From positions 249,022 to 313,021 of the forward strand of contig NZ_KB903833.1 of assembly GCF_000379825.1 (NCBI RefSeq): a DNA stretch of 64,000 nucleotides. The letters run 5' to 3'. Made by a program: the position numbers and the translations under genes. Within the stretch, counting starts at the first letter, position 1. Each line of letters starts with the position of its first letter. Shown piece by piece: positions 1 to 64,000 of this stretch. This stretch comes from Longispora albida DSM 44784 (GTDB lineage: Bacteria > Actinomycetota > Actinomycetes > Mycobacteriales > Micromonosporaceae). The notes below the pieces were generated by a model, which was given only the letters and a program-made list of their open reading frames with translations, did not search any database and had not been told where the DNA came from.

Positions 1-53
1 CTCGGAGTCGGCCGCCACACCGCAGCGGTCCTCGCAGGTTTGTGACCTGGCTG

Positions 54-59
54 TACGCT
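54..59 (+). promoter_or_regulatory. Putative -10 of a leaderless promoter (TACGCT)
   Basis: TACGCT ends 5 nt before the ATG of the methyltransferase gene, and no purine-rich ribosome site lies between. Transcription would begin at or next to the start codon. It fits TAnnnT and matches eight similar sites in the window. No convincing -35 is seen. Confidence 0.4.
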
Positions 60-64
60 GCGGC

Positions 65-730
65 ATGGATGATCTTGGGAATCAGCTGACGTACTGGGAC
101 ACCGCCGGAGCCACCAAGACCTTCACCCACCCCGTCGTCCCGGCCTGGCTGGACCGCCTGGCCCCGGGCGCGCGCATCCTCGACTACGGCTGCGGGTACG
201 GCCGGGTGATGGCGGGCCTGGCCGGCCAGGGGTACACCAGCGTGCACGGCGTGGACATCTCCCCGGCCCTGATCGCCCGTGGCCGTACTCTCCACCCTGG
301 ACTGGACTTCGCCGTCCTGGAGCACCCGCCAGCCGTGCCTGCCCCGCCGGCCAGCTTCGACGCCGTCCTGCTGCTCGCCGTCCTCACCTGCGTACCGGAC
401 CCCGGCGCGCAGCAGGCCCTGGTCGCCGAGGTGAGCCGGCTCCTCGTACCCGGCGGCCTGCTCTACGTCAGTGACCTCCTGATCGCCGCCGACGAGCGCA
501 ACCGGGAGCGCTACGCCGCAGCCCCGGGCGACCTCCCGTACGGCGTCTTCACCACCGCCGACGGGGCGGTCTGCCGTCACCACGACCCGGAGGCCCTGCG
601 CGCGCTGCTGTCGGGCAACGGGTTCGACATCGCCGCCGAGCACCGGCTCGACGTCGCCACCATGAACGGCAACCGGTCCCCCGCCATCCAGTTCCTCGCC
701 CGTAGGCGGGACGGGGAGAAAGTAGGCTGA
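65..730 (+). CDS. Class I SAM-dependent methyltransferase
   Basis: A 221-residue protein with a class I methyltransferase Rossmann fold. The glycine-rich SAM loop DYGCGYGRVM is near residue 40, an acidic ribose-binding end (VHGVDIS) follows near residue 64, and a motif with a Leu-rich strand (FDAVLLLAVLTCV) lies near 100. The overall shape is that of small-molecule or ubiquinone-type methyltransferases, but the substrate cannot be read from the sequence. The ATG start has no ribosome site, while a -10-like hexamer sits 5 nt upstream, so the mRNA may be leaderless. The next gene follows after 5 nt and may be cotranscribed. Confidence 0.85.
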   Translation: MDDLGNQLTYWDTAGATKTFTHPVVPAWLDRLAPGARILDYGCGYGRVMAGLAGQGYTSVHGVDISPALIARGRTLHPGLDFAVLEHPPAVPAPPASFDAVLLLAVLTCVPDPGAQQALVAEVSRLLVPGGLLYVSDLLIAADERNRERYAAAPGDLPYGVFTTADGAVCRHHDPEALRALLSGNGFDIAAEHRLDVATMNGNRSPAIQFLARRRDGEKVG

Positions 731-735
731 CGGCC

Positions 736-933
736 ATGCAGGGAACAGTCGCCACGTGGAATCCGGAAACGCACGCCGGCACCGTGCTGCTCGACGACGG
801 CCGGGAGCTCGAATTCCCAGCCAGCGCCTTCGAAGCCTCGGGGCTGCGGCTGCTGCGGCTCGGGCAGCGCGTGACGCTCAACACCGATGAGCAGGGCGGA
901 ATTAACCGGCTAGTCATCCCGACGTTGCCTTAG
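736..933 (+). CDS. Small cold-shock-domain-like protein
   Basis: A 65-residue protein whose start (MQGTVATWNPETHAGTVLLD) resembles the first strands of cold-shock/S1-like OB folds, where G-x-V-x-x-(W/F) is followed by a G-x-I/V-x-x-D/E strand. The RNP motifs of true Csp proteins (KGFGFI, VFVH) are absent or much changed, so nucleic-acid binding is only inferred. It starts 5 nt after the methyltransferase and ends 18 nt before ppk1, suggesting a single transcription unit. Related short proteins are found upstream of ppk genes in actinobacteria (from memory, not checked). Confidence 0.65.
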   Translation: MQGTVATWNPETHAGTVLLDDGRELEFPASAFEASGLRLLRLGQRVTLNTDEQGGINRLVIPTLP

Positions 934-951
934 CCGGGTGATGATGAGCGG

Positions 952-3015
952 GTGATCAGCTCACCCGCTCTGCCCGCCGGCCGCTTCCTGAACCGGGAGC
1001 TGTCCTGGCTGGATTTCAACGCGCGGGTGCTCACCCTTGCCGAGGACCCCAGCCTGCCGCTGCTGGAGCGGGCGAAGTTCCTGGCCATCTTCGCCAGCAA
1101 CCTCGACGAGTTCTACATGGTCCGCGTCGCCGGACTCAAGCGACGCATGTCGATGGGCCTGTCCGTGCTGAGCATCGACGGCCTCACCCCGCGCGAACAG
1201 CTCGAACGGGTCGGCCGCCGGGGCAACGCCCTCGTCACGCGGCAGGCGCGCTGCCTGACCGTCGACCTGCTGCCCGCACTCGCCGCCGAGGGCATCCACA
1301 TCGTGACCTGGGCCGAGCTGGAACCTGCCGAGCAGGACCGGCTGCGCGGCTACTTCCGCGACCAGATCTTCCCGGTGCTGACCCCGCTGGCCGTGGACCC
1401 GGCACACCCGTTCCCGTACATCTCGGGGCTGTCGCTCAACCTCGCGGTGATCGTGGAGCCGCCGGGTGGCGGGCCGCAGCGGTTCGCCCGGGTCAAAGTG
1501 CCCGACAACGTGCCCCGGTTCGTCAGCGTGACCGCCGGGCGCTTCCTGCCCGTCGAGGAACTGATCGGCGCGCACCTCGACCAGCTCTTCGGCGGGATGG
1601 CCGTCGTCGAGAAACACGCGTTCCGGGTCACCCGCAACGCCGACCTCGAAGTCGAGGAGGACCGCGACGAGGACCTGCTCCAGGCGCTCGAACGGGAGCT
1701 GGCCCGGCGCAGGTTCGGCCCGCCCGTGCGGCTGGAGGTCTCCGCCGCCGTCTCCGACGACGTGCTGGAACTCCTGATCCGTGAGCTCGACATGGACGCG
1801 CACGACGTGCTGCGCGTGCCGGGACTGCTCGACCTGTCCGGGCTGTGGCAGCTCTACCACGACATCGACCGGCCAGACCTCAAGGACCGGCCGTTCGTCC
1901 CGGCCACGCATCCGCAGTTCGCGGAGGCCGAGCAGCCCAAGAGCGTGTTCGCGACGCTGCGCGAGGGCGACATTCTCGTGCACCACCCGTACCACTCGTT
2001 CTCGACCAGCGTGCAGCGGTTCATCGAGCAGGCCGCCGCCGACCCCGGCGTGCTGGCCATCAAGCAGACGCTGTACCGGACCTCCGGCGACTCGCCCATT
2101 GTGGACGCTCTCGTGGCCGCCGCGGAGGCCGGCAAGCAGGTCGTCGTGCTCGTCGAGGTCAAGGCCCGCTTCGACGAGCAGGCCAACATCGGCTGGGCGC
2201 GGACCCTGGAGCGGGCAGGCTGCCACGTCGTCTACGGGCTGGTCGGGCTCAAGACGCACTGCAAGACGGCGCTCGTCGTCCGGCAGGAGGGCAGGACGCT
2301 GCGCAGGTACTGCCACATCGGCACCGGCAACTACCACCCGAAGACCGCGCGGCTGTACGAGGACTACGGCCTGCTGACCGCAGACCCCGACGTCGGGGCC
2401 GACCTGACGGACCTGTTCAACTCGCTCACCGGCTTCTCCCGGCAGGCCGCGTACCGGCGGCTTCTCGTTGCCCCGCACGGCATCCGTTCGGGCATCCTCG
2501 ACCGGATCGCGGAACAGGCCCGGCTCGGCGAGAACGGGCTGATCCAGTTCAAGACGAACTCGATCGTCGACGAGCAGATCATCGACGCCCTGTACCTGGC
2601 GAGCGCGGCCGGCGTCCAGATCGACCTGATCGTGCGCGGGATCTGCGCGCTGCGCCCCGGCGTGCCCGGGCTGTCGGAGACCATCCGGGTCCGGTCGATC
2701 CTCGGCAGGTTCCTCGAGCACTCCCGCCTGTACCGGTTCGGCCGGGCGATCTCCGAGCCGTCTGGCAGCGCGAAGCGGCCCGAGTACTGGATCGGCTCCG
2801 CCGACCTGATGCACCGCAACCTCGACCGCCGGGTGGAGGCGATGGTGCTGGTGACGGCCGAGCACGCCCAGCAGGAGCTCGAACGCGCCCTGGAACTGGC
2901 GATGGCCGACAAGTCCTCCAGCTTCGACCTGGACGGCAGGGGCGTGTGGACCCGGCGGCTCACGGGGCTCGACCCCCAGGAGGAACTGCTCCGTTCCATC
3001 ACCGGCAAGAGCTGA
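952..3015 (+). CDS. ppk: Polyphosphate kinase 1
   Basis: A 687-residue RNA-degradosome-type polyphosphate kinase that reversibly makes polyphosphate from ATP. The N-terminal signature [13 protein letters not shown] lies at residues 11-23. The PLD-like catalytic half carries [17 protein letters not shown] and the histidine segment [13 protein letters not shown]. The His near residue 455 corresponds to the phosphorylated His of E. coli Ppk. The length is normal for PPK1. The GTG at 952 is chosen because family proteins begin shortly before the RFLNREL motif. In mycobacteria mutT1 follows ppk1, but here a terminator hairpin and hup come directly after it. Confidence 0.97.
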
Positions 3016-3036
3016 GCTTTCCCGGAACGCGAAAAA

Positions 3037-3071
3037 GCGATGCCCGCCTCCATCCCCCAGGCGGGCACCGC
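3037..3071 (-). terminator. Rho-independent terminator of hup
   Basis: The arms TGCCCGCCT (3041-3049) and AGGCGGGCA (3059-3067) form a 9-bp stem that extends outward by three more pairs. On the minus strand the stem is followed by CTTTTTC, so it best serves hup. It may also block ppk read-through. Confidence 0.7.
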
Positions 3072-3097
3072 TTCGTCGTACGCGCGATAGAGCAGAA

Positions 3098-3724
3098 CTA
3101 CTTCTTGGCTGCCTTCTTGGCCGGAGCCTTCTTGGCGGCCGTCTTCTTGGCGGGAGCGGCGGTGGTCTTCTTCGCCGTCGTCGTCTTCTTCGCGGCCGGC
3201 TTGGCAGCGGCGACCTTCTTCGCCGGAGCGGCCTTCGCCGTGGTCTTCTTCGCGGCCGGCTTGGCTGCGGCGACCTTCTTGGCCGGAGCGGCCTTCGCGG
3301 TCGTCTTCTTGGCCGCGGCCTTCTTCACGGCCGTCGTCGCGGCAGCGGCGGTGGTCTTCTTCGCCGCGACCTTGGTGGCGGTCTTGGTGGCGGCCTTGGT
3401 GGCCTTAGCAGCCGTGGTCTTCTTCGCGGCCTTGGCCGGAGCGGTGGCCTTGCCGGCCGCGACCTGCTCCTTGAAGTTCGCACCGGCGCGGAAGGCCGGC
3501 ACCGACGTCTTCTTCACCTTCACAGCCTCGCCGGTACGCGGGTTGCGTGCGGTACGCGCGCCACGGACCCGCTTCTCGAAGACACCGAAGCCGGTGAGCG
3601 AGACCTTCTCGCCCTTGGCGACCGCGCCCTGGATCTCGGCCAGCACCGCGTCGAGTGCCGCCGTCGCCGACTTCTTGTCCCCCAGCCGGTCGGCCAGCGC
3701 CTCGATGAGCTCCGCCTTGTTCAC
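3098..3724 (-). CDS. hup: HU-family nucleoid protein with Lys/Ala-rich tail
   Basis: A 208-residue HupB-type histone-like protein. Residues 1-90 are a full HU domain: [20 protein letters not shown], then a [21 protein letters not shown] arm with the minor-groove-intercalating Pro and the Arg-rich beta arm. From about residue 95 the protein becomes a low-complexity tail of [12 protein letters not shown] units resembling histone H1, as in mycobacterial HupB. The tail would add non-specific DNA binding and compaction, and its lysines are possible acetylation sites by analogy. It contains an exact-length 20-residue (60-bp) duplication. The ATG lies 11 nt after a GGGGG stretch on the minus strand. 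Confidence 0.95.
3191..3310. repeat. Two tandem 60-bp units in the hup tail
   Basis: 3191-3250 and 3251-3310 are near-identical 60-mers, differing at about five mainly synonymous positions. Each encodes a 20-residue Lys/Ala-rich unit in frame, so changes in copy number would alter tail length without a frameshift. Confidence 0.85.
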
Positions 3725-3809
3725 GATTCCCCCTCAAAAGTTCCAACGTGGTAACGCTGTTGTCATTCTGCGCGCACGTTAGGCCGGTTTGGGCCGAGAT
3801 ACAAATACC

Positions 3810-3849
3810 GGTTCGAAGAAATTCCTTGTGTCGTAACAGATTTCGAACC
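3810..3849. promoter_or_regulatory. Inverted repeat GGTTCGAA/TTCGAACC upstream of hup
   Basis: An 8-bp perfect inverted repeat (3810-3817 and 3842-3849) with a 24-nt spacer, about 90-125 nt upstream of the hup ATG. The 305-nt gap between hup and leuD otherwise holds only the leuCD terminator and a weaker CTTGTGG/CCACAAG pair. It may be an operator or a nucleoid-protein site for hup; no regulator is identified. Confidence 0.35.
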
Positions 3850-3917
3850 TGGCACTTGTGGGGGAAAGCACCGGAATGCGTTGTGCCACAAGGGTTTCCG
3901 GCTCTTTCGGAGCATAG

Positions 3918-3949
3918 GAAACCCGGCCGGTGATCAGCACCGGCCGGGT
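3918..3949 (-). terminator. Terminator of the leuCD operon
   Basis: The arms ACCCGGCCGGTG (3921-3932) and CACCGGCCGGGT (3938-3949) make a 12-bp perfect stem with a 5-nt loop. On the minus strand a short TTTCC follows. It lies about 80 nt past the leuD stop. Confidence 0.7.
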
Positions 3950-4029
3950 GGGCACGCGTGGCGGAGAACACTCCTATTGGGGCAGCCGCCCAGGTCAGCA
4001 ACCCTGGGTCGTTACTTGCCCGCCCCGTT

Positions 4030-4620
4030 CTACTGGGTCACCGGAAGCCAGGCGGGGCGGCGGGTTTCGAAGCCGGCGATCGCGTCGGCGTGCCGGAGGG
4101 TGAGCCCGATGTCGTCGAGCCCCTCCATCAGCCGCCACCGGCTGAACTCGTCGACAGGGAAGGGCCGGATCCGGCCGGAGTAGCGGACTTCGCGGGCCGC
4201 GAGATCCACCGTGACGGCGAGCGCGGGATCCTCCTCAGTCATCGTCCACAGCTCCTCGATGACCGGCTGCGGCAGCTCGACCGGCAGCAGCCCGCCCTTG
4301 AGCGCGTTGCCACGGAAGATGTCGCCGAAACGCGGTGCCAGCACGGCTTTGAACCCGTGGTCGAGCAGCGCCCAGACCGCGTGCTCCCGCGAGGAACCGG
4401 TGCCGAACTCCGGCCCGGCGACCAGGATGCTGGCGCCGGCGTGCTCCGGCCTGTTCAGCACGAAGTCCGGTTCGTTCGCACGCCAGGCCGAGAACAGGCC
4501 GTCGGCGAAGCCGGTCCTGGTGACCCGCTTCAGGTACACGGCGGGGATGATCTGGTCGGTATCCACGTTGGAGCGCCGCAGCGGGGCAGCCGTGCCGGTG
4601 TGCTCGGTGAACTTCTCCAT
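4030..4620 (-). CDS. leuD: 3-isopropylmalate dehydratase small subunit
   Basis: A 196-residue LeuD that, with LeuC, isomerises 2- to 3-isopropylmalate in leucine biosynthesis. It also probably converts citramalate to 3-methylmalate, which the cimA route in this window needs. Signature segments are [15 protein letters not shown] near the N-terminus, [13 protein letters not shown] near residue 72, and [19 protein letters not shown]. The length is typical. The ATG is 7 nt after the leuC stop, so the genes form an operon read leuC then leuD. Confidence 0.96.
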
Positions 4621-4627
4621 TGCCGTC

Positions 4628-6031
4628 TCAGCCCTTCACGTGTACGTCTGCTGGCGCGGCCAGGTGACCGGCGATGGCCGTGGCCGCGGCGACGGCCGGG
4701 GAGACCAGGTGGGTACGGCCGCCTTTCCCTTGCCTGCCCTCGAAGTTGCGGTTCGAGGTGGAGGCCGCGCGCTCGCCGGGCTTGAGGGTGTCGGGGTTCA
4801 TGCCCAGGCACATCGAGCAGCCGGCGAACCGCCACTCCGCCCCGGCCGCCGTGAAGACCTCGCCCAGGCCCTCGGCCTCGGCGGCCAGGCGTACCCGCGC
4901 CGAGCCCGGCACCACCAGCATCCGCACGCCGTCGGCGACCTTCCGGCCGCGCAGCACGTCAGCGGCCGCGCGCAGGTCCTCGATGCGCCCGTTGGTACAC
5001 GAGCCGACGAAGACGACGTCGACGGGGATGTCGCGCAGTGGCGTACCGGCGGTCAGTCCCATGTAGGCGAGGGCCCGCTCGTCGTCGGCGTCGGCCGGCT
5101 CCGGCACGACAGAGCCGAGAGGCGCGCCCTGGCCCGGGTTCGTACCCCACGTGACGAACGGGGTCACGGCCGAGGCGTCGATCTCGACCACCGTGTCGAA
5201 CTCGGCGCCGTCGTCGGTCCGCAACGTCCGCCAGTACTCGACGGCCGCGTCGAAGTCGGCCGGGGCGTGGTCCTTGCCGCGCAGGTAGCCGAACGTGACG
5301 TCGTCCGGCGCGATCATGCCGGCCTTCGCGCCCCACTCGATCGACATGTTGCAGATGGTCATCCGGCCTTCCATCGACAGCGCCTCGATGGCTGGCCCCC
5401 GGTACTCGACGATGTGGCCACGCCCGCCGCCCGTGCCGACCTGGGCGATCAGCGCGAGGATCAGGTCCTTGGCCGTCACGCCGGGCCGCAGCTCGCCGGT
5501 CACGTTGACGGCCATCGTCTTCGGCCGGGCCTGCTGGAGGGTCTGGGTGGCCAGGACGTGCTCCACCTCGCTCGTACCGATCCCGAAGGCCAGCGCGCCG
5601 AACGCGCCGTGCGTGGCGGTGTGCGAGTCGCCGCACACGATCGTCGTACCCGGCTGGGTCAGGCCGAGCTGCGGGCCGATCACGTGCACGATGCCCTGCT
5701 CCGCGTCGCCGAGCGGGTGCAGCCGCACGCCGAACTCCGCGCAGTTCTTCCGGAGGGTCTCGATCTGGGTGGCCGAGACCGGGTCGCTGATCGTGACGAG
5801 GCTGTCGGTGGGGGTGTTGTGGTCCTCGGTGGCGATCGTGAGATCTGGCCGCCGGACCGGACGGCCTGCCATCCGCAGCCCGTCGAAGGCCTGCGGGCTG
5901 GTGACCTCGTGCAGCAGGTGCAGGTCGATGTAGAGCAGGTCCGGCTCACCCGGCGCGCTGTGCACGACGTGCGCGTCCCAGACCTTCTCCGCGAGCGTGC
6001 GGCTGCCCGCGTGCCCCTCTGTGCGCCCCAT
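4628..6031 (-). CDS. leuC: 3-isopropylmalate dehydratase large subunit
   Basis: A 467-residue aconitase-family LeuC. The [4Fe-4S] ligands are visible in [10 protein letters not shown] and [10 protein letters not shown]. The substrate motifs [21 protein letters not shown] and the N-terminal WDAHVV/DLHLLHE segment are intact. The ATG at 6031 gives the usual N-terminus ([19 protein letters not shown]) and has GGGGAG 7 nt upstream. A longer in-frame reading up to 6379 is open but runs through the divergent ndgR gene and is rejected. It is divergent from ndgR and probably controlled by it. Confidence 0.96.
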
Positions 6032-6043
6032 ACGGCGGCTCCC

Positions 6044-6091
6044 CTGGATTCCTGGATTCCTGTTTTCCCCGCAGCGCTTTCCCGCTGCGGG
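6044..6091. promoter_or_regulatory. leuC/ndgR divergent control region
   Basis: Between the two start codons lie two tandem copies of CTGGATTC (6044-6051 and 6052-6059) and a 9-bp inverted repeat CCCGCAGCG/CGCTGCGGG (6068-6076, 6083-6091). IclR-type NdgR/LtbR proteins are known to bind such divergent leuC regions, so these are the best candidate sites. The hairpin has no T-run on either strand and is not a terminator. Confidence 0.4.
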
Positions 6092-6125
6092 TGGCCGACG
6101 CTGGACTTCCCAAAGAATGGGAGGT

Positions 6126-6836
6126 ATGTTTCGGCTTGTGGGACACAGTATCAGCGGGGTCGGCGTTCTCGACAAAGCCGTCCTGATCCTTGAGACATCC
6201 GTGGACGGCGCCAGCCTGGCCGAGCTCGTCGAGCGCACCCAGCTGCCCCGGGCCACCGCGCACCGGCTCGCCCAGGCGCTCGAGTCGCATCGCCTGCTGG
6301 TCCGCGACGCCCAGGGCCGGTGGCGGCCGGGCCCGAGACTGGCGGAGCTGGCCAACGAGGCGCCGGACGTCCTCCTCACCGCGGCCGAGCCGATCCTCGC
6401 CCTGCTCCGAGACCAGACCGGCGAGAGCGCCCAGCTCTACCTGCGCCGTGCGGACGAGCGGATCTGCGTGGCCGCGTCCGAGCGGTCCAGCGGCCTGCGC
6501 GACACGGTGCCGGTCGGCGCCGTGCTGCCGATGACGGCTGGCTCCGCCGCGCAGATCCTGCTGGCGTGGGAGCCGCCGGAGGCGATCCTGCCGCTGCTGC
6601 CCCGGGCCAAGTTCACCGCCCGCACGCTCGCCGAGGTCCGCAAGCGCGGCTGGGCGGCCAGCGTCGCCGAGCGGGAGGCCGGTGTGGCCTCGGTCTCGGC
6701 CCCGGTCCGCGACCGCACGGGACGGGTGATCGCCTCGATCAGCGTCTCCGGCCCGATCGAGCGGCTGACCCGCCGCCCCGGCGAACGGCACGCGATGGCC
6801 GTGGTCCGGGCCGGCCAGCGCCTGTCGGGCCTGTGA
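6126..6836 (+). CDS. ndgR: IclR-family regulator NdgR/LtbR
   Basis: A regulator of about 236 residues with an N-terminal winged HTH ([20 protein letters not shown]) and a C-terminal IclR effector domain ([36 protein letters not shown]). Its place divergent to leuCD is conserved in actinobacteria, where NdgR/LtbR controls leucine and other amino-acid genes. The start is uncertain. ATG 6126 is only 1 nt from GGGAGG, while GTG 6138 is 13 nt away and matches the usual [17 protein letters not shown] start of homologues. It ends with no clear terminator before the next gene. Confidence 0.9.
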
Positions 6837-7008
6837 CAGCTGACCGGAGCCACTGAGCCAAACCCCGGGGTACCTAGTGGGCAAACCTGTGCCCACCTGC
6901 GCATTTCCCGCTGTGAGTCCAGCCACGGACCGCCCTTTTGGGACAGCGGGGGTTTGACCGCGCACCCTACTCTGATCGGGCTGACCACGCTCTAGGAAGG
7001 CCGATCAG

Positions 7009-8619
7009 GTGACCGAGCAGTACCCCTCCCAGCCCCAGCCGTCCGGGCCGTACCAGCCCGGCCAGCCCGCAGAGCCCGGCCAGCAGCCATATCCGGCGGC
7101 TGGCGGCTACCAGGAATACCAGCAGCCATACCAGCAGCAGGACTACCAGCCGGGCTACCAGCCCCAGCAGGCCTACTACCAGGACCCGGCGCAGCAGGGC
7201 TACATGCCGCTGGCCACCGAGCTGGCCCCGCCGGTGAAGAAGAAGAGCAAGGCCGGCCTGATCATCGGCGGCAGCGTGGCCTTCGCCGTGCTGCTGGCCG
7301 GCGGCGCGTTCGCGACGGTGAAGCTGCTCAGCTCCCCGCTGGGCGCAGAGCCGGAGGACGTGATGCCGTCCACCGTCATGGCGTTCGCCCGGATCGACCT
7401 CGACCCGGCGCTCACCGAGCAGAAGAAGCTGTACGACCTGTCGAAGAAGTTCCCCGGCCGCAAGGGCGACCCGGACGAGCTCAAGCGGGACCTGATCGAC
7501 CACGCCGAGATCGACGGCGTCACGTTCGACGAGGACGCCAAGCCGTGGCTGGGCGACCGCATGGGCGCTGCACTGTGGACACAGGGCAAGGACAACTTCA
7601 TCCTGTACGCCTTCGCCAGCGAAGACGACAAGAAAGCCAAGTCCGCGCTGGACACGGCCCGGGCCGGCGCCAAGAAGAAGTGGGGCTACCGGCTGCACGA
7701 GGGCTACGTCCTCATCGCCGTGCCGGAGAAGTCCTCGGTCGACGGTGACCCGGCAGCCGCCTCGGCCGTGACGGCGGCCAAGCACACCAAGCTGTCGGAC
7801 AGCCAGGGTTACAAGGGTGTCGTCAGCAAGCTGCCGGACAACCAGCTCGCGATCGGCTGGGCCGACCTCGGCTCGATCTTCCAGCTGGTGAAGGACCAGT
7901 CCGGCAGCAAGGAGATCTCCGACCTGACCGGCGGCGTGGCGGTGTCCGGCCAGGTGGCACTGGGTGCGCAGGTCACCGGCGACGGCATCGAGCTGCGGGT
8001 GCAGCAGAGCGGCAAGTCCGGCTTCCAGCCGAAGCAGGACCTGGTGAAGGAGCTGGAGACCCTCCCGGCCAACTCGGCCGTCGCGCTCGCCATGCAGCCG
8101 CTCTACGACCACCCGGACTTCAAGAAGGGCTTCGACCAGGGCGTCAGCAAGGGCCTCGGCAAGGAGCTGGGCACGCTCAGCAAGGACGAGGTCGAGCAGC
8201 TGACCGGCGGCTTGAAGGAGCTGGTCAGCTCGACGCTGACCCTCTCGGTGACCGACATCGACACGGCGGCGCTGCGGCTGACCGCGATCAGCCAGTCCCC
8301 CGCTTCGGCGAAGAAACTCCGGGAAACGCTGTCCCTGCTGGAGGGTCTGGTGAAGGTCGGCGAGGACGGCGCGCAGAAGACCACTGTCACCTACGGCGCG
8401 TACAAGGGTGAGGGCGGCACGCTCGCCGAGAACGCTGTCTACCGCAAGGCGATGGCCGGCCGCCCGGCCAAGACCACGTTCGCCGCGTACGTGAATGTCG
8501 AGAAGTTCATCGAGAACAGCGACATGTCCGCCGAGGACAAGAAGGAAGCCGCGCCGTTCAAGGCCGTCGGCGTCATGGTCGGCGAGGACAGCGCCATCAT
8601 CCGCCTCGTCATCCAGTAA
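7009..8619 (+). CDS. DUF3352-family membrane-anchored protein
   Basis: A 536-residue protein. Residues 1-75 are a Gln/Pro/Tyr-rich disordered segment. A single TM helix (about 83-105, GLIIGGSVAFAVLLAGGAFATV) follows a KKKSK stop-transfer-like stretch. The large outside domain matches DUF3352 (MPSTVMAFARIDLDPALTEQKK, repeated YDH/FASEDDKKAKSAL-type segments). Function is unknown. The QPY-rich cytosolic tail resembles those of actinobacterial divisome and cell-pole proteins, but this is only a resemblance. The GTG start has AGGAAGG 8 nt upstream. Confidence 0.75.
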   Translation: MTEQYPSQPQPSGPYQPGQPAEPGQQPYPAAGGYQEYQQPYQQQDYQPGYQPQQAYYQDPAQQGYMPLATELAPPVKKKSKAGLIIGGSVAFAVLLAGGAFATVKLLSSPLGAEPEDVMPSTVMAFARIDLDPALTEQKKLYDLSKKFPGRKGDPDELKRDLIDHAEIDGVTFDEDAKPWLGDRMGAALWTQGKDNFILYAFASEDDKKAKSALDTARAGAKKKWGYRLHEGYVLIAVPEKSSVDGDPAAASAVTAAKHTKLSDSQGYKGVVSKLPDNQLAIGWADLGSIFQLVKDQSGSKEISDLTGGVAVSGQVALGAQVTGDGIELRVQQSGKSGFQPKQDLVKELETLPANSAVALAMQPLYDHPDFKKGFDQGVSKGLGKELGTLSKDEVEQLTGGLKELVSSTLTLSVTDIDTAALRLTAISQSPASAKKLRETLSLLEGLVKVGEDGAQKTTVTYGAYKGEGGTLAENAVYRKAMAGRPAKTTFAAYVNVEKFIENSDMSAEDKKEAAPFKAVGVMVGEDSAIIRLVIQ

Positions 8620-8639
8620 CACCCGCGACACTCAGGGAA

Positions 8640-8671
8640 GGGGCATCCGCCGCCGGGCGGGTGCCCCTTTT
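8640..8671 (+). terminator. Rho-independent terminator after the DUF3352 gene
   Basis: A 12-bp stem (GGGGCATCCGCC with GGCGGGTGCCCC, one T-G pair), loop GCCG, then TTTT. It lies 21 nt past the stop codon. Confidence 0.85.
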
Positions 8672-8832
8672 CCACACCCCTTTCCCGGTACCCACAAGGG
8701 GAATGCTCCACTTTCACGTTCCCCCACGTGGCTGTCCGCCGTGGCCGGACGCGGGTTCCGGAGGGGCCGCCGCGCGTAGACTGAAACCGTTTCCCCGCCT
8801 TCACTGCCCCTAACGACTCAGGAGGCAGGGTC

Positions 8833-9561
8833 ATGACCAGACTCAGGGGAAGGCTGCTGGCGGTCCTGGCCGCCGCCGGGCTGTTCGGCTCCGTCCTGAC
8901 GGCGTCTGTACTGACCGCCGGAGCCGCGGTCGCCGCGCCCAGGGCAGAGGACAACGGGGTGGCGGCCCTGTCCCCGGCCCAGATCGCCGAGCGGGCCAGA
9001 GCCGCCGTCAAGACGATCACCTCGGTGCACGTGAAGGGCGAGGTGCCCTCGGGTACGGAGAAGATCGCTCTTGATCTGAAGATCTCCGGGTCGGAGGGCG
9101 CGACGGGCACGATGACCGTGGGCGGCAACAAGGTCAGCATCCTGCGGATCGGCACCTCCGCGTACTTCCAGGGTGACCGGGCCTTCTGGGCGCAGTTCGG
9201 CGGGAACGCCGCCGCGAATCTCTTCGAGGGCAAGTGGATGCGGACCACCACCGAGGACCCGAACTTCAAGGACCTCGTGTCGCTGACCGACGCCACGCAG
9301 CTGATGGACGCTGTGCTGTCCGGGGTGTCGGCGGCCAGCAAGGGCCGGACGCAGCAGATCGACGGGCAGCCGGCGATCGAGCTGATCGGCGGGGACGGTT
9401 CGCTGTTCATCGCGACGACCGGCGAGCCATATCCGCTGCTGCTGCGGTCGAGCGCGGCAGGCGGCGGCGAGCTGGCCTTCACCGAGTACAACCAGCCGGT
9501 GACCCTGACCGCGCCGCCAGCCGACCAGGTGATCGACCTGAACCAGCTCGGCGGGAACTGA
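8833..9561 (+). CDS. Secreted LppX/LprAFG-like protein
   Basis: A 242-residue exported protein. Residues 1-35 form a signal peptide (Arg-rich start, long Ala/Leu/Val core) with likely cleavage near AVAA/PRA. There is no lipobox Cys, so it is not a lipoprotein. The mature part has the pattern of the LppX/LprAFG (DUF1396) fold: AVKTITSVHVKGEVPSG, alternating strands, a FLAMVGG-like ISGSEGATGTMTVGG turn, and a GEPYPLLLRSSA strand late. Family members carry lipids between membranes in mycobacteria, but that role here is inference. The ATG has AGGAGG at a good distance. Confidence 0.65.
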   Translation: MTRLRGRLLAVLAAAGLFGSVLTASVLTAGAAVAAPRAEDNGVAALSPAQIAERARAAVKTITSVHVKGEVPSGTEKIALDLKISGSEGATGTMTVGGNKVSILRIGTSAYFQGDRAFWAQFGGNAAANLFEGKWMRTTTEDPNFKDLVSLTDATQLMDAVLSGVSAASKGRTQQIDGQPAIELIGGDGSLFIATTGEPYPLLLRSSAAGGGELAFTEYNQPVTLTAPPADQVIDLNQLGGN

Positions 9562-9574
9562 CGCCGGATACGAG

Positions 9575-9600
9575 AAAAGCCACCCGGCTGGGTGGCTTTT
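9575..9600. terminator. Bidirectional terminator
   Basis: AAAAGCCACCC (9575-9585) pairs with GGGTGGCTTTT (9590-9600) around loop GGCT. T-runs lie on both strands, so it ends the secreted-protein gene (+) and the tRNA-Gln/tRNA-Glu transcript (-). Confidence 0.9.
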
Positions 9601-9608
9601 CCTTACTG

Positions 9609-9681
9609 TAGTCCCGAGGGGATTCGAACCCCCGCTACCGCCTTGAGAGGGCGGCGTCCTAGGCCGCTAGACGACGGGACC
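9609..9681 (-). tRNA. tRNA-Glu (CUC anticodon)
   Basis: The minus strand folds as a full cloverleaf. The 7-bp acceptor stem has a G-U first pair and discriminator A. The D-arm is GTC/GAC, the anticodon loop CTCTCAA sits in a GCCGCC/GGCGGT stem, and the T-arm carries TTCGAAT. CCA is not encoded. It lies downstream of gltX on the same strand. Confidence 0.95.
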
Positions 9682-9701
9682 AGGTGGTGCGAGGACAATT
9701 G

Positions 9702-9773
9702 CTGGGGTACCAGGACTCGAACCTAGACTAACTGAACCAGAATCAGTCGGGCTGCCAATTACCCCATACCCCA
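9702..9773 (-). tRNA. tRNA-Gln (CUG anticodon)
   Basis: A 72-nt cloverleaf on the minus strand. The acceptor is TGGGGTA/TACCCCA with discriminator G, the anticodon loop TTCTGGT lies in stem ACTGA/TCAGT, and the T-loop is TTCGAGT. It begins 28 nt after the HAD gene and precedes tRNA-Glu, so all three may share a transcript. Confidence 0.95.
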
Positions 9774-9800
9774 TCGGTGCCCTCGCACCGGAGATGAACT

Positions 9801-10541
9801 CTACCCGACGCCCTCCGCGAGGCTCAAATCGGATCCCGTCACTGGATCGCCGAGGAGGGCTCCGAGCGCGTCCAGGGTGGAGATTTGGCGGGCAAACTGG
9901 GGCAAAGATTCGCCGTCCCAGGCCCGGTCCAGCCAGATACCCAGCAGGCCGGCTCCGGTGGCGCCCAGCGCGTCGGCGGTCAGCGAGTCCCCGACATATG
10001 CCGTTTCATCTGGGGAAACACCGAATGCCGCGCACGTGGCCGTGAAGATGTGCGGGTCGGGCTTCGCGACGCCGTACGTGTCCCTGCCCACAACGATCCC
10101 GAACCGGCCGTCCAGCCCCGTCCTGGCGAGCTTCACCCGGGTGTAGTCCTCGTCGTTGTTGCTGATCACGCCGAGGCGCAGGCCACGGGCCTCCAGGGCG
10201 TCCAGGCAGGCCACGACGTCACCGAAGCGGGTCAGGCTCGCCTCGTAGTACGCCAGGTACGCGGCGAACCACTCCCCCGGGTCACGCGGCCCCCGCCCGC
10301 CGAGCGCGGCCCGCATGGCCCGGGCGCGCTCGTGGCGCTGGCCTGCGAAGGTGAGCTCGCCGGCCAGGTACCGGGGGAAGTGCTCCCCCTCCAGCCGCAG
10401 CCACTTCCCGGCCGCCGCGGGCAGCCGGGGAGCCGGAACGCCCAGCTCGGCGCAGTACGCGATGATCGCGGCCCGCGCCGAGCCGGTGTAGTCCGTCAGC
10501 GTCTCGTCGACGTCGAAGAGGACTGTTGTGATCTGCCCCAC
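9801..10541 (-). CDS. HAD-superfamily hydrolase
   Basis: A 246-residue haloacid dehalogenase-type phosphatase. Motif I is FDVDETLTD at residues 8-16 with nucleophile Asp and the acid/base Asp two on. Motif II is VISNNDE, the motif III Lys lies in GVAKPDP, and motif IV is YVGDSLTAD. The cap between motifs I and II is helical (C1 type). The substrate is not evident. The GTG start is 2 nt after the gltX stop, so it is cotranscribed and probably translationally coupled with gltX. Confidence 0.88.
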   Translation of the reverse strand: MGQITTVLFDVDETLTDYTGSARAAIIAYCAELGVPAPRLPAAAGKWLRLEGEHFPRYLAGELTFAGQRHERARAMRAALGGRGPRDPGEWFAAYLAYYEASLTRFGDVVACLDALEARGLRLGVISNNDEDYTRVKLARTGLDGRFGIVVGRDTYGVAKPDPHIFTATCAAFGVSPDETAYVGDSLTADALGATGAGLLGIWLDRAWDGESLPQFARQISTLDALGALLGDPVTGSDLSLAEGVG

Positions 10542-10543
10542 AG

Positions 10544-11974
10544 TTACAGGGCGGACCGGAGCCGGGCGAGGGTGACCTCACGGCCGAGCAGTTCCATCGA
10601 CTCGTAGAGCGGCGGGGACACCGTGCGGCCGGTGACGGCGACGCGCAGCGGGGCGAAGGCCGCCTTGGGCTTGAGGCCCAGGCCCTCGATCAGCGCGGCC
10701 TTGAGGGCCGTCTCGATGGCCGGCGTCGTCCACTCGGCGGTCTCCAGGGCCTTGAGCGAGGCCTCCAGCACCGGTACGGCAGCCTCGGTGAGCACCTTGG
10801 CCGCGTGGTCCGGGTCCGGCGCGAAGCCCTCACCGGCGAACAGGAAGCCGATCATGGCCGGTACCTGCGCCAGGGTCGTGATCCGGGTCTGGATCAGCGG
10901 CGCGGCGGCAGCGATCTGGTCCTCGTCGGCGCCGTCCGGCAGGAAGGCGGCGATCCGGCTGGCGAAGTCGGCCGGGTCGAGGCGGCGGATGTGCTCGGCG
11001 TTGATCGCCTCGCACTTCTTCTCGTCGAAGCGCGCCGGGCTGCTGTTCACGTCGTGGACGTCGAACGCGCTGATCATCTCGGCCATCGTGAAGATGTCGT
11101 GGTCGGGCGAGATGGCCCAGCCGAGCAGCGACAGGTAGTTGACCAGGCCCTCCGGCAGGTAGCCGTTGCGGCGGTAGGCGAAGAAGTCCGAGCGCGGGTC
11201 GCGCTTCGAGAGCTTCTTGTTGCCGTCGCCGACGACCAGCGGCAGGTGCGCGTACTCGGGCTGCACCTTGGCGATGCCCAGCTCCAGCATCGCCCGGAAC
11301 AGCACGATCTGGCGCGGGGTGCTCGACAGCAGGTCCTCGCCGCGCGCGATCAGCGTGATGCCCATCATCGCGTCGTCGACCGGGTTCGTCAGGGTGTAGA
11401 GCGGCTTGCCGTTGCCCCGCACGATCGCGTAGTCCGGTACCTGGCCGGCCTTGAAGGTGACCTCGCCGCGGACGGCGTCGACCCAGGTGATGTCCTCGTC
11501 GGGCATCCGGATCCGCAGGACGGCCTCGCGGCCCTCCGCCTCGTACGCCGCCTGCTGCTCCGGGGTCAGGTCGCGGTCGAAGCCGTCGTAGCCGAGCTTC
11601 GGGTCCTTGCCGGCCGCCTTGAGGCGCGCCTCGACCTCCTCGGGGGTCGAGTACGACTTGTAGGCGTAGCCGCCCTCCAGGAGCTTGCGGGCCACGTCGG
11701 CGTAGATCTCTGCGCGCTCCGACTGCCGGTACGGGCCGAAGTCGCCGCCCTTGCCCGGGCCCTCGTCGTAGTCGAGGCCGAGCCAGTTCATGGCGTCGAG
11801 CAGCATCGCGTAGGACTCGTCGGAGTCGCGGGCCGCGTCGGTGTCCTCGATACGGAAGATGAGCTTGCCGCCGTGGTGGCGGGCGTGCGCCCAGTTGAAC
11901 AGCGCGGTGCGCATCAGGCCGACGTGCGGGGTACCGGTCGGCGACGGGGAGAACCTCAGACGCATCTCACTCAT
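10544..11974 (-). CDS. gltX: Glutamyl-tRNA synthetase
   Basis: A 476-residue class I GluRS. The HIGH-like motif is in [13 protein letters not shown] near the N-terminus, EDTD follows, and the KMSKS-like motif is KKLSKRD near residue 250. The C-terminal anticodon-binding region is all-alpha. The ATG at 11974 overlaps the stop of the FAH-family gene in ATGAGTGA, implying translational coupling. Actinobacteria lack GlnRS, so this enzyme is probably non-discriminating and also charges tRNA-Gln for later amidation (family knowledge). Confidence 0.97.
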
Positions 11975-12743
11975 AGGACACAACCTTGTTCGTGAGGGCT
12001 CCGATGCCCTCGATGGACACAGTCACGGAGTCGCCGGCGCGCAGGGCGTCCACGCCGGCCGGGGTACCGGTGAGGATCACGTCGCCCGGCAGCAGGGTCA
12101 TCACGTGGCTCACATAGGACACCAGAGTCGGCACGTCGAACACCATGTCTTTTGTCCGGCCGAGCTGGCGTACCTCGTCGTTGACCTCGCACCGCACCTC
12201 GACGTCGGCGACGTTCGCCAGCTCGGTCTCGATCCACGGGCCGAGCGGGCAGAAGGAGTCGAAGCTCTTCGCCCGGGTGAACTGCACGTCCTTCTTCTGG
12301 AGGTCGCGCGCCGTCACGTCGTTGGCGATCGTGTAGCCGAAGATGGCCTGCTCGGCCTCCGCCCTGCCGACCTTCCGCGCGCCCGGCAGGCCGATGACGA
12401 CGGCCAGCTCGGCCTCGTGCTCGACCTGCTGCGACTGCGGCGGGAGGCTGATCGCCTCGTTCGGGCCGATGATCGTGGTGGACGGCTTGAGGAAGAGCAG
12501 CGGCTCGTCGGGGACGTCGTTGCCCAGTTCCTTCGCGTGGTCGGCGTAGTTGCGCCCCACGCAGACGATCTTGCTGGGCAGCATCGGGGCGAGCAGCCGG
12601 ACGTCGGCGAGCGCCCAGCTCTGGCCGGTGAAGGTCAGCCGGCCGAACGGGTGGCCCTCCAGCTCCTTGACGATCGGGGATTCCGTGCCTTCGACCACGC
12701 CGAAGGACATCCCGCCCTGGTGGGCAAACCGGGCAATACGCAC
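11967..12743 (-). CDS. Fumarylacetoacetate hydrolase-family protein
   Basis: A 258-residue FAH-fold enzyme. The metal-binding acidic residues are in [12 protein letters not shown], and [18 protein letters not shown] plus [11 protein letters not shown] are classic family segments. [11 protein letters not shown] closes the fold. Members act as acylpyruvases, oxaloacetate decarboxylases/tautomerases or hydroxymuconate hydrolases, and the exact substrate is unknown here. It starts with GTG preceded by AAAGGGG and shares an 8-nt overlap with gltX. The FAH-gltX order is also seen in mycobacteria (Rv2993c-Rv2992c, from memory). Confidence 0.88.
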
Positions 12744-12836
12744 TGTGACAGGCCCCTTTGGGATGAGCTAGGGATGAGCATTGGTAGTACCCCTGAATCT
12801 ATCGCCGGACCGGGACGGTGCCTGTCACGGGCCGGG

Positions 12837-12842
12837 TAGCCT
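12837..12842 (+). promoter_or_regulatory. Putative leaderless -10 (TAGCCT)
   Basis: TAGCCT lies 6 nt upstream of the GTG at 12849, and no Shine-Dalgarno sequence lies between. Confidence 0.45.
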
Positions 12843-12848
12843 CGACGG

Positions 12849-13700
12849 GTGCACCACTCCCCCGCTGATCACGACGCCCGGCGCGCGGCCCACGAGGCCC
12901 GGGTCGGCGCGCTGGTCGCCGGGCACCTGGAGCGGCGCGCCGCCGGGATCAAGCACCCGGTCGAGGACTTCCTCTTCACCTACTACTCCTACAAGCCCGC
13001 CCAGCTCCGCCGCTGGTTCCCCGGCTTCACGGAGGAGCTGGGTGACAAGGAGCTGGCCCGGATCCGGTGGACGCGGGACCTGCTGGCCGCCACGCGGGGC
13101 CGCCCGGCGCACCTGGGCTGCTTCGGCCTGCACGAGTGGGCGATGGTGTACCGGGTGCCGGACACCCGGCACGCCGTGCCGCTGCGGATGACCGGCGAGG
13201 CGCTGGCCGAGTTCGTGGAGTCCCGGGAGATCCGGTGCAGCCACTTCGACGCGTACCGGTTCTTCACGCCGCCGGCCCGGCCGCTCAACCTGCTGAGCCC
13301 GACGAGGGAGTCGCAGGCGGACAACGAGCAGCCGGGGTGCCTGCACGCGAACATGGACCTCTACAAGTGGGCGTACAAGCTCGCCCCGCACGTGCCTGCC
13401 GAGCTGATCGCCGACTGTTTCGAGCTGGCCCGCGACATCCGCACGCTCGACATGCGGGCCAGCCCGTACGACCTGGCCGCCGCCGGGTACGAGCCGGTGC
13501 GGATCGAGACTCCCGAGGGGCGCGCCGAGTACGTGCGCGCCCAGCAGGAGTTCAGTACCAGGAGCGGCCCGTTACGGGACCGGCTGGTCGAGGCGTGCGA
13601 GGTCCTGCTGCGCGAGGGCGTAGGTGAGCGCGTCGACCAGGGCCAGCCAGCTCGCCTCGACGATGTTCGGGTGGACGCCGACCGTCGTGAACTCGTCTGA
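12849..13700 (+). CDS. Conserved actinobacterial protein (3-methyladenine-glycosylase-like annotation)
   Basis: A 283-residue protein with no obvious catalytic motif. Distinctive segments are FLFTYYSYKPAQLRRWFPG, GCFGLHEWAMVYR, CSHFDAYRFFTPPARPLN and LHANMDLYKWAYKLAP. Proteins of this kind are often labelled 3-methyladenine DNA glycosylase in actinomycetes, but I see no helix-hairpin-helix, so the activity is unproven. The GTG start has a -10 6 nt upstream (leaderless). The last 43 codons lie antisense to the conserved end of cimA, so the normal stop seems to have been lost and the tail is probably not part of the fold. Confidence 0.7.
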   Translation: MHHSPADHDARRAAHEARVGALVAGHLERRAAGIKHPVEDFLFTYYSYKPAQLRRWFPGFTEELGDKELARIRWTRDLLAATRGRPAHLGCFGLHEWAMVYRVPDTRHAVPLRMTGEALAEFVESREIRCSHFDAYRFFTPPARPLNLLSPTRESQADNEQPGCLHANMDLYKWAYKLAPHVPAELIADCFELARDIRTLDMRASPYDLAAAGYEPVRIETPEGRAEYVRAQQEFSTRSGPLRDRLVEACEVLLREGVGERVDQGQPARLDDVRVDADRRELV

Positions 13701-15158
13701 GCGGTCCGAGGACTCCACGAGTACCCGGGTGACGGCGTCGGTGCCGTGGGAGCCCGCGAGGATGCGGACCTTGTAGTCGATCAGCTCCAGCCCGGCGAGG
13801 GACGGGTAGTGGGCGACGAGTGCCTGGCGGAGCGCCTGGTCGAGGGCGTTGACGGGGCCGTTGCCCTCGGCGGTGGCGATGACCCGCTCGCCGCGTACCC
13901 GCACCTTGACCGTCGCCTCGGAGACGACGAAGCCGTCGGAGCGGTGCTCGACGATCACCCGGTACGACTCCAGGGTGAAAGGTGCCGGGGCAGGCCCCTG
14001 CGCGCCGCGCACCAGCAGGGCGAAGGACGCGTCCGCGGCCTCGAAGGACCAGCCCTGCGCCTCCAGCTGCTTGACGCGGTCGGTGACGGCGGCGAGGACG
14101 GATGGCTGGCCGGCCAGGTCGAGGCCAAGCTCCCGGGACTTGAGCTCGATGCTCGCCCGGCCAGCCATCTCGGTGATCAGGATCCGCATGTCGTTGCCGA
14201 CGGTGGCCGGGTCGACATGGTTGTACAGCTCCGGATCCACTTTGATCGCGCTCGCGTGCAGCCCCGCCTTGTGGGCGAAGGCCGCGTGCCCGACGTATGC
14301 CTGGTGGGTGTCGGGGGCGAGATTCGCGATCTCGGCGATCGCGTGGGACACACGCGTCGCCTGTTCCAGGCAGCCCGGCGGTAGCACGGGGAGCCCGAGT
14401 TTGAGGACCAGGTTGCCCGCGAGGGCGAACAGGTCGGCGTTGCCCGGCCGCTCACCGTAGCCGTTGGCCGTGCCCTGCACGTGCCTGACTCCGGCCTCGA
14501 CGGCGGCGATGGTGTTGGCGACGGCGCAGGAGGTGTCGTTCTGCGCGTGCATGCCCAGAAGTGCGGGATCCAGGCCGAGGCCGGCGATCGCCCTGGTCAC
14601 CCCGGAGGGCAGAGATCCGCCGTTGGTGTCACACAGGACCACACGCTCGGCGCCGGCTTCGAGTGCGGTCTCCACAACCCTTTTCGTGTACTGGGCGTCG
14701 AAGCGGAACCCGTCGAAGAAGTGCTCGCAGTCGACGAACACCCGCCGCCCCTCGCCGGTCAGGAAGCGCACGGTGTCGGCGACCATCGCCAGGTTCTCCT
14801 CCGGCGTGGTGCGCAGTGCCCGCTCGACGTGCCGCAGATCGCTCTTCGCGACGAGGGCCACGGCCGGGCTCTCCGCGTCCAGCAGGGCCCTGACCTGCGG
14901 ATCCTTGTCCGCTGTCGTACCGGCCTTGCGGGTGGCACCGAAGGCGACCAGTACGGCGTGCCGGAGCTTGAGCTCTGTGCGGGCCCGGCGGAAGAACTCG
15001 GTGTCCTTCGGCATCGCCCCCGGCCACCCGCCCTCGATGAACCCGACCCCGAACTCGTCCAGCAGCCGGGCCACGGCGAGCTTGTCGACGACCGAGTAGC
15101 TGATCCCCTCGCGCTGGGCGCCGTCGCGGAGGGTGGTGTCGAAGAGCTGGAAGTCCAT
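13572..15158 (-). CDS. cimA: (R)-Citramalate synthase
   Basis: A 528-residue protein of the LeuA/CimA family. It condenses pyruvate with acetyl-CoA to citramalate, the first step of threonine-independent isoleucine synthesis. The TIM barrel starts FQLFDTTLRDGAQREGIS, with HAQNDTSCAVANT, GTANGYGERPGNADL and FAHKAGLHASAI holding the metal-binding and catalytic residues. A C-terminal LeuA-type allosteric domain follows (about 400-520). The ATG at 15158 is preceded by AGGAG. A terminator hairpin and a short Ile-containing leader ORF lie just upstream, pointing to attenuation by isoleucine supply. 2-Isopropylmalate synthase is less likely given the FIEGGWPGAMPKD start typical of CimA. Confidence 0.92.
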   Translation of the reverse strand: MDFQLFDTTLRDGAQREGISYSVVDKLAVARLLDEFGVGFIEGGWPGAMPKDTEFFRRARTELKLRHAVLVAFGATRKAGTTADKDPQVRALLDAESPAVALVAKSDLRHVERALRTTPEENLAMVADTVRFLTGEGRRVFVDCEHFFDGFRFDAQYTKRVVETALEAGAERVVLCDTNGGSLPSGVTRAIAGLGLDPALLGMHAQNDTSCAVANTIAAVEAGVRHVQGTANGYGERPGNADLFALAGNLVLKLGLPVLPPGCLEQATRVSHAIAEIANLAPDTHQAYVGHAAFAHKAGLHASAIKVDPELYNHVDPATVGNDMRILITEMAGRASIELKSRELGLDLAGQPSVLAAVTDRVKQLEAQGWSFEAADASFALLVRGAQGPAPAPFTLESYRVIVEHRSDGFVVSEATVKVRVRGERVIATAEGNGPVNALDQALRQALVAHYPSLAGLELIDYKVRILAGSHGTDAVTRVLVESSDRSDEFTTVGVHPNIVEASWLALVDALTYALAQQDLARLDQPVP

Positions 15159-15200
15159 CGGGTTCTCCTGTGGGAGGCGGGCGTGATGAGTACTGGCAAA

Positions 15201-15231
15201 CAAAAAGACCCCCCACGGTCGTGGGAGGTCT
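15201..15231 (-). terminator. Attenuator hairpin in the cimA leader
   Basis: On the minus strand AGACCTCCCAC (15231-15221) pairs with GTGGGGGGTCT (15216-15206) over 11 bp (one U-G) with loop GACC, directly followed by TTTT. It stands 44 nt before the cimA ATG and inside its leader, where a terminator only makes sense as a regulated one. Confidence 0.8.
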
Positions 15232-15271
15232 GCGCGCTGACGTCTTGCTGGCGGAAGCCGGGTCAGCGCGC
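15232..15271 (-). promoter_or_regulatory. Upstream leader hairpin of the cimA attenuator
   Basis: GCGCGCTGA (15271-15263) and TCAGCGCGC (15240-15232) form a perfect 9-bp stem with a 22-nt loop. The 5' arm contains the stop codon of the leader ORF and the 3' arm abuts the terminator stem. A ribosome on the leader would therefore affect its folding. Confidence 0.6.
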
Positions 15272-15298
15272 CGGGCCAATAATGAGCTGGCTCGTCAC
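15263..15298 (-). CDS. Putative cimA leader peptide MTSQLIIGPAR
   Basis: An 11-codon ORF with a GTG start and GGAAAAG 8 nt upstream. Codons 5-7 are CTC ATT ATT (Leu-Ile-Ile). ATT is a rarely used Ile codon in this GC-rich genome. Its stop lies in the first leader hairpin and a strong terminator follows. This is the expected layout of a classical attenuator sensing charged tRNA-Ile, which fits a citramalate synthase of the isoleucine route. Translation is inferred, not shown. Confidence 0.5.
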   Translation of the reverse strand: MTSQLIIGPAR

Positions 15299-15347
15299 GG
15301 GGACAACTTTTCCATGACCGTCCGCTCCGTGGGCACTACTCCCAGAT

Positions 15348-15359
15348 AACGGAACCGTT
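15348..15359. promoter_or_regulatory. Inverted repeat AACGG-AA-CCGTT between cimA and ahpC
   Basis: A 5-bp dyad with a 2-nt spacer, within a wider GATA(N17)TATC arrangement, 105-115 nt upstream of the ahpC start. It could be a site for a peroxide regulator or part of the cimA promoter; this is a weak call. Apart from this dyad and the attenuator, the 305-nt gap holds no gene. Confidence 0.25.
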
Positions 15360-15463
15360 GTGACCTATCTCATACTGGGACGGGGGTCATGGCCGGGGCG
15401 GGCGGCGGTCGGGCATTATCTGGAATGACTCCAATCAAGATCCCGCCCTACAGGAGAATTTCT

Positions 15464-16015
15464 GTGCTTACCGTTGGTGACAAGTTCCCCGAGTACGAGC
15501 TGACCGCCTGTGTCTCCCTGGACCCGGAGAACGCGTTCCAGACCATCACGCACAAGTCGCACGAGGGCAAGTGGCGCGTGGTGTTCTTCTGGCCGAAGGA
15601 CTTCACCTTCATCTGCCCGACCGAGATCGCGGAGTTCGGCCGGCTGAACACCGAGTTCGCCGACCGTGACGCCCAGGTGCTCGGCGCCTCCGTCGACAAC
15701 GAGTTCGTGCACTTCGCGTGGCGCAAGGACCACCCGGACCTGCGCGAGCTGCCGTTCCCGATGCTGTCGGACATCAAGCGTGAGCTGTCCGAGGCCGCCG
15801 GGATCCTCGGCGAGGACGGCGTGGCCCAGCGGGCGACCTTCATCGTCGACCCGAACAACGAGATCCAGTTCGCGATGGTGACCGCCGGTTCCGTCGGCCG
15901 GAACGTCTCCGAGGTCCTGCGGGTGCTCGACGCGCTCCAGACCGACGAGCTGTGCCCGTGCAACTGGAACAAGGGTGGCGACACGCTGGACGCCGCCAAG
16001 CTGATGGCCAGCTAG
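15464..16015 (+). CDS. ahpC: Alkyl hydroperoxide reductase AhpC (2-Cys peroxiredoxin)
   Basis: A 183-residue peroxiredoxin. The peroxidatic Cys lies in DFTFICPTEI, the resolving Cys in LCPCNW near the C-terminus, and the catalytic Arg in AQRATFIVDP. It reduces H2O2, organic peroxides and peroxynitrite. The GTG at 15464 has AGGAG at 7 nt; an upstream in-frame ATG at 15425 lacks this and is rejected. ahpD follows after 96 nt and probably supplies electrons, as in mycobacteria. No oxyR gene lies beside it, in contrast to many actinobacterial ahpCD loci. Confidence 0.95.
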   Translation: MLTVGDKFPEYELTACVSLDPENAFQTITHKSHEGKWRVVFFWPKDFTFICPTEIAEFGRLNTEFADRDAQVLGASVDNEFVHFAWRKDHPDLRELPFPMLSDIKRELSEAAGILGEDGVAQRATFIVDPNNEIQFAMVTAGSVGRNVSEVLRVLDALQTDELCPCNWNKGGDTLDAAKLMAS

Positions 16016-16111
16016 TCACTGCTGGTACCAGGTCCGCGGGCCGGGTCACCACGCCCCGGTGGTGAGATGACCCGGCCCTGCCTCGGCGAGCGAAGAGAAG
16101 GAAGCGAAGAA

Positions 16112-16645
16112 GTGGGAATCGACACCCTGAAGGAAGCCCTGCCGGCCTACGCCAAGGACACCAGGCTGAACCTCGGCTCGGTGCTCGGCACGAGCAGCCT
16201 GCCGGACCAGCAGGCGTGGGGCGCCGCGCTGGCCTGCGCGATCGCGGCCCGCAACCCGCAGGTGATCCGCGAGATCGCCGCCGAGGCCGCCGACCGGCTC
16301 AAGCCGGAGGCCGTGGAGGCAGCCAAGGCTGCCGCCTCGATCATGGCCATGAACAACATCTACTACCGGTCCAAGCACCTGATCGGCGACGAGGCGTACC
16401 AGACCCTCCCCGCCCGGCTGCGGATGACCGTGATCGGCAACCCGGGGGTCGACAAGCTCGACTTCGAGCTGTGGTGCCTGGCCGTCTCCGCGATCACCGG
16501 CTGCGGCGTCTGCCTGGAGTCGCACGAGAAGACCCTGATCAAGTCGGGCCTGGGCCGCGAGGCCATCCACGACGCGCTGCGGATCGCCGCCGTCGTGCAC
16601 GCCACGGCGGTGACCCTCGACGCCGAGGCCGCGCTGAGCGCGTAG
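16112..16645 (+). CDS. ahpD: Alkyl hydroperoxidase AhpD
   Basis: A 177-residue all-helical AhpD. The redox pair CxxC plus its His relay is seen in GCGVCLESHEK near residue 130, and the assisting Glu lies in the preceding FELWCLAV helix. With lipoamide-linked SucB/Lpd it reduces AhpC in mycobacteria; that partner set is known from the family. The GTG start is preceded by AAGGAAG at 8 nt. A terminator follows, closing an ahpC-ahpD operon. Confidence 0.95.
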   Translation: MGIDTLKEALPAYAKDTRLNLGSVLGTSSLPDQQAWGAALACAIAARNPQVIREIAAEAADRLKPEAVEAAKAAASIMAMNNIYYRSKHLIGDEAYQTLPARLRMTVIGNPGVDKLDFELWCLAVSAITGCGVCLESHEKTLIKSGLGREAIHDALRIAAVVHATAVTLDAEAALSA

Positions 16646-16663
16646 TTCTCCAGCTTCCGGGAA

Positions 16664-16696
16664 CCCCGGTTGTCCATCGTGGACAGCCGGGGTTTT
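16664..16696 (+). terminator. Terminator of ahpCD
   Basis: CCCCGGTTGTCCA pairs with TGGACAGCCGGGG (one mismatch) over a 3-nt loop, followed by TTTT, 18 nt past the ahpD stop. Confidence 0.85.
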
Positions 16697-16777
16697 CGCG
16701 CGCCCGGCGGCGCACAATCGATAACTGTTCATGTTCGGACAGTGCCCGACAGTAGACATGACATCGATTCATGTCGC

Positions 16778-16783
16778 TAGAGT
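16778..16783 (+). promoter_or_regulatory. Putative leaderless -10 (TAGAGT)
   Basis: TAGAGT ends 6 nt before the GTG at 16790. Upstream (16722-16775) are partly palindromic repeats of GTTC/CATG and CGACA...TGTCG that could be an operator. Confidence 0.4.
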
Positions 16784-16789
16784 GACGCA

Positions 16790-17539
16790 GTGGACCGGGA
16801 CTCAGCTCCCGCCGGGCCGGAGGGCTGGGTGGGGCAGCACCGCCGTGTGCCTGAAGCCTCGCCCCCGCCGCTGCTGGGCTGGCGAGGGCAGGTCGCGTGG
16901 GTGCTGATCTGCGGGCAGATGCTGATGCTGGTCTCGGCCGCCGTGAGTGCGCTGCGGCCGGCGAACGGGGTGCCGGTGAGCCTGCCGGGCGCGGAGCAGC
17001 CGGCCGGTCAGTCCGGTACCGAGGGGGCGGTGCTGCCGGGCGGTGTGCGGCCGGTGCCGGAGCGGAGCGGAGGCACGGAGGCCGCACAGGTCGCGCGAAG
17101 GCTGGGGGCGTCAGCACCCAGCCTGGCGGCGACGGTGACTCCGGTGCCGGGTACGACACCGGGTTCCGTGCCGGGGCCGGGGACGACTGCCGGGCCGCCG
17201 GCGGTGACCAGCAAGCCGGTGACCTCGGGGCCGCCGCCCTCGACGACGGCACCAGCGGGGCTGAACGTATCGGGTATGCCGGAATGCTCCGGCTCCTCGT
17301 GGAGCGTGCGGATCACGGCCAGCCTGTCGGGGCACACCGCCTCGGAGGCCACCGTGTACTCCCGGCGCGCCGACCAGGCCACGCCCTGGGAGGCCTACCG
17401 GATGTCCGGCGGGCCCACGTCCTTCTCCGGCAGCTCCAGCACCGAGCCGAACACCGCCGACATCTCCTGGTACGTGTCGGCCCGGCTGACGAGCGGTGGG
17501 ACGGTGACCTCCTCGGTCTACACCACCACGAGCTGCTGA
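16790..17539 (+). CDS. Single-TM protein with Pro/Thr/Gly-rich linker
   Basis: A 249-residue protein of no recognised family. Residues 1-30 are Pro-rich and cytosolic; a TM helix lies at about 35-57 (VAWVLICGQMLMLVSAAVSAL). It is followed by about 110 residues of Gly/Pro/Thr-rich linker and a C-terminal domain of about 85 residues with two Cys, one near its start (PECSGSSW) and one as the last residue (TTTSC). These could form a disulfide enclosing a small beta domain outside the cell. The gene ends 22 nt inside the convergent MFS gene. Confidence 0.6.
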   Translation: MDRDSAPAGPEGWVGQHRRVPEASPPPLLGWRGQVAWVLICGQMLMLVSAAVSALRPANGVPVSLPGAEQPAGQSGTEGAVLPGGVRPVPERSGGTEAAQVARRLGASAPSLAATVTPVPGTTPGSVPGPGTTAGPPAVTSKPVTSGPPPSTTAPAGLNVSGMPECSGSSWSVRITASLSGHTASEATVYSRRADQATPWEAYRMSGGPTSFSGSSSTEPNTADISWYVSARLTSGGTVTSSVYTTTSC

Positions 17540-18801
17540 TCCGCCTGCTGCTCTGTGCCGGTGCCGGTGCCGATCCGGGCGAGGCGGCGGGCGGAGAGGC
17601 TGGCGAGGGCGAGCGCGAGCAGGCCGGCGAAGACCGGTACCGCGAAGGCGCCCCGGTAGCCGACGGCGTCGGCGAGCGCTCCGGCGATGGCCGCACCGGC
17701 CGCGATGCCGGCGACCGTACCGCTCGTGACGAGCGTGAGCGCTGTGCTGACCCGGCCGCGCGGCGCGATCCGCTCGGCGAGCGCGTACACCGTGATCAGG
17801 TACGGGGCCACGGCCACGCCGAGGATCGCCATCGCGATGGCCGCCGTCCCCGCCGACCGTGCGAACAGGAGCGTGGCGGCACCGAGGAACAACGCCCCGG
17901 CGAAAGCCACGTACCTGCGGTGCAGGGCGAACCTGGCCGGCAGTGCGGCCGTCGCGAGCCCGGCGACGATGCTGCCGACGCCCATCACGGAGTAGATGAG
18001 GCCCCCGGCTTCGCCTGCCAGGGCGGTGATCCCGCTCTGGGTCGCGCCGAACACGACGCCGATGCAGGCCATCGCCGCGATCAGCCCGATCAGGTCCGCT
18101 GGCAGCTTCCCCGCTGACGTACCAGCGGGCAGCCTGACCACGGGCGGCGTGGTCGGATGCAGCGCGAAGAGCACGCCGAAGACGAGCAGCAGCGCGATCG
18201 CCCCGAGCAGCGGGACCATCGGCTGGCCGGTCAGCGCGAGCACTCCGACCAGCGCCGGGCCGAGCACATAGGACGTCTCGTCGGCCGCGCCCTCGTAGGA
18301 CATCGCCGCCGGCAGCTGCCGCTGCGCGCCCCGGTCGCCGAGCAGCACGGCCCAGCGCACCCGGACCAGGGGCCCGACCTGCGGGTTCGCGAAGCCGGCC
18401 AGGAACGCCGCCCCGGCTGTCGCGAGGACGGGCGCGCCACCGAGGGCGAGGATCAGCAGGCTGGCGTAGGCGAGCGCGTCGAAGACGGACGTGATGACGC
18501 CGACGGGACGCTGCCCGTAGCGGTCGGCCAGTGCTCCGGTCAGCGGGCCGCCGAGGGCCGCGCCGAGGCCGAGGGCTCCGGCGGCGATCCCGGCCGCGGC
18601 GAAGCTGCCCGTGGTGTGGGCGACGAGCGTGAGTGTGCCGAGGGCGCCCATCGCGGCGGGCAGCCGGGCAAGGAAAGCAAGGAGGAGGAATCCGGGGCTG
18701 GTCGCGCGCAGCAACCCCCGGTATGTCGCCAGGGCTGGCAAGAGTCGTCCCTTCCGAAGGTGCCGAAAGAGCGCGCTGCCCCACCCCCAGCGCGTGCTCA
18801 T
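17518..18801 (-). CDS. MFS transporter
   Basis: A 427-residue, about 12-TM major facilitator protein. It shows the loop 2-3 type motif LTGALADRYGQRPVG and many hydrophobic stretches, with a cytosolic middle loop around HRRYVAF. It looks like an efflux-type MFS; the substrate is unknown. The ATG at 18801 overlaps the stop of an 8-codon upstream ORF (18798-18824) in ATGA. The gene is convergent with the preceding one, with a 22-nt overlap. Confidence 0.85.
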   Translation of the reverse strand: MSTRWGWGSALFRHLRKGRLLPALATYRGLLRATSPGFLLLAFLARLPAAMGALGTLTLVAHTTGSFAAAGIAAGALGLGAALGGPLTGALADRYGQRPVGVITSVFDALAYASLLILALGGAPVLATAGAAFLAGFANPQVGPLVRVRWAVLLGDRGAQRQLPAAMSYEGAADETSYVLGPALVGVLALTGQPMVPLLGAIALLLVFGVLFALHPTTPPVVRLPAGTSAGKLPADLIGLIAAMACIGVVFGATQSGITALAGEAGGLIYSVMGVGSIVAGLATAALPARFALHRRYVAFAGALFLGAATLLFARSAGTAAIAMAILGVAVAPYLITVYALAERIAPRGRVSTALTLVTSGTVAGIAAGAAIAGALADAVGYRGAFAVPVFAGLLALALASLSARRLARIGTGTGTEQQADQQLVVV

Positions 18802-18928
18802 GGTTGAGCCCTGTGCGCCTCCATCGTAGGAGCGCAGGTCAGGGCCGCCCAAGAGCGAGTGGGCCGAATCTCCATGCCGACAGGTCAAAACCTGAAAAAC
18901 TTGGTCAAACCCACGAAAGGGGTACCAG

Positions 18929-19897
18929 GTGAGGCTTCGGCTCGCGTTACTGACCGTCATGGCCCTCGGAGCGCTGCCGGGGACAGCGCTCGCACTCCCA
19001 CCCACCGACCCCTTACCAGCCGTCGTCTCGCTCGGCGACAGCCTGGCCTCCGGCGAGGGCGCCGGTGACTACCTCGACGAGGGCCCGTGTCACCGGTCGC
19101 GCAACGCCCAGCTGGCCGTGGCAGGCCTGCCCGGCACCAGCTACCAGATCCTCGCGTGCTCCGGCGCGGAGACGAAGGAGGTGCTCGACACCGCGCAGGG
19201 GACGGAGCCGCCGCAGCTGGAGCAGTTGCGCGCGTTCGGCTCCGGGTACGAGATAAAGCTGGTTCTGATCACCGTGGGGGCCAACGACCTCGGGTTCACC
19301 GGGATCGTGGCCGACTGCGCGGTCACCTTCGCGACCTCGGACAAGAACTGCAAGGACGAGTGGGGGCCGAAGCTCGAACCGCTGCTCGCCGAGCTGACCC
19401 CGCGCCTCGTGAAGGTGGTTTCCGAGGTGAGGAAGGGCTGGCCAGGGGCACGTGTCGTGCTCCAGTCCTACCCGTCGCCGATCCCCGTGGAGAACCGGTT
19501 CAGCAGCAGGCTGGGCCGGGCACTGCACGGCTGCCCGTTCTCCGACGAGGACGCGGCCTGGGCGAGCGACACGTTCGTGCCCGCGCTGTCCGGCGCGATC
19601 CGGACGGCGGCCAGGGACACCGCCGTGGAGTTCCTGGACCTGACCCGGGCGATGGCTGGCCGTGAGGTGTGCGCGGCCGGAATCACCAAGGAACAGGAGT
19701 GGACCCACGGGATCAAGCTCAACCTCAAGGAGGACGGAACCCCCGAGGGCGTGATCTCGCGGGAGTCCCTGCACCCGAACAAGCTCGGCCACGCGGCCCT
19801 GGGCGCCTGCCTGGCCGGCTTCCACGCGCAACACGGCAACGGACTGTGCACAAGGGAGGGCGAGACCCTGAAGTTCCACCCCGTACCGTTCGAGTGA
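18929..19897 (+). CDS. Secreted SGNH/GDSL hydrolase
   Basis: A 322-residue exported esterase/lipase. A signal peptide covers residues 1-22 (LALLTVMALGALPGTALA). Block I is VVSLGDSLASGEG with the nucleophile Ser, block III has VGANDLGF (oxyanion Asn), and block V has SLHPNKLGH with the catalytic His. About seven Cys suggest disulfides, as in Streptomyces SGNH lipases and Rv0518-like mycobacterial proteins. The GTG start has a weak ribosome site; the gene is divergent from the MFS gene across 127 bp. Confidence 0.9.
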   Translation: MRLRLALLTVMALGALPGTALALPPTDPLPAVVSLGDSLASGEGAGDYLDEGPCHRSRNAQLAVAGLPGTSYQILACSGAETKEVLDTAQGTEPPQLEQLRAFGSGYEIKLVLITVGANDLGFTGIVADCAVTFATSDKNCKDEWGPKLEPLLAELTPRLVKVVSEVRKGWPGARVVLQSYPSPIPVENRFSSRLGRALHGCPFSDEDAAWASDTFVPALSGAIRTAARDTAVEFLDLTRAMAGREVCAAGITKEQEWTHGIKLNLKEDGTPEGVISRESLHPNKLGHAALGACLAGFHAQHGNGLCTREGETLKFHPVPFE

Positions 19898-19960
19898 TTC
19901 TGATCTTCGCTCTTGATCTCACGCGAGGTGGCCCGCTGAGCGGAAATCTGATCGCATAAA

Positions 19961-19993
19961 CGAAAGCCCGTGTACTGGTTACACGGGCTTTCG
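19961..19993. terminator. Bidirectional terminator
   Basis: CGAAAGCCCGTGTA pairs with TACACGGGCTTTCG around a short loop, with A/T-rich flanks on both strands. It separates the SGNH hydrolase gene and the DAHP synthase gene, which converge here. Confidence 0.9.
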
Positions 19994-20025
19994 TTTCGGG
20001 CAGCTCAGATTTTCGCTCAGCGGCA

Positions 20026-23303
<3,278 letters not shown>

Positions 23304-23445
23304 ACTTGGTCATTCTGCCCAGCATGTAGCGGCGGTCACACCGGTTCCGTAGCATCAGGTATGGTCCCGGGAGGAGTCACATCCGGCTAATCGGGCATTA
23401 GACGTCAATGCGGCTTAACGGGGCCTACCGGCGAGGGAAGTGAGC

Positions 23446-24165
23446 ATGACCGACCTTGGCGGGGACCAGCAGGTCCAGGAGGAAGTCCTCGAAGGGCTCG
23501 CCGAGGCCGTCAACCATCGCAAGTGGTTCTCCTCCATGGCCTTTCCCTACCTCGGCGACGACCCGATCGAGATCGGCAGCGGCTTCGGCGACTACGCGCT
23601 GGAGTGGGCACCCCGGGTCCGCAGGTTCACCTGCACGGAGGCCGAGCCGCACCGGCTGGACGAGCTGCGCGCCCGGATGGCGGAGGAAGCCGCCAACGTC
23701 GAGGTCCGGCACATGCTGCTCCCGAGCGAGGAGACGGCCAGCCACACCGGGCTGGTCACCTACAACGTGCTGGAGCACATCGAGGACCACGTCGGCGCGC
23801 TGCGGAGCATGTCGCGGCTGGTCCTGCCGGGCTCGGCGCTGGTGATCGTGGTGCCGGCCTTCATGATCGCGATGAGCAGGGTGGACATCGCGACGGGGCA
23901 CGTCCGGCGGTACACGAAGAAGACGATGCGGGAGGCGGTGCTGGCCGCCGGGCTGGAGATCGAGGTGCTGCGGTACGCGAACATCCTCGGCTTCTTCGGC
24001 TACTTCGTCTCGGCCAAGCTGCTCGGCCAGGCCCCCCGGCCGGGGCGGATCGTGCGGATCTACGACCGGTTCGTGCTGCCGGCCACCCGGTGGTGGGAGG
24101 GCATCTTCGGGGCGCCGTTCGGCCAGTCGGTCGTGTGCGTGGCCCGGACACCCGTCTCCTCGTAG
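23446..24165 (+). CDS. SAM-dependent methyltransferase
   Basis: A 239-residue class I methyltransferase. The SAM loop is EIGSGFGDYALEWA near residue 46, an acidic CTEAEPHRLDEL follows, and LVTYNVLEHIEDH is the DxFDxV-like motif IV region. The C-terminal part has hydrophobic and aromatic segments (NILGFFGYFVSAKLLG) suggesting a membrane-near substrate. The ATG at 23446 is 7 nt after AGGGA, while GTG 23440 is too close. It is divergent from the GT-C transferase, so the pair may decorate one glycan or lipid (inference). Confidence 0.85.
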   Translation: MTDLGGDQQVQEEVLEGLAEAVNHRKWFSSMAFPYLGDDPIEIGSGFGDYALEWAPRVRRFTCTEAEPHRLDELRARMAEEAANVEVRHMLLPSEETASHTGLVTYNVLEHIEDHVGALRSMSRLVLPGSALVIVVPAFMIAMSRVDIATGHVRRYTKKTMREAVLAAGLEIEVLRYANILGFFGYFVSAKLLGQAPRPGRIVRIYDRFVLPATRWWEGIFGAPFGQSVVCVARTPVSS

Positions 24166-24290
24166 CTGGCCATCACAAGGACGCTGCTGCCGGGTACTCG
24201 CTGGCTGCTACACCGTCCGGGCAGCGTCCCGTGACGACCAGGGCTGTACCCGGCCCTTCCCCAGCACCGGGCAGCGACCTGGTACGCACA

Positions 24291-24315
24291 CCGGCCGGCG
24301 ACCCCCGCCGGCCGG
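24291..24315. terminator. GC-rich hairpin between convergent genes
   Basis: CCGGCCGGCG and CGCCGGCCGG form a 10-bp stem with loop ACCCC. There is no T-run, but it sits between the ends of two convergent genes and could aid termination. The rest of the 210-nt gap shows nothing else. Confidence 0.45.
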
Positions 24316-24375
24316 CAGTGTGTCCAGTTCACCGGCAGCCCGCGCGCTCGCCCCAGCCGGCGCGGGCTGGCGGGC

Positions 24376-24738
24376 TCACCGGGTCGCGGGCGTCCGCTCC
24401 GCCCGGCGGGAGGGCCGGGTGAAGTACAACGCCAGCCCTGTGAGCGTCAGCGCGCCGGCCATCGCCGCGCTGTGCAGCCAGGGATTGGGAATGGGCACGA
24501 AGGCCGCGATCGCGACCGGGATCTGGACCACCGAGACCAGGGCAACGAGCAGGGCCCGGCGCCGTCCGCCCCACAGGTACGCCGTCCACAGCGGTGCTGA
24601 GACCACCGCCAGCGTGACCACGTCCAGCAGGGAGTGCAGGAAGACGTTGTGCACCCGGTCGTGCGCGAAGGCCGACGCCGGAGCGGCGATCAGCAGGATC
24701 CCGATGGCGGTGCCCAGGGCCAGAAGTGCTCGCCGCAT
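24376..24738 (-). CDS. Small membrane protein, 4 TM
   Basis: A 120-residue protein. Residues 1-24 look like a signal peptide or first TM (LLALGTAIGILLIAAPASAFA). Three further hydrophobic segments follow (LLDVVTLAVVSAPLWTAYLW, ALLVALVSVVQIPVAIAAF, AAMAGALTLTGLALYF), and the C-terminus is Arg-rich and cytosolic. No family is recognised. Its ATG follows AAAGGGGG, and strong nested palindromes lie just upstream, so it is probably a regulated gene of its own rather than part of a proC operon. Confidence 0.65.
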   Translation of the reverse strand: MRRALLALGTAIGILLIAAPASAFAHDRVHNVFLHSLLDVVTLAVVSAPLWTAYLWGGRRRALLVALVSVVQIPVAIAAFVPIPNPWLHSAAMAGALTLTGLALYFTRPSRRAERTPATR

Positions 24739-24752
24739 GGGTAGCCCCCTTT

Positions 24753-24792
24753 CGATTACTAGTTGTGATCACCCTAGGGCGTTTAGTAATCG
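24753..24792. promoter_or_regulatory. Nested palindromic control site
   Basis: CGATTACTA (24753-24761) and TAGTAATCG (24784-24792) are a perfect 9-bp inverted repeat. Between them lie GTGATCAC (24765-24772) and CCCTAGGG (24772-24779), each a perfect 8-bp palindrome. The AT-rich arms, 15-54 nt upstream of the small membrane gene, look like an operator. Confidence 0.55.
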
Positions 24793-24861
24793 ATGGGAAT
24801 ACATGTAGGCGTGAGTGAATGCCTCACCAGTCTCACTTGCACCGTCCCAGGTGAACGGTCG

Positions 24862-25662
24862 TTACTCCGCAGTTTCGGCGATCTCCCGGGCGCGGTCCCG
24901 GGCAGCCTCCAGCGCCGCCAGCATCGCCGCACGGACCCCGTGGTTCTCCAGCTCGCGGATCGCGCTGATCGTCGTGCCGGCCGGCGAGGTCACCGCCTCG
25001 CGCAGCGTCACAGGATGGTCCCCCGAGTCGCGGAGCATGACGGCCGAGCCGATCGCGGTCTGCACGATCAGGTCACGCGCGACCTGCCGGGGCAGCCCGA
25101 GCAGGATGCCGGCGTCGATCATGGCCTCGACCAGGAAGTAGAAGTACGCCGGGCCCGAGCCGGACAGGGCCGTCACGGCGTCCTGCTGCGACTCCGGTAC
25201 CCGGATGGTCCGGCCCAGCGGCTTGAACATCTCCTCGGTGAGTGCCAGGTGTTCCGCCGTGGCGTGCTCCCCGGCCGAGATCGCGGTCATCGCCTCGTCG
25301 ACCAGGGCCGGGGTGTTGGTCATGACCCGCACGACCGGCGTACCGGCGGCGAGCCGCTTCGCGAAGAACGCGGTCGGCAGCCCGGCGCACAGCGAGACCA
25401 CGAGCTTGCCTGGCGGTACGGTGAGCTCCTCCAGCAGCGCGCCGGCGTCCTGCGGCTTCACGGCGATCGCGATGACGCCGGCCTCGGCGATGGCGTCGTC
25501 GTTGGACAGGACCCGGATGCCGTACCTGGCGCGCAGTTCGGCGGCGCGCTCGGGACGGCGGGCGGTCGCGATCAGGCGCTCGGCCGGCCAGCCAGCCCGG
25601 ACCAGCCCGGCGAGCAGCACTTCACCGATCTTCCCGGCCCCGATCACTGCGATGGTGCTCAT
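24862..25662 (-). CDS. proC: Pyrroline-5-carboxylate reductase
   Basis: A 266-residue P5C reductase making L-proline with NAD(P)H. The Rossmann start is IAVIGAGKIGEVLL, a VKPQD segment (AIAVKPQDAG) follows, and the family signature region TALSGSGPAYFYFLVEAMIDAG plus TSPAGTTISAIRELE sit in the C-terminal dimer domain. The length is normal. The ATG has no strong ribosome site. It lies downstream of pfkA on the same strand with a 91-nt gap. Confidence 0.95.
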   Translation of the reverse strand: MSTIAVIGAGKIGEVLLAGLVRAGWPAERLIATARRPERAAELRARYGIRVLSNDDAIAEAGVIAIAVKPQDAGALLEELTVPPGKLVVSLCAGLPTAFFAKRLAAGTPVVRVMTNTPALVDEAMTAISAGEHATAEHLALTEEMFKPLGRTIRVPESQQDAVTALSGSGPAYFYFLVEAMIDAGILLGLPRQVARDLIVQTAIGSAVMLRDSGDHPVTLREAVTSPAGTTISAIRELENHGVRAAMLAALEAARDRAREIAETAE

Positions 25663-25753
25663 GCCAGCCCGCCTTCACGTCAACGATGGCTTGTGCGTGA
25701 ATTGTGCCGTATGCCCGGCCGGGGACCGTCCCCCGGCCGGGCACGGCGCACGG

Positions 25754-26779
25754 TTACCCGAAGAAGACCTCGGCCTCGTGGTACCGCTCGACCGGCACCG
25801 TCTTCAGCTCGCGGGTCGCCTCCGACAGCGGGACGCGGACGATGTCCGTGCCGCGCAGGGCGACCATCTTGCCGTAGTCGCCCTCGTGCACGGCGTCGAT
25901 CGCGTGCAGGCCGAAGCGGGTGGCGAGCACCCGGTCGAACGCTGTCGGCGTACCACCGCGCTGGATGTGACCGAGGACGACCGCGCGGGCCTCCTTGCCG
26001 GTCCGCTTCTCGAGCTGGTCGGCGAGCCACTGGCCGATGCCGCCCAGCCGGACGTGGCCGAACGCGTCGAGCTGCCCGCTCTGCGTGATCAGGTCGCCGT
26101 CGGTGGGCATCGCGCCCTCGGAGACCACCACGATCGGGCTGTACCGGGTCTTGAACCGGCTCTCGATGTGCTCGACCACCTTGTCCAGGTCGAACTTCTG
26201 CTCGGGCAGGAGAATCACGTTCGCCCCGCCGGCCAGGCCGGAGTGCAGGGCGATCCAGCCCGCGTGCCGGCCCATGACCTCGACGACGACGGTGCGGTGG
26301 TGGCTCTCGGCCGTCGTGTGCAGCCGGTCGATCGCTTCCATCGCGATGTTCACGGCGGTGTCGAAGCCGAAGGTGAAGTCGGTGGCGCCGAGGTCGTTGT
26401 CGATCGTCTTCGGCACGCCGACCACCGGCACACCCAGCTCGGTGAGCTTGGCTGCGACGCCCAGCGTGTCCTCGCCGCCGATCGCGACCAGCGCGTCGAT
26501 GCCGAGCGCCGCCAGGTTCTCCCTGATCCGCTCGACCCCGCCCTCGATCTTGAACGGGTTGGTCCTGGACGAGCCGAGGATGGTGCCGCCGCGCGGCAGG
26601 ATGCCCCGGACCTCCTGGACGCCGAGCGGGCGGGTGTCGCCCTCCAGCGGGCCCCGCCAGCCGTCACGGAAGCCGACGAACTCGTGGCCGTACTCGGCGA
26701 CGCCCTTGCGGACCACGCCCCGGATCACGGCGTTGAGCCCCGGGCAGTCGCCGCCACCAGTCAGTACACCGATTCGCAT
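25754..26779 (-). CDS. pfkA: 6-Phosphofructokinase, probably PPi-dependent
   Basis: A 341-residue PfkA-family enzyme with GVLTGGGDCPGLNA, the F6P motif PKTIDND, MGRHAGW and GHIQRGG. By counting, residues 103-104 are Glu-Asp (GGEDTLG) and residue 124 is Lys. ATP-dependent PFKs have Gly at 104. Asp104 with Lys124 is the known signature of pyrophosphate-dependent PFK, as in Amycolatopsis methanolica, which this sequence resembles throughout. Such an enzyme works reversibly in glycolysis and gluconeogenesis. The ATG is preceded by GAAGGGA. Confidence 0.93.
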   Translation of the reverse strand: MRIGVLTGGGDCPGLNAVIRGVVRKGVAEYGHEFVGFRDGWRGPLEGDTRPLGVQEVRGILPRGGTILGSSRTNPFKIEGGVERIRENLAALGIDALVAIGGEDTLGVAAKLTELGVPVVGVPKTIDNDLGATDFTFGFDTAVNIAMEAIDRLHTTAESHHRTVVVEVMGRHAGWIALHSGLAGGANVILLPEQKFDLDKVVEHIESRFKTRYSPIVVVSEGAMPTDGDLITQSGQLDAFGHVRLGGIGQWLADQLEKRTGKEARAVVLGHIQRGGTPTAFDRVLATRFGLHAIDAVHEGDYGKMVALRGTDIVRVPLSEATRELKTVPVERYHEAEVFFG

Positions 26780-26923
26780 GTCTTGGATCCCTTCTGCGGA
26801 TCACGCGGAATGCGAGCCACTGGGAGATCATCGGCGCCGTTGCCGGCCCCGGGCCGCTACGCATCCGACTCTAGTCGCCCTGCGTGATTGTGCGCACCCC
26901 GGCCCGGCGGCGAGCAAGCATGA

Positions 26924-27430
26924 TCAACTGCCGGTGTGCCGCACCCCCTGGAGTACCTGCCATCTGGCCAGGTTGTGCCGGGCGTCGGCGAGCGCGTCGT
27001 GCTGGTCCGGCGGGGCCGAGGGCAGCTGCGGCCTGCCCAGGTCGTCCCAGCGCTGACGGAGCTCCTTGGTGAACCGGGGGATCACTCTCGGTAGCGCCGG
27101 CATCGCGCCCCACAGCTGGGCGAGGGCCACGTGGTCGTACGCGGCGAACCACGCCCACAGCTCCAGCTCGCCGCCGGAGCCGAGCGGCTCGGTCAGGAAG
27201 GCGAGCAGGTCCTCGCGGATCCGCTCCCGGCTGCGCCACGCCTTACTGGCCGGCGAGGGCAGCTTGTCGAGCACGTTACGCCGGACCCAGGGGACGGCCT
27301 TACTATCGTCGAACTCCGTGGAGACGGCGTAGAACTCACGGCCGGCCTCGTCGACGACGCCGATCGAGACCAGGTCGATCCTGGTACCGTCCTCAATGAA
27401 TTCACAGTCGTAGAAATATCGGTAGATCAC
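26924..27430 (-). CDS. DEDDh 3'-5' exoribonuclease (Rv2179c family)
   Basis: A 168-residue RNase-T-like exonuclease, the same length as mycobacterial Rv2179c (polyadenylate-specific 3'-exoribonuclease AS). The first acidic pair is in YFYDCEF (Asp8, Glu10), the second Asp in AAYDHVALA, and the closing His/Asp in HDALADARHN. It should trim single-stranded 3' RNA ends with two metal ions. The GTG at 27430 is preceded by a TACGCT hexamer 7 nt upstream and by no ribosome site (leaderless). Longer readings of the frame up to 28252 run antisense through the Crp gene and are rejected. Confidence 0.9.
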   Translation of the reverse strand: MIYRYFYDCEFIEDGTRIDLVSIGVVDEAGREFYAVSTEFDDSKAVPWVRRNVLDKLPSPASKAWRSRERIREDLLAFLTEPLGSGGELELWAWFAAYDHVALAQLWGAMPALPRVIPRFTKELRQRWDDLGRPQLPSAPPDQHDALADARHNLARWQVLQGVRHTGS

Positions 27431-27437
27431 GGCAACC

Positions 27438-27443
27438 AGCGTA
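27438..27443 (-). promoter_or_regulatory. Putative leaderless -10 (TACGCT)
   Basis: On the minus strand TACGCT lies 7 nt before the exoribonuclease GTG, identical in sequence to the site at 54-59. Confidence 0.45.
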
Positions 27444-27599
27444 CGCACCGGCCTGACCTGCGATTCCTCCCCCGGCTCCCGATTTGTGGCCAAGGTGGGT
27501 TGCTGTCTGGCCGATATGGGGGATGTACATAGCGCACCAACCATGCATGATCTGTGGTGTTGGTTGCACTGACTGCCGAAACCGGGGAGGAGTACTACC

Positions 27600-28292
27600 G
27601 TGGAGGTTCGCCTTCCGGATCCCACCGACGCGCTCACCGGCGTGGAGTTGTTCGCTGGGCTGGAGCCCGAGGCCCGGGAGCGGGTGCTGGCGGCAGCCGT
27701 GCCGCGCACGTACCGCAAGGGGCAGCTGCTGTTCGTCGAGAACGATCCCGGCGAGTCGCTCATCATCCTCAAGCGTGGCGCGGTCGCGGTGTTCCGCACG
27801 GCGCCGACCGGCGAGCGTGCCGTCCTCAATGTCGTCCGCCCGCCCGGCGTGCTGGGTGACGTGGCCCTGCTGGACGGCGCGGCCAGGTCAGCCTCCGCCG
27901 AGGCCATTGAGGACTGTGTGGCGCTGGCGCTGTCGCGCGGGGCGTTCCTGGAGCTGGTGCACGCCAACCCCCGGATCCTCGACCCGGTGCTGCGCTCGCT
28001 GGGCTCGCTGATCCGGCGGCTGACCGAGCAGAACGCCGACCACGTCTTCCTCGACCTGCCCGGCCGGGTGGCCAAGACCCTGGTCCGGCTGGCCGGCGAC
28101 CAGCCGGCCGCGATGGTCACGATCGAGCTGAACCAGTCGCAGCTGGCCGAGATGGCCGGTGGTTCCCGGCAGAGCGTGAACCAGGCAATCGGTTCCTTCG
28201 CGAACCGGGGCTGGCTGCGGACCGAGGGCCGGCGGATCGTGCTGACCGACATCGTGGCGCTGCGCCGCCGGGCCGGAATGCCCGACCGCTAG
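27600..28292 (+). CDS. Crp/Fnr-family transcription regulator
   Basis: A 230-residue regulator. The N-terminal cyclic-nucleotide-binding barrel shows LFVENDPGESLIILKRGAVAV and VLGDVALLDGAARSASA. In the usual cAMP pocket G-E-L-(x)n-R-S/T the Glu is Asp, while Arg-Ser is kept. A long dimer helix and a C-terminal HTH (QSQLAEMAGGSRQSVNQAIG) follow. The GTG start has GAGGAG 8 nt upstream. No Cys cluster of Fnr type is present. The nearby class III cyclase gene (28.7-32.2 kb) makes a cAMP link plausible but unproven. Confidence 0.92.
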   Translation: MEVRLPDPTDALTGVELFAGLEPEARERVLAAAVPRTYRKGQLLFVENDPGESLIILKRGAVAVFRTAPTGERAVLNVVRPPGVLGDVALLDGAARSASAEAIEDCVALALSRGAFLELVHANPRILDPVLRSLGSLIRRLTEQNADHVFLDLPGRVAKTLVRLAGDQPAAMVTIELNQSQLAEMAGGSRQSVNQAIGSFANRGWLRTEGRRIVLTDIVALRRRAGMPDR

Positions 28293-28345
28293 GGCCCGCA
28301 CTCGCGGTTACCGCGCCAATTCCAGATCCTTTTCAGATAGCGAAA

Positions 28346-28378
28346 AACCGCGGCCGATGACTTGTCTCGGCCGCGGTT
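28346..28378 (-). terminator. Terminator downstream of the 59-aa gene
   Basis: AACCGCGGCCGA (28346-28357) and TCGGCCGCGGTT (28367-28378) form a 12-bp stem with a 9-nt loop. A GTTTTTCG T-run follows on the minus strand. It may also end the Crp gene. Confidence 0.75.
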
Positions 28379-28419
28379 CTGCTTCATCGAGCATTCCGGC
28401 GTACGCGGTGACGCGCCGC

Positions 28420-28599
28420 TTAGCTCGGGTGGTCCCAGCCCTGGGTGCGCGGGTCCTTAGTGGCCGGAGCCTGCACCGAGACACCGATACCCCCGGTGAC
28501 CAGGCTGGCCCCGGTCATCTCGTCCACAGTGATCGTCGCGCCGGCCGGGTGCGTGACGCCCTGGCCGTCTGTCCAGTCCTGCGTGAGCCTGACCTGCAT
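28420..28599 (-). CDS. Small hypothetical protein, 59 aa
   Basis: A 59-residue ORF starting MQVRLTQDWTDGQGVTHPAG. A strong ribosome site (GGGGGAGGG) lies about 8 nt before the ATG, and a terminator follows the stop, so it is a real short gene. No family is recognised; a few beta strands are likely. It is divergent from the large cyclase/ATPase gene across 64 bp. Confidence 0.6.
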   Translation of the reverse strand: MQVRLTQDWTDGQGVTHPAGATITVDEMTGASLVTGGIGVSVQAPATKDPRTQGWDHPS

Positions 28600-28663
28600 C
28601 GTCAGGTCCCTCCCCCTGTAAAGGCGAATAATGGTCGGGCCGACTGTAGCGAGGGGCCCGCCG

Positions 28664-31600
28664 GTGACGCATCGCACTGTCGGTATCCGAACAGCCCATA
28701 CCCTCCCGGGCTGTGATCAGGCCATACTCGGCGTCGGGCAAGAACTGGGGGTAAGGGCCATTTCCAGCAGAGCGTGTCATCAGTGTGGCCGGGTGGCCGG
28801 GCCGGGCGACCGGTTCTGCGGCGGCTGCGGTACACAGCTGGCCCTGACCTGTGACCACTGTGGTGCCGGGATCCAGCCTGGCACAGCGTTCTGCACGAGC
28901 TGCGGTACGGCGCACGCCAAGCCGGGCACGACCCCCGAGCCCAGCCAGAGCTCCACTCAGGAGGACCGGCGGCGGGTCAGTGTCCTCTTCGTCGACCTGG
29001 TCGGCTTCACGCCGTACGCGGAGCAGACGGACCCCGAGCAGGTCCGCGCGATGCAGAACAGTTTCTTCGCGACCGCCCGCCGGGTCATCCGGCAGCACGG
29101 CGGCGTGGTGGAGAAGTACATCGGCGACGCGGTGATGGCGCTGTTCGGCGCGCCCGTGGCGACCGAGACCGACCCGCTGCGCTGCGTACGGGCCGGGCTG
29201 GAACTCCAGCGGGCACTGATCAGGCAGGCCCCGGACGCCGGGCTGCGCTTCCGGGTCGGTATCACGACCGGTGAGGCGCTGGTGGACACCGCTGCCGCCC
29301 GGGACGGCGGTCAGGGCATCGTGACCGGCGACGTGGTCAACACGGCTTCCCGGCTCCAGTCCGCCGCCCCGGCCGGCGGGGTGCTTGTGGACAGTACGAC
29401 GTACCTGGCGACGCGGGAGGCCGTCCGGTACACGGAGCAGCCGCCGATGCTGCTGCGCGGCCGGTCCGCCCCGAAAGAGGTGTGGCTGGCCGAGGCACTG
29501 TTCCGGCGCCGCCCGCCGGAGGAGGCCGACAACACGCCGATGGTCGACCGGGAGCACGAGCTCGGGCTCCTGGTGAACGCGCTGCACCGCGCGGTACGCG
29601 ACCGGGTGCCGCAGCTCGTGACGATCCTGGGCCGGGCTGGCATCGGCAAGTCCCGCCTGGTCCGCGAGCTGTACACGCACGCGGAGCGGATCGGGAGCCA
29701 CGTGTGCTGGCGCACCGGGTACTGCCCGCCCTTCGGCGAGGACGTCACGTTCGCCGCGCTCGCCGACATCGTGAAGGCGCACGCCGGGGTGCTCGACACC
29801 GACAAGGCCGAGGAGGCGCGGGCCCGGCTCCGGCTGGCGCTGCGCGAGGTCGGCGCCGAGGAGAACGGCAGGCTCGCCGACGCTCTGGCCCCGCTGGTCG
29901 GGCTGTCCGGCTCTCAGCTGGCCGCTGAGGACGTGGGTTCGCTGTGGCGGCGGTACCTGGTGTCGATCTCGCAGCAGCGGCCGCTCGTGCTGGTCTTCGA
30001 GGACATCCACCTGGCCGACCCGGCGATGCTGCACTTCGTTGAGCTGCTGGCCGGGCGGGCCAAGGATCTTCCGCTGCTGGTGCTGTGCACGGCGCGGCCC
30101 GAGCTGCTGGAGTCCGAGCCGACCTGGGCCGGGGCTGTGGCCGGCTCGCTGACGATCTCGCTGCCGCCGCTGCGGGACACCGACATCGCCACGATGTACG
30201 CGCAGATGTTCGGCCAGGCTGTCTTCCCGCCGGAGATGCTGGCCCCGCTGGTCGAGTTCGCCGACGGGAACCCGCTGTACGCCCACGAGTACGCGCGGAT
30301 GCTGATCGAGCAGGGCAGCCTGCGCGGTGCGCTGCACCAGGACGACGACCTGCCGATGCCCGACAACGTGCACGCGGTCATCGCCAACCGGATCGACCTG
30401 CTCGACCCGGCCGACCGGACGATCCTCCAGGCGGCTGCCGTCGTCGGTACCCAGTTCTGGCCCGGAGCCGTCGCGGCAGCCGTCGGCAGGCCTGCCGAGA
30501 GCATCGAGCGGGCCCTGCGGCGGCTGGAACAGCGCGACCTGGTCACCGAGCAGCCCGAGTCCACTATGGCCGGTCAGGCCGAGTACCGCTTCCGGCACGT
30601 CCTGGTCCGCGAGGTCTGCTACCAGCGGCTCCCCCGTACCGAGCGGATCGCCCGCCACGAGCGCACGGCGGCCTGGCTGACCGGGGTGTCGACCGGGCGG
30701 GCCGACGACCTGGCCGAGCCGATCGCGCGGCACCGCGTCGCGGCGTACGACATCGCTCTGTCCCTGGGTCTGGAAAGCCTGTCCTACGCGGCGACCGCAC
30801 GATCGGCGCTGGCCGCGGCGGCGCGGCGGGCCTTCCGGCTCTACGCGCTGGACCGCGCCGCGACCCACGTCGAACGCGCGCTCCAGCTGTGCAGGGAGGA
30901 CGAGCCGGACACGGTCTCTGGCCGGCTCCAGCTGGAGCTGCTGTCCACCGAGCTGTCCTTCTACCGCGACACGGACGCCTTCCTGGCCAGCGACGGCGCG
31001 AACCAGCTCACCATGCTCAGCGAACGGCTGGAGACCGCCGGCGACCTGCCGAGCGCCGCGCGGGCTGCCACGCTCTGCGGCTCGGTCGCGATGCGGTCGG
31101 CCGACCAGGGCGGCGCGCTGCGCTGGCTGGGTCTGGCCGTCGAGCGCTTCACCGACCTGCCCGACTCGGAGGAGAAGGCCACCGCGCACGCCGAGCTGGC
31201 CAGGGCACTGATGCTGAACCTCCAGCACGACCCGGCCGCCGAGCACTCCGAGGCGGCCCTGGAGATGTCGGAGCGGCTGGGCCTGGTCGAGGTCAGCGCC
31301 AACGCCATGATCACGATGGGCACCGCCCGGTACACGGGTGGCGACCCGACCGGCCTGGCCGACCTGGAGGACGCGCTCGCCTACTGCCGGGGGCACGAGC
31401 TGCCCAGCGCGCGGCGGGCGGCGTCCAACCTGGCCTGGGCGATGCGGGAGGAGGGCGACCTGCCCGGCTCTCGGACGCTCGACGAGCAGTACCTGCGCAC
31501 CGATGTGGGCAGCGGGCACGGCCTGGTCACCAACTACGCCACCGAGGCGATGTGGGGGTTCTTCGCCGGCGACTGGCAGCGGATGCTGACCGCTTCCGAC

Positions 31601-32230
31601 GCGTTCCTCGGCACGCCGAGCGGGCGGTGGGACGTCCAGCACCGGATGGTCCGCACGTGGGTACGCGGGCTGCGCGGCTTCGAGGAGGAGCCGGGTGAGG
31701 TCGCCGAGGCGATCGCGGCCGGCCGGGCCACCGGCTTCCACCGGGTGCTGTGGGGCGTCCTCGGGCACGCCGCGCTGTGCCGGGCGCTCCAGGGCAGGCT
31801 CGACGAGTCGGCCGAGCTGCTGACCGACCTGGTGGGCCACTGGCGGCCCTCTGGGGTGATCCCGTTCAAGGACTGGGTACCGGCTGCGAGCTTCGCCGCC
31901 GTCCTCACCGGCCCCGAGGCCGCCGGGCAGCTGCTCGAAGCCCTGACGGCCTTCCCCCGGCGTACCCCGTGGCTGGAGGCTTCGATCCAGGTGGCCACGG
32001 CCGGCGTCCGGCACGCGGACCCGGCGGTGGCCGGGGAGCACCTCAGCCTGGCCGCCACCCAGTACGAGAAGATCGGTGACCTGAGTGACCAGGCGGTGGC
32101 CGTCGCGCTCGGGGCCGCGTCCTACCAGGACGTCCAGCACCCGGCGGCCGGGCCGCTGCTGGCGGAGGCCAAGGCGTTCGCCGAGCGGAACTCCGCCCCG
32201 GGGCTGCTGAACCTGCGCCTCCCCGGGTGA
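28664..32230 (+). CDS. Zinc-ribbon / class III cyclase / AAA ATPase / TPR protein
   Basis: A giant regulator of about 1188 residues. The N-terminus has two zinc ribbons (CHQCG...CGGCG and CDHCG...CTSCG). A class III cyclase domain follows: VLFVDLVGFT with the first metal Asp, EKYIGDAVMALFG with the second metal Asp and an adenine-type Lys, and GDVVNTASRLQ with Asp, Asn and Arg, so all key residues of an adenylate cyclase are present. Then comes an AAA/STAND ATPase with Walker A GRAGIGKSR and Walker B LVFEDIHLADP, and finally about 500 residues of TPR-like helices. The start is uncertain; GTG 28664 has GAGGGG at 7 nt. It probably links an unknown signal to cAMP. Confidence 0.88.
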   Translation: MTHRTVGIRTAHTLPGCDQAILGVGQELGVRAISSRACHQCGRVAGPGDRFCGGCGTQLALTCDHCGAGIQPGTAFCTSCGTAHAKPGTTPEPSQSSTQEDRRRVSVLFVDLVGFTPYAEQTDPEQVRAMQNSFFATARRVIRQHGGVVEKYIGDAVMALFGAPVATETDPLRCVRAGLELQRALIRQAPDAGLRFRVGITTGEALVDTAAARDGGQGIVTGDVVNTASRLQSAAPAGGVLVDSTTYLATREAVRYTEQPPMLLRGRSAPKEVWLAEALFRRRPPEEADNTPMVDREHELGLLVNALHRAVRDRVPQLVTILGRAGIGKSRLVRELYTHAERIGSHVCWRTGYCPPFGEDVTFAALADIVKAHAGVLDTDKAEEARARLRLALREVGAEENGRLADALAPLVGLSGSQLAAEDVGSLWRRYLVSISQQRPLVLVFEDIHLADPAMLHFVELLAGRAKDLPLLVLCTARPELLESEPTWAGAVAGSLTISLPPLRDTDIATMYAQMFGQAVFPPEMLAPLVEFADGNPLYAHEYARMLIEQGSLRGALHQDDDLPMPDNVHAVIANRIDLLDPADRTILQAAAVVGTQFWPGAVAAAVGRPAESIERALRRLEQRDLVTEQPESTMAGQAEYRFRHVLVREVCYQRLPRTERIARHERTAAWLTGVSTGRADDLAEPIARHRVAAYDIALSLGLESLSYAATARSALAAAARRAFRLYALDRAATHVERALQLCREDEPDTVSGRLQLELLSTELSFYRDTDAFLASDGANQLTMLSERLETAGDLPSAARAATLCGSVAMRSADQGGALRWLGLAVERFTDLPDSEEKATAHAELARALMLNLQHDPAAEHSEAALEMSERLGLVEVSANAMITMGTARYTGGDPTGLADLEDALAYCRGHELPSARRAASNLAWAMREEGDLPGSRTLDEQYLRTDVGSGHGLVTNYATEAMWGFFAGDWQRMLTASDAFLGTPSGRWDVQHRMVRTWVRGLRGFEEEPGEVAEAIAAGRATGFHRVLWGVLGHAALCRALQGRLDESAELLTDLVGHWRPSGVIPFKDWVPAASFAAVLTGPEAAGQLLEALTAFPRRTPWLEASIQVATAGVRHADPAVAGEHLSLAATQYEKIGDLSDQAVAVALGAASYQDVQHPAAGPLLAEAKAFAERNSAPGLLNLRLPG

Positions 32231-32237
32231 GGAAGGG

Positions 32238-32960
32238 TCAGGCCGCCGCGGCGAGGGGCTCGGCCGGTGGCTGGGCGTCCTGGTTCTTCAGCTTGGCCGC
32301 GTAGACGTCCACGTACTCCTGGCCGGACAGTTCCATGAGCTCGTACATGATCTCGTCGGTGATGGACCGCTCGACGAACCGGTCGAAGGCGTTGCCCTCG
32401 TACCGGGAGAAGTCCAGCGGCTTGCCGATCTTGATGTGCACGCGGACGAACCGTGGCCAGATCTTCCCGGGCGGCTGCACGATGTGCGTGTTGACCATCG
32501 CGCACGGCACGACCGGCGCCCCGGTCTCCAGGGCGAGCCGGGCCACGCCGGTCTTGCCCTTGTAGAGCCGGCCGTCGGGCGAGCGGGTGCCCTCGGGGTA
32601 GATGCCGAACAGCTCGCCGGAGTTCAGGATGCGGGCACCGGTGGCCAGGGCTCCCGCCGCCGCCGAGCCGCCGACCCGGTCGAGCGGGATCTGCCCGGTA
32701 CCGCCGAAGAAGGCCCGGCTGATCCAGCCCTTGATGCCCTTGCCGGTGAAGTACTCGGCCTTGGCCACGAAGGTGATCCGCCGCTTCACCACCAGCGGCA
32801 GGAAGATCGAGTCGGAGAACGACAGGTGATTGCTCGCCATGATCGCGGCACCCTCGGCTGGCACGTTCTCCAGCCCCTCGACCTTGGGGCGGAACAACAG
32901 CCACAGCCAGGGGCCGATAAAGATGTGCTTGAGCACCCAGTAGAGCAAGCCATCCTCCAT
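32238..32960 (-). CDS. 1-Acyl-sn-glycerol-3-phosphate acyltransferase (PlsC family)
   Basis: A 240-residue membrane-associated acyltransferase. The catalytic HX4D motif is in SNHLSFSDSIFLP, and the substrate motif is FGIYPEGTRSPDG. The N-terminus is hydrophobic (IFIGPWLWLLF). It probably acylates lysophosphatidic acid or, by analogy with its Rv2182c-like place near PimB', another glycerolipid. The ATG at 32960 gives MEDGLLYW; a GGGGAGGG stretch lies about 12 nt upstream. It is convergent with the cyclase/ATPase gene, with a 7-nt gap. Confidence 0.9.
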   Translation of the reverse strand: MEDGLLYWVLKHIFIGPWLWLLFRPKVEGLENVPAEGAAIMASNHLSFSDSIFLPLVVKRRITFVAKAEYFTGKGIKGWISRAFFGGTGQIPLDRVGGSAAAGALATGARILNSGELFGIYPEGTRSPDGRLYKGKTGVARLALETGAPVVPCAMVNTHIVQPPGKIWPRFVRVHIKIGKPLDFSRYEGNAFDRFVERSITDEIMYELMELSGQEYVDVYAAKLKNQDAQPPAEPLAAAA

Positions 32961-33108
32961 GCGATCTGTGTTCCCTCCCCATTCAACCGTATGAACCCCC
33001 GCCCGGTGGTACGTCCTCGGCCCGAAACATGTCACGATGGGGTCGAGCGGCGGGCCTCTCCCGCCCTCGGACATCCCGAAGGCCCCGCAACACCGCGAAC
33101 ACCCACGT

Positions 33109-33161
33109 ACCACCGCCAAGCCCCGCGCACCACCACGAACCACCAAGCCCTGCGCACCACC
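33109..33161. repeat. Imperfect tandem repeat of 26/23 bp
   Basis: 33109-33134 and 33139-33161 share ACCACC(GCC)AAGCCCyGCGCACCACC. It lies in the 277-nt gap upstream of the acyltransferase gene, which otherwise shows no gene. Confidence 0.5.
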
Positions 33162-33238
33162 CGGGCTTGAGCACCAGTGCCAGACCAGCGGAGACCCCGC
33201 GCAGACCGTGAAGATCGCCTGAAGACCGGAGGTAACGG

Positions 33239-33811
33239 GTGAACCGCGACGCCGAGCGGGCCGAGCCGGACCCGGACGACGTAGACGCCCAGTTCGCCCG
33301 GATCGTGGCTGGCTACCACCGGGACGCCCCGCCTCGTCCGGACATCGAGCTCGGCCTGGCCACCGCCGGCGAGGACCCGGTGGAGGAGCCGGGCGAAGCG
33401 CCCCGGGCCGTGCCCAAGGCCGGCGGCGGTGACTTCACCACGCTCACCGACCTGACCGCGCACTCCGGCCTCGGCGCCGCCGACCCGCGCGGTCCCGGGC
33501 CGGACGAGCCGGGCCTGCTGGAGGGGCTGGACACGTTCGGCTCTGGCCTGCCGGACGATCCGGCCGACGACGAGGGTTACACCCCGCCGCCGCCTCCCCC
33601 GCTGCCGAGTCTCGCGAAGTACACGGTCGCCGCGATCGTGTCCATCCTCGCCGGTTTCGTGCTGCTGCTCTGGCCGGAGCTGCTGCCAATCGACCAGCAG
33701 GTGACGATGCTGGCCGGGTTCGCCGGGCTGGTCGGCGGCGTGGTCACCCTCGTGTACCGGCTGCGCAGCGGCGAGGACGACGACCCCTCCGACGACGGCG
33801 CCCGGGTCTGA
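33239..33811 (+). CDS. Two-TM protein with acidic cytosolic N-terminus (DUF308-like)
   Basis: A 190-residue protein. Residues 1-115 are hydrophilic and acidic, rich in Pro and Gly, ending in PPPPPPLPS. Two TM helices follow (YTVAAIVSILAGFVLLLWPELL and VTMLAGFAGLVGGVVTLVY), with an acidic tail. Function is unknown. Similar small proteins lie beside the PlsC-type gene in other actinobacteria (from memory, compare Rv2183c). The GTG start has GGAGG at about 6 nt. It ends 1 nt from the convergent hydrolase gene. Confidence 0.7.
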   Translation: MNRDAERAEPDPDDVDAQFARIVAGYHRDAPPRPDIELGLATAGEDPVEEPGEAPRAVPKAGGGDFTTLTDLTAHSGLGAADPRGPGPDEPGLLEGLDTFGSGLPDDPADDEGYTPPPPPPLPSLAKYTVAAIVSILAGFVLLLWPELLPIDQQVTMLAGFAGLVGGVVTLVYRLRSGEDDDPSDDGARV

Positions 33812-34369
33812 TCACAGGTTCAGGGAGTCCAGCCAGTCGAGGATGCCTTCGAGCGGGTAGAGCCAGCCGGGTTCGCGGAGGCGGCGGGCGTCCCCGAGCA
33901 GCGTCGGTGACACTCCATAGTGTTCGCTCGCCCTGGTGAGCGCCCGGCCGGAGGTGCCGGCCACGAGGACCGGTACGCGGCCGGTGACCGGCTCGGCCGG
34001 AAGGCTGCCGGGCGGTTCGATGAGGGCTGCGGCGCGCGCCGGGTACCGGGTGAGCGCCGCCGCCACCCACCGCGCGCCGGGCCCGTGCCCGATCAGGACG
34101 GCCTGCCGGGGCAGGGACGCCGCCACCTGCACGATGTCGTGGGCCTGTTCCCGGGTGCCGGTGAAGCGGCCGGGGCGCGGGGTCACCGCGTGGCAGGAGT
34201 AGCCGCGCTCGGCCGCCCGGTCGAGCCAGTGCTCGGCGAAGAAGCCCGCCGGGCGGCCGGCCAGCACGATCGGCGGGCACTTGCTCTCGGCCGCGAGGGA
34301 GGAGCGGACCTCGCGGGGCGCGGGCCGGACGGGTGCGTACCAGTCGCGCTGCCTCACGACTCGGATCAT
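33812..34369 (-). CDS. Alpha/beta-hydrolase-like protein lacking the nucleophile
   Basis: A 185-residue protein with the strand-loop pattern of an alpha/beta hydrolase: PPIVLAGRPAGFFAEHWLD, then AVLIGHGPGARWVAAAL at the nucleophile elbow. The elbow reads GHGPG instead of GxSxG, so the Ser is replaced by Gly. VLVAGTSGRAL and a C-terminal helix follow. It is short for the fold. It may be a non-catalytic or altered hydrolase. The ATG overlaps the monooxygenase stop by 4 nt (ATGA), so it is coupled to that gene. Confidence 0.6.
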   Translation of the reverse strand: MIRVVRQRDWYAPVRPAPREVRSSLAAESKCPPIVLAGRPAGFFAEHWLDRAAERGYSCHAVTPRPGRFTGTREQAHDIVQVAASLPRQAVLIGHGPGARWVAAALTRYPARAAALIEPPGSLPAEPVTGRVPVLVAGTSGRALTRASEHYGVSPTLLGDARRLREPGWLYPLEGILDWLDSLNL

Positions 34370-35694
34370 GCCGGCGTCCCCATTTCCTTCAGGAGCTTCT
34401 CCAGCCCGCGCAGGTACGTCAGGTGCGACACCTCGAACCAGTGGCGTTCGGAGGCGCTGACCTTGGCCTTCGTCCAGCGCCACGCCGAGCGGCCGGCGGC
34501 TCCGGCCCAGATCGCGGCTGCGCGCTCGGGGTCGGCGGTACGGAGGGTCAGCCAGCGGGCGATGGCCTGGGTCTGCCAGTGGACCAGCGGGAACTGGCCG
34601 GAGTCCGGCTGGATGAGGCCCGCGATGGCCAGCGTCGGGTAGCTGGCGGCGAACATGTGCAGCCAGAGCTGCGGCGGGTTCGCGCCGAGCAGGTCCGGTG
34701 CGAGGAACTCGAAGCGCGGCGCGTACCCGGTCGCGAGGATGACCAGGTCGGGCTCCGCTACCGTGCCGTCGTCGAACTCGACGGTGCGGCTGCCGAACCT
34801 GGCCACGTCGCCGACCGGCTTGATCGCGCCGTGGCCGACGTAGTAGACGAGCTGGCTGTTGACGATCGGGTGGCTCTCGTACACCTTGTGGTCTGGTTTT
34901 CTCATCCCGAAGCGGGTGAGGTCACCGACGGTGAGCCGCAGGGTGCGGTGGAAGAGCCACTGCCGCAGCCGCAGCGGGAGACCCAGCGCGAGCACCCGGT
35001 CGTTGACCTGGTCGGCTGGCTTGCCGAAGACGTACTTCGGCGCGTACCAGTAGCCGCGCCGGGTGGAGTGCCAGCACGCCGCGGCCTGCTGGGCGGCCTC
35101 AACCGCGATGTCGCAGCCGGTGTTGCCAGCCCCGATCACGAGTACACGCTTGCCACGCAGTGAGGCGGAGTCCTGATAGGACGACGCGTGCATCACCTTG
35201 CCCCTGAATTCCTCGATCCCGGGGAAGGACGGCACGCGCGGATGCCAGTTGTGCCCGTTGGCCACGACGACGGCCGCGTAGCTCAGCGTCCGTTCCGATC
35301 CGCCGTGGGCTGGGCGGACCGTCACCTTCCACCGATCGTTCTCGATCGGCTCGACGGAGGTGACCTCCGTGCCGAACCAGACGTGCTCGCGCAGTCCGAA
35401 ATGGTCGGTGTACCGCTCGAAGTAGGACAGCAGCGCGGAATGGTGCGGATAGTCCGGCCAGTCGTCCGGCATCGGGAAGTCCGGGAACTCCGTCAGCGGC
35501 TTCGACGAGATCAGATGCGTGCTCGCGTACACCGGGCTCCGGTCGTGCCGGAAGTTCCAGCCACCGCCGATCCCGGTCTCGCGTTCGTAGCAGTCCACGG
35601 CGAAGCCGTGTTCCCGCAGATTCTTCACAGCGGCCAGGCCGCTGGACCCGGCGCCGATCACACAGACCGCACCACCACGATCGTCCACCGGCAC
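34366..35694 (-). CDS. Flavin-containing monooxygenase (FMO/BVMO type)
   Basis: A 442-residue class B flavoprotein monooxygenase. The FAD site is VCVIGAGSSGLAAVKNL near residue 10, the FMO fingerprint FxGxxxHxxxY appears as FRGKVMHASSY, and the NADPH site VLVIGAGNTGCDIAVEA and LVILATGYAPR follow. It would oxygenate N, S or carbonyl groups of small molecules; the substrate is unknown. The GTG start is tentative. It is downstream of the SARP gene on the same strand with a 63-nt gap and is coupled to the hydrolase-like gene. Confidence 0.92.
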   Translation of the reverse strand: MPVDDRGGAVCVIGAGSSGLAAVKNLREHGFAVDCYERETGIGGGWNFRHDRSPVYASTHLISSKPLTEFPDFPMPDDWPDYPHHSALLSYFERYTDHFGLREHVWFGTEVTSVEPIENDRWKVTVRPAHGGSERTLSYAAVVVANGHNWHPRVPSFPGIEEFRGKVMHASSYQDSASLRGKRVLVIGAGNTGCDIAVEAAQQAAACWHSTRRGYWYAPKYVFGKPADQVNDRVLALGLPLRLRQWLFHRTLRLTVGDLTRFGMRKPDHKVYESHPIVNSQLVYYVGHGAIKPVGDVARFGSRTVEFDDGTVAEPDLVILATGYAPRFEFLAPDLLGANPPQLWLHMFAASYPTLAIAGLIQPDSGQFPLVHWQTQAIARWLTLRTADPERAAAIWAGAAGRSAWRWTKAKVSASERHWFEVSHLTYLRGLEKLLKEMGTPA

Positions 35695-35757
35695 AGTGTG
35701 CCGTCACCGACCGTCGTTGGCAATAAAAGATCCTTTATCCGGTACCGGAAAGAGCGC

Positions 35758-38592
35758 TCACTCCCCGTCGATCTCGGCGAGCAGCGCGGCGATCTGGGCC
35801 GCGTACTCCGGGTCCGGCGCCAGCGCCCGGGCCTGCCCGGCCAGCAGCAGATGTTCCCGTGCCTCGGCTGGCCGGCCGAGCCGCAGGTGAGCCTCCCCGA
35901 TGTACTGGAGATCCAGCGCCTCCCGGCCGGAGTCGCCGACCTGACGGCGGATCGGCAGCGCCGCGCCGAACCAGCCGAGCGCCGCCTCGAAGTCGCCTTC
36001 CTGGCGGCTGATCTCGCCCAGGGTGTGCAGGACGGAGCCCTCCCGGCGAGTCTGCCCCGACTCGCGGGCCATGACCAGCGCACGCTCCAGATAGCCCCTG
36101 GCCGCCGGGATGTCCTCGCGGCGCTGGGCGATGATGGCGAGGATCTCCAGCGCGTACGCCGATCCCGGGCCGTTGCCTTCCTGTTCGTACGTGCGCATCG
36201 CGTCTTCCAGGTGCGCCGAGGCCTGTTCGAGGTCGCCGGTCGCCAGATGCGCCAGGCCCAGGCTGGACTGCGCGACGGCCAGTGCCTCGTTGCCGCTGGC
36301 CTTGCGGATCTCGATCGCCCGCTCGAAAGGCCCGACAGCCTCGGCGAACCGGTGGCTTTCCAGCAGGAACTGGCCCCGGGTGAAGTGGGCAGCCGCCTCG
36401 GAGAGGGTGCCGCGAGCGCCGTCGATGGCCAGGGCGCGATCCAGCTCGTCCCAGACCAGGTCCCGCCTGCCGGTCAGGCCACGAGCCATCGCCAGGTGCA
36501 CGCGCAGGTCCACTTCCAGTGCCGCCAGGCCCAGGCGGCTGGCCTCGGCCACGGCGATCTCGTACAGGTCGACGGAGCCCGCGTGGTATCCGCGCCCGAC
36601 GAACAGTTCCTTCAGCCGGACCGCGATCTCGGCCGCCCGGCTCGTACCGTCCGCTGTGACCGGTTGCCGGGCGGCCAGCTCGACCACCGGCAGCAGGTTG
36701 AACCGCTCGCCGTCCAGGAAGTCCAGCGCGCCTGGCTTGTCGGGGGCGAACGGCAGAGCCGGCGGCTGGTACGCGGCCGGCGGGTCCGGCCGGGGTACCT
36801 TCAGCACGTTGATCAGGCAGTCGGCCTGGTGCGCCGTGACCAGGTACCAGTCGAGCAGCCTGCTCACCGCCGCCTCGCGCCCGGCTTCCGTCTCCTCGGC
36901 GGCGACCCGTTCCACCGCGTACTCCTGGAGCAGGTCATGCAGCTGGTACCGGCCGGGCTGGTACTCCGTGACCAGGTGCGCTGCGGCCAGCCTGCCCAGC
37001 GAGCGCTCGGCCAGGTGCGGCTCGGTACCGGCCAGCGCCGCGGCGGACTCCGCGGTGCAGTCCGGGCCGGGCAGCAGGCCCAGCAGCCGGAACAGCCGGG
37101 CGTCCTCGGGGGCAAGCCGCTGGCAGGACTGGCCGAACACCGCCCGGACCGAAGCCTCGACATCCCCGCCGACCTCCAGCCCGGCCAGCCTGCCCGCCCG
37201 CAGTCCGGCCGCCTGCTCCGCCAGGGTGAGCTCCGGCCGGTCGGCCAGGATCTCGCCCAGGATGCGCAGCGCCAGCGGCAGGTACCCGCACAGCCCGGCC
37301 AGTTCGGCTGCGGCTGCGGGTTCGGCCTGCACCCGCCCGGCTCCGATGATCACGGCGAGCAGCGCGAGGGCCTCGGCCTCGCTCATCGCCTCCAGGGTGA
37401 TCCGGCGGGCACCGTCCCTGGCGACCAGCCCGGCCAGCCGGTCCCTGCTGGTGATCAGGGCGAGGCTGCCGCCTGCCGGTGGCAGCAGCGGGCGTACCTG
37501 GCCCGGCTCGCAGGCGTTGTCGAGGATGACCAGCACCCGGCGGGCGGCGAGCGTCTTCTGGTAGACAGCCGTGGCCTCCGCCAGCTCCACCGGAATCTCC
37601 CGTGGGGCCAGCCCGAGACTGCGGAGCAGGCGGCCGATCGCCTCGGCCGGGCGCAGCGGCATGCTGGCGCCGTACCCGTGCAGGTTCACGTAGAGCTGGC
37701 CGTCGGGGAAACGGGCCGCCACCTGCCGGGCCCAGTGCACGGCCAGCGCGGTCTTCCCCACCCCGCCGACGCCGGCGATGGCCGTGATCACGGCGGCACT
37801 CGCGCCGGGTACCCCGTGGTCGGGCAGCAGGCTGTCGAGCAGGTCCAGCTGCTCTGCCCGGCCGGTGAAGCCCGGGATGTCGCCGGGCAGCTGCATCGGC
37901 CCGGACGGCGCTGGCTCACGGAGCCCGGCCTCCAGCGCGGCGAACTCCTGCCCGGGGTCGAGCCCCACCTCCTCGGCCAGCCTGGCCCGGAACCGGCCGG
38001 CCAGCGTGAGGGCCTCCGCCCGGCGGCCAGCCTGGGCCAGAGCCTGGACGAGCTGGTAGTGCAGCGGCTCCCGGATCGGGTGGGCAGCTGCCAGCTCCGA
38101 CAGCTCCGGTACCAGCCGCCCGGCCTGCCCGGCCTCGGCTTCCAGCGCGGCCAGCCGCTCCCAGGCCGAGACCCGGTGCTCCTCCAGGACCGGCCGGACG
38201 GACGCGGTGTACGGCGCGTCGACGTCGGCCAGCGCCGGACCACGCCACAGGCCCAGCGCCTCGCGGATCCGGCCGGCGTCCCGGCTGTTCAGCACCGCGG
38301 TGAACTGGGCGAGGTCCAGCGCGGGCGGATCGATCGTGTACCCGCCGCCCCGCCTGCCGAGCACGGAACGGTGCTCGCCGAGCGCCTCCCGCAGCTTCGA
38401 CATGGCGACCTGTACCTGGCCGCGAGCCGAGGACGGCGCCTCCTCGCCCCACAGCGCGTCGATCAGCTCCGCGGCTGTCACCGGCTGCGGCGCGCGCAGC
38501 AGCAGGAAGGCCAGCACCGCACGCAGCCGTGGCGGCAGGTCAGCGCCGCTCGGCATCTCCACCGGGCCCAGGACCCTGAACATCTCCGCCAC
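35758..38592 (-). CDS. AfsR/SARP-type regulator (wHTH-BTAD-NB-ARC-TPR)
   Basis: A 944-residue regulator of the Streptomyces AfsR kind. An OmpR-like winged HTH (residues about 3-90, LIDALWGEEAPSSARGQVQV) is followed by a bacterial transcriptional activation domain (about 95-235). An NB-ARC/STAND ATPase comes next, with Walker A ITAIAGVGGVGKTA near residue 270 and a VLVILDNAC Walker B. The C-terminal 300 residues are tetratricopeptide repeats. Such proteins activate specialised-metabolite genes, and the two genes downstream are natural targets. The GTG start has TAGCCT 6 nt upstream (leaderless) and no ribosome site. Confidence 0.93.
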   Translation of the reverse strand: MAEMFRVLGPVEMPSGADLPPRLRAVLAFLLLRAPQPVTAAELIDALWGEEAPSSARGQVQVAMSKLREALGEHRSVLGRRGGGYTIDPPALDLAQFTAVLNSRDAGRIREALGLWRGPALADVDAPYTASVRPVLEEHRVSAWERLAALEAEAGQAGRLVPELSELAAAHPIREPLHYQLVQALAQAGRRAEALTLAGRFRARLAEEVGLDPGQEFAALEAGLREPAPSGPMQLPGDIPGFTGRAEQLDLLDSLLPDHGVPGASAAVITAIAGVGGVGKTALAVHWARQVAARFPDGQLYVNLHGYGASMPLRPAEAIGRLLRSLGLAPREIPVELAEATAVYQKTLAARRVLVILDNACEPGQVRPLLPPAGGSLALITSRDRLAGLVARDGARRITLEAMSEAEALALLAVIIGAGRVQAEPAAAAELAGLCGYLPLALRILGEILADRPELTLAEQAAGLRAGRLAGLEVGGDVEASVRAVFGQSCQRLAPEDARLFRLLGLLPGPDCTAESAAALAGTEPHLAERSLGRLAAAHLVTEYQPGRYQLHDLLQEYAVERVAAEETEAGREAAVSRLLDWYLVTAHQADCLINVLKVPRPDPPAAYQPPALPFAPDKPGALDFLDGERFNLLPVVELAARQPVTADGTSRAAEIAVRLKELFVGRGYHAGSVDLYEIAVAEASRLGLAALEVDLRVHLAMARGLTGRRDLVWDELDRALAIDGARGTLSEAAAHFTRGQFLLESHRFAEAVGPFERAIEIRKASGNEALAVAQSSLGLAHLATGDLEQASAHLEDAMRTYEQEGNGPGSAYALEILAIIAQRREDIPAARGYLERALVMARESGQTRREGSVLHTLGEISRQEGDFEAALGWFGAALPIRRQVGDSGREALDLQYIGEAHLRLGRPAEAREHLLLAGQARALAPDPEYAAQIAALLAEIDGE

Positions 38593-38598
38593 CGCGAC

Positions 38599-38604
38599 AG
38601 GCTA
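38599..38604 (-). promoter_or_regulatory. Putative leaderless -10 of the SARP gene (TAGCCT)
   Basis: TAGCCT on the minus strand, 6 nt before the GTG at 38592. It faces the TAGCCT of the VOC gene on the other strand. Confidence 0.45.
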
Positions 38605-38636
38605 ACCGCCAGCCGGGAAATGTCGTACTCGCGTTT

Positions 38637-38642
38637 TAGCCT
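38637..38642 (+). promoter_or_regulatory. Putative leaderless -10 of the VOC gene (TAGCCT)
   Basis: TAGCCT lies 7 nt before the ATG at 38650, with no ribosome site between. Confidence 0.45.
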
Positions 38643-38649
38643 GGCCCCC

Positions 38650-39048
38650 ATGACTCCAGTACTGAACGCGATCGGGCTGGTCGCGGCCGACGTCGAGGCC
38701 ACCGCGGCCTTCTACGAGCTGCTCGGCCTGAGTTTCGCCGATCCCGGTGACCCGCACCGTGAGGCCGTCCTGCCGGGCGGTGTCCGGCTGATGCTGGACG
38801 CCGAGTCCACGATCCGGTCGCTCTACCCGGGCTGGGAGCGCCCGTCGGGCGGGCACCGGGCGGCGCTGGCCTTCCAGTGCGGCAGCCCGGCCGAGGTGGA
38901 CGCGAAGGTCGCGGAGCTGGCCACAGCGGGATACACGGTGCTCAGTGAGCCCTGGGACGCCTTCTGGGGCCAGCGGTATGCTGCGGTGCTCGACCCGGAT
39001 GGCTCCTGCGTCGACCTGTATGCCCCGCTCACCGCTCCGGGAGACTGA
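38650..39048 (+). CDS. VOC-superfamily (glyoxalase-like) protein
   Basis: A 132-residue vicinal-oxygen-chelate fold protein: two beta-alpha-beta-beta-beta halves (VEATAAFYELLGLSFAD; AEVDAKVAELATAGYTVLSEPWDAFWGQRYAAVLDPDGSCVDLY). Such proteins bind antibiotics such as bleomycin or catalyse isomerase/dioxygenase steps. The family's metal His is not obvious here, so a binding role is possible. It is divergent from the SARP gene. The last 20 nt overlap the convergent nuclease-family gene. A much longer reading of this frame over the SARP gene is antisense and rejected. Confidence 0.85.
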   Translation: MTPVLNAIGLVAADVEATAAFYELLGLSFADPGDPHREAVLPGGVRLMLDAESTIRSLYPGWERPSGGHRAALAFQCGSPAEVDAKVAELATAGYTVLSEPWDAFWGQRYAAVLDPDGSCVDLYAPLTAPGD

Positions 39049-39709
39049 CCTCGGCGTAGACCGGGAAGTGGTCGCTGGCCAGCGCGGTGTCCGGGGTGGT
39101 GACCACCTGGTAGCCGCTGACCGCGCACTCCGGGTCGATCAGGAGCCCGTCGATCCGGCGGCGCGGGTTGCCCACGCTGTAGGTGTGCGCCTGCTCCGCC
39201 GCGCCCGGGTCGATCCGGCCGTCGGCGAGGGTCCGCCACGCCGAGCCGCCGTCGGTCTCGTTGAAGTCCGCGCCGAAGAGCAGCGGGCCGCCGTTGAGTT
39301 CGCTGAGGGCCGCGGCGAGGAGCACGGCCTGGCTCGGCCGTTCCGCGTCGTCGGTCGACAGGTGGGTGCCAGCCGCCACGAAGGGCCTGCCGCCCACCGA
39401 GCACCGGGCGAAGGCCGCGCCGCGCATGTGCCTGCCGGGGGTGAGCGGGAAGCGCATGCCCCAGGCCTCGTGCACGCTGACCCGCAGGCTGACCAGGATC
39501 AGGTTGCCCAGGCCGGGGAGGCCGCCGGAGGCGTAGTAGAGGCCGGTGCCCCGGGCGAGTTCCGCGCAGTGGTGCCGCCAGCGGAAGCGCCGCGCGGCCT
39601 CCTGGACGAAGAGCACATCCGGGTTGAGCGCGCGGACGACCCTGGCCAGTGCCGCCTGGTCGTCGCGGCGCGAGTGGATGTTGTAGGAGACCACGCGGAG
39701 CGTCGTCAT
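39029..39709 (-). CDS. Endonuclease/exonuclease/phosphatase-family protein
   Basis: A 226-residue DNase I-like protein. It has VVSYNIHSRRD near the N-terminus (Asn), VLFVQEAARR (metal Glu), AAGTHLSTDDAERPSQA (His), FGADFNETDG (Asp-Asn pair) and ASDHFPVYAEV (Asp-His), i.e. all catalytic positions. It acts on a nucleic acid or phosphodiester/phospholipid substrate that cannot be told apart by eye. The ATG at 39709 is chosen because homologues start just before the first strand. Confidence 0.88.
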   Translation of the reverse strand: MTTLRVVSYNIHSRRDDQAALARVVRALNPDVLFVQEAARRFRWRHHCAELARGTGLYYASGGLPGLGNLILVSLRVSVHEAWGMRFPLTPGRHMRGAAFARCSVGGRPFVAAGTHLSTDDAERPSQAVLLAAALSELNGGPLLFGADFNETDGGSAWRTLADGRIDPGAAEQAHTYSVGNPRRRIDGLLIDPECAVSGYQVVTTPDTALASDHFPVYAEVSLPER

Positions 39710-39782
39710 GCACCAGCCTCTGTGTCTACAGTGCCCTGTCCTGCCTGATGATGGTGGAACGAACATCCATAGTGGATGGAGG

Positions 39783-40703
39783 TCAGCGGGTGCGGGCCAG
39801 GTCGGCAGCGCCCACGAGACCGGCCTGGTTGCCCAGCCTGGCCAGCCGGATGTCGGCCACTGGCAGCTTGCCCCGCTGCGCGAGCCGCTCGGCGTAGGCG
39901 CGCCGGGCCGGGTCGAGGAGCAGCTCGCCGGCCTCGCTGACCCCGCCGCCGACCACGATCACGTCCGGGTCGAGGATCTGCACCGCGTCCGCCATGCCGT
40001 AGCCGAGCCACCGGCCGGCCTCGGCGAAGGCCGCCCTGGCCGCAGGGTCGCCGTCCTGCGCTGCCCGGGTCACGGCCGGTCCGTCCAGTTTGGACGGATC
40101 ACCGGCGACCCTGGCGAGCAGGTCCTGCGACGCGCGGGCGTAGCGGACCAGCGCGGTCCCCGAGGTGTACTGCTCCAGGCAGCCCCGGGCACCGCAGCCG
40201 CACGGGTGGCCGTCCTCGACGGCGAGCGTGTGGCCGAACTCGGCGGCGATGCCGTGGGCGCCCCGGACGAGGTGGCCGTCGAGGATGATGCCGCCGCCGA
40301 TGCCGGTACCGACGGTGAGCAGCACGAGGGACCGCGCGCCCTGCCCGGCGCCGAAGCGGTACTCGGCCCAGGCCGCGGCGTTGGCGTCGTTGTCGACGAA
40401 GACCGGCAGGGTGACCTGGGCGGCGATCGAGTCCCGGAGCGGCTCGCGCCGCCAGGCCAGGTTCGGCGCGTAGAGCACTGTGGAGCGCCCGGCGTCGATC
40501 CAGCCGGCCGCGCCGATCCCGGCCGCCTCGCAGTCGTGCGCCGCCGCCAGTTCCGTGATGACCTCGACGATCAGGTCACGGGTGCGGGCCACGTCGTCGG
40601 CCGGGGTGTCCCGGCGGGCTTCCGCGATGACCTTCCCTGCGTCGTCGACGACTCCGGCCAGCACCTTCGTGCCGCCGATGTCCACGCCGATGGCCAGTCC
40701 CAA
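39783..40703 (-). CDS. ROK-family glucokinase
   Basis: A 306-residue sugar kinase. The ATP loop is AIGVDIGGTKVLAGVVD, the catalytic Asp lies in VDNDANAAAWAE, GTGIGGGII follows, and the ROK zinc motif is CGCGARGCLEQ. It probably phosphorylates glucose; ROK proteins that bind DNA have an extra HTH, which is absent here. The start codon is TTG at 40703, supported by GGGGAG 7 nt upstream. Confidence 0.9.
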   Translation of the reverse strand: MGLAIGVDIGGTKVLAGVVDDAGKVIAEARRDTPADDVARTRDLIVEVITELAAAHDCEAAGIGAAGWIDAGRSTVLYAPNLAWRREPLRDSIAAQVTLPVFVDNDANAAAWAEYRFGAGQGARSLVLLTVGTGIGGGIILDGHLVRGAHGIAAEFGHTLAVEDGHPCGCGARGCLEQYTSGTALVRYARASQDLLARVAGDPSKLDGPAVTRAAQDGDPAARAAFAEAGRWLGYGMADAVQILDPDVIVVGGGVSEAGELLLDPARRAYAERLAQRGKLPVADIRLARLGNQAGLVGAADLARTR

Positions 40704-40810
40704 TGTGGCTCCCCTCGCCCCGGTGCGCCGCCGGACGCGGCTGCGCGCTTTGCGACCCCGGCCCGGTGACGATCCGCCAGCCGCCTGGCTGACGGGTGGT
40801 CACCGCCCGG

Positions 40811-41257
40811 CTATGCCCTCGACTCGGCCCGCTTCTGGAGCTCCTTGAGGGCGGTGTCGATGATCATCTTCTCGGCCTTCTTCTTGAACATGCCGAGCAT
40901 GCTCATGCCGAGCTCCACGGCGAGGGTGTAGGTCACGGTGCTCGTGCCGTCGCCGTTGTCCTCGATCGCGTACGAGCCGACCTGGCTCTTCTGCAGCTGG
41001 GACCGCTCGGTCAGGTGCCAGTGGATCTCGAAGGTGTCCTCGGAGTACTCGTACTGGAGGGTGTAGACGTCCTTCGCGACGCCCGCGTCCAGCTCGAACC
41101 GGACCTGGCTGGGATAGCCGTCCTCGTACTCCTCCGTCACCGTCGCCGACTGGACGGCACCGGCCCACTCGGGATAGGCAGCGAAGTCGATGATCACATC
41201 GCGGATCGTCTCGGGGGTGGCCTTGACGACGATGGACTGGGTGGTGGAGTCCGCCAT
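40811..41257 (-). CDS. SRPBCC (START/cyclase-like) protein
   Basis: A 148-residue helix-grip protein of the polyketide cyclase/START type. It starts MADSTTQSIVVKATPETIRDVI, then FAAYPEWAGAVQSATV, and ends with a long amphipathic helix (MFKKKAEKMIIDTALKELQK). It would hold a hydrophobic ligand in its cavity. It is the likely counterpart of Rv2185c, which also lies beside a FadD15 gene. TACTCT lies 8 nt before the ATG on the minus strand, so this may be another leaderless gene. Confidence 0.88.
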   Translation of the reverse strand: MADSTTQSIVVKATPETIRDVIIDFAAYPEWAGAVQSATVTEEYEDGYPSQVRFELDAGVAKDVYTLQYEYSEDTFEIHWHLTERSQLQKSQVGSYAIEDNGDGTSTVTYTLAVELGMSMLGMFKKKAEKMIIDTALKELQKRAESRA

Positions 41258-41420
41258 GAGTGCGAAGAGTACTACCCTCCGACCGGCCGGCCGCACCACG
41301 CCACCACCTGCTGATACGGTCAAAACGTACGACGTACGTGACGGGCCTGTTCACGGAAGGCAACTCGGCGGTAAGTTCGCCGGTGTCAAGCACACCGGGG
41401 GGCTAGTGAAGGAGTCGATT

Positions 41421-43190
41421 GTGCGCGAGTTCTCCGTTCCGCCGGCAGTGACCGTCGCAGACGACACGAGCATGACGGACAAGGTCTGGGCCAACGCCGC
41501 CCAGTACGGAGACGTCGCCCAGTTCCGCAGGCCGGGCGCAGGCGGTTGGGTCGACGTCACCTGTACGGAGTTCCGTGACCAGGTGGCCGCGCTCGCCGCC
41601 GGGATGATCGCCGCCGGCATCAACGGCGGGGACCGGGTCGGGCTGATGAGCAAGACCCGCTACGAGTGGGCCGTCATCGACTACGCGATCTGGGCGGCCG
41701 GCGGCGTCACCGTGCCGATCTACGAGACGTCCTCCGCCGAGCAGGTGGAGTGGATCCTGTCGGACTCCGGGGCTGTCGCCTGCTTCGTCGAGACCGCCGA
41801 GCACGCCTCGCTGATCCCGGCGCTGCCGCAGCTGCAGCACATCTGGCAGATCGACGCCGGAGCGCTCGCCGAGCTGACCCCGGCCGAGCCGGATCTGGCC
41901 GCCGTGGAGGCGCGGCGCGGCGCGACCCAGGCCGCCGACGTCGCCACGATCATCTACACCTCTGGTACGACCGGTAAGCCCAAGGGCTGCGTGCTGACCC
42001 ACCGCAACCTCTACTCGAACGCCGAGAACGCCCTGGCGAACTTCGACAGCGTCATCGGCAACGGCGGCTCCACCCTGCTCTTCCTGCCGCTGGCCCACTC
42101 GCTGGCCCGCATGATCCAGATCGCGTTCGTGCACGCCCGGGTGACCATCGGCCACACAGCGGACGTGAAGAACCTGCTGGAGGACCTGAAGACCTTCCGC
42201 CCGACCATCATCCTGTCGGTGCCGCGGGTCTTCGAGAAGGTCTACAACGGGGCGAAGCAGAAGGCGCACGCCGACGGCAAGGGCAAGATCTTCGACAAGG
42301 CCGCCGAGACCGCCATCGCGTGGAGCAGGGCGAACGACGCCGGCGGGGCTGGCCTGGGCCTGAGGCTCAAGCACACGATCTTCGACAAGCTGGTCTACTC
42401 CAAGCTCCGCGCCGCGCTCGGCGGCCAGTGCTCCAACGCCGTGTCCGGCGGCGCTCCGCTCGGCGCGCGCCTCGGCCACTTCTTCCGTGGCATCGGCGTG
42501 ACCGTGTACGAGGGCTACGGCCTGACCGAGACCGCCCCGGTGACCAACCTGAACGAGCCGGGCCTGCAGCGGGTCGGTTCCGTCGGCCGCCCGATCCCGG
42601 GCACGACCGTGCGGATCGGCGACGACGGCGAGGTCCTGATCAAGGGCCCGCAGGTCATGAAGGGTTACTGGAACAACCCGCAGGCCACAGCGGAGGCGAT
42701 CACCGGCGAGGGCTGGTTCCACACCGGGGACATCGGCGAGATCGACGACGCCGGCTTCCTCACGATCACCGGCCGCAAGAAGGAACTGATCGTCACCGCC
42801 GGCGGCAAGAACGTCGCCCCCGCCGTCCTCGAGGACCGGGTCAGGGCGCACGCGCTGATCAGCCAGTGCGTCGTGATCGGCGACCAGCAGCCCTTCATCG
42901 CCGCGCTGATCGCGATCGACGAGGAGGCGCTGCCGAAGTGGCTGGAGGCCCAGGGCCGGACCGGCGCGCTCGCCGAGCTGCGCGAGGACCCGGCGCTGCG
43001 GGCCGAGGTGCAGACCGCAGTCGACGACGCGAACAAGGCCGTCTCGCACGCCGAGGCGATCAAGGTGTTCCGGATCCTGCCGCGCGACTTCAGCGAGGCG
43101 ACGGGCGAGCTGACCCCGTCGATGAAGGTGAAGCGGAACGTCGTCCACAAGGAGTACGCGAGCGAGATCGCCGCCATCTACGGGGCGTGA
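41421..43190 (+). CDS. Long-chain fatty-acid-CoA ligase (FadD15-like)
   Basis: A 589-residue adenylate-forming enzyme. The P-loop is IIYTSGTTGKPKGCVLTH, then GYGLTETAPV, GWFHTGDIGEID and the C-terminal GRKKELIVTAGGKN with the catalytic Lys region. It activates fatty acids to acyl-CoA through an acyl-AMP. The GTG at 41421 has AAGGAG at 6 nt. It is divergent from the SRPBCC gene, as Rv2187/Rv2185c are in mycobacteria (with one extra gene there, from memory). The sensor kinase gene follows after 25 nt. Confidence 0.95.
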   Translation: MREFSVPPAVTVADDTSMTDKVWANAAQYGDVAQFRRPGAGGWVDVTCTEFRDQVAALAAGMIAAGINGGDRVGLMSKTRYEWAVIDYAIWAAGGVTVPIYETSSAEQVEWILSDSGAVACFVETAEHASLIPALPQLQHIWQIDAGALAELTPAEPDLAAVEARRGATQAADVATIIYTSGTTGKPKGCVLTHRNLYSNAENALANFDSVIGNGGSTLLFLPLAHSLARMIQIAFVHARVTIGHTADVKNLLEDLKTFRPTIILSVPRVFEKVYNGAKQKAHADGKGKIFDKAAETAIAWSRANDAGGAGLGLRLKHTIFDKLVYSKLRAALGGQCSNAVSGGAPLGARLGHFFRGIGVTVYEGYGLTETAPVTNLNEPGLQRVGSVGRPIPGTTVRIGDDGEVLIKGPQVMKGYWNNPQATAEAITGEGWFHTGDIGEIDDAGFLTITGRKKELIVTAGGKNVAPAVLEDRVRAHALISQCVVIGDQQPFIAALIAIDEEALPKWLEAQGRTGALAELREDPALRAEVQTAVDDANKAVSHAEAIKVFRILPRDFSEATGELTPSMKVKRNVVHKEYASEIAAIYGA

Positions 43191-43215
43191 CGACACTCGC
43201 GGAATCGGAGACTGG

Positions 43216-44481
43216 GTGCTGATCTGGACCGGGCTGCTCGCCCTCGCCGCGCTCCTCGTCGTGACCGTCGCCGTGGCCATCGGCTTCGGCGCCGGCCAGC
43301 GGCGGGCGGAGGCCCGGCACCGGCCTCAGCCGTACGAGGAGGCCACCCGGCTGCTCACCCAGCTCCGCACGGTCGCCAGGACCCTGCCCGGCGGCACGCT
43401 GGATCCTGGCGGGATCGCCGCGCACATGCTCGACGAGGTACGCGAGGCCGCGCCGCTGGACCGGGCGGCCGTGTTCGGCGCGAGCGGCGGCGGGCGGCTG
43501 GTGATCCTGGCGCAGGCCGGGGTGGAGCGGGTCGACTGGGAGACCTCGGTGGACGCGGACAGCGCTGTCGGCGACGCCTGGGCGACCCAGCAGCCGCAGA
43601 CCTCGGCCCGTTCGCTGTCCCGCTCGCGCTCGCAGGCCGGCGGGGAGGTGTCCGCGCTGGTCGTGCCGCTGATGGCGGGCGTGCGGACGATCGGGCTGCT
43701 GGCTGTGGAGGCCGACCAGGCCTCGGCGTACCCGGCGGAGGTCGTCACGAACATCGCCGAGCTGGCCGGCCCGGCCGCGCTCCGGCTGGAGGCCGCGCTG
43801 CTCTTCGACGAGGTACGCACGCTGGCGACCAGTGAGGAACGCCAGCGGCTGGCCCGCGAGATCCACGACGGGGTGGCCCAGGAGCTCGTGATGGTCGGGT
43901 ACGGCATCGACAACGCCCTGGCGCAGCTCCCGCCGGGCAGCGAGGGCGCCGAGAACGACCTGAAGGAACTGCGTACCGAGGTCACCCGGGTCATCACCGA
44001 GCTGCGGCTGAGCCTGTTCGAGCTGCGCAGCGAGGTGGAGCGGCACGGCGGGCTGGCCGCGGCGATCTCCGACTACGCGCGGACGATGGGTTCGGCCGGT
44101 GGCCTGCGCGTACACCTCTCGCTGGACGAGTCGACGTCCCGGCTGCCCGCCGCGACGGAGGGCGAGTTGCTGCGGATCGCGCAGGAGGCGATCACCAACG
44201 CGCGCAAGCACGCCAGGGCAGAGAACCTCTGGGTGACTTGCGAAGTGGACCCGCCATACGCTCGAATCGAGGTATCCGACGACGGTGCGGGGATCGGCGA
44301 AGGTGCGGCGGACGGCCGCTACGGCCTGACCATCATGGCCGAGCGGGCGGAGCGAGTCCGGGGCGAGCTGACCATCGCGCCCCGCGACCCGCGCGGTACC
44401 ACGGTGGTCGTGGTGCTGGGCTCAGCGGTCCGGCACGGTACGGTATCGGCACCAGAGGGGGTATCCATCAAAGATGAGTGA
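43216..44481 (+). CDS. Sensor histidine kinase (GAF, HisKA_3)
   Basis: A 421-residue NarX/DesK-type kinase. One N-terminal TM helix (LIWTGLLALAALLVVTVAVAIGF) leads to a short stalk and a GAF domain (about 70-200). The HisKA_3 dimer domain carries REIHDGVAQEL with the phosphorylated His, and the HATPase has ITNARKHARAENLWV and DDGAGIGEG. It lacks a large extracellular sensor, so the signal is probably sensed by GAF in the cytosol. The stop overlaps the regulator ATG by 8 nt (ATGAGTGA). Confidence 0.93.
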   Translation: MLIWTGLLALAALLVVTVAVAIGFGAGQRRAEARHRPQPYEEATRLLTQLRTVARTLPGGTLDPGGIAAHMLDEVREAAPLDRAAVFGASGGGRLVILAQAGVERVDWETSVDADSAVGDAWATQQPQTSARSLSRSRSQAGGEVSALVVPLMAGVRTIGLLAVEADQASAYPAEVVTNIAELAGPAALRLEAALLFDEVRTLATSEERQRLAREIHDGVAQELVMVGYGIDNALAQLPPGSEGAENDLKELRTEVTRVITELRLSLFELRSEVERHGGLAAAISDYARTMGSAGGLRVHLSLDESTSRLPAATEGELLRIAQEAITNARKHARAENLWVTCEVDPPYARIEVSDDGAGIGEGAADGRYGLTIMAERAERVRGELTIAPRDPRGTTVVVVLGSAVRHGTVSAPEGVSIKDE

Positions 44482-45139
44482 CCTGACGTCGAGTGAACCG
44501 ACCCGGGTGCTGTTGGTCGACGACCATGACCTGATCCGCAAGGGGCTCAGTCATGCCTTCGAGCGTGACCCGCAGTTCGAGGTGGTCGGCGAGGCCGGCA
44601 CCACCGCCGACGCGCTCCGGCTGTGCGCCGCCCTGTCGCCCGATGTCGTGATCATGGATCTCCGGCTGCCGGACGGCAGTGGCCTGGACGCGACCCGTGA
44701 GCTGCGCAAGAACCACCCGTCGATGGGCATCGTGGTGCTGACCATGTACGCCGGCGACGACCAGCTGTTCGGCGCGCTGGAGGCCGGGGCGAGCGCCTTC
44801 GTGCCGAAGAGCTCGCCTGCCGACGACGTGGTGGCCGCTGCGAGGCACGCGGCGTCCACGCCCAATGCCTTCACGGCGGCCGACCTGGCCGAGGCGATGA
44901 AGCGGCGGCTGGCCCCGTCCGGCCCGCAGCTGTCCCCGCGCGAGGGCCAGGTGCTGAAGCTGCTCGCCGACGGCATGAGCGTGGCCGGCATCGCCAAGCA
45001 GCTCTACGTCAGCGAGTCGACGGCCAAGACGCACATCTCGAAGCTCTACGAGAAGCTGGGTGCGGCCAACCGGGCGCAGGCCCTGATGACAGCGCTCCGC
45101 CTCGGCATCCTCGAGCCGCCGGACAAGCAGCGCTTCTGA
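44474..45139 (+). CDS. NarL/LuxR-family response regulator
   Basis: A 221-residue response regulator paired with the upstream kinase. The receiver domain has LLVDDHDLIRKGL (acid pair), VVIMDLRLPDGSGLD with the phospho-acceptor Asp, LTMYAGDD (Thr) and FVPKSSPADD (Lys). The LuxR-type HTH (LSPREGQVLKLLADGMSVAGIAKQLYVSESTAKTHISKLYEKL) is full. Targets are unknown. It is translationally coupled and a strong terminator follows. Confidence 0.95.
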   Translation: MSDLTSSEPTRVLLVDDHDLIRKGLSHAFERDPQFEVVGEAGTTADALRLCAALSPDVVIMDLRLPDGSGLDATRELRKNHPSMGIVVLTMYAGDDQLFGALEAGASAFVPKSSPADDVVAAARHAASTPNAFTAADLAEAMKRRLAPSGPQLSPREGQVLKLLADGMSVAGIAKQLYVSESTAKTHISKLYEKLGAANRAQALMTALRLGILEPPDKQRF

Positions 45140-45151
45140 CCGTTGTTCCTC

Positions 45152-45189
45152 AAGACCCGTCTCCAGCTTCCTGGAGGCGGGTCTTTTGT
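45152..45189 (+). terminator. Terminator after the two-component operon
   Basis: AAGACCCGTCTCCAG pairs with CTGGAGGCGGGTCTT over 15 bp (one T-G), loop CTTC, then TTGTTT. Confidence 0.92.
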
Positions 45190-45366
45190 TTCCTTCGTTA
45201 CGAGCCGCCGTGGCGCACCCGTTCGCAGCCGGGAACCGCCCCGTCCTTTGAGGACGATGTCCCCGAGGCCCAGAAAAGTCTAGAACCGCCGATGTGATAC
45301 CTCTATACCAGACTTATCCTGGTTCTCCGTTGAACCGACATCGCGCCATACTCGGGGAGAGACACT

Positions 45367-45807
45367 GTGGACGGCGTGCCCCTCCTGGACATCGTCACCC
45401 GCCGCCCCTGGCCCGCCGTGCTCCGCGGCGAGCAGGGCCTGCGGCAGCTCGGCCGGGCGCTCCGCGAACGGCACGCCCGCGCGCCGCGCGCCCCGCGCCC
45501 GGCCGGATACCTGGACTGGGAGTTGTCAGGCTCACGGACACCGCTGATCGACCTGTGCCAGCTGACCTGGGCCATCGCGCCCATCTCGCTGCGCCCGTTC
45601 ACCGAGTTCGGCTTCCGGACCGAGCCGGACCGGCTGCGGCGGATCGAGGGGCTGTGCGAGGCGTACGGCGTCGATCCCGACATCGTCCTGCTGGCGGCTC
45701 CCGGGTGCATGCGCGAGGCCGCGCGGTCGCTCGAGAAGCGGTCGGCGAGCGGGGCAGCGGAGCTCCGCGAGACCATCGACTGGTACCTCGGCTGGCTCAA
45801 AAGGTGA
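45367..45807 (+). CDS. Phosphotransferase (APH-like) C-terminal fragment
   Basis: A 146-residue protein matching only the last part of an aminoglycoside-phosphotransferase-like kinase: AGYLDWELSGSRTPLIDLCQLTWA resembles the (I/V)DWEFAGxGxPxxDLA motif that binds Mg after the catalytic loop, and FGFRTEPDRLRRIEGLCEAYG fits the following helices. The ATP-binding N-lobe and the HGDxxxxN catalytic loop are missing. It has its own GTG with GGGGAGAG upstream, so it may be translated, but it looks like a remnant. The 227-nt gap upstream holds the terminator and an ACCAG/CTGGT dyad. Confidence 0.55.
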   Translation: MDGVPLLDIVTRRPWPAVLRGEQGLRQLGRALRERHARAPRAPRPAGYLDWELSGSRTPLIDLCQLTWAIAPISLRPFTEFGFRTEPDRLRRIEGLCEAYGVDPDIVLLAAPGCMREAARSLEKRSASGAAELRETIDWYLGWLKR

Positions 45808-45920
45808 AAAAACAAATGCATCCGTGGCGCCCGGGCTCCGGACTGGGTAACCTCCCCCCATTCGGCCTCAATGGAGAAGAGCTCGATAGCGCCGAGCTGG
45901 CCGACCACCTGGGAGGTACT

Positions 45921-46406
45921 GTGGGCGACTGGCGGGAGGACCGCGTGGGCGCTGCCCGGCGCGGCGAGAATCCGACTGTCCTGGCGAAGATGCGCAGCGG
46001 ATACGCCGTGATCGGCGATACGCAGTTCCTGCCGGGATACTGCGTGCTGCTGTCGGACATCGACGGGGCCGAGCACCTGTCGGACCTGCCGCTGGACGAG
46101 CGGACCCAGTTCCTCACGGACATGGCCCTGCTGGGCGAGGCGGTGTTCAACGCCTGCAACGGCGACGACCCGCACTTCCGCCGGATCAACTACGAGATCC
46201 TGGGCAACAAGGACCACTACCTGCACGCGCACGTCTTCCCCCGGTACGCGTGGGAGCCGCCGGAGATGCGGACGGGCCCGGTGCGGCGTTACACCCAGGA
46301 CCGGTGGACCCATCCCGAGTGGCAGCTGTCCAGCGACCACGACGGGCTGCGCAAGGCGATCACCCGCGAGCTGGAACGGCTGACGTCGGCGGCCTACGCG
46401 CTCTGA
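45921..46406 (+). CDS. HIT-superfamily protein
   Basis: A 161-residue HIT-like nucleotide hydrolase or transferase. The histidine triad is HYLHAHVFPRY near residue 100, and FLPGYCVLLSDIDGAEHLSDLP is the typical central strand. The start used is GTG 45921 (GGGAGG 4-5 nt upstream), giving VGDWREDRVGAARRGENPTVL, as expected for the family. An in-frame ATG at 45816 would add 35 poorly conserved residues. The third His of HxHxHxx is replaced by Phe/Pro positions, so activity may be changed. It is convergent with the PimB' gene. Confidence 0.8.
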   Translation: MGDWREDRVGAARRGENPTVLAKMRSGYAVIGDTQFLPGYCVLLSDIDGAEHLSDLPLDERTQFLTDMALLGEAVFNACNGDDPHFRRINYEILGNKDHYLHAHVFPRYAWEPPEMRTGPVRRYTQDRWTHPEWQLSSDHDGLRKAITRELERLTSAAYAL

Positions 46407-46415
46407 CGCCCGCCA

Positions 46416-46444
46416 GCTGCGGGGGTAGGTGTCACCCCCGCAGC
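46416..46444. terminator. Bidirectional hairpin between convergent genes
   Basis: GCTGCGGGGGT (46416-46426) and ACCCCCGCAGC (46434-46444) form an 11-bp stem with a 7-nt loop. It includes the stop codon of the mannosyltransferase gene and lies just past the HIT gene. There is no long T-run. Confidence 0.6.
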
Positions 46445-47547
46445 AGGGCCCGCATCCGTTCGGCCTTCACGTCCCAGCCCCACTCGCGTTCGACCCAGGC
46501 GCGGCCGGCCTTGCCCATCCGGGTGGCCAGCTCGCGGTCGGTCAGCAGGGTCACGAGGCGTTCCACGAGCACGGTGTCGTCGCCTGCGACGTACCCGGTC
46601 TCGCCCTCCAGCACCGCGTCCGGCGCCCCGCCCGAGTCGCCGGCGATGACGGGCAGGCCGACGGCGCTCGCCTCCAGGTACACCATGCCGAGGCCCTCGA
46701 CGTCGAGGCCGCCGGCCCTGGTCCGGCAGGGCATCGCGAACACGTCGCCGGCCGCGTAGTGACCCGGCAGCTCCGCGTACGGCACGGAGCCGGTGAACAC
46801 CACCGACCTGGTCACCCCGGCCGACTCGGCGAGCTTGGCCAGCCGCGCGCGGGACGGGCCGCCGGACACGAGCAGCAGCACCGCGCCGGGCACACGCCTG
46901 AGCACCTCCGGCAGCACCCGGATCAGCGTGTCCTGGCCCTTCCTGGGCACGAGCCGGCTCACGCACACGATCACCGGCCGGTCGCCCAGCCCGTGCCGCT
47001 GCCGGACGAAGTCCCCGGAGACGCCGGGGTGGAAGACCTCCAGCTCGACGCCGGGCGCGAGCGCCTCCAGGCTGGTCAGCGCGCCGAGAGCCGGGGCCAG
47101 CCGCACCCGCTGGTACTCCGTCAGGTACGTCAGGACGTCGGTGTGCCTGGCGATCGACCGCATCAGGCTCCGCGCGCCGGGCAGCTTCGCCCAGCCGATC
47201 TCGTGCCCGTGGGTGAGGCCGACCGCGCGCTCGATCCCGGTACGCCGCTTGAGGCCCGCCGCCAGCAGCCCGAGCGGGGCCGCCGCGCCGAACCACACGC
47301 GGTCGCAGCCGTGTGAGCGGGCGATCTCGGCGGCCCGGCGCGCCACGGCCCTGGTCGGCAGCAGCATGCCCGTGTCCTCGCGGATCACCTCGAACGGCTG
47401 CTCGGCGTCGAAGGCCGCCGACTTCGGGCCCTTCCACGTCGACGCGTACACCGTGAGGTGGTCCATCCGCAGCGCCAGGGCGTGCACGAAGGACTGGATG
47501 CCGCCGGGGCGGGGCGGGAAGTCGTTGGTGACCAGCAGTGTTTTCAC
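46432..47547 (-). CDS. pimB: PimB'-type mannosyltransferase (GT4)
   Basis: A 371-residue GT-B glycosyltransferase. It starts VKTLLVTNDFPPRPGGIQ, the N-terminal signature of PimB'/PimC-type enzymes, has VGLTHGHEIGWAKLPG and ends with EGLGMVYLEASAVGLPVIAGDSGG, the E-x7-E nucleotide-sugar motif. It should add the second mannose to phosphatidylinositol mannoside using GDP-mannose on the cytosolic face. The GTG at 47547 is 7 nt after the peptidase stop. Downstream the gene ends in a hairpin. Confidence 0.9.
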   Translation of the reverse strand: MKTLLVTNDFPPRPGGIQSFVHALALRMDHLTVYASTWKGPKSAAFDAEQPFEVIREDTGMLLPTRAVARRAAEIARSHGCDRVWFGAAAPLGLLAAGLKRRTGIERAVGLTHGHEIGWAKLPGARSLMRSIARHTDVLTYLTEYQRVRLAPALGALTSLEALAPGVELEVFHPGVSGDFVRQRHGLGDRPVIVCVSRLVPRKGQDTLIRVLPEVLRRVPGAVLLLVSGGPSRARLAKLAESAGVTRSVVFTGSVPYAELPGHYAAGDVFAMPCRTRAGGLDVEGLGMVYLEASAVGLPVIAGDSGGAPDAVLEGETGYVAGDDTVLVERLVTLLTDRELATRMGKAGRAWVEREWGWDVKAERMRALLRG

Positions 47548-47554
47548 TCGAACC

Positions 47555-48790
47555 TCACTCGAACCGGCCTGTCCTCGCGTACGCGATGCGTTCCACCGCG
47601 CTCGGGTGGCTGCCGAACATCCAGTACTCGAAGGCCGGCGGGTCGGGGTCGCCGAGGTTGACCAGCGCGAGGCGGCTCTGCATGGCGGCCAGCGTCTCGC
47701 GGTCACGGGTCGTGGACAGGGCGAAGGCGTCGGCCCGGCGCTCCATGCCCCGGGACAGGAAGTTCTGCACGGGGCCGAGCAGCAACCCGGCGATGGCCGC
47801 CACGGCCATGATCAGGGCGATCGCCCGGGGATCGGTGATCGACTCGACGCCGGCCCTGCGGAGCAGCGGGGTCCAGCCGCCCAGCAGGTACAGGCCGATC
47901 ACGCCGGCCGCGGCGCCCAGCGCTCCGGCCACCGTGCCCCACACGACGTCGTTGTGCTTGGCGTGCCCGAGCTCGTGGGCCACCACGGCCTCGACTTCCT
48001 TGCCGGGGGCTTCTTTCAGCAGCGTGTCGTACACGACGATGCGGCGGGTCGGGCCGATGCCGGAGACGTAGGCGTTGACGGCCCTCGTCCGGCGGGAGGC
48101 GTCGGCGACCAGCACGTTCTTCACCGGGACGCCCCGGTCGGCCGCCATCGCCATCAGCTCCGTCCTCAGTGGAGAGTCGGGCATCGGCGTGAACTTGTTG
48201 AACACCGGCTCGATCAGGACCGGGAAGGCGAAGGACATCACCATCACCAGCACGGCCGCCCCGGCTGCCCCGATCGCCCACCACCAGCGCGGCGCGTACC
48301 GCACAAGGGTGTAGAACGCGGCGAGCGCCACGGCGGTGAGGACCACGCCCACCAGGTACCCCTTGAGAACGTCGACGCCCCACGCGGCCCAGTCGCGGGT
48401 CGACAGGCCGTAACGGCGCACGATGCTCTCCCGCCACGCTGCCAGCGGCAGCGTGAGGATCTGGCCGAGGGTGACCAGCAGCAGCCCGCCGAGCACGCCA
48501 CGCATCAGCCAGTGGGTGCCGCACAGGCCCACCAGCCGCGCTCCCAGCGGCGTCAGGCCGAGCACCAGGGCGAAGCCCAGGCTGAGCAGCATCGAGCCGT
48601 ACCCGCTGGGCCGCAGCTCCGACCGGAACTCACGCGCCCTGGTCACCTGCCCTTCCGGCAGGCCGGCCAGCGCGGCGGCCTGCTCGGCACGCGGCGGGCT
48701 CTCCAGGCCGGGGAACGCGCCGGAGAGCAGGGCCGCGGCACCGATCGCGAGCAGCAGGAGCCCGAAGGCCAGCCACGCGTACGTTCTCAT
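47555..48790 (-). CDS. M48-family (Ste24/HtpX-like) membrane metalloprotease
   Basis: A 411-residue integral membrane peptidase with about five to seven TM helices and the zinc motif HELGH in VVAHELGHAKHND, followed by a second-half Glu (ERRADAFALS). The length and FNKFTPM segment match CAAX-protease-1-like Ste24 proteins. It probably does quality control of membrane proteins. Its ATG overlaps the stop of the upstream metalloprotease gene by 4 nt (ATGA), so the pair is coupled, and the PimB' gene follows within 7 nt. Confidence 0.93.
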   Translation of the reverse strand: MRTYAWLAFGLLLLAIGAAALLSGAFPGLESPPRAEQAAALAGLPEGQVTRAREFRSELRPSGYGSMLLSLGFALVLGLTPLGARLVGLCGTHWLMRGVLGGLLLVTLGQILTLPLAAWRESIVRRYGLSTRDWAAWGVDVLKGYLVGVVLTAVALAAFYTLVRYAPRWWWAIGAAGAAVLVMVMSFAFPVLIEPVFNKFTPMPDSPLRTELMAMAADRGVPVKNVLVADASRRTRAVNAYVSGIGPTRRIVVYDTLLKEAPGKEVEAVVAHELGHAKHNDVVWGTVAGALGAAAGVIGLYLLGGWTPLLRRAGVESITDPRAIALIMAVAAIAGLLLGPVQNFLSRGMERRADAFALSTTRDRETLAAMQSRLALVNLGDPDPPAFEYWMFGSHPSAVERIAYARTGRFE

Positions 48791-49656
48791 CTCAGGTGGC
48801 CCTCCACATACTCCCGCCAGTGCGCGACGAAACCCTGCTCGGTGAGCCCGAGCTCGGCGCGGAACACGACGTTGATATCAGTACCCGCGGACATTTTCCT
48901 ATACACCCTGATCAGGGCGTCCTCCCCGGCCCGCTCGACGATGAACCGGGCGGCCAGCCACGCCTCCTGGTACGCCTGGGCCTGCCGGGGGTTCTCCGCG
49001 CGGAAGTCCCGCCTGGCCGGCAGCTGGGCCGGCAGCCGGCCAGCGCGGACCTCGTCGGCGAGTTCCTTGGCGATGCTGCGGTCCCTGACGGCCGAGCGGC
49101 GGTACGCGACGTAGTCTGCCAGGCCCTCACCCAGCCAGAACGGGGTGACCACCGAGGTCAGCTGCCGGGCGGCGACGTGCGTGATCTCGTGGGTGAGCAC
49201 GACCTGCCTGCCGCGCGGCGACAGCGTGCCGAACACCTCCGGGTTGATCACGACCCGGCCCTCGGGGTCGGTGACCGCGGCGGTCCGGCCCAGCTCACCG
49301 TCCTCGGCGAGCAGCGCACGCAGCTCGTCCTCAGTGGACGGCACGACGATCGTCGCGTGCTGCTGCCAGGCCCCGGCCGTACTCCAGAAATCGCCGACGG
49401 CCAGTACCGCGTCGCTGGCCGGCCAGAGGATCTTCTCCATCAGGCTCTCCGAGCCGGCGTGGCCGAGGACCAGCACCTGCCGGGTGGCCCGGTGGATCCA
49501 CGGGGGTACCTCCGGCCGCCGCAGGTCCTCCGTCACGACACGCGCCTGCTGGGGCCCTGCCACCTGCCCGGCGGGGAAGCTGAGCGACAGTCCGGAGAGG
49601 ACGGCCAGCACCATCAGCCCCCAGCGAACCCGGCTGCCCAGCAACGGCCGTCTCAC
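48787..49656 (-). CDS. Exported gluzincin-like metalloprotease
   Basis: A 289-residue secreted or membrane-anchored protein. A signal peptide/TM lies at residues 11-30 (WGLMVLAVLSGLSLSFPAGQVAG). The zinc motif is HEITH in VVLTHEITHVAARQL, followed about 20 residues on by WLGEGLADYVAYR, whose Glu is the third ligand, as in peptidase_MA/DUF4157-like gluzincins. The substrate is unknown. It is the first gene of a run of three read leftward with the M48 peptidase and PimB'. The GTG start is tentative. Confidence 0.82.
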   Translation of the reverse strand: MRRPLLGSRVRWGLMVLAVLSGLSLSFPAGQVAGPQQARVVTEDLRRPEVPPWIHRATRQVLVLGHAGSESLMEKILWPASDAVLAVGDFWSTAGAWQQHATIVVPSTEDELRALLAEDGELGRTAAVTDPEGRVVINPEVFGTLSPRGRQVVLTHEITHVAARQLTSVVTPFWLGEGLADYVAYRRSAVRDRSIAKELADEVRAGRLPAQLPARRDFRAENPRQAQAYQEAWLAARFIVERAGEDALIRVYRKMSAGTDINVVFRAELGLTEQGFVAHWREYVEGHLR

Positions 49657-49724
49657 TGCCGTTAAGAGGACCTAACTCTAGGACTGGCGGCGCTCTGGCG
49701 GCTCCAGAAGACGACCAGCGGCAC

Positions 49725-49769
49725 AGAATCCGAGACCGGATACAACACCGGTATCCGGCCTCGGATTCT
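49725..49769. terminator. Long hairpin terminator downstream of the NYN gene
   Basis: AGAATCCGAG and CTCGGATTCT, plus an inner CCGGATAC/GTATCCGG, form an 18-bp stem interrupted by one A/C mismatch. The flanks are not T-rich. It lies between two genes read leftward and separates their transcripts. Confidence 0.6.
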
Positions 49770-49818
49770 GCTTGCCGGATCGCCTCCTGGAACTCGCCAT
49801 AGCACCACCGCCATAGAG

Positions 49819-51159
49819 TTAGGCCCTCTTGAGCCGCCGGAGCAGGGTGTCGGAGCTGAGCGGGTACGCGCCATGCCTGCGCACGCCGTCCGCGACCTCC
49901 CGGTCGGTCGAGATGACCACGACGGGCCGCCCGGAAGGCTCCGCGCGGACCAGCCGCCGGATCAGCTCGTCGGCCGTCTCGCCCTTCTTGCTGAACAGCA
50001 CCCGGACGCCGCGCGGGGTCGGCGGCAGGCCGTGTATCCGCTCGGCGCCGTCGAAGACGCAGGTCACCTCGGCCCCGGTCTGGGCGGCGATCCCGCCGAG
50101 GCCGGTGACGAGCCGGGTGCGCTGCTGTTCGAGCGACAGCTCACCGAAGCCGGCCTTGGTCACGTTGTACCCGTCGACGATCATGTGCGCGCGGGGCAGC
50201 GAGAGCAGCTGGTCGAGCCGGGCCGGGTCGCTGGCCTCCAGCGCCCGCGCCGACGTACCGAGACGCTCGGGCAGGTCGGCGGCCACGTCGGCCACGAAGT
50301 CGGCTGGCAGCCGGTCGGCTGGTTCGAGGGAGAGCTCGCGGCGCAGGCCCTGAGCGGCCTGGCTGATCGTCTCCAGCAGCAGCCAGGTACGGGCGTCGCC
50401 GAGGGCGCGGGCGTCGCGGCCGGTGTGCCGGGCCGTCTCCAGCGCGCCTTCCGCGTCGGCCAGCTTGGCCCGCATCCTGCGGATCTCCGCGTCGTGGTCT
50501 GCCACGGCCTTGGCCGCGCGGCCCTTCTCGGTGCTGAGCAGCTCGCTGGCCCGCTTCTCCTTGCGCTCGGCCTCGGCCAGGGCGCGGGCCAGGGCGCGCG
50601 AGTCGTCCTTGAGCTGGGCGTTCTCCGTACGCAGCCGGGCGAGTTCCGCCTTGAGCTTGTCCAGCTCCACGCGGGTCGTGTGCTTCTCGTGCTCCGCGCG
50701 CTGCGCCCGGGACTCCGCGTCGCGGATCCGGCCCTCGACGGCGGCACTGCGCTCGCCGGCCTGGACGGCCTGTGTGGTGGCCTCGACCAGGTCCAGCCAG
50801 CCCTCCGGCCTGCTCAGGTACGCCAGGGCCGCGACCTCCACCGGGTCGGCCGAGGCCGGGCAGGTCCCGGCGAGCAGGGCCTCACCCAGCTCACCGGCCT
50901 CCTCCAGCACCTTCTTCGCGATCCGCTGCCGGAACACCGGGTCGGCCTCGACCTGCGCGGCCAGCGCAGGGCCGCCCAGCCGGGCCCGCCGGTTCGGCGC
51001 GAACCTGGCGATCTTCTTCAGGGTCTGCGGGATCTCGTCGAACGGCAGCCAGGACAGCGCGCCGGCCACCAGGGCCACGACCCGCTGCCGCACGGCGTCG
51101 GGCAGGTGCGGCTCAGCACCGGGGGCGCCAGCGACTCCCCCTTCCAGCGTCTCGGTCAT
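49819..51159 (-). CDS. NYN/PIN-domain ribonuclease-like protein with coiled coil
   Basis: A 446-residue protein. The N-terminal half is helical, with a long coiled coil of heptads rich in Arg, Glu and Ala (residues about 145-245). The C-terminal YacP-like NYN nuclease domain shows HMIVDGYNVTKAGFGE, VTCVFDGAE and VVISTDREVADGV, giving the four Asp of a metal site. It may act on RNA. The ATG at 51159 is chosen (MTETLEGG); the ORF is open 24 nt further up without a ribosome site. Confidence 0.82.
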   Translation of the reverse strand: MTETLEGGVAGAPGAEPHLPDAVRQRVVALVAGALSWLPFDEIPQTLKKIARFAPNRRARLGGPALAAQVEADPVFRQRIAKKVLEEAGELGEALLAGTCPASADPVEVAALAYLSRPEGWLDLVEATTQAVQAGERSAAVEGRIRDAESRAQRAEHEKHTTRVELDKLKAELARLRTENAQLKDDSRALARALAEAERKEKRASELLSTEKGRAAKAVADHDAEIRRMRAKLADAEGALETARHTGRDARALGDARTWLLLETISQAAQGLRRELSLEPADRLPADFVADVAADLPERLGTSARALEASDPARLDQLLSLPRAHMIVDGYNVTKAGFGELSLEQQRTRLVTGLGGIAAQTGAEVTCVFDGAERIHGLPPTPRGVRVLFSKKGETADELIRRLVRAEPSGRPVVVISTDREVADGVRRHGAYPLSSDTLLRRLKRA

Positions 51160-51373
51160 GACGCCGGGCCGCCCGCGAGCCACGCGCCCGGCACGCAGCG
51201 GCAGCCGCAGGGCCCGGGAACGGGTGCGGCGTACGGCGTGCGGACGGCTGCCAACATCTGTCTAGTGTCGCATCGCGCTGCCACCGCACCGTCATCTGAG
51301 TCAAAACCCTGTGATTTTGTACCTTTGACCGGCATTCCCCGGCGGCCCGTCCCGTCTTGTCGTACGTGGCCGC

Positions 51374-51379
51374 TACGGT
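51374..51379 (+). promoter_or_regulatory. Putative leaderless -10 (TACGGT)
   Basis: TACGGT lies 7 nt before the GTG at 51387 and supports that start over the TTG at 51357. Confidence 0.4.
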
Positions 51380-51386
51380 GTCCCCC

Positions 51387-52799
51387 GTGTTCCAGACCAG
51401 CATTGACGACCTCGGTGAGCCGTTACGCGCCGTCACGTTCGTCGTGGTCGACCTCGAGACGACCGGCGGCTCGCCAGAGGGCTCGGAGATCACCGAGATC
51501 GGCGCGGTGAAGGTGCGCGGCGGCGAGATCCTCGGCGAGTTCTCCACACTGGTCAACCCGGGCGGCCCCATCCCGCCGTACATCGTGGTGCTCACCGGGA
51601 TCACCGACGCGATGGTCGCCGAGGCCCCGCCGATCGGTGAGGTGCTGCCGGCCTTCCTGGAGTGGGCGGGCGACGCGGTGTTCGTCGCGCACAACGCGCC
51701 CTTCGACATCGGCTTCCTCAAGGCGGCGTGCGCGAAGTCCGGCCGGGCCTGGCCGGGGCCCCGGGTGCTCGACACGGTCGCGCTGGCCCGGCGGACGCTC
51801 AGCAAGGAGGAGGTGCCGAACTGCAAGCTCGGCACGCTCGCCGCGTTCTTCCAGGCCGCCACGAACCCGGTGCACCGGGCGCTGGACGACGCGCGGGCCA
51901 CGGTCGACGTGCTGCACGGGCTGCTCGGCCGGCTGAAGGACGTCGACACGTGGGCGGAGCTCACCGGGTACCTGAAGACCACGGATCCGGAGCGGCGCCG
52001 CAAGCGGTACCTGGCCCGCGGCCTGCCCAGCTCCCCCGGCGTGTACGTCTTCCGGGACAGCAACGACCTGCCGCTCTACGTCGGTACCAGCACCGACCTT
52101 GCCAGCCGGGTCGCCAGCTACTTCACCGCCTCGGAGAACCGGGCCCGGATGACCTCGATGATCCGGCTCGCCGAGCGGGTGGAGACCGTCGAGTGCTCGC
52201 ACCGGCTGGAGGCGGAGGTCCGCGAGCTGCGGATCATCGCCGCGCACCAGCCCCCGTACAACAAGAAGTCGAAGTACCCGCGCAGGCCACCCCGCCCGGT
52301 GCGCGACCTCGACGGGCAGGTCACCAAGCTCCTGGGCCGGATCGAACGCCTGTCGGAGCAGCAGCTCTACGAGGAGGCCGCCCTGGACCGGATCAAGCTC
52401 GCCAGGCTGCTGCGCGGCGCGATCCGGCTGTCGCGGCTGTCCTCGCTGACCTCGATCGCCGAGCTGGTCGCCGCCAGGCCGGACGGGCGGGGCGGCTGGG
52501 AGATCAGCGTGATCCGGCACGGCAGGCTGGCTGCGGCCGGCACGTCGCCGCCCGGCGTCCATCCCCGCCCGACGCTGGACGTGCTGCTGGCGACGGCCGA
52601 GACGGTGACCGGCCCGGGCGCCACCACCGAGGAGACCGAGCTGCTGCATTCCTGGCTGGAGCGGCCGGAGACCCGGTTGGTCGAGGCCACCGCTGGCTGG
52701 GCGAGCGAGGCCTCCGGGGCCGGCCGGTGGGCGGGTTTGCTCCAGAAGGCAGAAATACATACCCACAAGTCATCGACCGAGGCGCGCCTGGATCGTTAG
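51387..52799 (+). CDS. DnaQ-type exonuclease fused to a GIY-YIG (UvrC N-like) domain
   Basis: A fusion protein of about 470 residues. The first part is a DEDDh exonuclease: FVVVDLETTGG (Asp, Glu), FVAHNAPFDIGFL and the closing HRALDDARATVD. The second part, from about residue 210, is a GIY-YIG nuclease domain: SSPGVYVFRDSNDLPLYVGTS with the two Tyr and ARMTSMIRLA, as in UvrC and Cho. A short C-terminal helical region follows. It resembles mycobacterial Rv2191 and probably takes part in DNA repair. The GTG at 51387 is used because of the -10 just upstream. Confidence 0.88.
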   Translation: MFQTSIDDLGEPLRAVTFVVVDLETTGGSPEGSEITEIGAVKVRGGEILGEFSTLVNPGGPIPPYIVVLTGITDAMVAEAPPIGEVLPAFLEWAGDAVFVAHNAPFDIGFLKAACAKSGRAWPGPRVLDTVALARRTLSKEEVPNCKLGTLAAFFQAATNPVHRALDDARATVDVLHGLLGRLKDVDTWAELTGYLKTTDPERRRKRYLARGLPSSPGVYVFRDSNDLPLYVGTSTDLASRVASYFTASENRARMTSMIRLAERVETVECSHRLEAEVRELRIIAAHQPPYNKKSKYPRRPPRPVRDLDGQVTKLLGRIERLSEQQLYEEAALDRIKLARLLRGAIRLSRLSSLTSIAELVAARPDGRGGWEISVIRHGRLAAAGTSPPGVHPRPTLDVLLATAETVTGPGATTEETELLHSWLERPETRLVEATAGWASEASGAGRWAGLLQKAEIHTHKSSTEARLDR

Positions 52800-52851
52800 G
52801 ATCAGTAAAAGGTCGTCCCATTCCACGCGCCGCGGAGAGGGGTGGTTTGTC

Positions 52852-54627
52852 ATGGCTCTCGAAGCCAGCATGCCCCACCTGCCCGCACAATGGCTGCGTT
52901 CGGTCCTGCCGTGGGGTGGCGGCCCCGCTCACCAGTCACCGGTTGATCCGGTGCTCGCCGCGCACCGCCGCCAGCATCCCCGGGCCGACGTCAGCATCGT
53001 GCGGCGAGCATACGAGGTCGCCGAGCTGGCGCATCGAGGTCAGATGCGCAAGAGCGGCGAGGAGTACATCACTCATCCCCTGGCGGTCGCCGAGCTGCTG
53101 GCCGACCTGGGCATGGACACGATCACCCTGGCCGCAGCGCTGCTGCACGACACGGTCGAGGACACGGCGTACACGCTGGAGCAGCTGGACACCGACTTCG
53201 GCCACGAGGTGTCCTACCTGGTCGACGGGGTGACCAAGTTCGACAAGGCCTTCTACGGTGACGCCGCCGAGGCGGAGACCTACCGGAAGATGATGCTCTC
53301 GGCCGGCCGGGACATCCGGGTCCTGATCATCAAGCTGGCCGACCGGGTGCACAACATGCGGACCCTCGGGGTCCGCTCGTCGAAGTCGAAGACCCGGATC
53401 GCGCAGGCGACCAGCGAGGTGCTGATCCCGCTCGCCGACCGGCTCGGTATCCAGCGGATCAAGCGTGAGCTGGAGGACATCGTCTTCTTCCATCTTGATC
53501 CGGCCGGCTGGGCCGAGATGGACGACTACTTCCGCACCCAGCCGGAACGCAACAACTACCTCACCGGCGTGACCAGCAAGGTGCTCGGCGAGCTGCGCGC
53601 GCTGAAGGTGCACGCCGACATCTCCCCGCGTAAACGCCACCACTGGTCACTGTGGAACGACCGGGTGCGGCGCGGTCACCTGTACGATCCGCCGCGCCTC
53701 GCGATCATCGTCAACGGCCCGGACACCGACTGTTACGCGGCCCTCGGCGCGGTGCACGGCTTGTGGCGGCCCCTTCCGGGCCGCTTCAAGGATTTCATCG
53801 CCACCCCGAAGTTCAACCTGTACCAGTCGCTGCACACCACCGTCCTCGGCCCCGGCGACCAGCCGGTGGAGTTCCTGATCCGGACGAGGTCGATGCACGC
53901 GACCGCCGAGTACGGGATCGTGGCCCAGTTCCGGGCAGGCGGCAACGGCAACCCGGAGCGGAACAATCCCGAGCAGCTGGAGTGGCTGCACCGGCTGCTC
54001 GACTGGCAGCGCGACGCAGTGGACTCCGGCGACTTCCTCACGGCGCTGCGCTGTGACCTGTCGGAGGAGCAGATCCAGGTGTTCACGTCCGGCGGGGCGC
54101 AGGTGACGCTGCCGTCGGAGGCGACGCCGGTCGACCTGGCGTACACGCTGGGCGACGGGGACCGGATGATCGGCGCGTACATCAACGGCAGGCTCTCGCC
54201 GTTGTCAGCCCCGTTGTCCGACGGCGACCGGGTGGAGATCATCCACGCGACCCTGGGTGACGAGCCAGTCCGGCCTTCCGCGGACTGGCTCGAGTTCATC
54301 CGCAGCCCGCACGCCCGGCTCCAGGTCAGCCAGTGGCTCGCCGAGCACGGCTACGGCGAGGACATCGCCGACCAGGAGGCCGCACCGGTCTCGCTCGGCA
54401 ACAAGCTGCGGCTGGGCCGTTCGGCGATCGGCCTGGCGCTGCGGCAGCGCAACCGGGCCCTGGCCAGCGACCATCCGCTGCGCACCCTCGCGCACAAGCT
54501 CGGCTACCCGGATCTCGACGCGCTGCTGGTCGCGGTGGCCGAGCGCCGGGAGACGGCCAACGAGCTGGTGGAGCGGCTGATCGCCGCTGTGGACGAGCCG
54601 GGCGCGGCGAGCCTGGCCCGGGGGTAG
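52852..54627 (+). CDS. RSH (RelA/SpoT)-family protein, HD-synthetase-TGS without ACT
   Basis: A 591-residue RelA/SpoT homologue. The HD hydrolase domain is complete: His61, HDTVED at residues 99-104 and DRVHN at 164-168. The synthetase domain (about 240-370) keeps PKFNLYQSLHTTV and the Glu of VEFLIRT, but the substrate-binding GRPKHIYS-type motif reads SPRKRHHWSL, and the usual catalytic Asp before the R-x-V strand appears as Pro. A TGS domain (about 395-465) follows. The usual C-terminal zinc-finger and ACT domains are missing. It probably hydrolyses (p)ppGpp; synthesis is doubtful. Confidence 0.88.
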   Translation: MALEASMPHLPAQWLRSVLPWGGGPAHQSPVDPVLAAHRRQHPRADVSIVRRAYEVAELAHRGQMRKSGEEYITHPLAVAELLADLGMDTITLAAALLHDTVEDTAYTLEQLDTDFGHEVSYLVDGVTKFDKAFYGDAAEAETYRKMMLSAGRDIRVLIIKLADRVHNMRTLGVRSSKSKTRIAQATSEVLIPLADRLGIQRIKRELEDIVFFHLDPAGWAEMDDYFRTQPERNNYLTGVTSKVLGELRALKVHADISPRKRHHWSLWNDRVRRGHLYDPPRLAIIVNGPDTDCYAALGAVHGLWRPLPGRFKDFIATPKFNLYQSLHTTVLGPGDQPVEFLIRTRSMHATAEYGIVAQFRAGGNGNPERNNPEQLEWLHRLLDWQRDAVDSGDFLTALRCDLSEEQIQVFTSGGAQVTLPSEATPVDLAYTLGDGDRMIGAYINGRLSPLSAPLSDGDRVEIIHATLGDEPVRPSADWLEFIRSPHARLQVSQWLAEHGYGEDIADQEAAPVSLGNKLRLGRSAIGLALRQRNRALASDHPLRTLAHKLGYPDLDALLVAVAERRETANELVERLIAAVDEPGAASLARG

Positions 54628-54685
54628 CACCCCCGGCGCGGGGCTGGCCCGGCCCGGGGGTTAGACCGGCTCGCGGTGAACGGCC

Positions 54686-54691
54686 TAGTCT
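54686..54691 (+). promoter_or_regulatory. Putative leaderless promoter (TTAGAC...TAGTCT)
   Basis: TAGTCT ends 6 nt before the GTG at 54698. A TTAGAC at 54661-54666 could be a -35 with a 19-nt spacer. Confidence 0.4.
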
Positions 54692-54697
54692 GGGGCG

Positions 54698-55198
54698 GTG
54701 ATTCTCCGCCGGGCCGTCTACCGCGTGTTCTACTCCCTGCCGCATCGGACGAGGCACAGGATCGTCCGGCTGTTCTCGCCGACGTACATCCTGGGGGCGG
54801 TGACCCTGGTGTTCAGCCCGGACGGCAGCCAGATCCTGCTGCTGCACCAGCCGCCGGGCCGGGGCTGGTCGCTGCCGGGCGGGCTGCTCGACCGGGGCGA
54901 GCGGCCGATCGAGGGTGCGGTGCGGGAGCTGCGGGAGGAGACGGGCATCGTCGCCGAGCTGTCCACTGTGGAGGCGATGGTGCCGAACGCGATGGTGCAC
55001 CACGTGGGGCGGTGGGTGGACATGGTGTTCACGACGCGGGTACCGGTGGACACTCCCCTGGAGGTTGATCCGGCCGAGGTGAACGAGGCGCGGTGGTTCG
55101 CGGTGGACGGGCTCGGCGAGGAGCCGCGGCTGTCGACGGCCACGGCCCGGCTGCTCGGGTACTACGGGATCGGTCCCATGGCGGGGAAGGTCACGTGA
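54698..55198 (+). CDS. NUDIX hydrolase
   Basis: A 166-residue Nudix protein with the full box G-x5-E-x7-REUxEExGU (GGLLDRGERPIEGAVRELREETG split across residues about 65-87). The substrate is a nucleoside diphosphate linked to another group and is not predictable. The N-terminus is basic and rather hydrophobic. Its stop overlaps the start of the following nucleotidyltransferase gene by 4 nt (GTGA), so both are coupled and may act on the same sugar nucleotide. Confidence 0.92.
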   Translation: MILRRAVYRVFYSLPHRTRHRIVRLFSPTYILGAVTLVFSPDGSQILLLHQPPGRGWSLPGGLLDRGERPIEGAVRELREETGIVAELSTVEAMVPNAMVHHVGRWVDMVFTTRVPVDTPLEVDPAEVNEARWFAVDGLGEEPRLSTATARLLGYYGIGPMAGKVT

Positions 55199-55836
55199 GC
55201 ATCTGCGCGTTCGTGCTGGCAGCTGGTGAGGGCACGCGGCTGCGCCCGTTGACGCTGACGACGCCGAAGCCGTTGCTGCCGGTCGGTGGCGTGCCGCTGC
55301 TGGACCGGGTGCTGGATCTGCTGGCGGACGCCGGGCTGTCCGGTACGGAGAACGTGGCCGTCAACGCCTGGCACCTGGCGCACCTGATCGAGAAACACGC
55401 GAAGGACCGGGCGCACGTCGAGGTCGAGCCGGAGCTGCTGGGCAGTTCGGGTTCGGTGGCGCGGCTGCGGCCGTGGATCGACGGCCGCGCGGTGCTCGTG
55501 ATCAACGGCGACGCGTACCTGCACGGCGGCGACCTGAGCCCGCTGCTCGACGGCTGGGACGGCGGGACGGTGCGGATGCTCGGCGTACCGGCAGGCGAGG
55601 ACGAGCCGTTCAGGTTCGGCCGCCACGTGTTCGCTGGTGCCTCGCTGCTGCCCTGGGACGTGGTGGCGGGCCTGCCGGAGGGGCACTCGCATCTCGTGCA
55701 CACCGCCTGGCGGCCGGCCGAGCGCGAGGGCAGGCTGGAGATCCGCGAGTTCGCCGGCTCGTACCTGGACTGCGGCACCCCCGCCGACTACGAGGCCGCG
55801 AACCGGCTGGCTAGCATGAGGAGCCAGGACCTCTGA
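55195..55836 (+). CDS. Sugar-1-phosphate nucleotidyltransferase-like protein
   Basis: A 213-residue NTP-transferase domain with the nucleotide loop VLAAGEGTRLRPLTLTTPKP at residues 7-26 (Arg and Lys catalytic), metal Asp in VLVINGDAYL and the product-site segment SYLDCGTPADYEAAN. It is short, like MurU or ManC-core proteins without a C-terminal beta-helix. The sugar is unknown. The GTG is coupled to the Nudix gene. Confidence 0.88.
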   Translation: MSICAFVLAAGEGTRLRPLTLTTPKPLLPVGGVPLLDRVLDLLADAGLSGTENVAVNAWHLAHLIEKHAKDRAHVEVEPELLGSSGSVARLRPWIDGRAVLVINGDAYLHGGDLSPLLDGWDGGTVRMLGVPAGEDEPFRFGRHVFAGASLLPWDVVAGLPEGHSHLVHTAWRPAEREGRLEIREFAGSYLDCGTPADYEAANRLASMRSQDL

Positions 55837-55868
55837 TCCTGACCGCCCATCGACGCTGGGAGCAGCAA

Positions 55869-56150
55869 GTGATCACCGCGATCGTGCTCATCGACTGTGC
55901 CGCTGATTCCATTCCTGAGGTCGCCGACACCTGCGCCAACCTGCCGGGGGTGACCGAGGTCTACTCGGTCGCCGGGCACGTCGACCTGATCGCGATGGTC
56001 CGGGTCCGCGAGTTCGAACAGATCGCCGAGGTGATCGCCTCGGGGATCTCGAAGGTGCCGGGTGTGGTGAAGACGGAGTCGCACATCGCGTTCCGCGCGT
56101 ACTCCAAGCACGACCTGGAGGAGACCTTCGCGATCGGCTTCGAGGAGTAG
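55869..56150 (+). CDS. Stand-alone Lrp/AsnC ligand-binding (RAM) domain protein
   Basis: A 93-residue protein consisting of just the effector-binding RAM domain: ITAIVLIDCAADSIPEVADT, VTEVYSVAGHVDLIAMVRV, and PGVVKTESHIAFRAYSKHDL. The HTH is missing. Such proteins may assemble with full Lrp proteins or act as amino-acid sensors. The gene follows the nucleotidyltransferase by 32 nt and may be cotranscribed. Confidence 0.9.
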   Translation: MITAIVLIDCAADSIPEVADTCANLPGVTEVYSVAGHVDLIAMVRVREFEQIAEVIASGISKVPGVVKTESHIAFRAYSKHDLEETFAIGFEE

Positions 56151-56205
56151 CCGGCCGGAGCAGTCACCCAGGGTGGCCACCGGCCGAGCACTGGCCAGCG
56201 AAAGC

Positions 56206-56217
56206 TACTCGCGAGTA
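56206..56217. promoter_or_regulatory. Perfect palindrome TACTCGCGAGTA
   Basis: A 12-bp perfect palindrome, within a longer partial dyad GCTACT...AGTAGC, overlapping the start of a TAAAGT -10 (56216-56221). The GTG of the hydrolase gene follows at 56229. This is the typical position of a TetR-type operator; no TetR gene is adjacent. Confidence 0.6.
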
Positions 56218-56221
56218 AAGT
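56216..56221 (+). promoter_or_regulatory. Putative leaderless -10 (TAAAGT)
   Basis: TAAAGT ends 7 nt before the GTG at 56229; the palindrome covers its left side, so a bound repressor would block it. Confidence 0.4.
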
Positions 56222-56228
56222 AGCTGGG

Positions 56229-57035
56229 GTGCAGCAGATTCACCTGACCCATGACGGCCAGCAGCTCGGCGTGCACGTGTACCCGGACGCGGCCGAGGAC
56301 TCCCCCGTCGTCGTGTTCCTGCCCGCGATGGGCGTCCCGGCCGGGTACTACAAGCCGTGGGCCGCAGCGCTGCGGGCCGAGGGGCTGACGCCGATCATTC
56401 CCGACCTGCGGGGTACCGGGAGCAGCAGGCCGCGCCCGGCCCGCGGCACGGAACACGGGCTCGACGAGCTGGTCAGCGACGTCGGCACGGTACTGGCGGC
56501 GCTGCGCCCGAGGCTTGAGGGCCGCAAGGTCCTGCTGGCCGGGCACTCGCTCGGCGGCCAGCTCGCCTCGCTGCACCTGTCGCGCGACCCGAGCGGGATC
56601 GACGGCCTGCTGCTGCTGGCGACCGGCGTGCCGTACTACCGGATCTACCGCCACCGCCGGCTCGGCGTCCTCGCCTTCAGCCAGGGCATCTACGCCGGCG
56701 CCCGGCTGATCGGGTACTGGCCGGGCTGGATCTTCGCGGGCCGCCAGTCGAAGAACGTGATCCGCGACTGGGCGTACACTTCCCGGCACGGCCGGTTCCC
56801 GATGCCGGGCGCTGAGGACGCGCTGACCACGGTGGATCTGCCAGTACTCGCGGTGAGCGTGGCCGGCGACCAGTTCACGCCTTCGGTGACGCTCGACCAC
56901 CTGGTCGGCAAGCTGACCAGCGCCCGCGTCACGCGCAGTCACTACCGCGCTCCCGAGCGGGTCGATCACTTCACCTGGGTCAGGGCCGCCGGGCCGCTCG
57001 CCGCCGAGGTGGCAGCTTTCGTCCACACGTTGTAG
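56229..57035 (+). CDS. Alpha/beta hydrolase
   Basis: A 268-residue soluble alpha/beta hydrolase. The oxyanion strand is VVVFLPAMGVPAGYYKP, the nucleophile elbow GHSLGGQ is near residue 114, the acid is in AVSVAGDQFTP and the His in VDHFTW near the end. All three catalytic residues are present. It resembles lysophospholipase-like esterases; the substrate is unknown. The start follows a -10 overlapped by a palindrome, so it is probably repressed until a ligand appears. Confidence 0.85.
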   Translation: MQQIHLTHDGQQLGVHVYPDAAEDSPVVVFLPAMGVPAGYYKPWAAALRAEGLTPIIPDLRGTGSSRPRPARGTEHGLDELVSDVGTVLAALRPRLEGRKVLLAGHSLGGQLASLHLSRDPSGIDGLLLLATGVPYYRIYRHRRLGVLAFSQGIYAGARLIGYWPGWIFAGRQSKNVIRDWAYTSRHGRFPMPGAEDALTTVDLPVLAVSVAGDQFTPSVTLDHLVGKLTSARVTRSHYRAPERVDHFTWVRAAGPLAAEVAAFVHTL

Positions 57036-57142
57036 GGCACGCCCTTTCCCAATCTCCCGCCGATCGGCGCATAATCGCGATCTGGTCGTAGAGGCTCGAT
57101 CCGGTCGTGCAGGATCGGTGGTGGAGAGGGAGGTCGGCGACG

Positions 57143-58300
57143 GTGGTGCTGGGCTGGCGGGACAAGGCGGTGCCGGGCTGGGCGCAGGGGCTGACGGCCG
57201 CCGAGTTCCTCGCGCGTGCGCCGGGGCTCGCCGAGCTGGGCACTCCCCTGCTGACCATCGACCGGCCAGCCCTGCGGCACAACATCGCGGCGATGGCCGC
57301 CTGGTGCTCAGCTTCCGGTCTCGCCCACGCCCCGCACGGCAAGACCACGATGGCACCGTCGATCTGGCGGGCTCAGATCGAGGCGGGGGCGCAGGCGATC
57401 ACGCTGGCCACCGCCGCGCAGCTGAGGGTGGCGCGTGCGTCCGGCTTTGATCAGCTGGTACTGGCGAACGCCCTGCTGGACCCGGTCGCCCTGCGCTGGC
57501 TCCGCGCCGAGCTCGACGAGCACCCGCGGTTCGAGTTCGTGTCGTTCGTGGACAGTGAGCGTGCGGTGCGGCTGATGACCGAGGCGCTCGACGGCGTGTC
57601 GCGGCCGGTCGGCGTGTGCGTGGAGCTGGGCGCGCCGGGCGGGCGGGCCGGCTGCCGCGACGACGACGAGGCCGTGGCGGTAGCAGAAGCGATCCGGAAG
57701 AGCCCGGTGCTGAGGTTCGCCGGCGTCGCCGGGTACGAGGGCATCCTCGCCCATGACGTGCTGCCGGAGAGCCGGGCGGTCGTGGCAGCGTTCCTGGAGC
57801 GGATGGCCCGGATGGCGGCCACGCTGGAGGCCGAGCTGGTCACTGCCGGTGGCAGCACGTACTTCGACCTGGTGGGCGAGATCCTCGGGCCGCTGGTGGC
57901 GCAGGGTACGACGGTGCAGCTGAGGGCCGGGTGTTACGTGACGCACGACGACGGGTTCTACGCCCGGACGTCGCCGCTGGCCGGGGAGCTGCGCTCGGCG
58001 ATCCACGGCTGGGCGCGGGTACTGTCGCGGCCCGAGCCGGGGCTGGCTCTGCTGGACGGCGGCAAGCGGGACTTCCCGTACGACGACGGGCTGCCGGTGC
58101 CGCTGGACGTGCCGGGCGGCGAGGTCTTCGCGGTGAACGACCAGCATGCTTATCTGCGCTTGGCTCCGGGTTCCAGTGTGGAGGTTGGTGACGTGGTGCG
58201 GCTGGGGTTGTCGCATCCGTGCACGGCGTTCGACAAGTGGGGCCTGATCCCGGTTGCCGAGGACGGCGTCGTGGTCGACCTGATCCGGACGTACTTCTGA
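57143..58300 (+). CDS. D-serine dehydratase / D-threonine aldolase-like PLP enzyme (fold type III)
   Basis: A 385-residue enzyme of the alanine-racemase-like fold. The PLP Lys is in APHGKTTMAP near residue 60, a barrel follows, and the C-terminal metal site reads LSHPCTAFDKW (His and Cys zinc ligands of D-serine dehydratase-type enzymes). It would deaminate or cleave a D-hydroxy amino acid. The GTG at 57143 has GGGAGG at 9 nt; an upstream GTG at 57107 lacks one. It is followed by a D-aminoacylase-like gene with a 1-nt overlap, so both serve D-amino-acid use. Confidence 0.88.
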   Translation: MVLGWRDKAVPGWAQGLTAAEFLARAPGLAELGTPLLTIDRPALRHNIAAMAAWCSASGLAHAPHGKTTMAPSIWRAQIEAGAQAITLATAAQLRVARASGFDQLVLANALLDPVALRWLRAELDEHPRFEFVSFVDSERAVRLMTEALDGVSRPVGVCVELGAPGGRAGCRDDDEAVAVAEAIRKSPVLRFAGVAGYEGILAHDVLPESRAVVAAFLERMARMAATLEAELVTAGGSTYFDLVGEILGPLVAQGTTVQLRAGCYVTHDDGFYARTSPLAGELRSAIHGWARVLSRPEPGLALLDGGKRDFPYDDGLPVPLDVPGGEVFAVNDQHAYLRLAPGSSVEVGDVVRLGLSHPCTAFDKWGLIPVAEDGVVVDLIRTYF

Positions 58301-59070
58301 TGACCGTCATCCGGGGCGCGATGATCGCCGACGGGTCTGGCGGGGCTCCGTACCGGGCCGACGTGCGGATCAGCGAGGGCGTCGTGACCGAGGTCGGCCG
58401 GATCGCCGGGCCGGGTACCGACGCTGGCGGGCTGGTGCTGTCCCCGGGCCGGATCGGCCGCGTACCGGACCCGGCAGCCGGGATCACGACCGCCGTGTAC
58501 GGGATGGACGGCCCGAGCTGGGCGCCCGCCGACGAGACGAGCTGGGAGGAGCTGCGCCGGCTGCTCGGCGGGGAACCGGAGCGGACGGTGGGGGCGCTGC
58601 TGGCCCGGTACGACAAAGGCAGTGTGGTGAACTGCTGCTACCTGGTACCCCATGCGAATCTGAGGTTGATCGCCGCTGGCGGCGAGAAACGGCCTCTGAC
58701 ACTGACCGAGCTGGACCGGATCCGGGCGATCCTGGCGATCGGGCTCCAGGACGGCGCGCTGGGGATCGCGGAGTCGCCGGGCTACGAGGACGCGGAGGAG
58801 CTGGCCGACCTGGGCCGGGTCGCGGCCTCCTACCACGGCTACTACGCGGGGTCGGCGGACGTGGCGTGGCAGGCGCGGTGCACGCGCTTCGAGCCGGAGA
58901 CGGTGCGGCTGGCGCGGCGCGGCCGCGTGCAGGCCGGGTGCTACGCGGATCTCGTTCTGTCCGATGTGGATGGCGTGGTGCGGCGCGTCTACGTCAATGG
59001 CGTCGAGGTTTTCGGGGACGGATCACTGACCGGTGCTACACCCGGTTGGGGTCTCCGGCGCGCAGAGTGA
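58300..59070 (+). CDS. Shrunken D-aminoacylase-like protein, metal site lost
   Basis: A 256-residue protein, about half the length of D-aminoacylase (about 480-530). The ends match an amidohydrolase: MTVIRGAMIADGSGGAPYRADVRI, then AGITTAVYGMDGPSWAP, LGLQDGALGI-like and finally RGRVQAGCYADLVLSDVDGV and VYVNGVEVF. The usual APGFIDxHxH metal motif is replaced by SPGRIGRVPD and the middle of the barrel with its other His is deleted. It cannot be a normal zinc hydrolase. The frame is intact, so it may have a binding or regulatory role, or be decaying. It overlaps the preceding gene by 1 nt (TGATG). Confidence 0.75.
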   Translation: MTVIRGAMIADGSGGAPYRADVRISEGVVTEVGRIAGPGTDAGGLVLSPGRIGRVPDPAAGITTAVYGMDGPSWAPADETSWEELRRLLGGEPERTVGALLARYDKGSVVNCCYLVPHANLRLIAAGGEKRPLTLTELDRIRAILAIGLQDGALGIAESPGYEDAEELADLGRVAASYHGYYAGSADVAWQARCTRFEPETVRLARRGRVQAGCYADLVLSDVDGVVRRVYVNGVEVFGDGSLTGATPGWGLRRAE

Positions 59071-59167
59071 GCGCGCGGCGAGCGGTTGTGCCGCCGCCTG
59101 ACGGGGTGCCATAAGAAACTCTTAGATACCTATACATGAATATCTGCTTCCGGCTAGCCTGCTCCCA

Positions 59168-59198
59168 CCGAACGGCGGACCACCCCTCCGCCGTTCGG
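59168..59198 (+). promoter_or_regulatory. Hairpin in the 5' leader of the subtilase gene
   Basis: CCGAACGGCGGA and TCCGCCGTTCGG form a 12-bp stem with loop CCACCCC. It sits just before the ribosome site GGAGGAGG (about 59206-59213). An AT-rich tract at 59114-59150 upstream probably holds the promoter. The hairpin may stabilise the mRNA or tune translation. Confidence 0.5.
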
Positions 59199-59220
59199 CC
59201 CCCTCTGGAGGAGGCACACC

Positions 59221-61692
59221 TTGCGACTCACCCCTCGAACCGTCCTCGCAGGACTGGCCGGAGGCTCCGCTGTCGCCCTCACCCTCGCGCTCACCTCGCT
59301 CAGCGCGCAGGGCGTGGACAACAGCAGGGTCGTCGGCGCCTCGGGCAGCTCCGAGCTGACCCGCCTCGCCGCGGACGGCACCTACCAGCTCAGCGTCGAC
59401 AGTGGCCGGACGTGGACCAGGTCCCGGCAGCAGGCCACGCAGATCAAGCTGCGCAACCGCTCCTTCGACCCGAAGGAGGACGTGGCCTCGCTGCGCACGC
59501 AGACCGGGGCGTACCTGGTCCAGTTCGCCGCTGCCCCGCTCGACAGCCAGCGGCGCGAGCTCCAGCGGCTCGGTGCCAGGGTCGGCGCGTACATCCCGGA
59601 CTTCGCGTACGTGGTGCGGATGGACTCGGCGACCGCCGACAAGGTGGCCGGCAAGTCCTACGTCCGGGCCGTGACGACGTACGAGCCCGCTGACAAGTAC
59701 GAGGCCACGACCGGCACCAAGCGGTACGCGATCACGCTCGTCGAGAAGAACGGGAACGACCAGCGGACCGTGGCCGAACGGGTCACAGCGCTCGGCGGGA
59801 CGGTGCACGTCCTGTCCGCGAGCAAGCAGCTGCTGGAGGCGACCCTGACCCCGGCCCAGCTCGGCAGCCTCGCCCAGCACGACGCCGTCCTGGCGATGGA
59901 CGAGACCTCCGCGCCGCAGACCGACATGGACAAGGCCCGCGAGGACGGCGGCGCGAACGCGATCGAGACGGCACGCGGCTACAAGGGCCAGGGCGTGCGC
60001 GGCGAGGTCATGGACGGCGGCCTGCGGGTCACGCACCAGGAGTTCTCGGCCAAGCCCCCGATCGTGCACGGCGGGAACAGCACCGACACCAGCCACGGCA
60101 CGTCCACGTACGGCCAGATCTTCGCGAGCGGCGTCACGCCGGCCGCCCGGGGCCTCCTGCCCGAGGCCCAGGGCTTCATCGCGGCGTACGGCAGCGTGAC
60201 CGACCGCTACGCGCACACCGCGCAGCTGGTCGACCCGGCGGGCAACTACCGGGCCGTCTTCCAGTCGAACTCGTGGGGCGACGCGCTGACCACGTCCTAC
60301 ACCTCGATCTCGGCGGCGATGGACGACATCGTGTTCGACCACGACCTGCTGATCTGCCAGTCGCAGAGCAACGCCGGTACCCGGCAGTCCCGGCCGCAGG
60401 CGTGGTCGAAGAACGTGGTGAGCGTCGGCGGCCAGTACCACAAGGACACCCTGTCCCGGACCGACGACGCCTGGAACAGCGGCGCGAGCATCGGCCCGGC
60501 CGCCGACGGCCGGATCAAGCCGGACCTGTCGAACTACTACGACTCCATCTACACGACGTCCTCGTCGTCGAACACGTCGTACACCAGCGGCTTCGGCGGC
60601 ACGAGCGGCGCGACCCCGATCACCTGCGGCAACTTCGGCCTGCTGTTCCAGATGTGGGCCGACGGCGTGTTCGCCGGGGCGCCGGGGCAGAACCGTGACG
60701 TGTTCACCAGCCGCCCGCACGCGGCGACGGCCAAGGCACTCATGATCAACCAGGCGAACTCGTACGCGTTCTCTGGCGAGAGCCACGACCTGACCCGGGT
60801 CCACCAGGGCTGGGGCACGGCGAGCGTCGGCAACCTGTACAACCAGGCCCAGGCCAACGGGTGGCGGCTGCCGATCCTGGTCAACGAGAGCGACCTGCTG
60901 ACGACCGGCACGAAGAAGACCTACACCATCACGACGGACGGTACCCAGCCGCTCAAGGCCACGATGGTGTACACCGACCCGCAGGGCTCCCCCACGGCTG
61001 CCCAGGCCCGGGTCAACGACCTCACGCTCAAGGTCACGGCCCCGAACGGCACCGTGTACTGGGGCAACAACGGCCTCAAGGCCGGCAACTGGTCGACGGC
61101 CGGTGGCACGTCCAACACGGTCGACACCGTCGAGAACGTGCTCGTCCAGAACCCGGCGGCTGGCACCTGGACCATCGAGGTCATCGCCGACGAGGTCAAC
61201 CAGGACGGCCACCCCGAGACGCCGGGCGTCGACGCCGACTACGCGCTCGTGGTGACCGCGAAGACGGGCCCGGCGCCGACCGGTACGCCGACCGTCACCC
61301 CGACGGGCACTCCGACCGCGACGCCGACCGTCACGCCGAGCTGCGGGCCGAAGAAGGTCACCAACATCAACGACGTGACGATCAGCGACAACTCCACTGT
61401 GGAGAGTTCGATCGCGGTCACCGGCGTCTGCGGCAACGCCCCGGCCACTCTCAAGGTGGACGTGGACATCAAGCACACGTGGCGAGGTGACCTGGTCATC
61501 TCCCTCGTCGCCCCGGACGGGACCGTGTACCTGCTGGAGGACATCGCGAACAACGACAGCGCGGACAACGTGATCAAGACGTACACGGTGAACGCGTCTA
61601 GTGAGGTCGCGAACGGTACCTGGAAGTTGAGGGTGCAGGATGTGGCTTCGCAGGACGTCGGCAAGATAGACAGCTGGTCGTTGAACTTCTGA
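59221..61692 (+). CDS. Secreted subtilase (S8) with C-terminal P-domain
   Basis: An 823-residue exported serine protease. A signal peptide lies at residues 1-30, with a pro-region to about 240. The S8 triad is Asp265 (GEVMDGG), His292 (TSHGTS) and Ser462 (GTSGATP in place of GTSMAAP), with oxyanion Asn350 (SNSWGD). A beta domain follows, then a Thr/Pro linker (about 682-705) and a C-terminal proprotein-convertase P-domain (KVDVDIKHTWRGDLVISLVAPDG, GTWKLRVQDVASQDVGKIDSW). The start is TTG with GGAGGAGG at about 7 nt. It probably digests extracellular protein. Confidence 0.92.
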   Translation: MRLTPRTVLAGLAGGSAVALTLALTSLSAQGVDNSRVVGASGSSELTRLAADGTYQLSVDSGRTWTRSRQQATQIKLRNRSFDPKEDVASLRTQTGAYLVQFAAAPLDSQRRELQRLGARVGAYIPDFAYVVRMDSATADKVAGKSYVRAVTTYEPADKYEATTGTKRYAITLVEKNGNDQRTVAERVTALGGTVHVLSASKQLLEATLTPAQLGSLAQHDAVLAMDETSAPQTDMDKAREDGGANAIETARGYKGQGVRGEVMDGGLRVTHQEFSAKPPIVHGGNSTDTSHGTSTYGQIFASGVTPAARGLLPEAQGFIAAYGSVTDRYAHTAQLVDPAGNYRAVFQSNSWGDALTTSYTSISAAMDDIVFDHDLLICQSQSNAGTRQSRPQAWSKNVVSVGGQYHKDTLSRTDDAWNSGASIGPAADGRIKPDLSNYYDSIYTTSSSSNTSYTSGFGGTSGATPITCGNFGLLFQMWADGVFAGAPGQNRDVFTSRPHAATAKALMINQANSYAFSGESHDLTRVHQGWGTASVGNLYNQAQANGWRLPILVNESDLLTTGTKKTYTITTDGTQPLKATMVYTDPQGSPTAAQARVNDLTLKVTAPNGTVYWGNNGLKAGNWSTAGGTSNTVDTVENVLVQNPAAGTWTIEVIADEVNQDGHPETPGVDADYALVVTAKTGPAPTGTPTVTPTGTPTATPTVTPSCGPKKVTNINDVTISDNSTVESSIAVTGVCGNAPATLKVDVDIKHTWRGDLVISLVAPDGTVYLLEDIANNDSADNVIKTYTVNASSEVANGTWKLRVQDVASQDVGKIDSWSLNF

Positions 61693-61706
61693 GGCTGAAC
61701 AGGAGC

Positions 61707-61733
61707 GGCCCCGGTGCTGGGTGCACCGGGGCC
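61707..61733 (+). terminator. Terminator after the subtilase gene
   Basis: GGCCCCGGTGC (61707-61717) pairs with GCACCGGGGCC (61723-61733), 11 bp, 5-nt loop, then ACTTCGTTCG. It is 15 nt past the stop. It could also serve the immunity gene on the other strand. Confidence 0.75.
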
Positions 61734-61755
61734 ACTTCGTTCGCTGGGCGTCAGA

Positions 61756-62133
61756 TCAGCATGACGGCGCCCACCATCGCCAGCCCGGGTCAGCGTCGAG
61801 CTTGGCGAGGAAGTCCTCCGCGACCAGCTCATCGCCGTAGTTCGTGTCGATCACAAACGGCGCCCGGTGCACAAGGTGCCTGACCAGCGCCTCGATCAGA
61901 CGGTGGCTCCGGTAGTCGATCGCGTAGACAGCCGGTGTACCGGTGAACGCACCCGGCTGCCAGAGCTCCGGATCGTACTCGTCAGCGACCAGATAGCCGT
62001 GGTACTCGCCGAGCTCGATGAGCACCACCTTGCCGCTGGGCGAGGTGGTCGTCCTGGCCACCTCCGAGATCCAGGCACCGAGCTCGTCCCAGCCCGGACC
62101 GGGCTCACGGAATGCGAACACCGCCGTCTTCAT
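61756..62133 (-). CDS. Candidate immunity protein for the adjacent Rhs toxin
   Basis: A 125-residue acidic soluble protein of no recognised family, starting MKTAVFAFREPGPGWDELGAW, with VVLIELGEYHGYLVADEYDPELW and IDTNYGDELVAEDFL. The ATG has AGGAAGG about 7 nt upstream and comes 13 nt after the toxin stop, the usual spacing of polymorphic-toxin immunity genes. The role is inferred from position and size only. It reads leftward with the toxin and is probably translated in excess. Confidence 0.6.
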   Translation of the reverse strand: MKTAVFAFREPGPGWDELGAWISEVARTTTSPSGKVVLIELGEYHGYLVADEYDPELWQPGAFTGTPAVYAIDYRSHRLIEALVRHLVHRAPFVIDTNYGDELVAEDFLAKLDADPGWRWWAPSC

Positions 62134-62145
62134 GATGGTTCCTTC

Positions 62146-64000
62146 CTAAGCGTCCAGATCCCTCTGCCGTCCCCGCAGCGGTGGCGCCGGAGCCGGCGGC
62201 GGACCGCCTGTCTCCCGAGCCTCGATCACGGCCCGCATCCAGTTACGGAGCTGGCCGCGAGTGGTGAGGATAACGATTCCCAGCCTCTCCAGGCCCTTCT
62301 TGATGCTGCCCTTGAGGTTAGGGTCCGGGCAGTAGAGCGCCATGCAGTTCCTGCCGACGCTCTTGGCTGTGGGGATGTGGTTGTCCTTGAATTGCGAGAC
62401 CTTGCCGTTACCCACTCCATCGTGGACCTCGAGCATCCAGTTCTGGCCGTACACGTCGTGATCGGTCCACCGCTTACCGCTCTCCTTGCGGAACAGATCG
62501 CCCTGGCCCTTGACCTCACCGGGGAAATCGTCCTCGATCATGTTGGCCACATCGTCTTCCAGGCTCTCCCCATCCGCGTTCCGATCCTGGCCGTCGCACC
62601 ACTTCGTCGAGCGGATCGGCTCGCTGGAGCCGTTGTTGATGTTGTGGACCAGGACCGGGAGGCCTGCGGCCACCACGTAGTACGTGTGGATTGTGGCGAC
62701 CGTCAGGTCACGCATCTCCTTGACGCCGGCGAAGTTGCGGACGGTGGTGACCCGCACGAGTTCGCCGGTGCTGGACAGGAGGAGGTGGCCCGGTTCGAGC
62801 TGTGCGGCATCGGCCCACTGGCCGGTGGTCGCGTCCCAGAACGGGTGGTTCTGCGTGGTCTGGAGCAGCGCGGAGGTGCCGTCGGACTTGGTGACCGTGA
62901 GGTCTGTCAGCTCGATGTCGAGGTTGCGGTGCAGGTCCGTGACCGGCTGGGCCGTGGACTCACCGGTACCGGGATCGGTGGCCAGCACCTGGTCACCGGT
63001 CTGAACCGCCGCGATCTCCTTCGTGCTGCCGTCGGCCATCAGCACCGGCGTCGCCGGGTCGAAGCTGTGCCCCTTCTTCCCGCCACCGCCACCGATCGGG
63101 CAGCTGACCGCGGAAACCGTCTCCGCCGCGCCCCCGGCCTCGTCAGCGGCCCGTGACGTCCTCTTGCCTGCCTTCGCCGCGTCCCTGGCACCCTCAGCTG
63201 CCTTACCAGCCACCCGGCCGCCGGGTACGAGCTCGGTCAGGCCCATCGCGCAGTCGACGGACATGCCCTCGCTGCACGACTTGTAGGTCTCGATCGCGCC
63301 GACCGCCGTGGCCGCCGCTCCGAGGAAGGGGGCCGCGACCTGCAACGGCGGGATCACTGTGCAGGCGACTGCCGCCACGGAGAGAACCGTCGAGATTGTG
63401 CCGGCGTTGTTGTAGACCCATTTGCCGGTGGCCTTAGCGGCCTCACCGACCGTGCTGACCACATTGGACACACTGTTCTTGACCGACGACACCGCGTTCT
63501 TCACGAACTTCGGCAGGCCCCAGCGGCCGTCGGCGTCCACGTTGCTCGACGGGTTGTTATTGCCGTACGCGTACCCGTGCAGCTGCTGCGGGTCGTTGTT
63601 GTCGATCACCGGGTCGACCGAGACGAAGCGGCCGGTGTCCGGGTCGTACTCGCGTGCCCCGATGTGGGTCAGGCCAGTGTTGTCCTGCGTGCCACCGGCG
63701 AAGCCCTTGTCGAACCAGGTCGGCCACGTGCCCGACTTCTGCCGCTCGGCACCGTACGGCGTCGTGCGGCGGATGCCGACGGCCTGGGTTTTCTCGTTGA
63801 CCGTGATCTCGGCGGTGCCGGCTGTGTCGCCGACGATCCACGTGAGCCCGCCCGCGACCCGGTTGGCGATGATCCCGCCGCCCTGGCTGTACTGCCGGGT
63901 GGTGGTCCTGAGGCCCGTGGAGGACGTGTTGCGGACCTCCTGGCCGGGCAGGTAGAGCGTGGTGCCCAGCGGGTCCTGCCTGAGGATGCGGTTGCCGTCG
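62146..64000 (-). CDS. Rhs-family polymorphic toxin, C-terminal part (5' end beyond window)
   Basis: The frame is open to the right edge with no start, so the gene continues beyond 64000; 618 codons are visible. The Rhs core ends with the hyperconserved GLTHIGAREYDPDTGRFVSVDP. A hydrophobic segment (TVIPPLQVAAPFLGAAATAVG) follows, then a pretoxin HINT domain (SFDPATPVLMADGSTKEI ... NHPFWD ... VLVHN). The last 180 or so residues are the toxin: DHDVYGQNWMLEVHDG and KGSIKKGLERLGIVILTTRG suggest an alpha/beta nuclease fold, with Asp and Glu loosely like a PD-(D/E)xK core (speculative). The HINT N-terminal Cys seems to be absent, which bears on self-cleavage. Confidence 0.85.
   Translation of the reverse strand, partial: DGNRILRQDPLGTTLYLPGQEVRNTSSTGLRTTTRQYSQGGGIIANRVAGGLTWIVGDTAGTAEITVNEKTQAVGIRRTTPYGAERQKSGTWPTWFDKGFAGGTQDNTGLTHIGAREYDPDTGRFVSVDPVIDNNDPQQLHGYAYGNNNPSSNVDADGRWGLPKFVKNAVSSVKNSVSNVVSTVGEAAKATGKWVYNNAGTISTVLSVAAVACTVIPPLQVAAPFLGAAATAVGAIETYKSCSEGMSVDCAMGLTELVPGGRVAGKAAEGARDAAKAGKRTSRAADEAGGAAETVSAVSCPIGGGGGKKGHSFDPATPVLMADGSTKEIAAVQTGDQVLATDPGTGESTAQPVTDLHRNLDIELTDLTVTKSDGTSALLQTTQNHPFWDATTGQWADAAQLEPGHLLLSSTGELVRVTTVRNFAGVKEMRDLTVATIHTYYVVAAGLPVLVHNINNGSSEPIRSTKWCDGQDRNADGESLEDDVANMIEDDFPGEVKGQGDLFRKESGKRWTDHDVYGQNWMLEVHDGVGNGKVSQFKDNHIPTAKSVGRNCMALYCPDPNLKGSIKKGLERLGIVILTTRGQLRNWMRAVIEARETGGPPPAPAPPLRGRQRDLDA

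Follow-up and report, generated by a model that had tools for sequence, protein, structure and literature searches.

The putative regulated gene of this locus is cimA, which encodes a citramalate synthase and lies on the minus strand of the window, that is, of the whole analysed stretch of 64,000 nucleotides. Across the intergenic region from cimA, and divergent from it, lie genes for a peroxiredoxin (AhpC-like, although under the curated cut-off) and for an AhpD-family protein (window positions 15389-16645). Since the ahpC-like gene is divergent, there is no gene upstream on the cimA strand that would be in need of a terminator. An extended -10 element, a short leader ORF, a hairpin (P1), a predicted intrinsic terminator, its T-tract, an AGGAG motif and the cimA ATG follow each other in this order on the minus strand (Table 1). 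The leader ORF reads GTG ACG AGC CAG CTC ATT ATT GGC CCG GCG CGC TGA. The arms of P1 are GCGCGCTGA (15271-15263), which includes the TGA stop codon of the leader ORF, and TCAGCGCGC (15240-15232). The terminator stem (15231-15206) has the sequence AGACCTCCCAC-GACC-GTGGGGGGTCT, and the TTTTT tract (15206-15202) is located 43 nt 5′ of the cimA ATG. A first-pass annotation of this DNA had already described the 11-codon ORF with CTC ATT ATT, the 9-bp hairpin containing the stop codon and the 11-bp stem with TTTTT, all of which we confirmed. It had also pointed to a TGGGAG motif further upstream, which is present, but at 15344-15339 rather than at 15338-15343, one base off.

Table 1. Features of the cimA upstream region and flanking genes (window coordinates)
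Feature	Position	Strand	Remark
ahpC-like gene, divergent from cimA	15389-16015	+	
Extended -10, TGG-AAAAGT	15306-15314	-	7 nt 5′ of leader GTG
Leader ORF, GTG start, VTSQLIIGPAR*	15263-15298	-	11 codons + stop
Putative control codons CTC ATT ATT (Leu-Ile-Ile)	15278-15286	-	
Hairpin P1, 9 bp, proposed antiterminator	15232-15271	-	arms 15271-15263 + 15240-15232
Predicted intrinsic terminator, 11-bp stem + U-tract	15202-15231	-	directly adjoins P1
Probable Shine-Dalgarno AGGAG of cimA	15165-15169	-	from sequence
cimA start codon ATG	15158	-	
cimA, citramalate synthase, putative regulated gene	13572-15158	-	TIGR00977, 590.6 bits (cut-off 450)

Our comparison of multiple genomes revealed that this arrangement is widespread. 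Of 121 genomes belonging to the order of the window species, 110 contain cimA, and leader ORF, P1 and terminator are present in 94 of the 110 cimA upstream regions, with conserved Ile codons and covarying helices. Statistics on geometry comprise 93 leaders; the remaining one (L108) was counted as present by eye and excluded from them. The 16 regions lacking the element include three second, diverged cimA copies and at least seven in which cimA lies directly 3′ of a leuB-like gene, one fragment of which was confirmed as 3-isopropylmalate dehydrogenase. The second cimA-like genes (L109, L110 and L111, from three genomes) share 52-57% identity with the query, carry no leader and are located right behind unrelated genes. 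A covariance model built from 48 diverse leaders matched 79 of 80 named actinobacterial cimA loci, which were gathered by protein similarity and partly overlap with the 121-genome sample, some records being the same genomes. These loci span Micromonospora, Actinoplanes, Dactylosporangium, Asanoa and other Micromonosporaceae, and also cover Geodermatophilus, Modestobacter, Blastococcus, Lentzea, Amycolatopsis and Glycomyces. On the phylum scale, the model matched 42 of 396 sampled genomes, and its best matches outside the order were located 5′ of cimA in a single genus, represented by 11 genomes. Since eight of these 11 encode the published S. lividans IlvL peptide MRTRILVLGKRVG (PMC8079986), we took the genus to be Streptomyces. 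Judged by these sequence comparisons, many soil actinobacteria, Streptomyces among them, have conserved the element. Within the whole 6.8-Mb genome the model found one true site, before cimA; a second match, considered as a possible further copy, turned out to be the opposite strand of the cimA terminator.

Most leaders of the relatives share the core Leu-Ile-Ile. ATT makes up 148 of the 175 Ile codons (85%) at the two leader positions, compared to 11 of 478 (2.3%) within the cimA genes of 30 genomes, and to 2.7% in long ORFs of the window with high GC3, the codon background thus consisting of window ORFs and cimA genes. The paired ATT codons had already been singled out in the first-pass annotation, and these frequencies bear this out. 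The codon before the first Ile codon (Ile1) is CTG or CTC in 65 of 93 leaders, a synonymous difference. P1 is predicted in all 93 relatives measured, and 10 of 18 consensus pairs in the element have changes on both sides. Cells changed on both sides number 65 versus 23 in shuffles, none of 500 shuffles reached this value, and the signal was destroyed when the partners were slid. Covariation is seen in the upper part of P1 and in the terminator; the base of P1 (GCGCGC) hardly varies and hence gives no information. Because the single-sequence fold of the window leader is only mildly unusual (z -2.2), the case rests on conservation and not on folding energy.

The spacing of the elements is similarly well conserved. 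For 92 of 93 leaders, the distance between the first of the two ATT codons and the start of P1 is 11-14 nt (12 nt in the window species), and the gap between P1 and terminator is 0 nt in 91 of 93, while the position of the stop codon varies from 9 to 36 nt after Ile1. In the Streptomyces, Glycomyces and f15 lineages the leader ORF continues through the 5′ arm of P1, with an Ile-to-P1 distance near 14, or 11 where a third Ile codon precedes. In several Glycomyces-like and related leaders (L065-L067, L080, L088, L095, L105), the ORF spans the whole 5′ arm and stops in or near the loop; thus, the stop position is free and the Ile-to-hairpin distance is kept. Since the Ile codon-to-hairpin and hairpin-to-terminator distances are fixed and the stop position is free, we regard these two distances as the constrained quantities. 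ORF, control codons, both helices, spacings and conservation can all be read from the sequences, and the fixed spacing agrees with a hairpin that starts at the front of a ribosome halted on Ile1. P1 can be extended by two bases in 58 of 93 leaders, using the AG that forms the bottom of the terminator stem; in the window species it adjoins the terminator with the AG not shared. The partner of the G in this AG is a C in 43 of the 50 four-fold codons directly preceding the stop codon, versus 183 of 335 in the window cimA, which we regard as no more than suggestive since the sequences are related.

A consensus TGGCANANT is located about 7 nt 5′ of the leader start codon in the 93 genomes, corresponding to CANANT with an extended TGG. 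The -10 score is at least 6 in 95% of leaders versus 11% of random positions; the former figure is somewhat inflated, as the start codon was chosen partly by the -10 score, while the consensus itself is plain. Transcription is predicted to start at or beside the leader GTG, and, with the extended -10 only 7 nt before the start codon, the cimA mRNA is probably leaderless, a situation already described for other leader peptides of actinobacteria (PMC8079986, PMC11857589). Further upstream, about 45 nt 5′ of the leader start, the window (15344-15330) and relatives share a conserved TGTGGA/TGGGA element that often has TTCC behind it and could be a regulator site or part of the promoter. This hint at a promoter-level regulator, together with the only mildly unusual fold, would be compatible with an ordinary terminator preceded by a chance ORF, in which case cimA would be controlled at the promoter only. 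However, the conserved Leu-Ile-Ile, the rare ATT codons, the fixed spacing and the covariation all argue against such a coincidence, and we consider it very unlikely. A T-box or metabolite riboswitch appears even less plausible, to the point of being negligible: TGGCACC in some relatives resembles the T-box UGGNACC by eye, but it is not conserved, the window has TGGCCCG, and the element is about 95 nt long with a coding signature. Among the Rfam family models, none matched the element at gathering level, and the weak matches were at chance level.

The first-pass annotation had likened the layout to a classical attenuator, had found no clear antiterminator pairing by eye and had suggested that TGGGAG could pair with CTCCCA of the terminator. 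As in the E. coli trpL and ilvGMEDA type, the position of the ribosome on the control codons is proposed to decide whether the terminator forms. If the leader were of the E. coli trp type, P1 would be the 1:2 hairpin, and an undiscovered segment would pair with the 5′ arm of the terminator upon stalling. The order of ORF, hairpin and terminator would agree with this, as would the ability of TGGGAG to pair with CTCCCA, but no loop separates P1 from the terminator, so that a 2:3 hairpin is missing. The cimA leader, unlike the E. coli type, therefore lacks a 1:2/2:3/3:4 triple; moreover, the control codons lie within the first hairpin in the E. coli layout and before it here. Nor did computation reveal a 2:3 antiterminator, since the pairing potential between the terminator 5′ arm and the RNA upstream of it is lower than for shuffled sequences (mean z +1.2; 0 of 93 leaders below -2). 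TGGGAG itself is located about 46 nt 5′ of the start codon, beyond the extended -10 and for this reason most likely not transcribed, and many relatives have a different sequence in its place, so its pairing with the terminator was discarded. Between the C-rich loop of P1 and the G-run of the terminator, no excess of pairing over shuffles was seen either (mean z -0.16, 93 leaders). Taken together, a trp-type switch is improbable at this locus, and the mechanism is best read as an adjacent-hairpin attenuator.

The leader was folded with the RNA masked by a ribosome at different positions, using footprint sizes from other bacteria (a stall on Ile1 masks RNA to +13). With the ribosome on Ile1, before the 3′ arm of the terminator is made, P1 folds with -17.1 kcal/mol. 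On the second Ile codon, 3-5 nt of P1 are covered and the fold is weaker (-7.5 kcal/mol), and with the ribosome at the stop codon P1 is gone (-2.8 kcal/mol). As P1 can form with a stalled ribosome but is melted once the ribosome is at the stop, P1 is most likely an antiterminator toggled by the ribosome rather than a classical 1:2 hairpin. The terminator forms in every ribosome state by thermodynamic folding, so opposition by P1 is not supported by folding energy; for isoleucine control in a useful direction, P1 must oppose the terminator. Conversely, the leader ribosome could modulate the terminator with P1 promoting termination, either by stacking coaxially or by making the polymerase pause. 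A P1 stacked without a gap on the terminator would stabilise the latter, and GC-rich hairpins can pause polymerase. With P1 intact during a stall on Ile1 and melted at the stop, however, such an arrangement would yield less cimA when isoleucine is short, and we regard it as unlikely.

We propose, at a probability of roughly three in four, that the element is a ribosome-mediated transcription attenuator in which P1 opposes the terminator and citramalate synthase synthesis is matched to the supply of isoleucyl-tRNA. Transcription would begin at the GTG, and a ribosome would load onto the leaderless RNA and read Leu-Ile-Ile. When charged tRNA-Ile is scarce, it would stall, its A site occupied by an ATT codon and its leading edge at the start of P1. 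P1 would fold up against the terminator base, so that the terminator could not fully close and RNA polymerase would continue into cimA. With plentiful isoleucine, the ribosome would reach the stop codon, cover the 5′ arm of P1 and melt it, whereupon the terminator would close and transcription would stop about 40 nt 5′ of cimA. Translation, stalling and the opposition of P1 to the terminator are steps we infer; the opposition could be steric or arise because both helices compete for the lowest part of the terminator stem, and adjoining alone may keep the stem from closing at its base within the exit channel of the polymerase. Isoleucine-sensing attenuation of cimA, as put forward in the first-pass annotation, is very likely the function, and the conserved Ile codons, P1, terminator and spacing in many families strongly support it.

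Attenuation of this kind is already known from ilvB-type leaders in actinobacteria. In C. glutamicum ilvBNC, an element of the type named ilvB-II motif (PMC10272879), mutational work supports an antiterminator which adjoins the terminator and shares three nucleotides with it, and which is switched by stalling at CUU/GUA (PMC11857589). Like the predicted cimA leader, ilvBNC has its transcription start beside the leader start codon (one base off in ilvBNC) and its control codons just 5′ of a hairpin whose base adjoins the terminator, and stalling favours the antiterminator, as we propose for cimA. The two differ in that GCC is shared by both hairpins in ilvBNC, compared to a possibly shared AG in most cimA relatives and no base in the window species, in the control codons and gene (GUA/CUU for Val/Leu and ilvB versus AUU for Ile and cimA), and in the third hairpin H1, of which none was seen in the cimA leader. 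In M. tuberculosis ilvB1, the attenuator is backed by codon replacement and reporter induction: changing LVVI to alanines abolished induction, and in the model the antiterminator becomes masked once the ribosome has reached the stop (PMC13236596). A uORF with control codons, a hairpin proposed to be masked by a ribosome at the stop and an intrinsic terminator are common to both; the ilvB1 system, however, uses LVVI codons before an acetolactate synthase gene and has a 166-nt leader that is not leaderless (PMC13236596), whereas the cimA leader probably is. Evidence pointing the other way comes from the S. coelicolor ilvB leader, where codon changes were without effect according to a survey (PMC1262725).

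The ilvB leader of the genome itself (L192) encodes MLKTQRIVLS* with Ile-Val-Leu codons, a stop codon located at the foot of a GCGCGC hairpin and a terminator 1-2 nt further on, and in Streptomyces ilvB leaders (L257-L259) P1 adjoins the terminator as well. Among the 28 ilvB leaders measured, the P1-terminator gap is 0 nt in 16 and 1 nt in eight, and the main control codons are GTA and CTT/CTC. Thus, predicted actinobacterial ilvB leaders (PMC1262725) and those of L192 and L257-L259 share with cimA rare control codons, a P1 from or near the stop and its contact with the terminator, but they are rich in Val/Leu (GTA, CTT) and some of their P1s run into the terminator without a bulge. A leuA-like gene of a distant actinobacterial genome (L242) has a leader MSQNLLLT* of this format too, with Leu-Leu-Leu, a hairpin from the stop and an adjoining terminator. 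It is conceivable, although we consider it rather doubtful, that cimA (Ile), ilvB (Val/Leu) and leuA (Leu) carry one exchangeable actinobacterial attenuator format for the branched-chain pathway, in which a gated hairpin sterically blocks the adjoining terminator without shared paired bases. Such steric antitermination, if true, would be unlike textbook base-pair competition.

Previously, a 2005 survey of actinobacteria reported trp, leuS, ilvB, cys, leuA and ileS elements and none for cimA (PMC1262725), and the reannotation of S. lividans lists eight leader peptides, cimA not among them (PMC8079986). Our search of open-licence papers likewise yielded nothing relevant on citramalate synthase or cimA with an attenuator or leader, in agreement with the initial impression that no well-described attenuator exists on an actinobacterial cimA. 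The cimA element is widely conserved and probably Ile-specific, and we found no earlier description of it in open-licence papers.

Citramalate synthase is an early enzyme of isoleucine synthesis. As a threonine deaminase gene (TIGR01127) is present in the genome as well, cimA represents one of two routes to 2-oxobutyrate here. If our reading is true, the element would allow Streptomyces, Micromonospora and relatives to control the citramalate route to 2-oxobutyrate in response to isoleucine specifically, at a point separate from the Val/Leu-weighted ilvB leader. Since 2-oxobutyrate is a precursor of isoleucine, anteiso fatty acids and natural-product starter units, the cimA element would be a practical engineering target. 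Moreover, more than 100 natural variants with fixed Ile-hairpin and hairpin-terminator spacing make the mechanism of actinobacterial attenuators directly testable.
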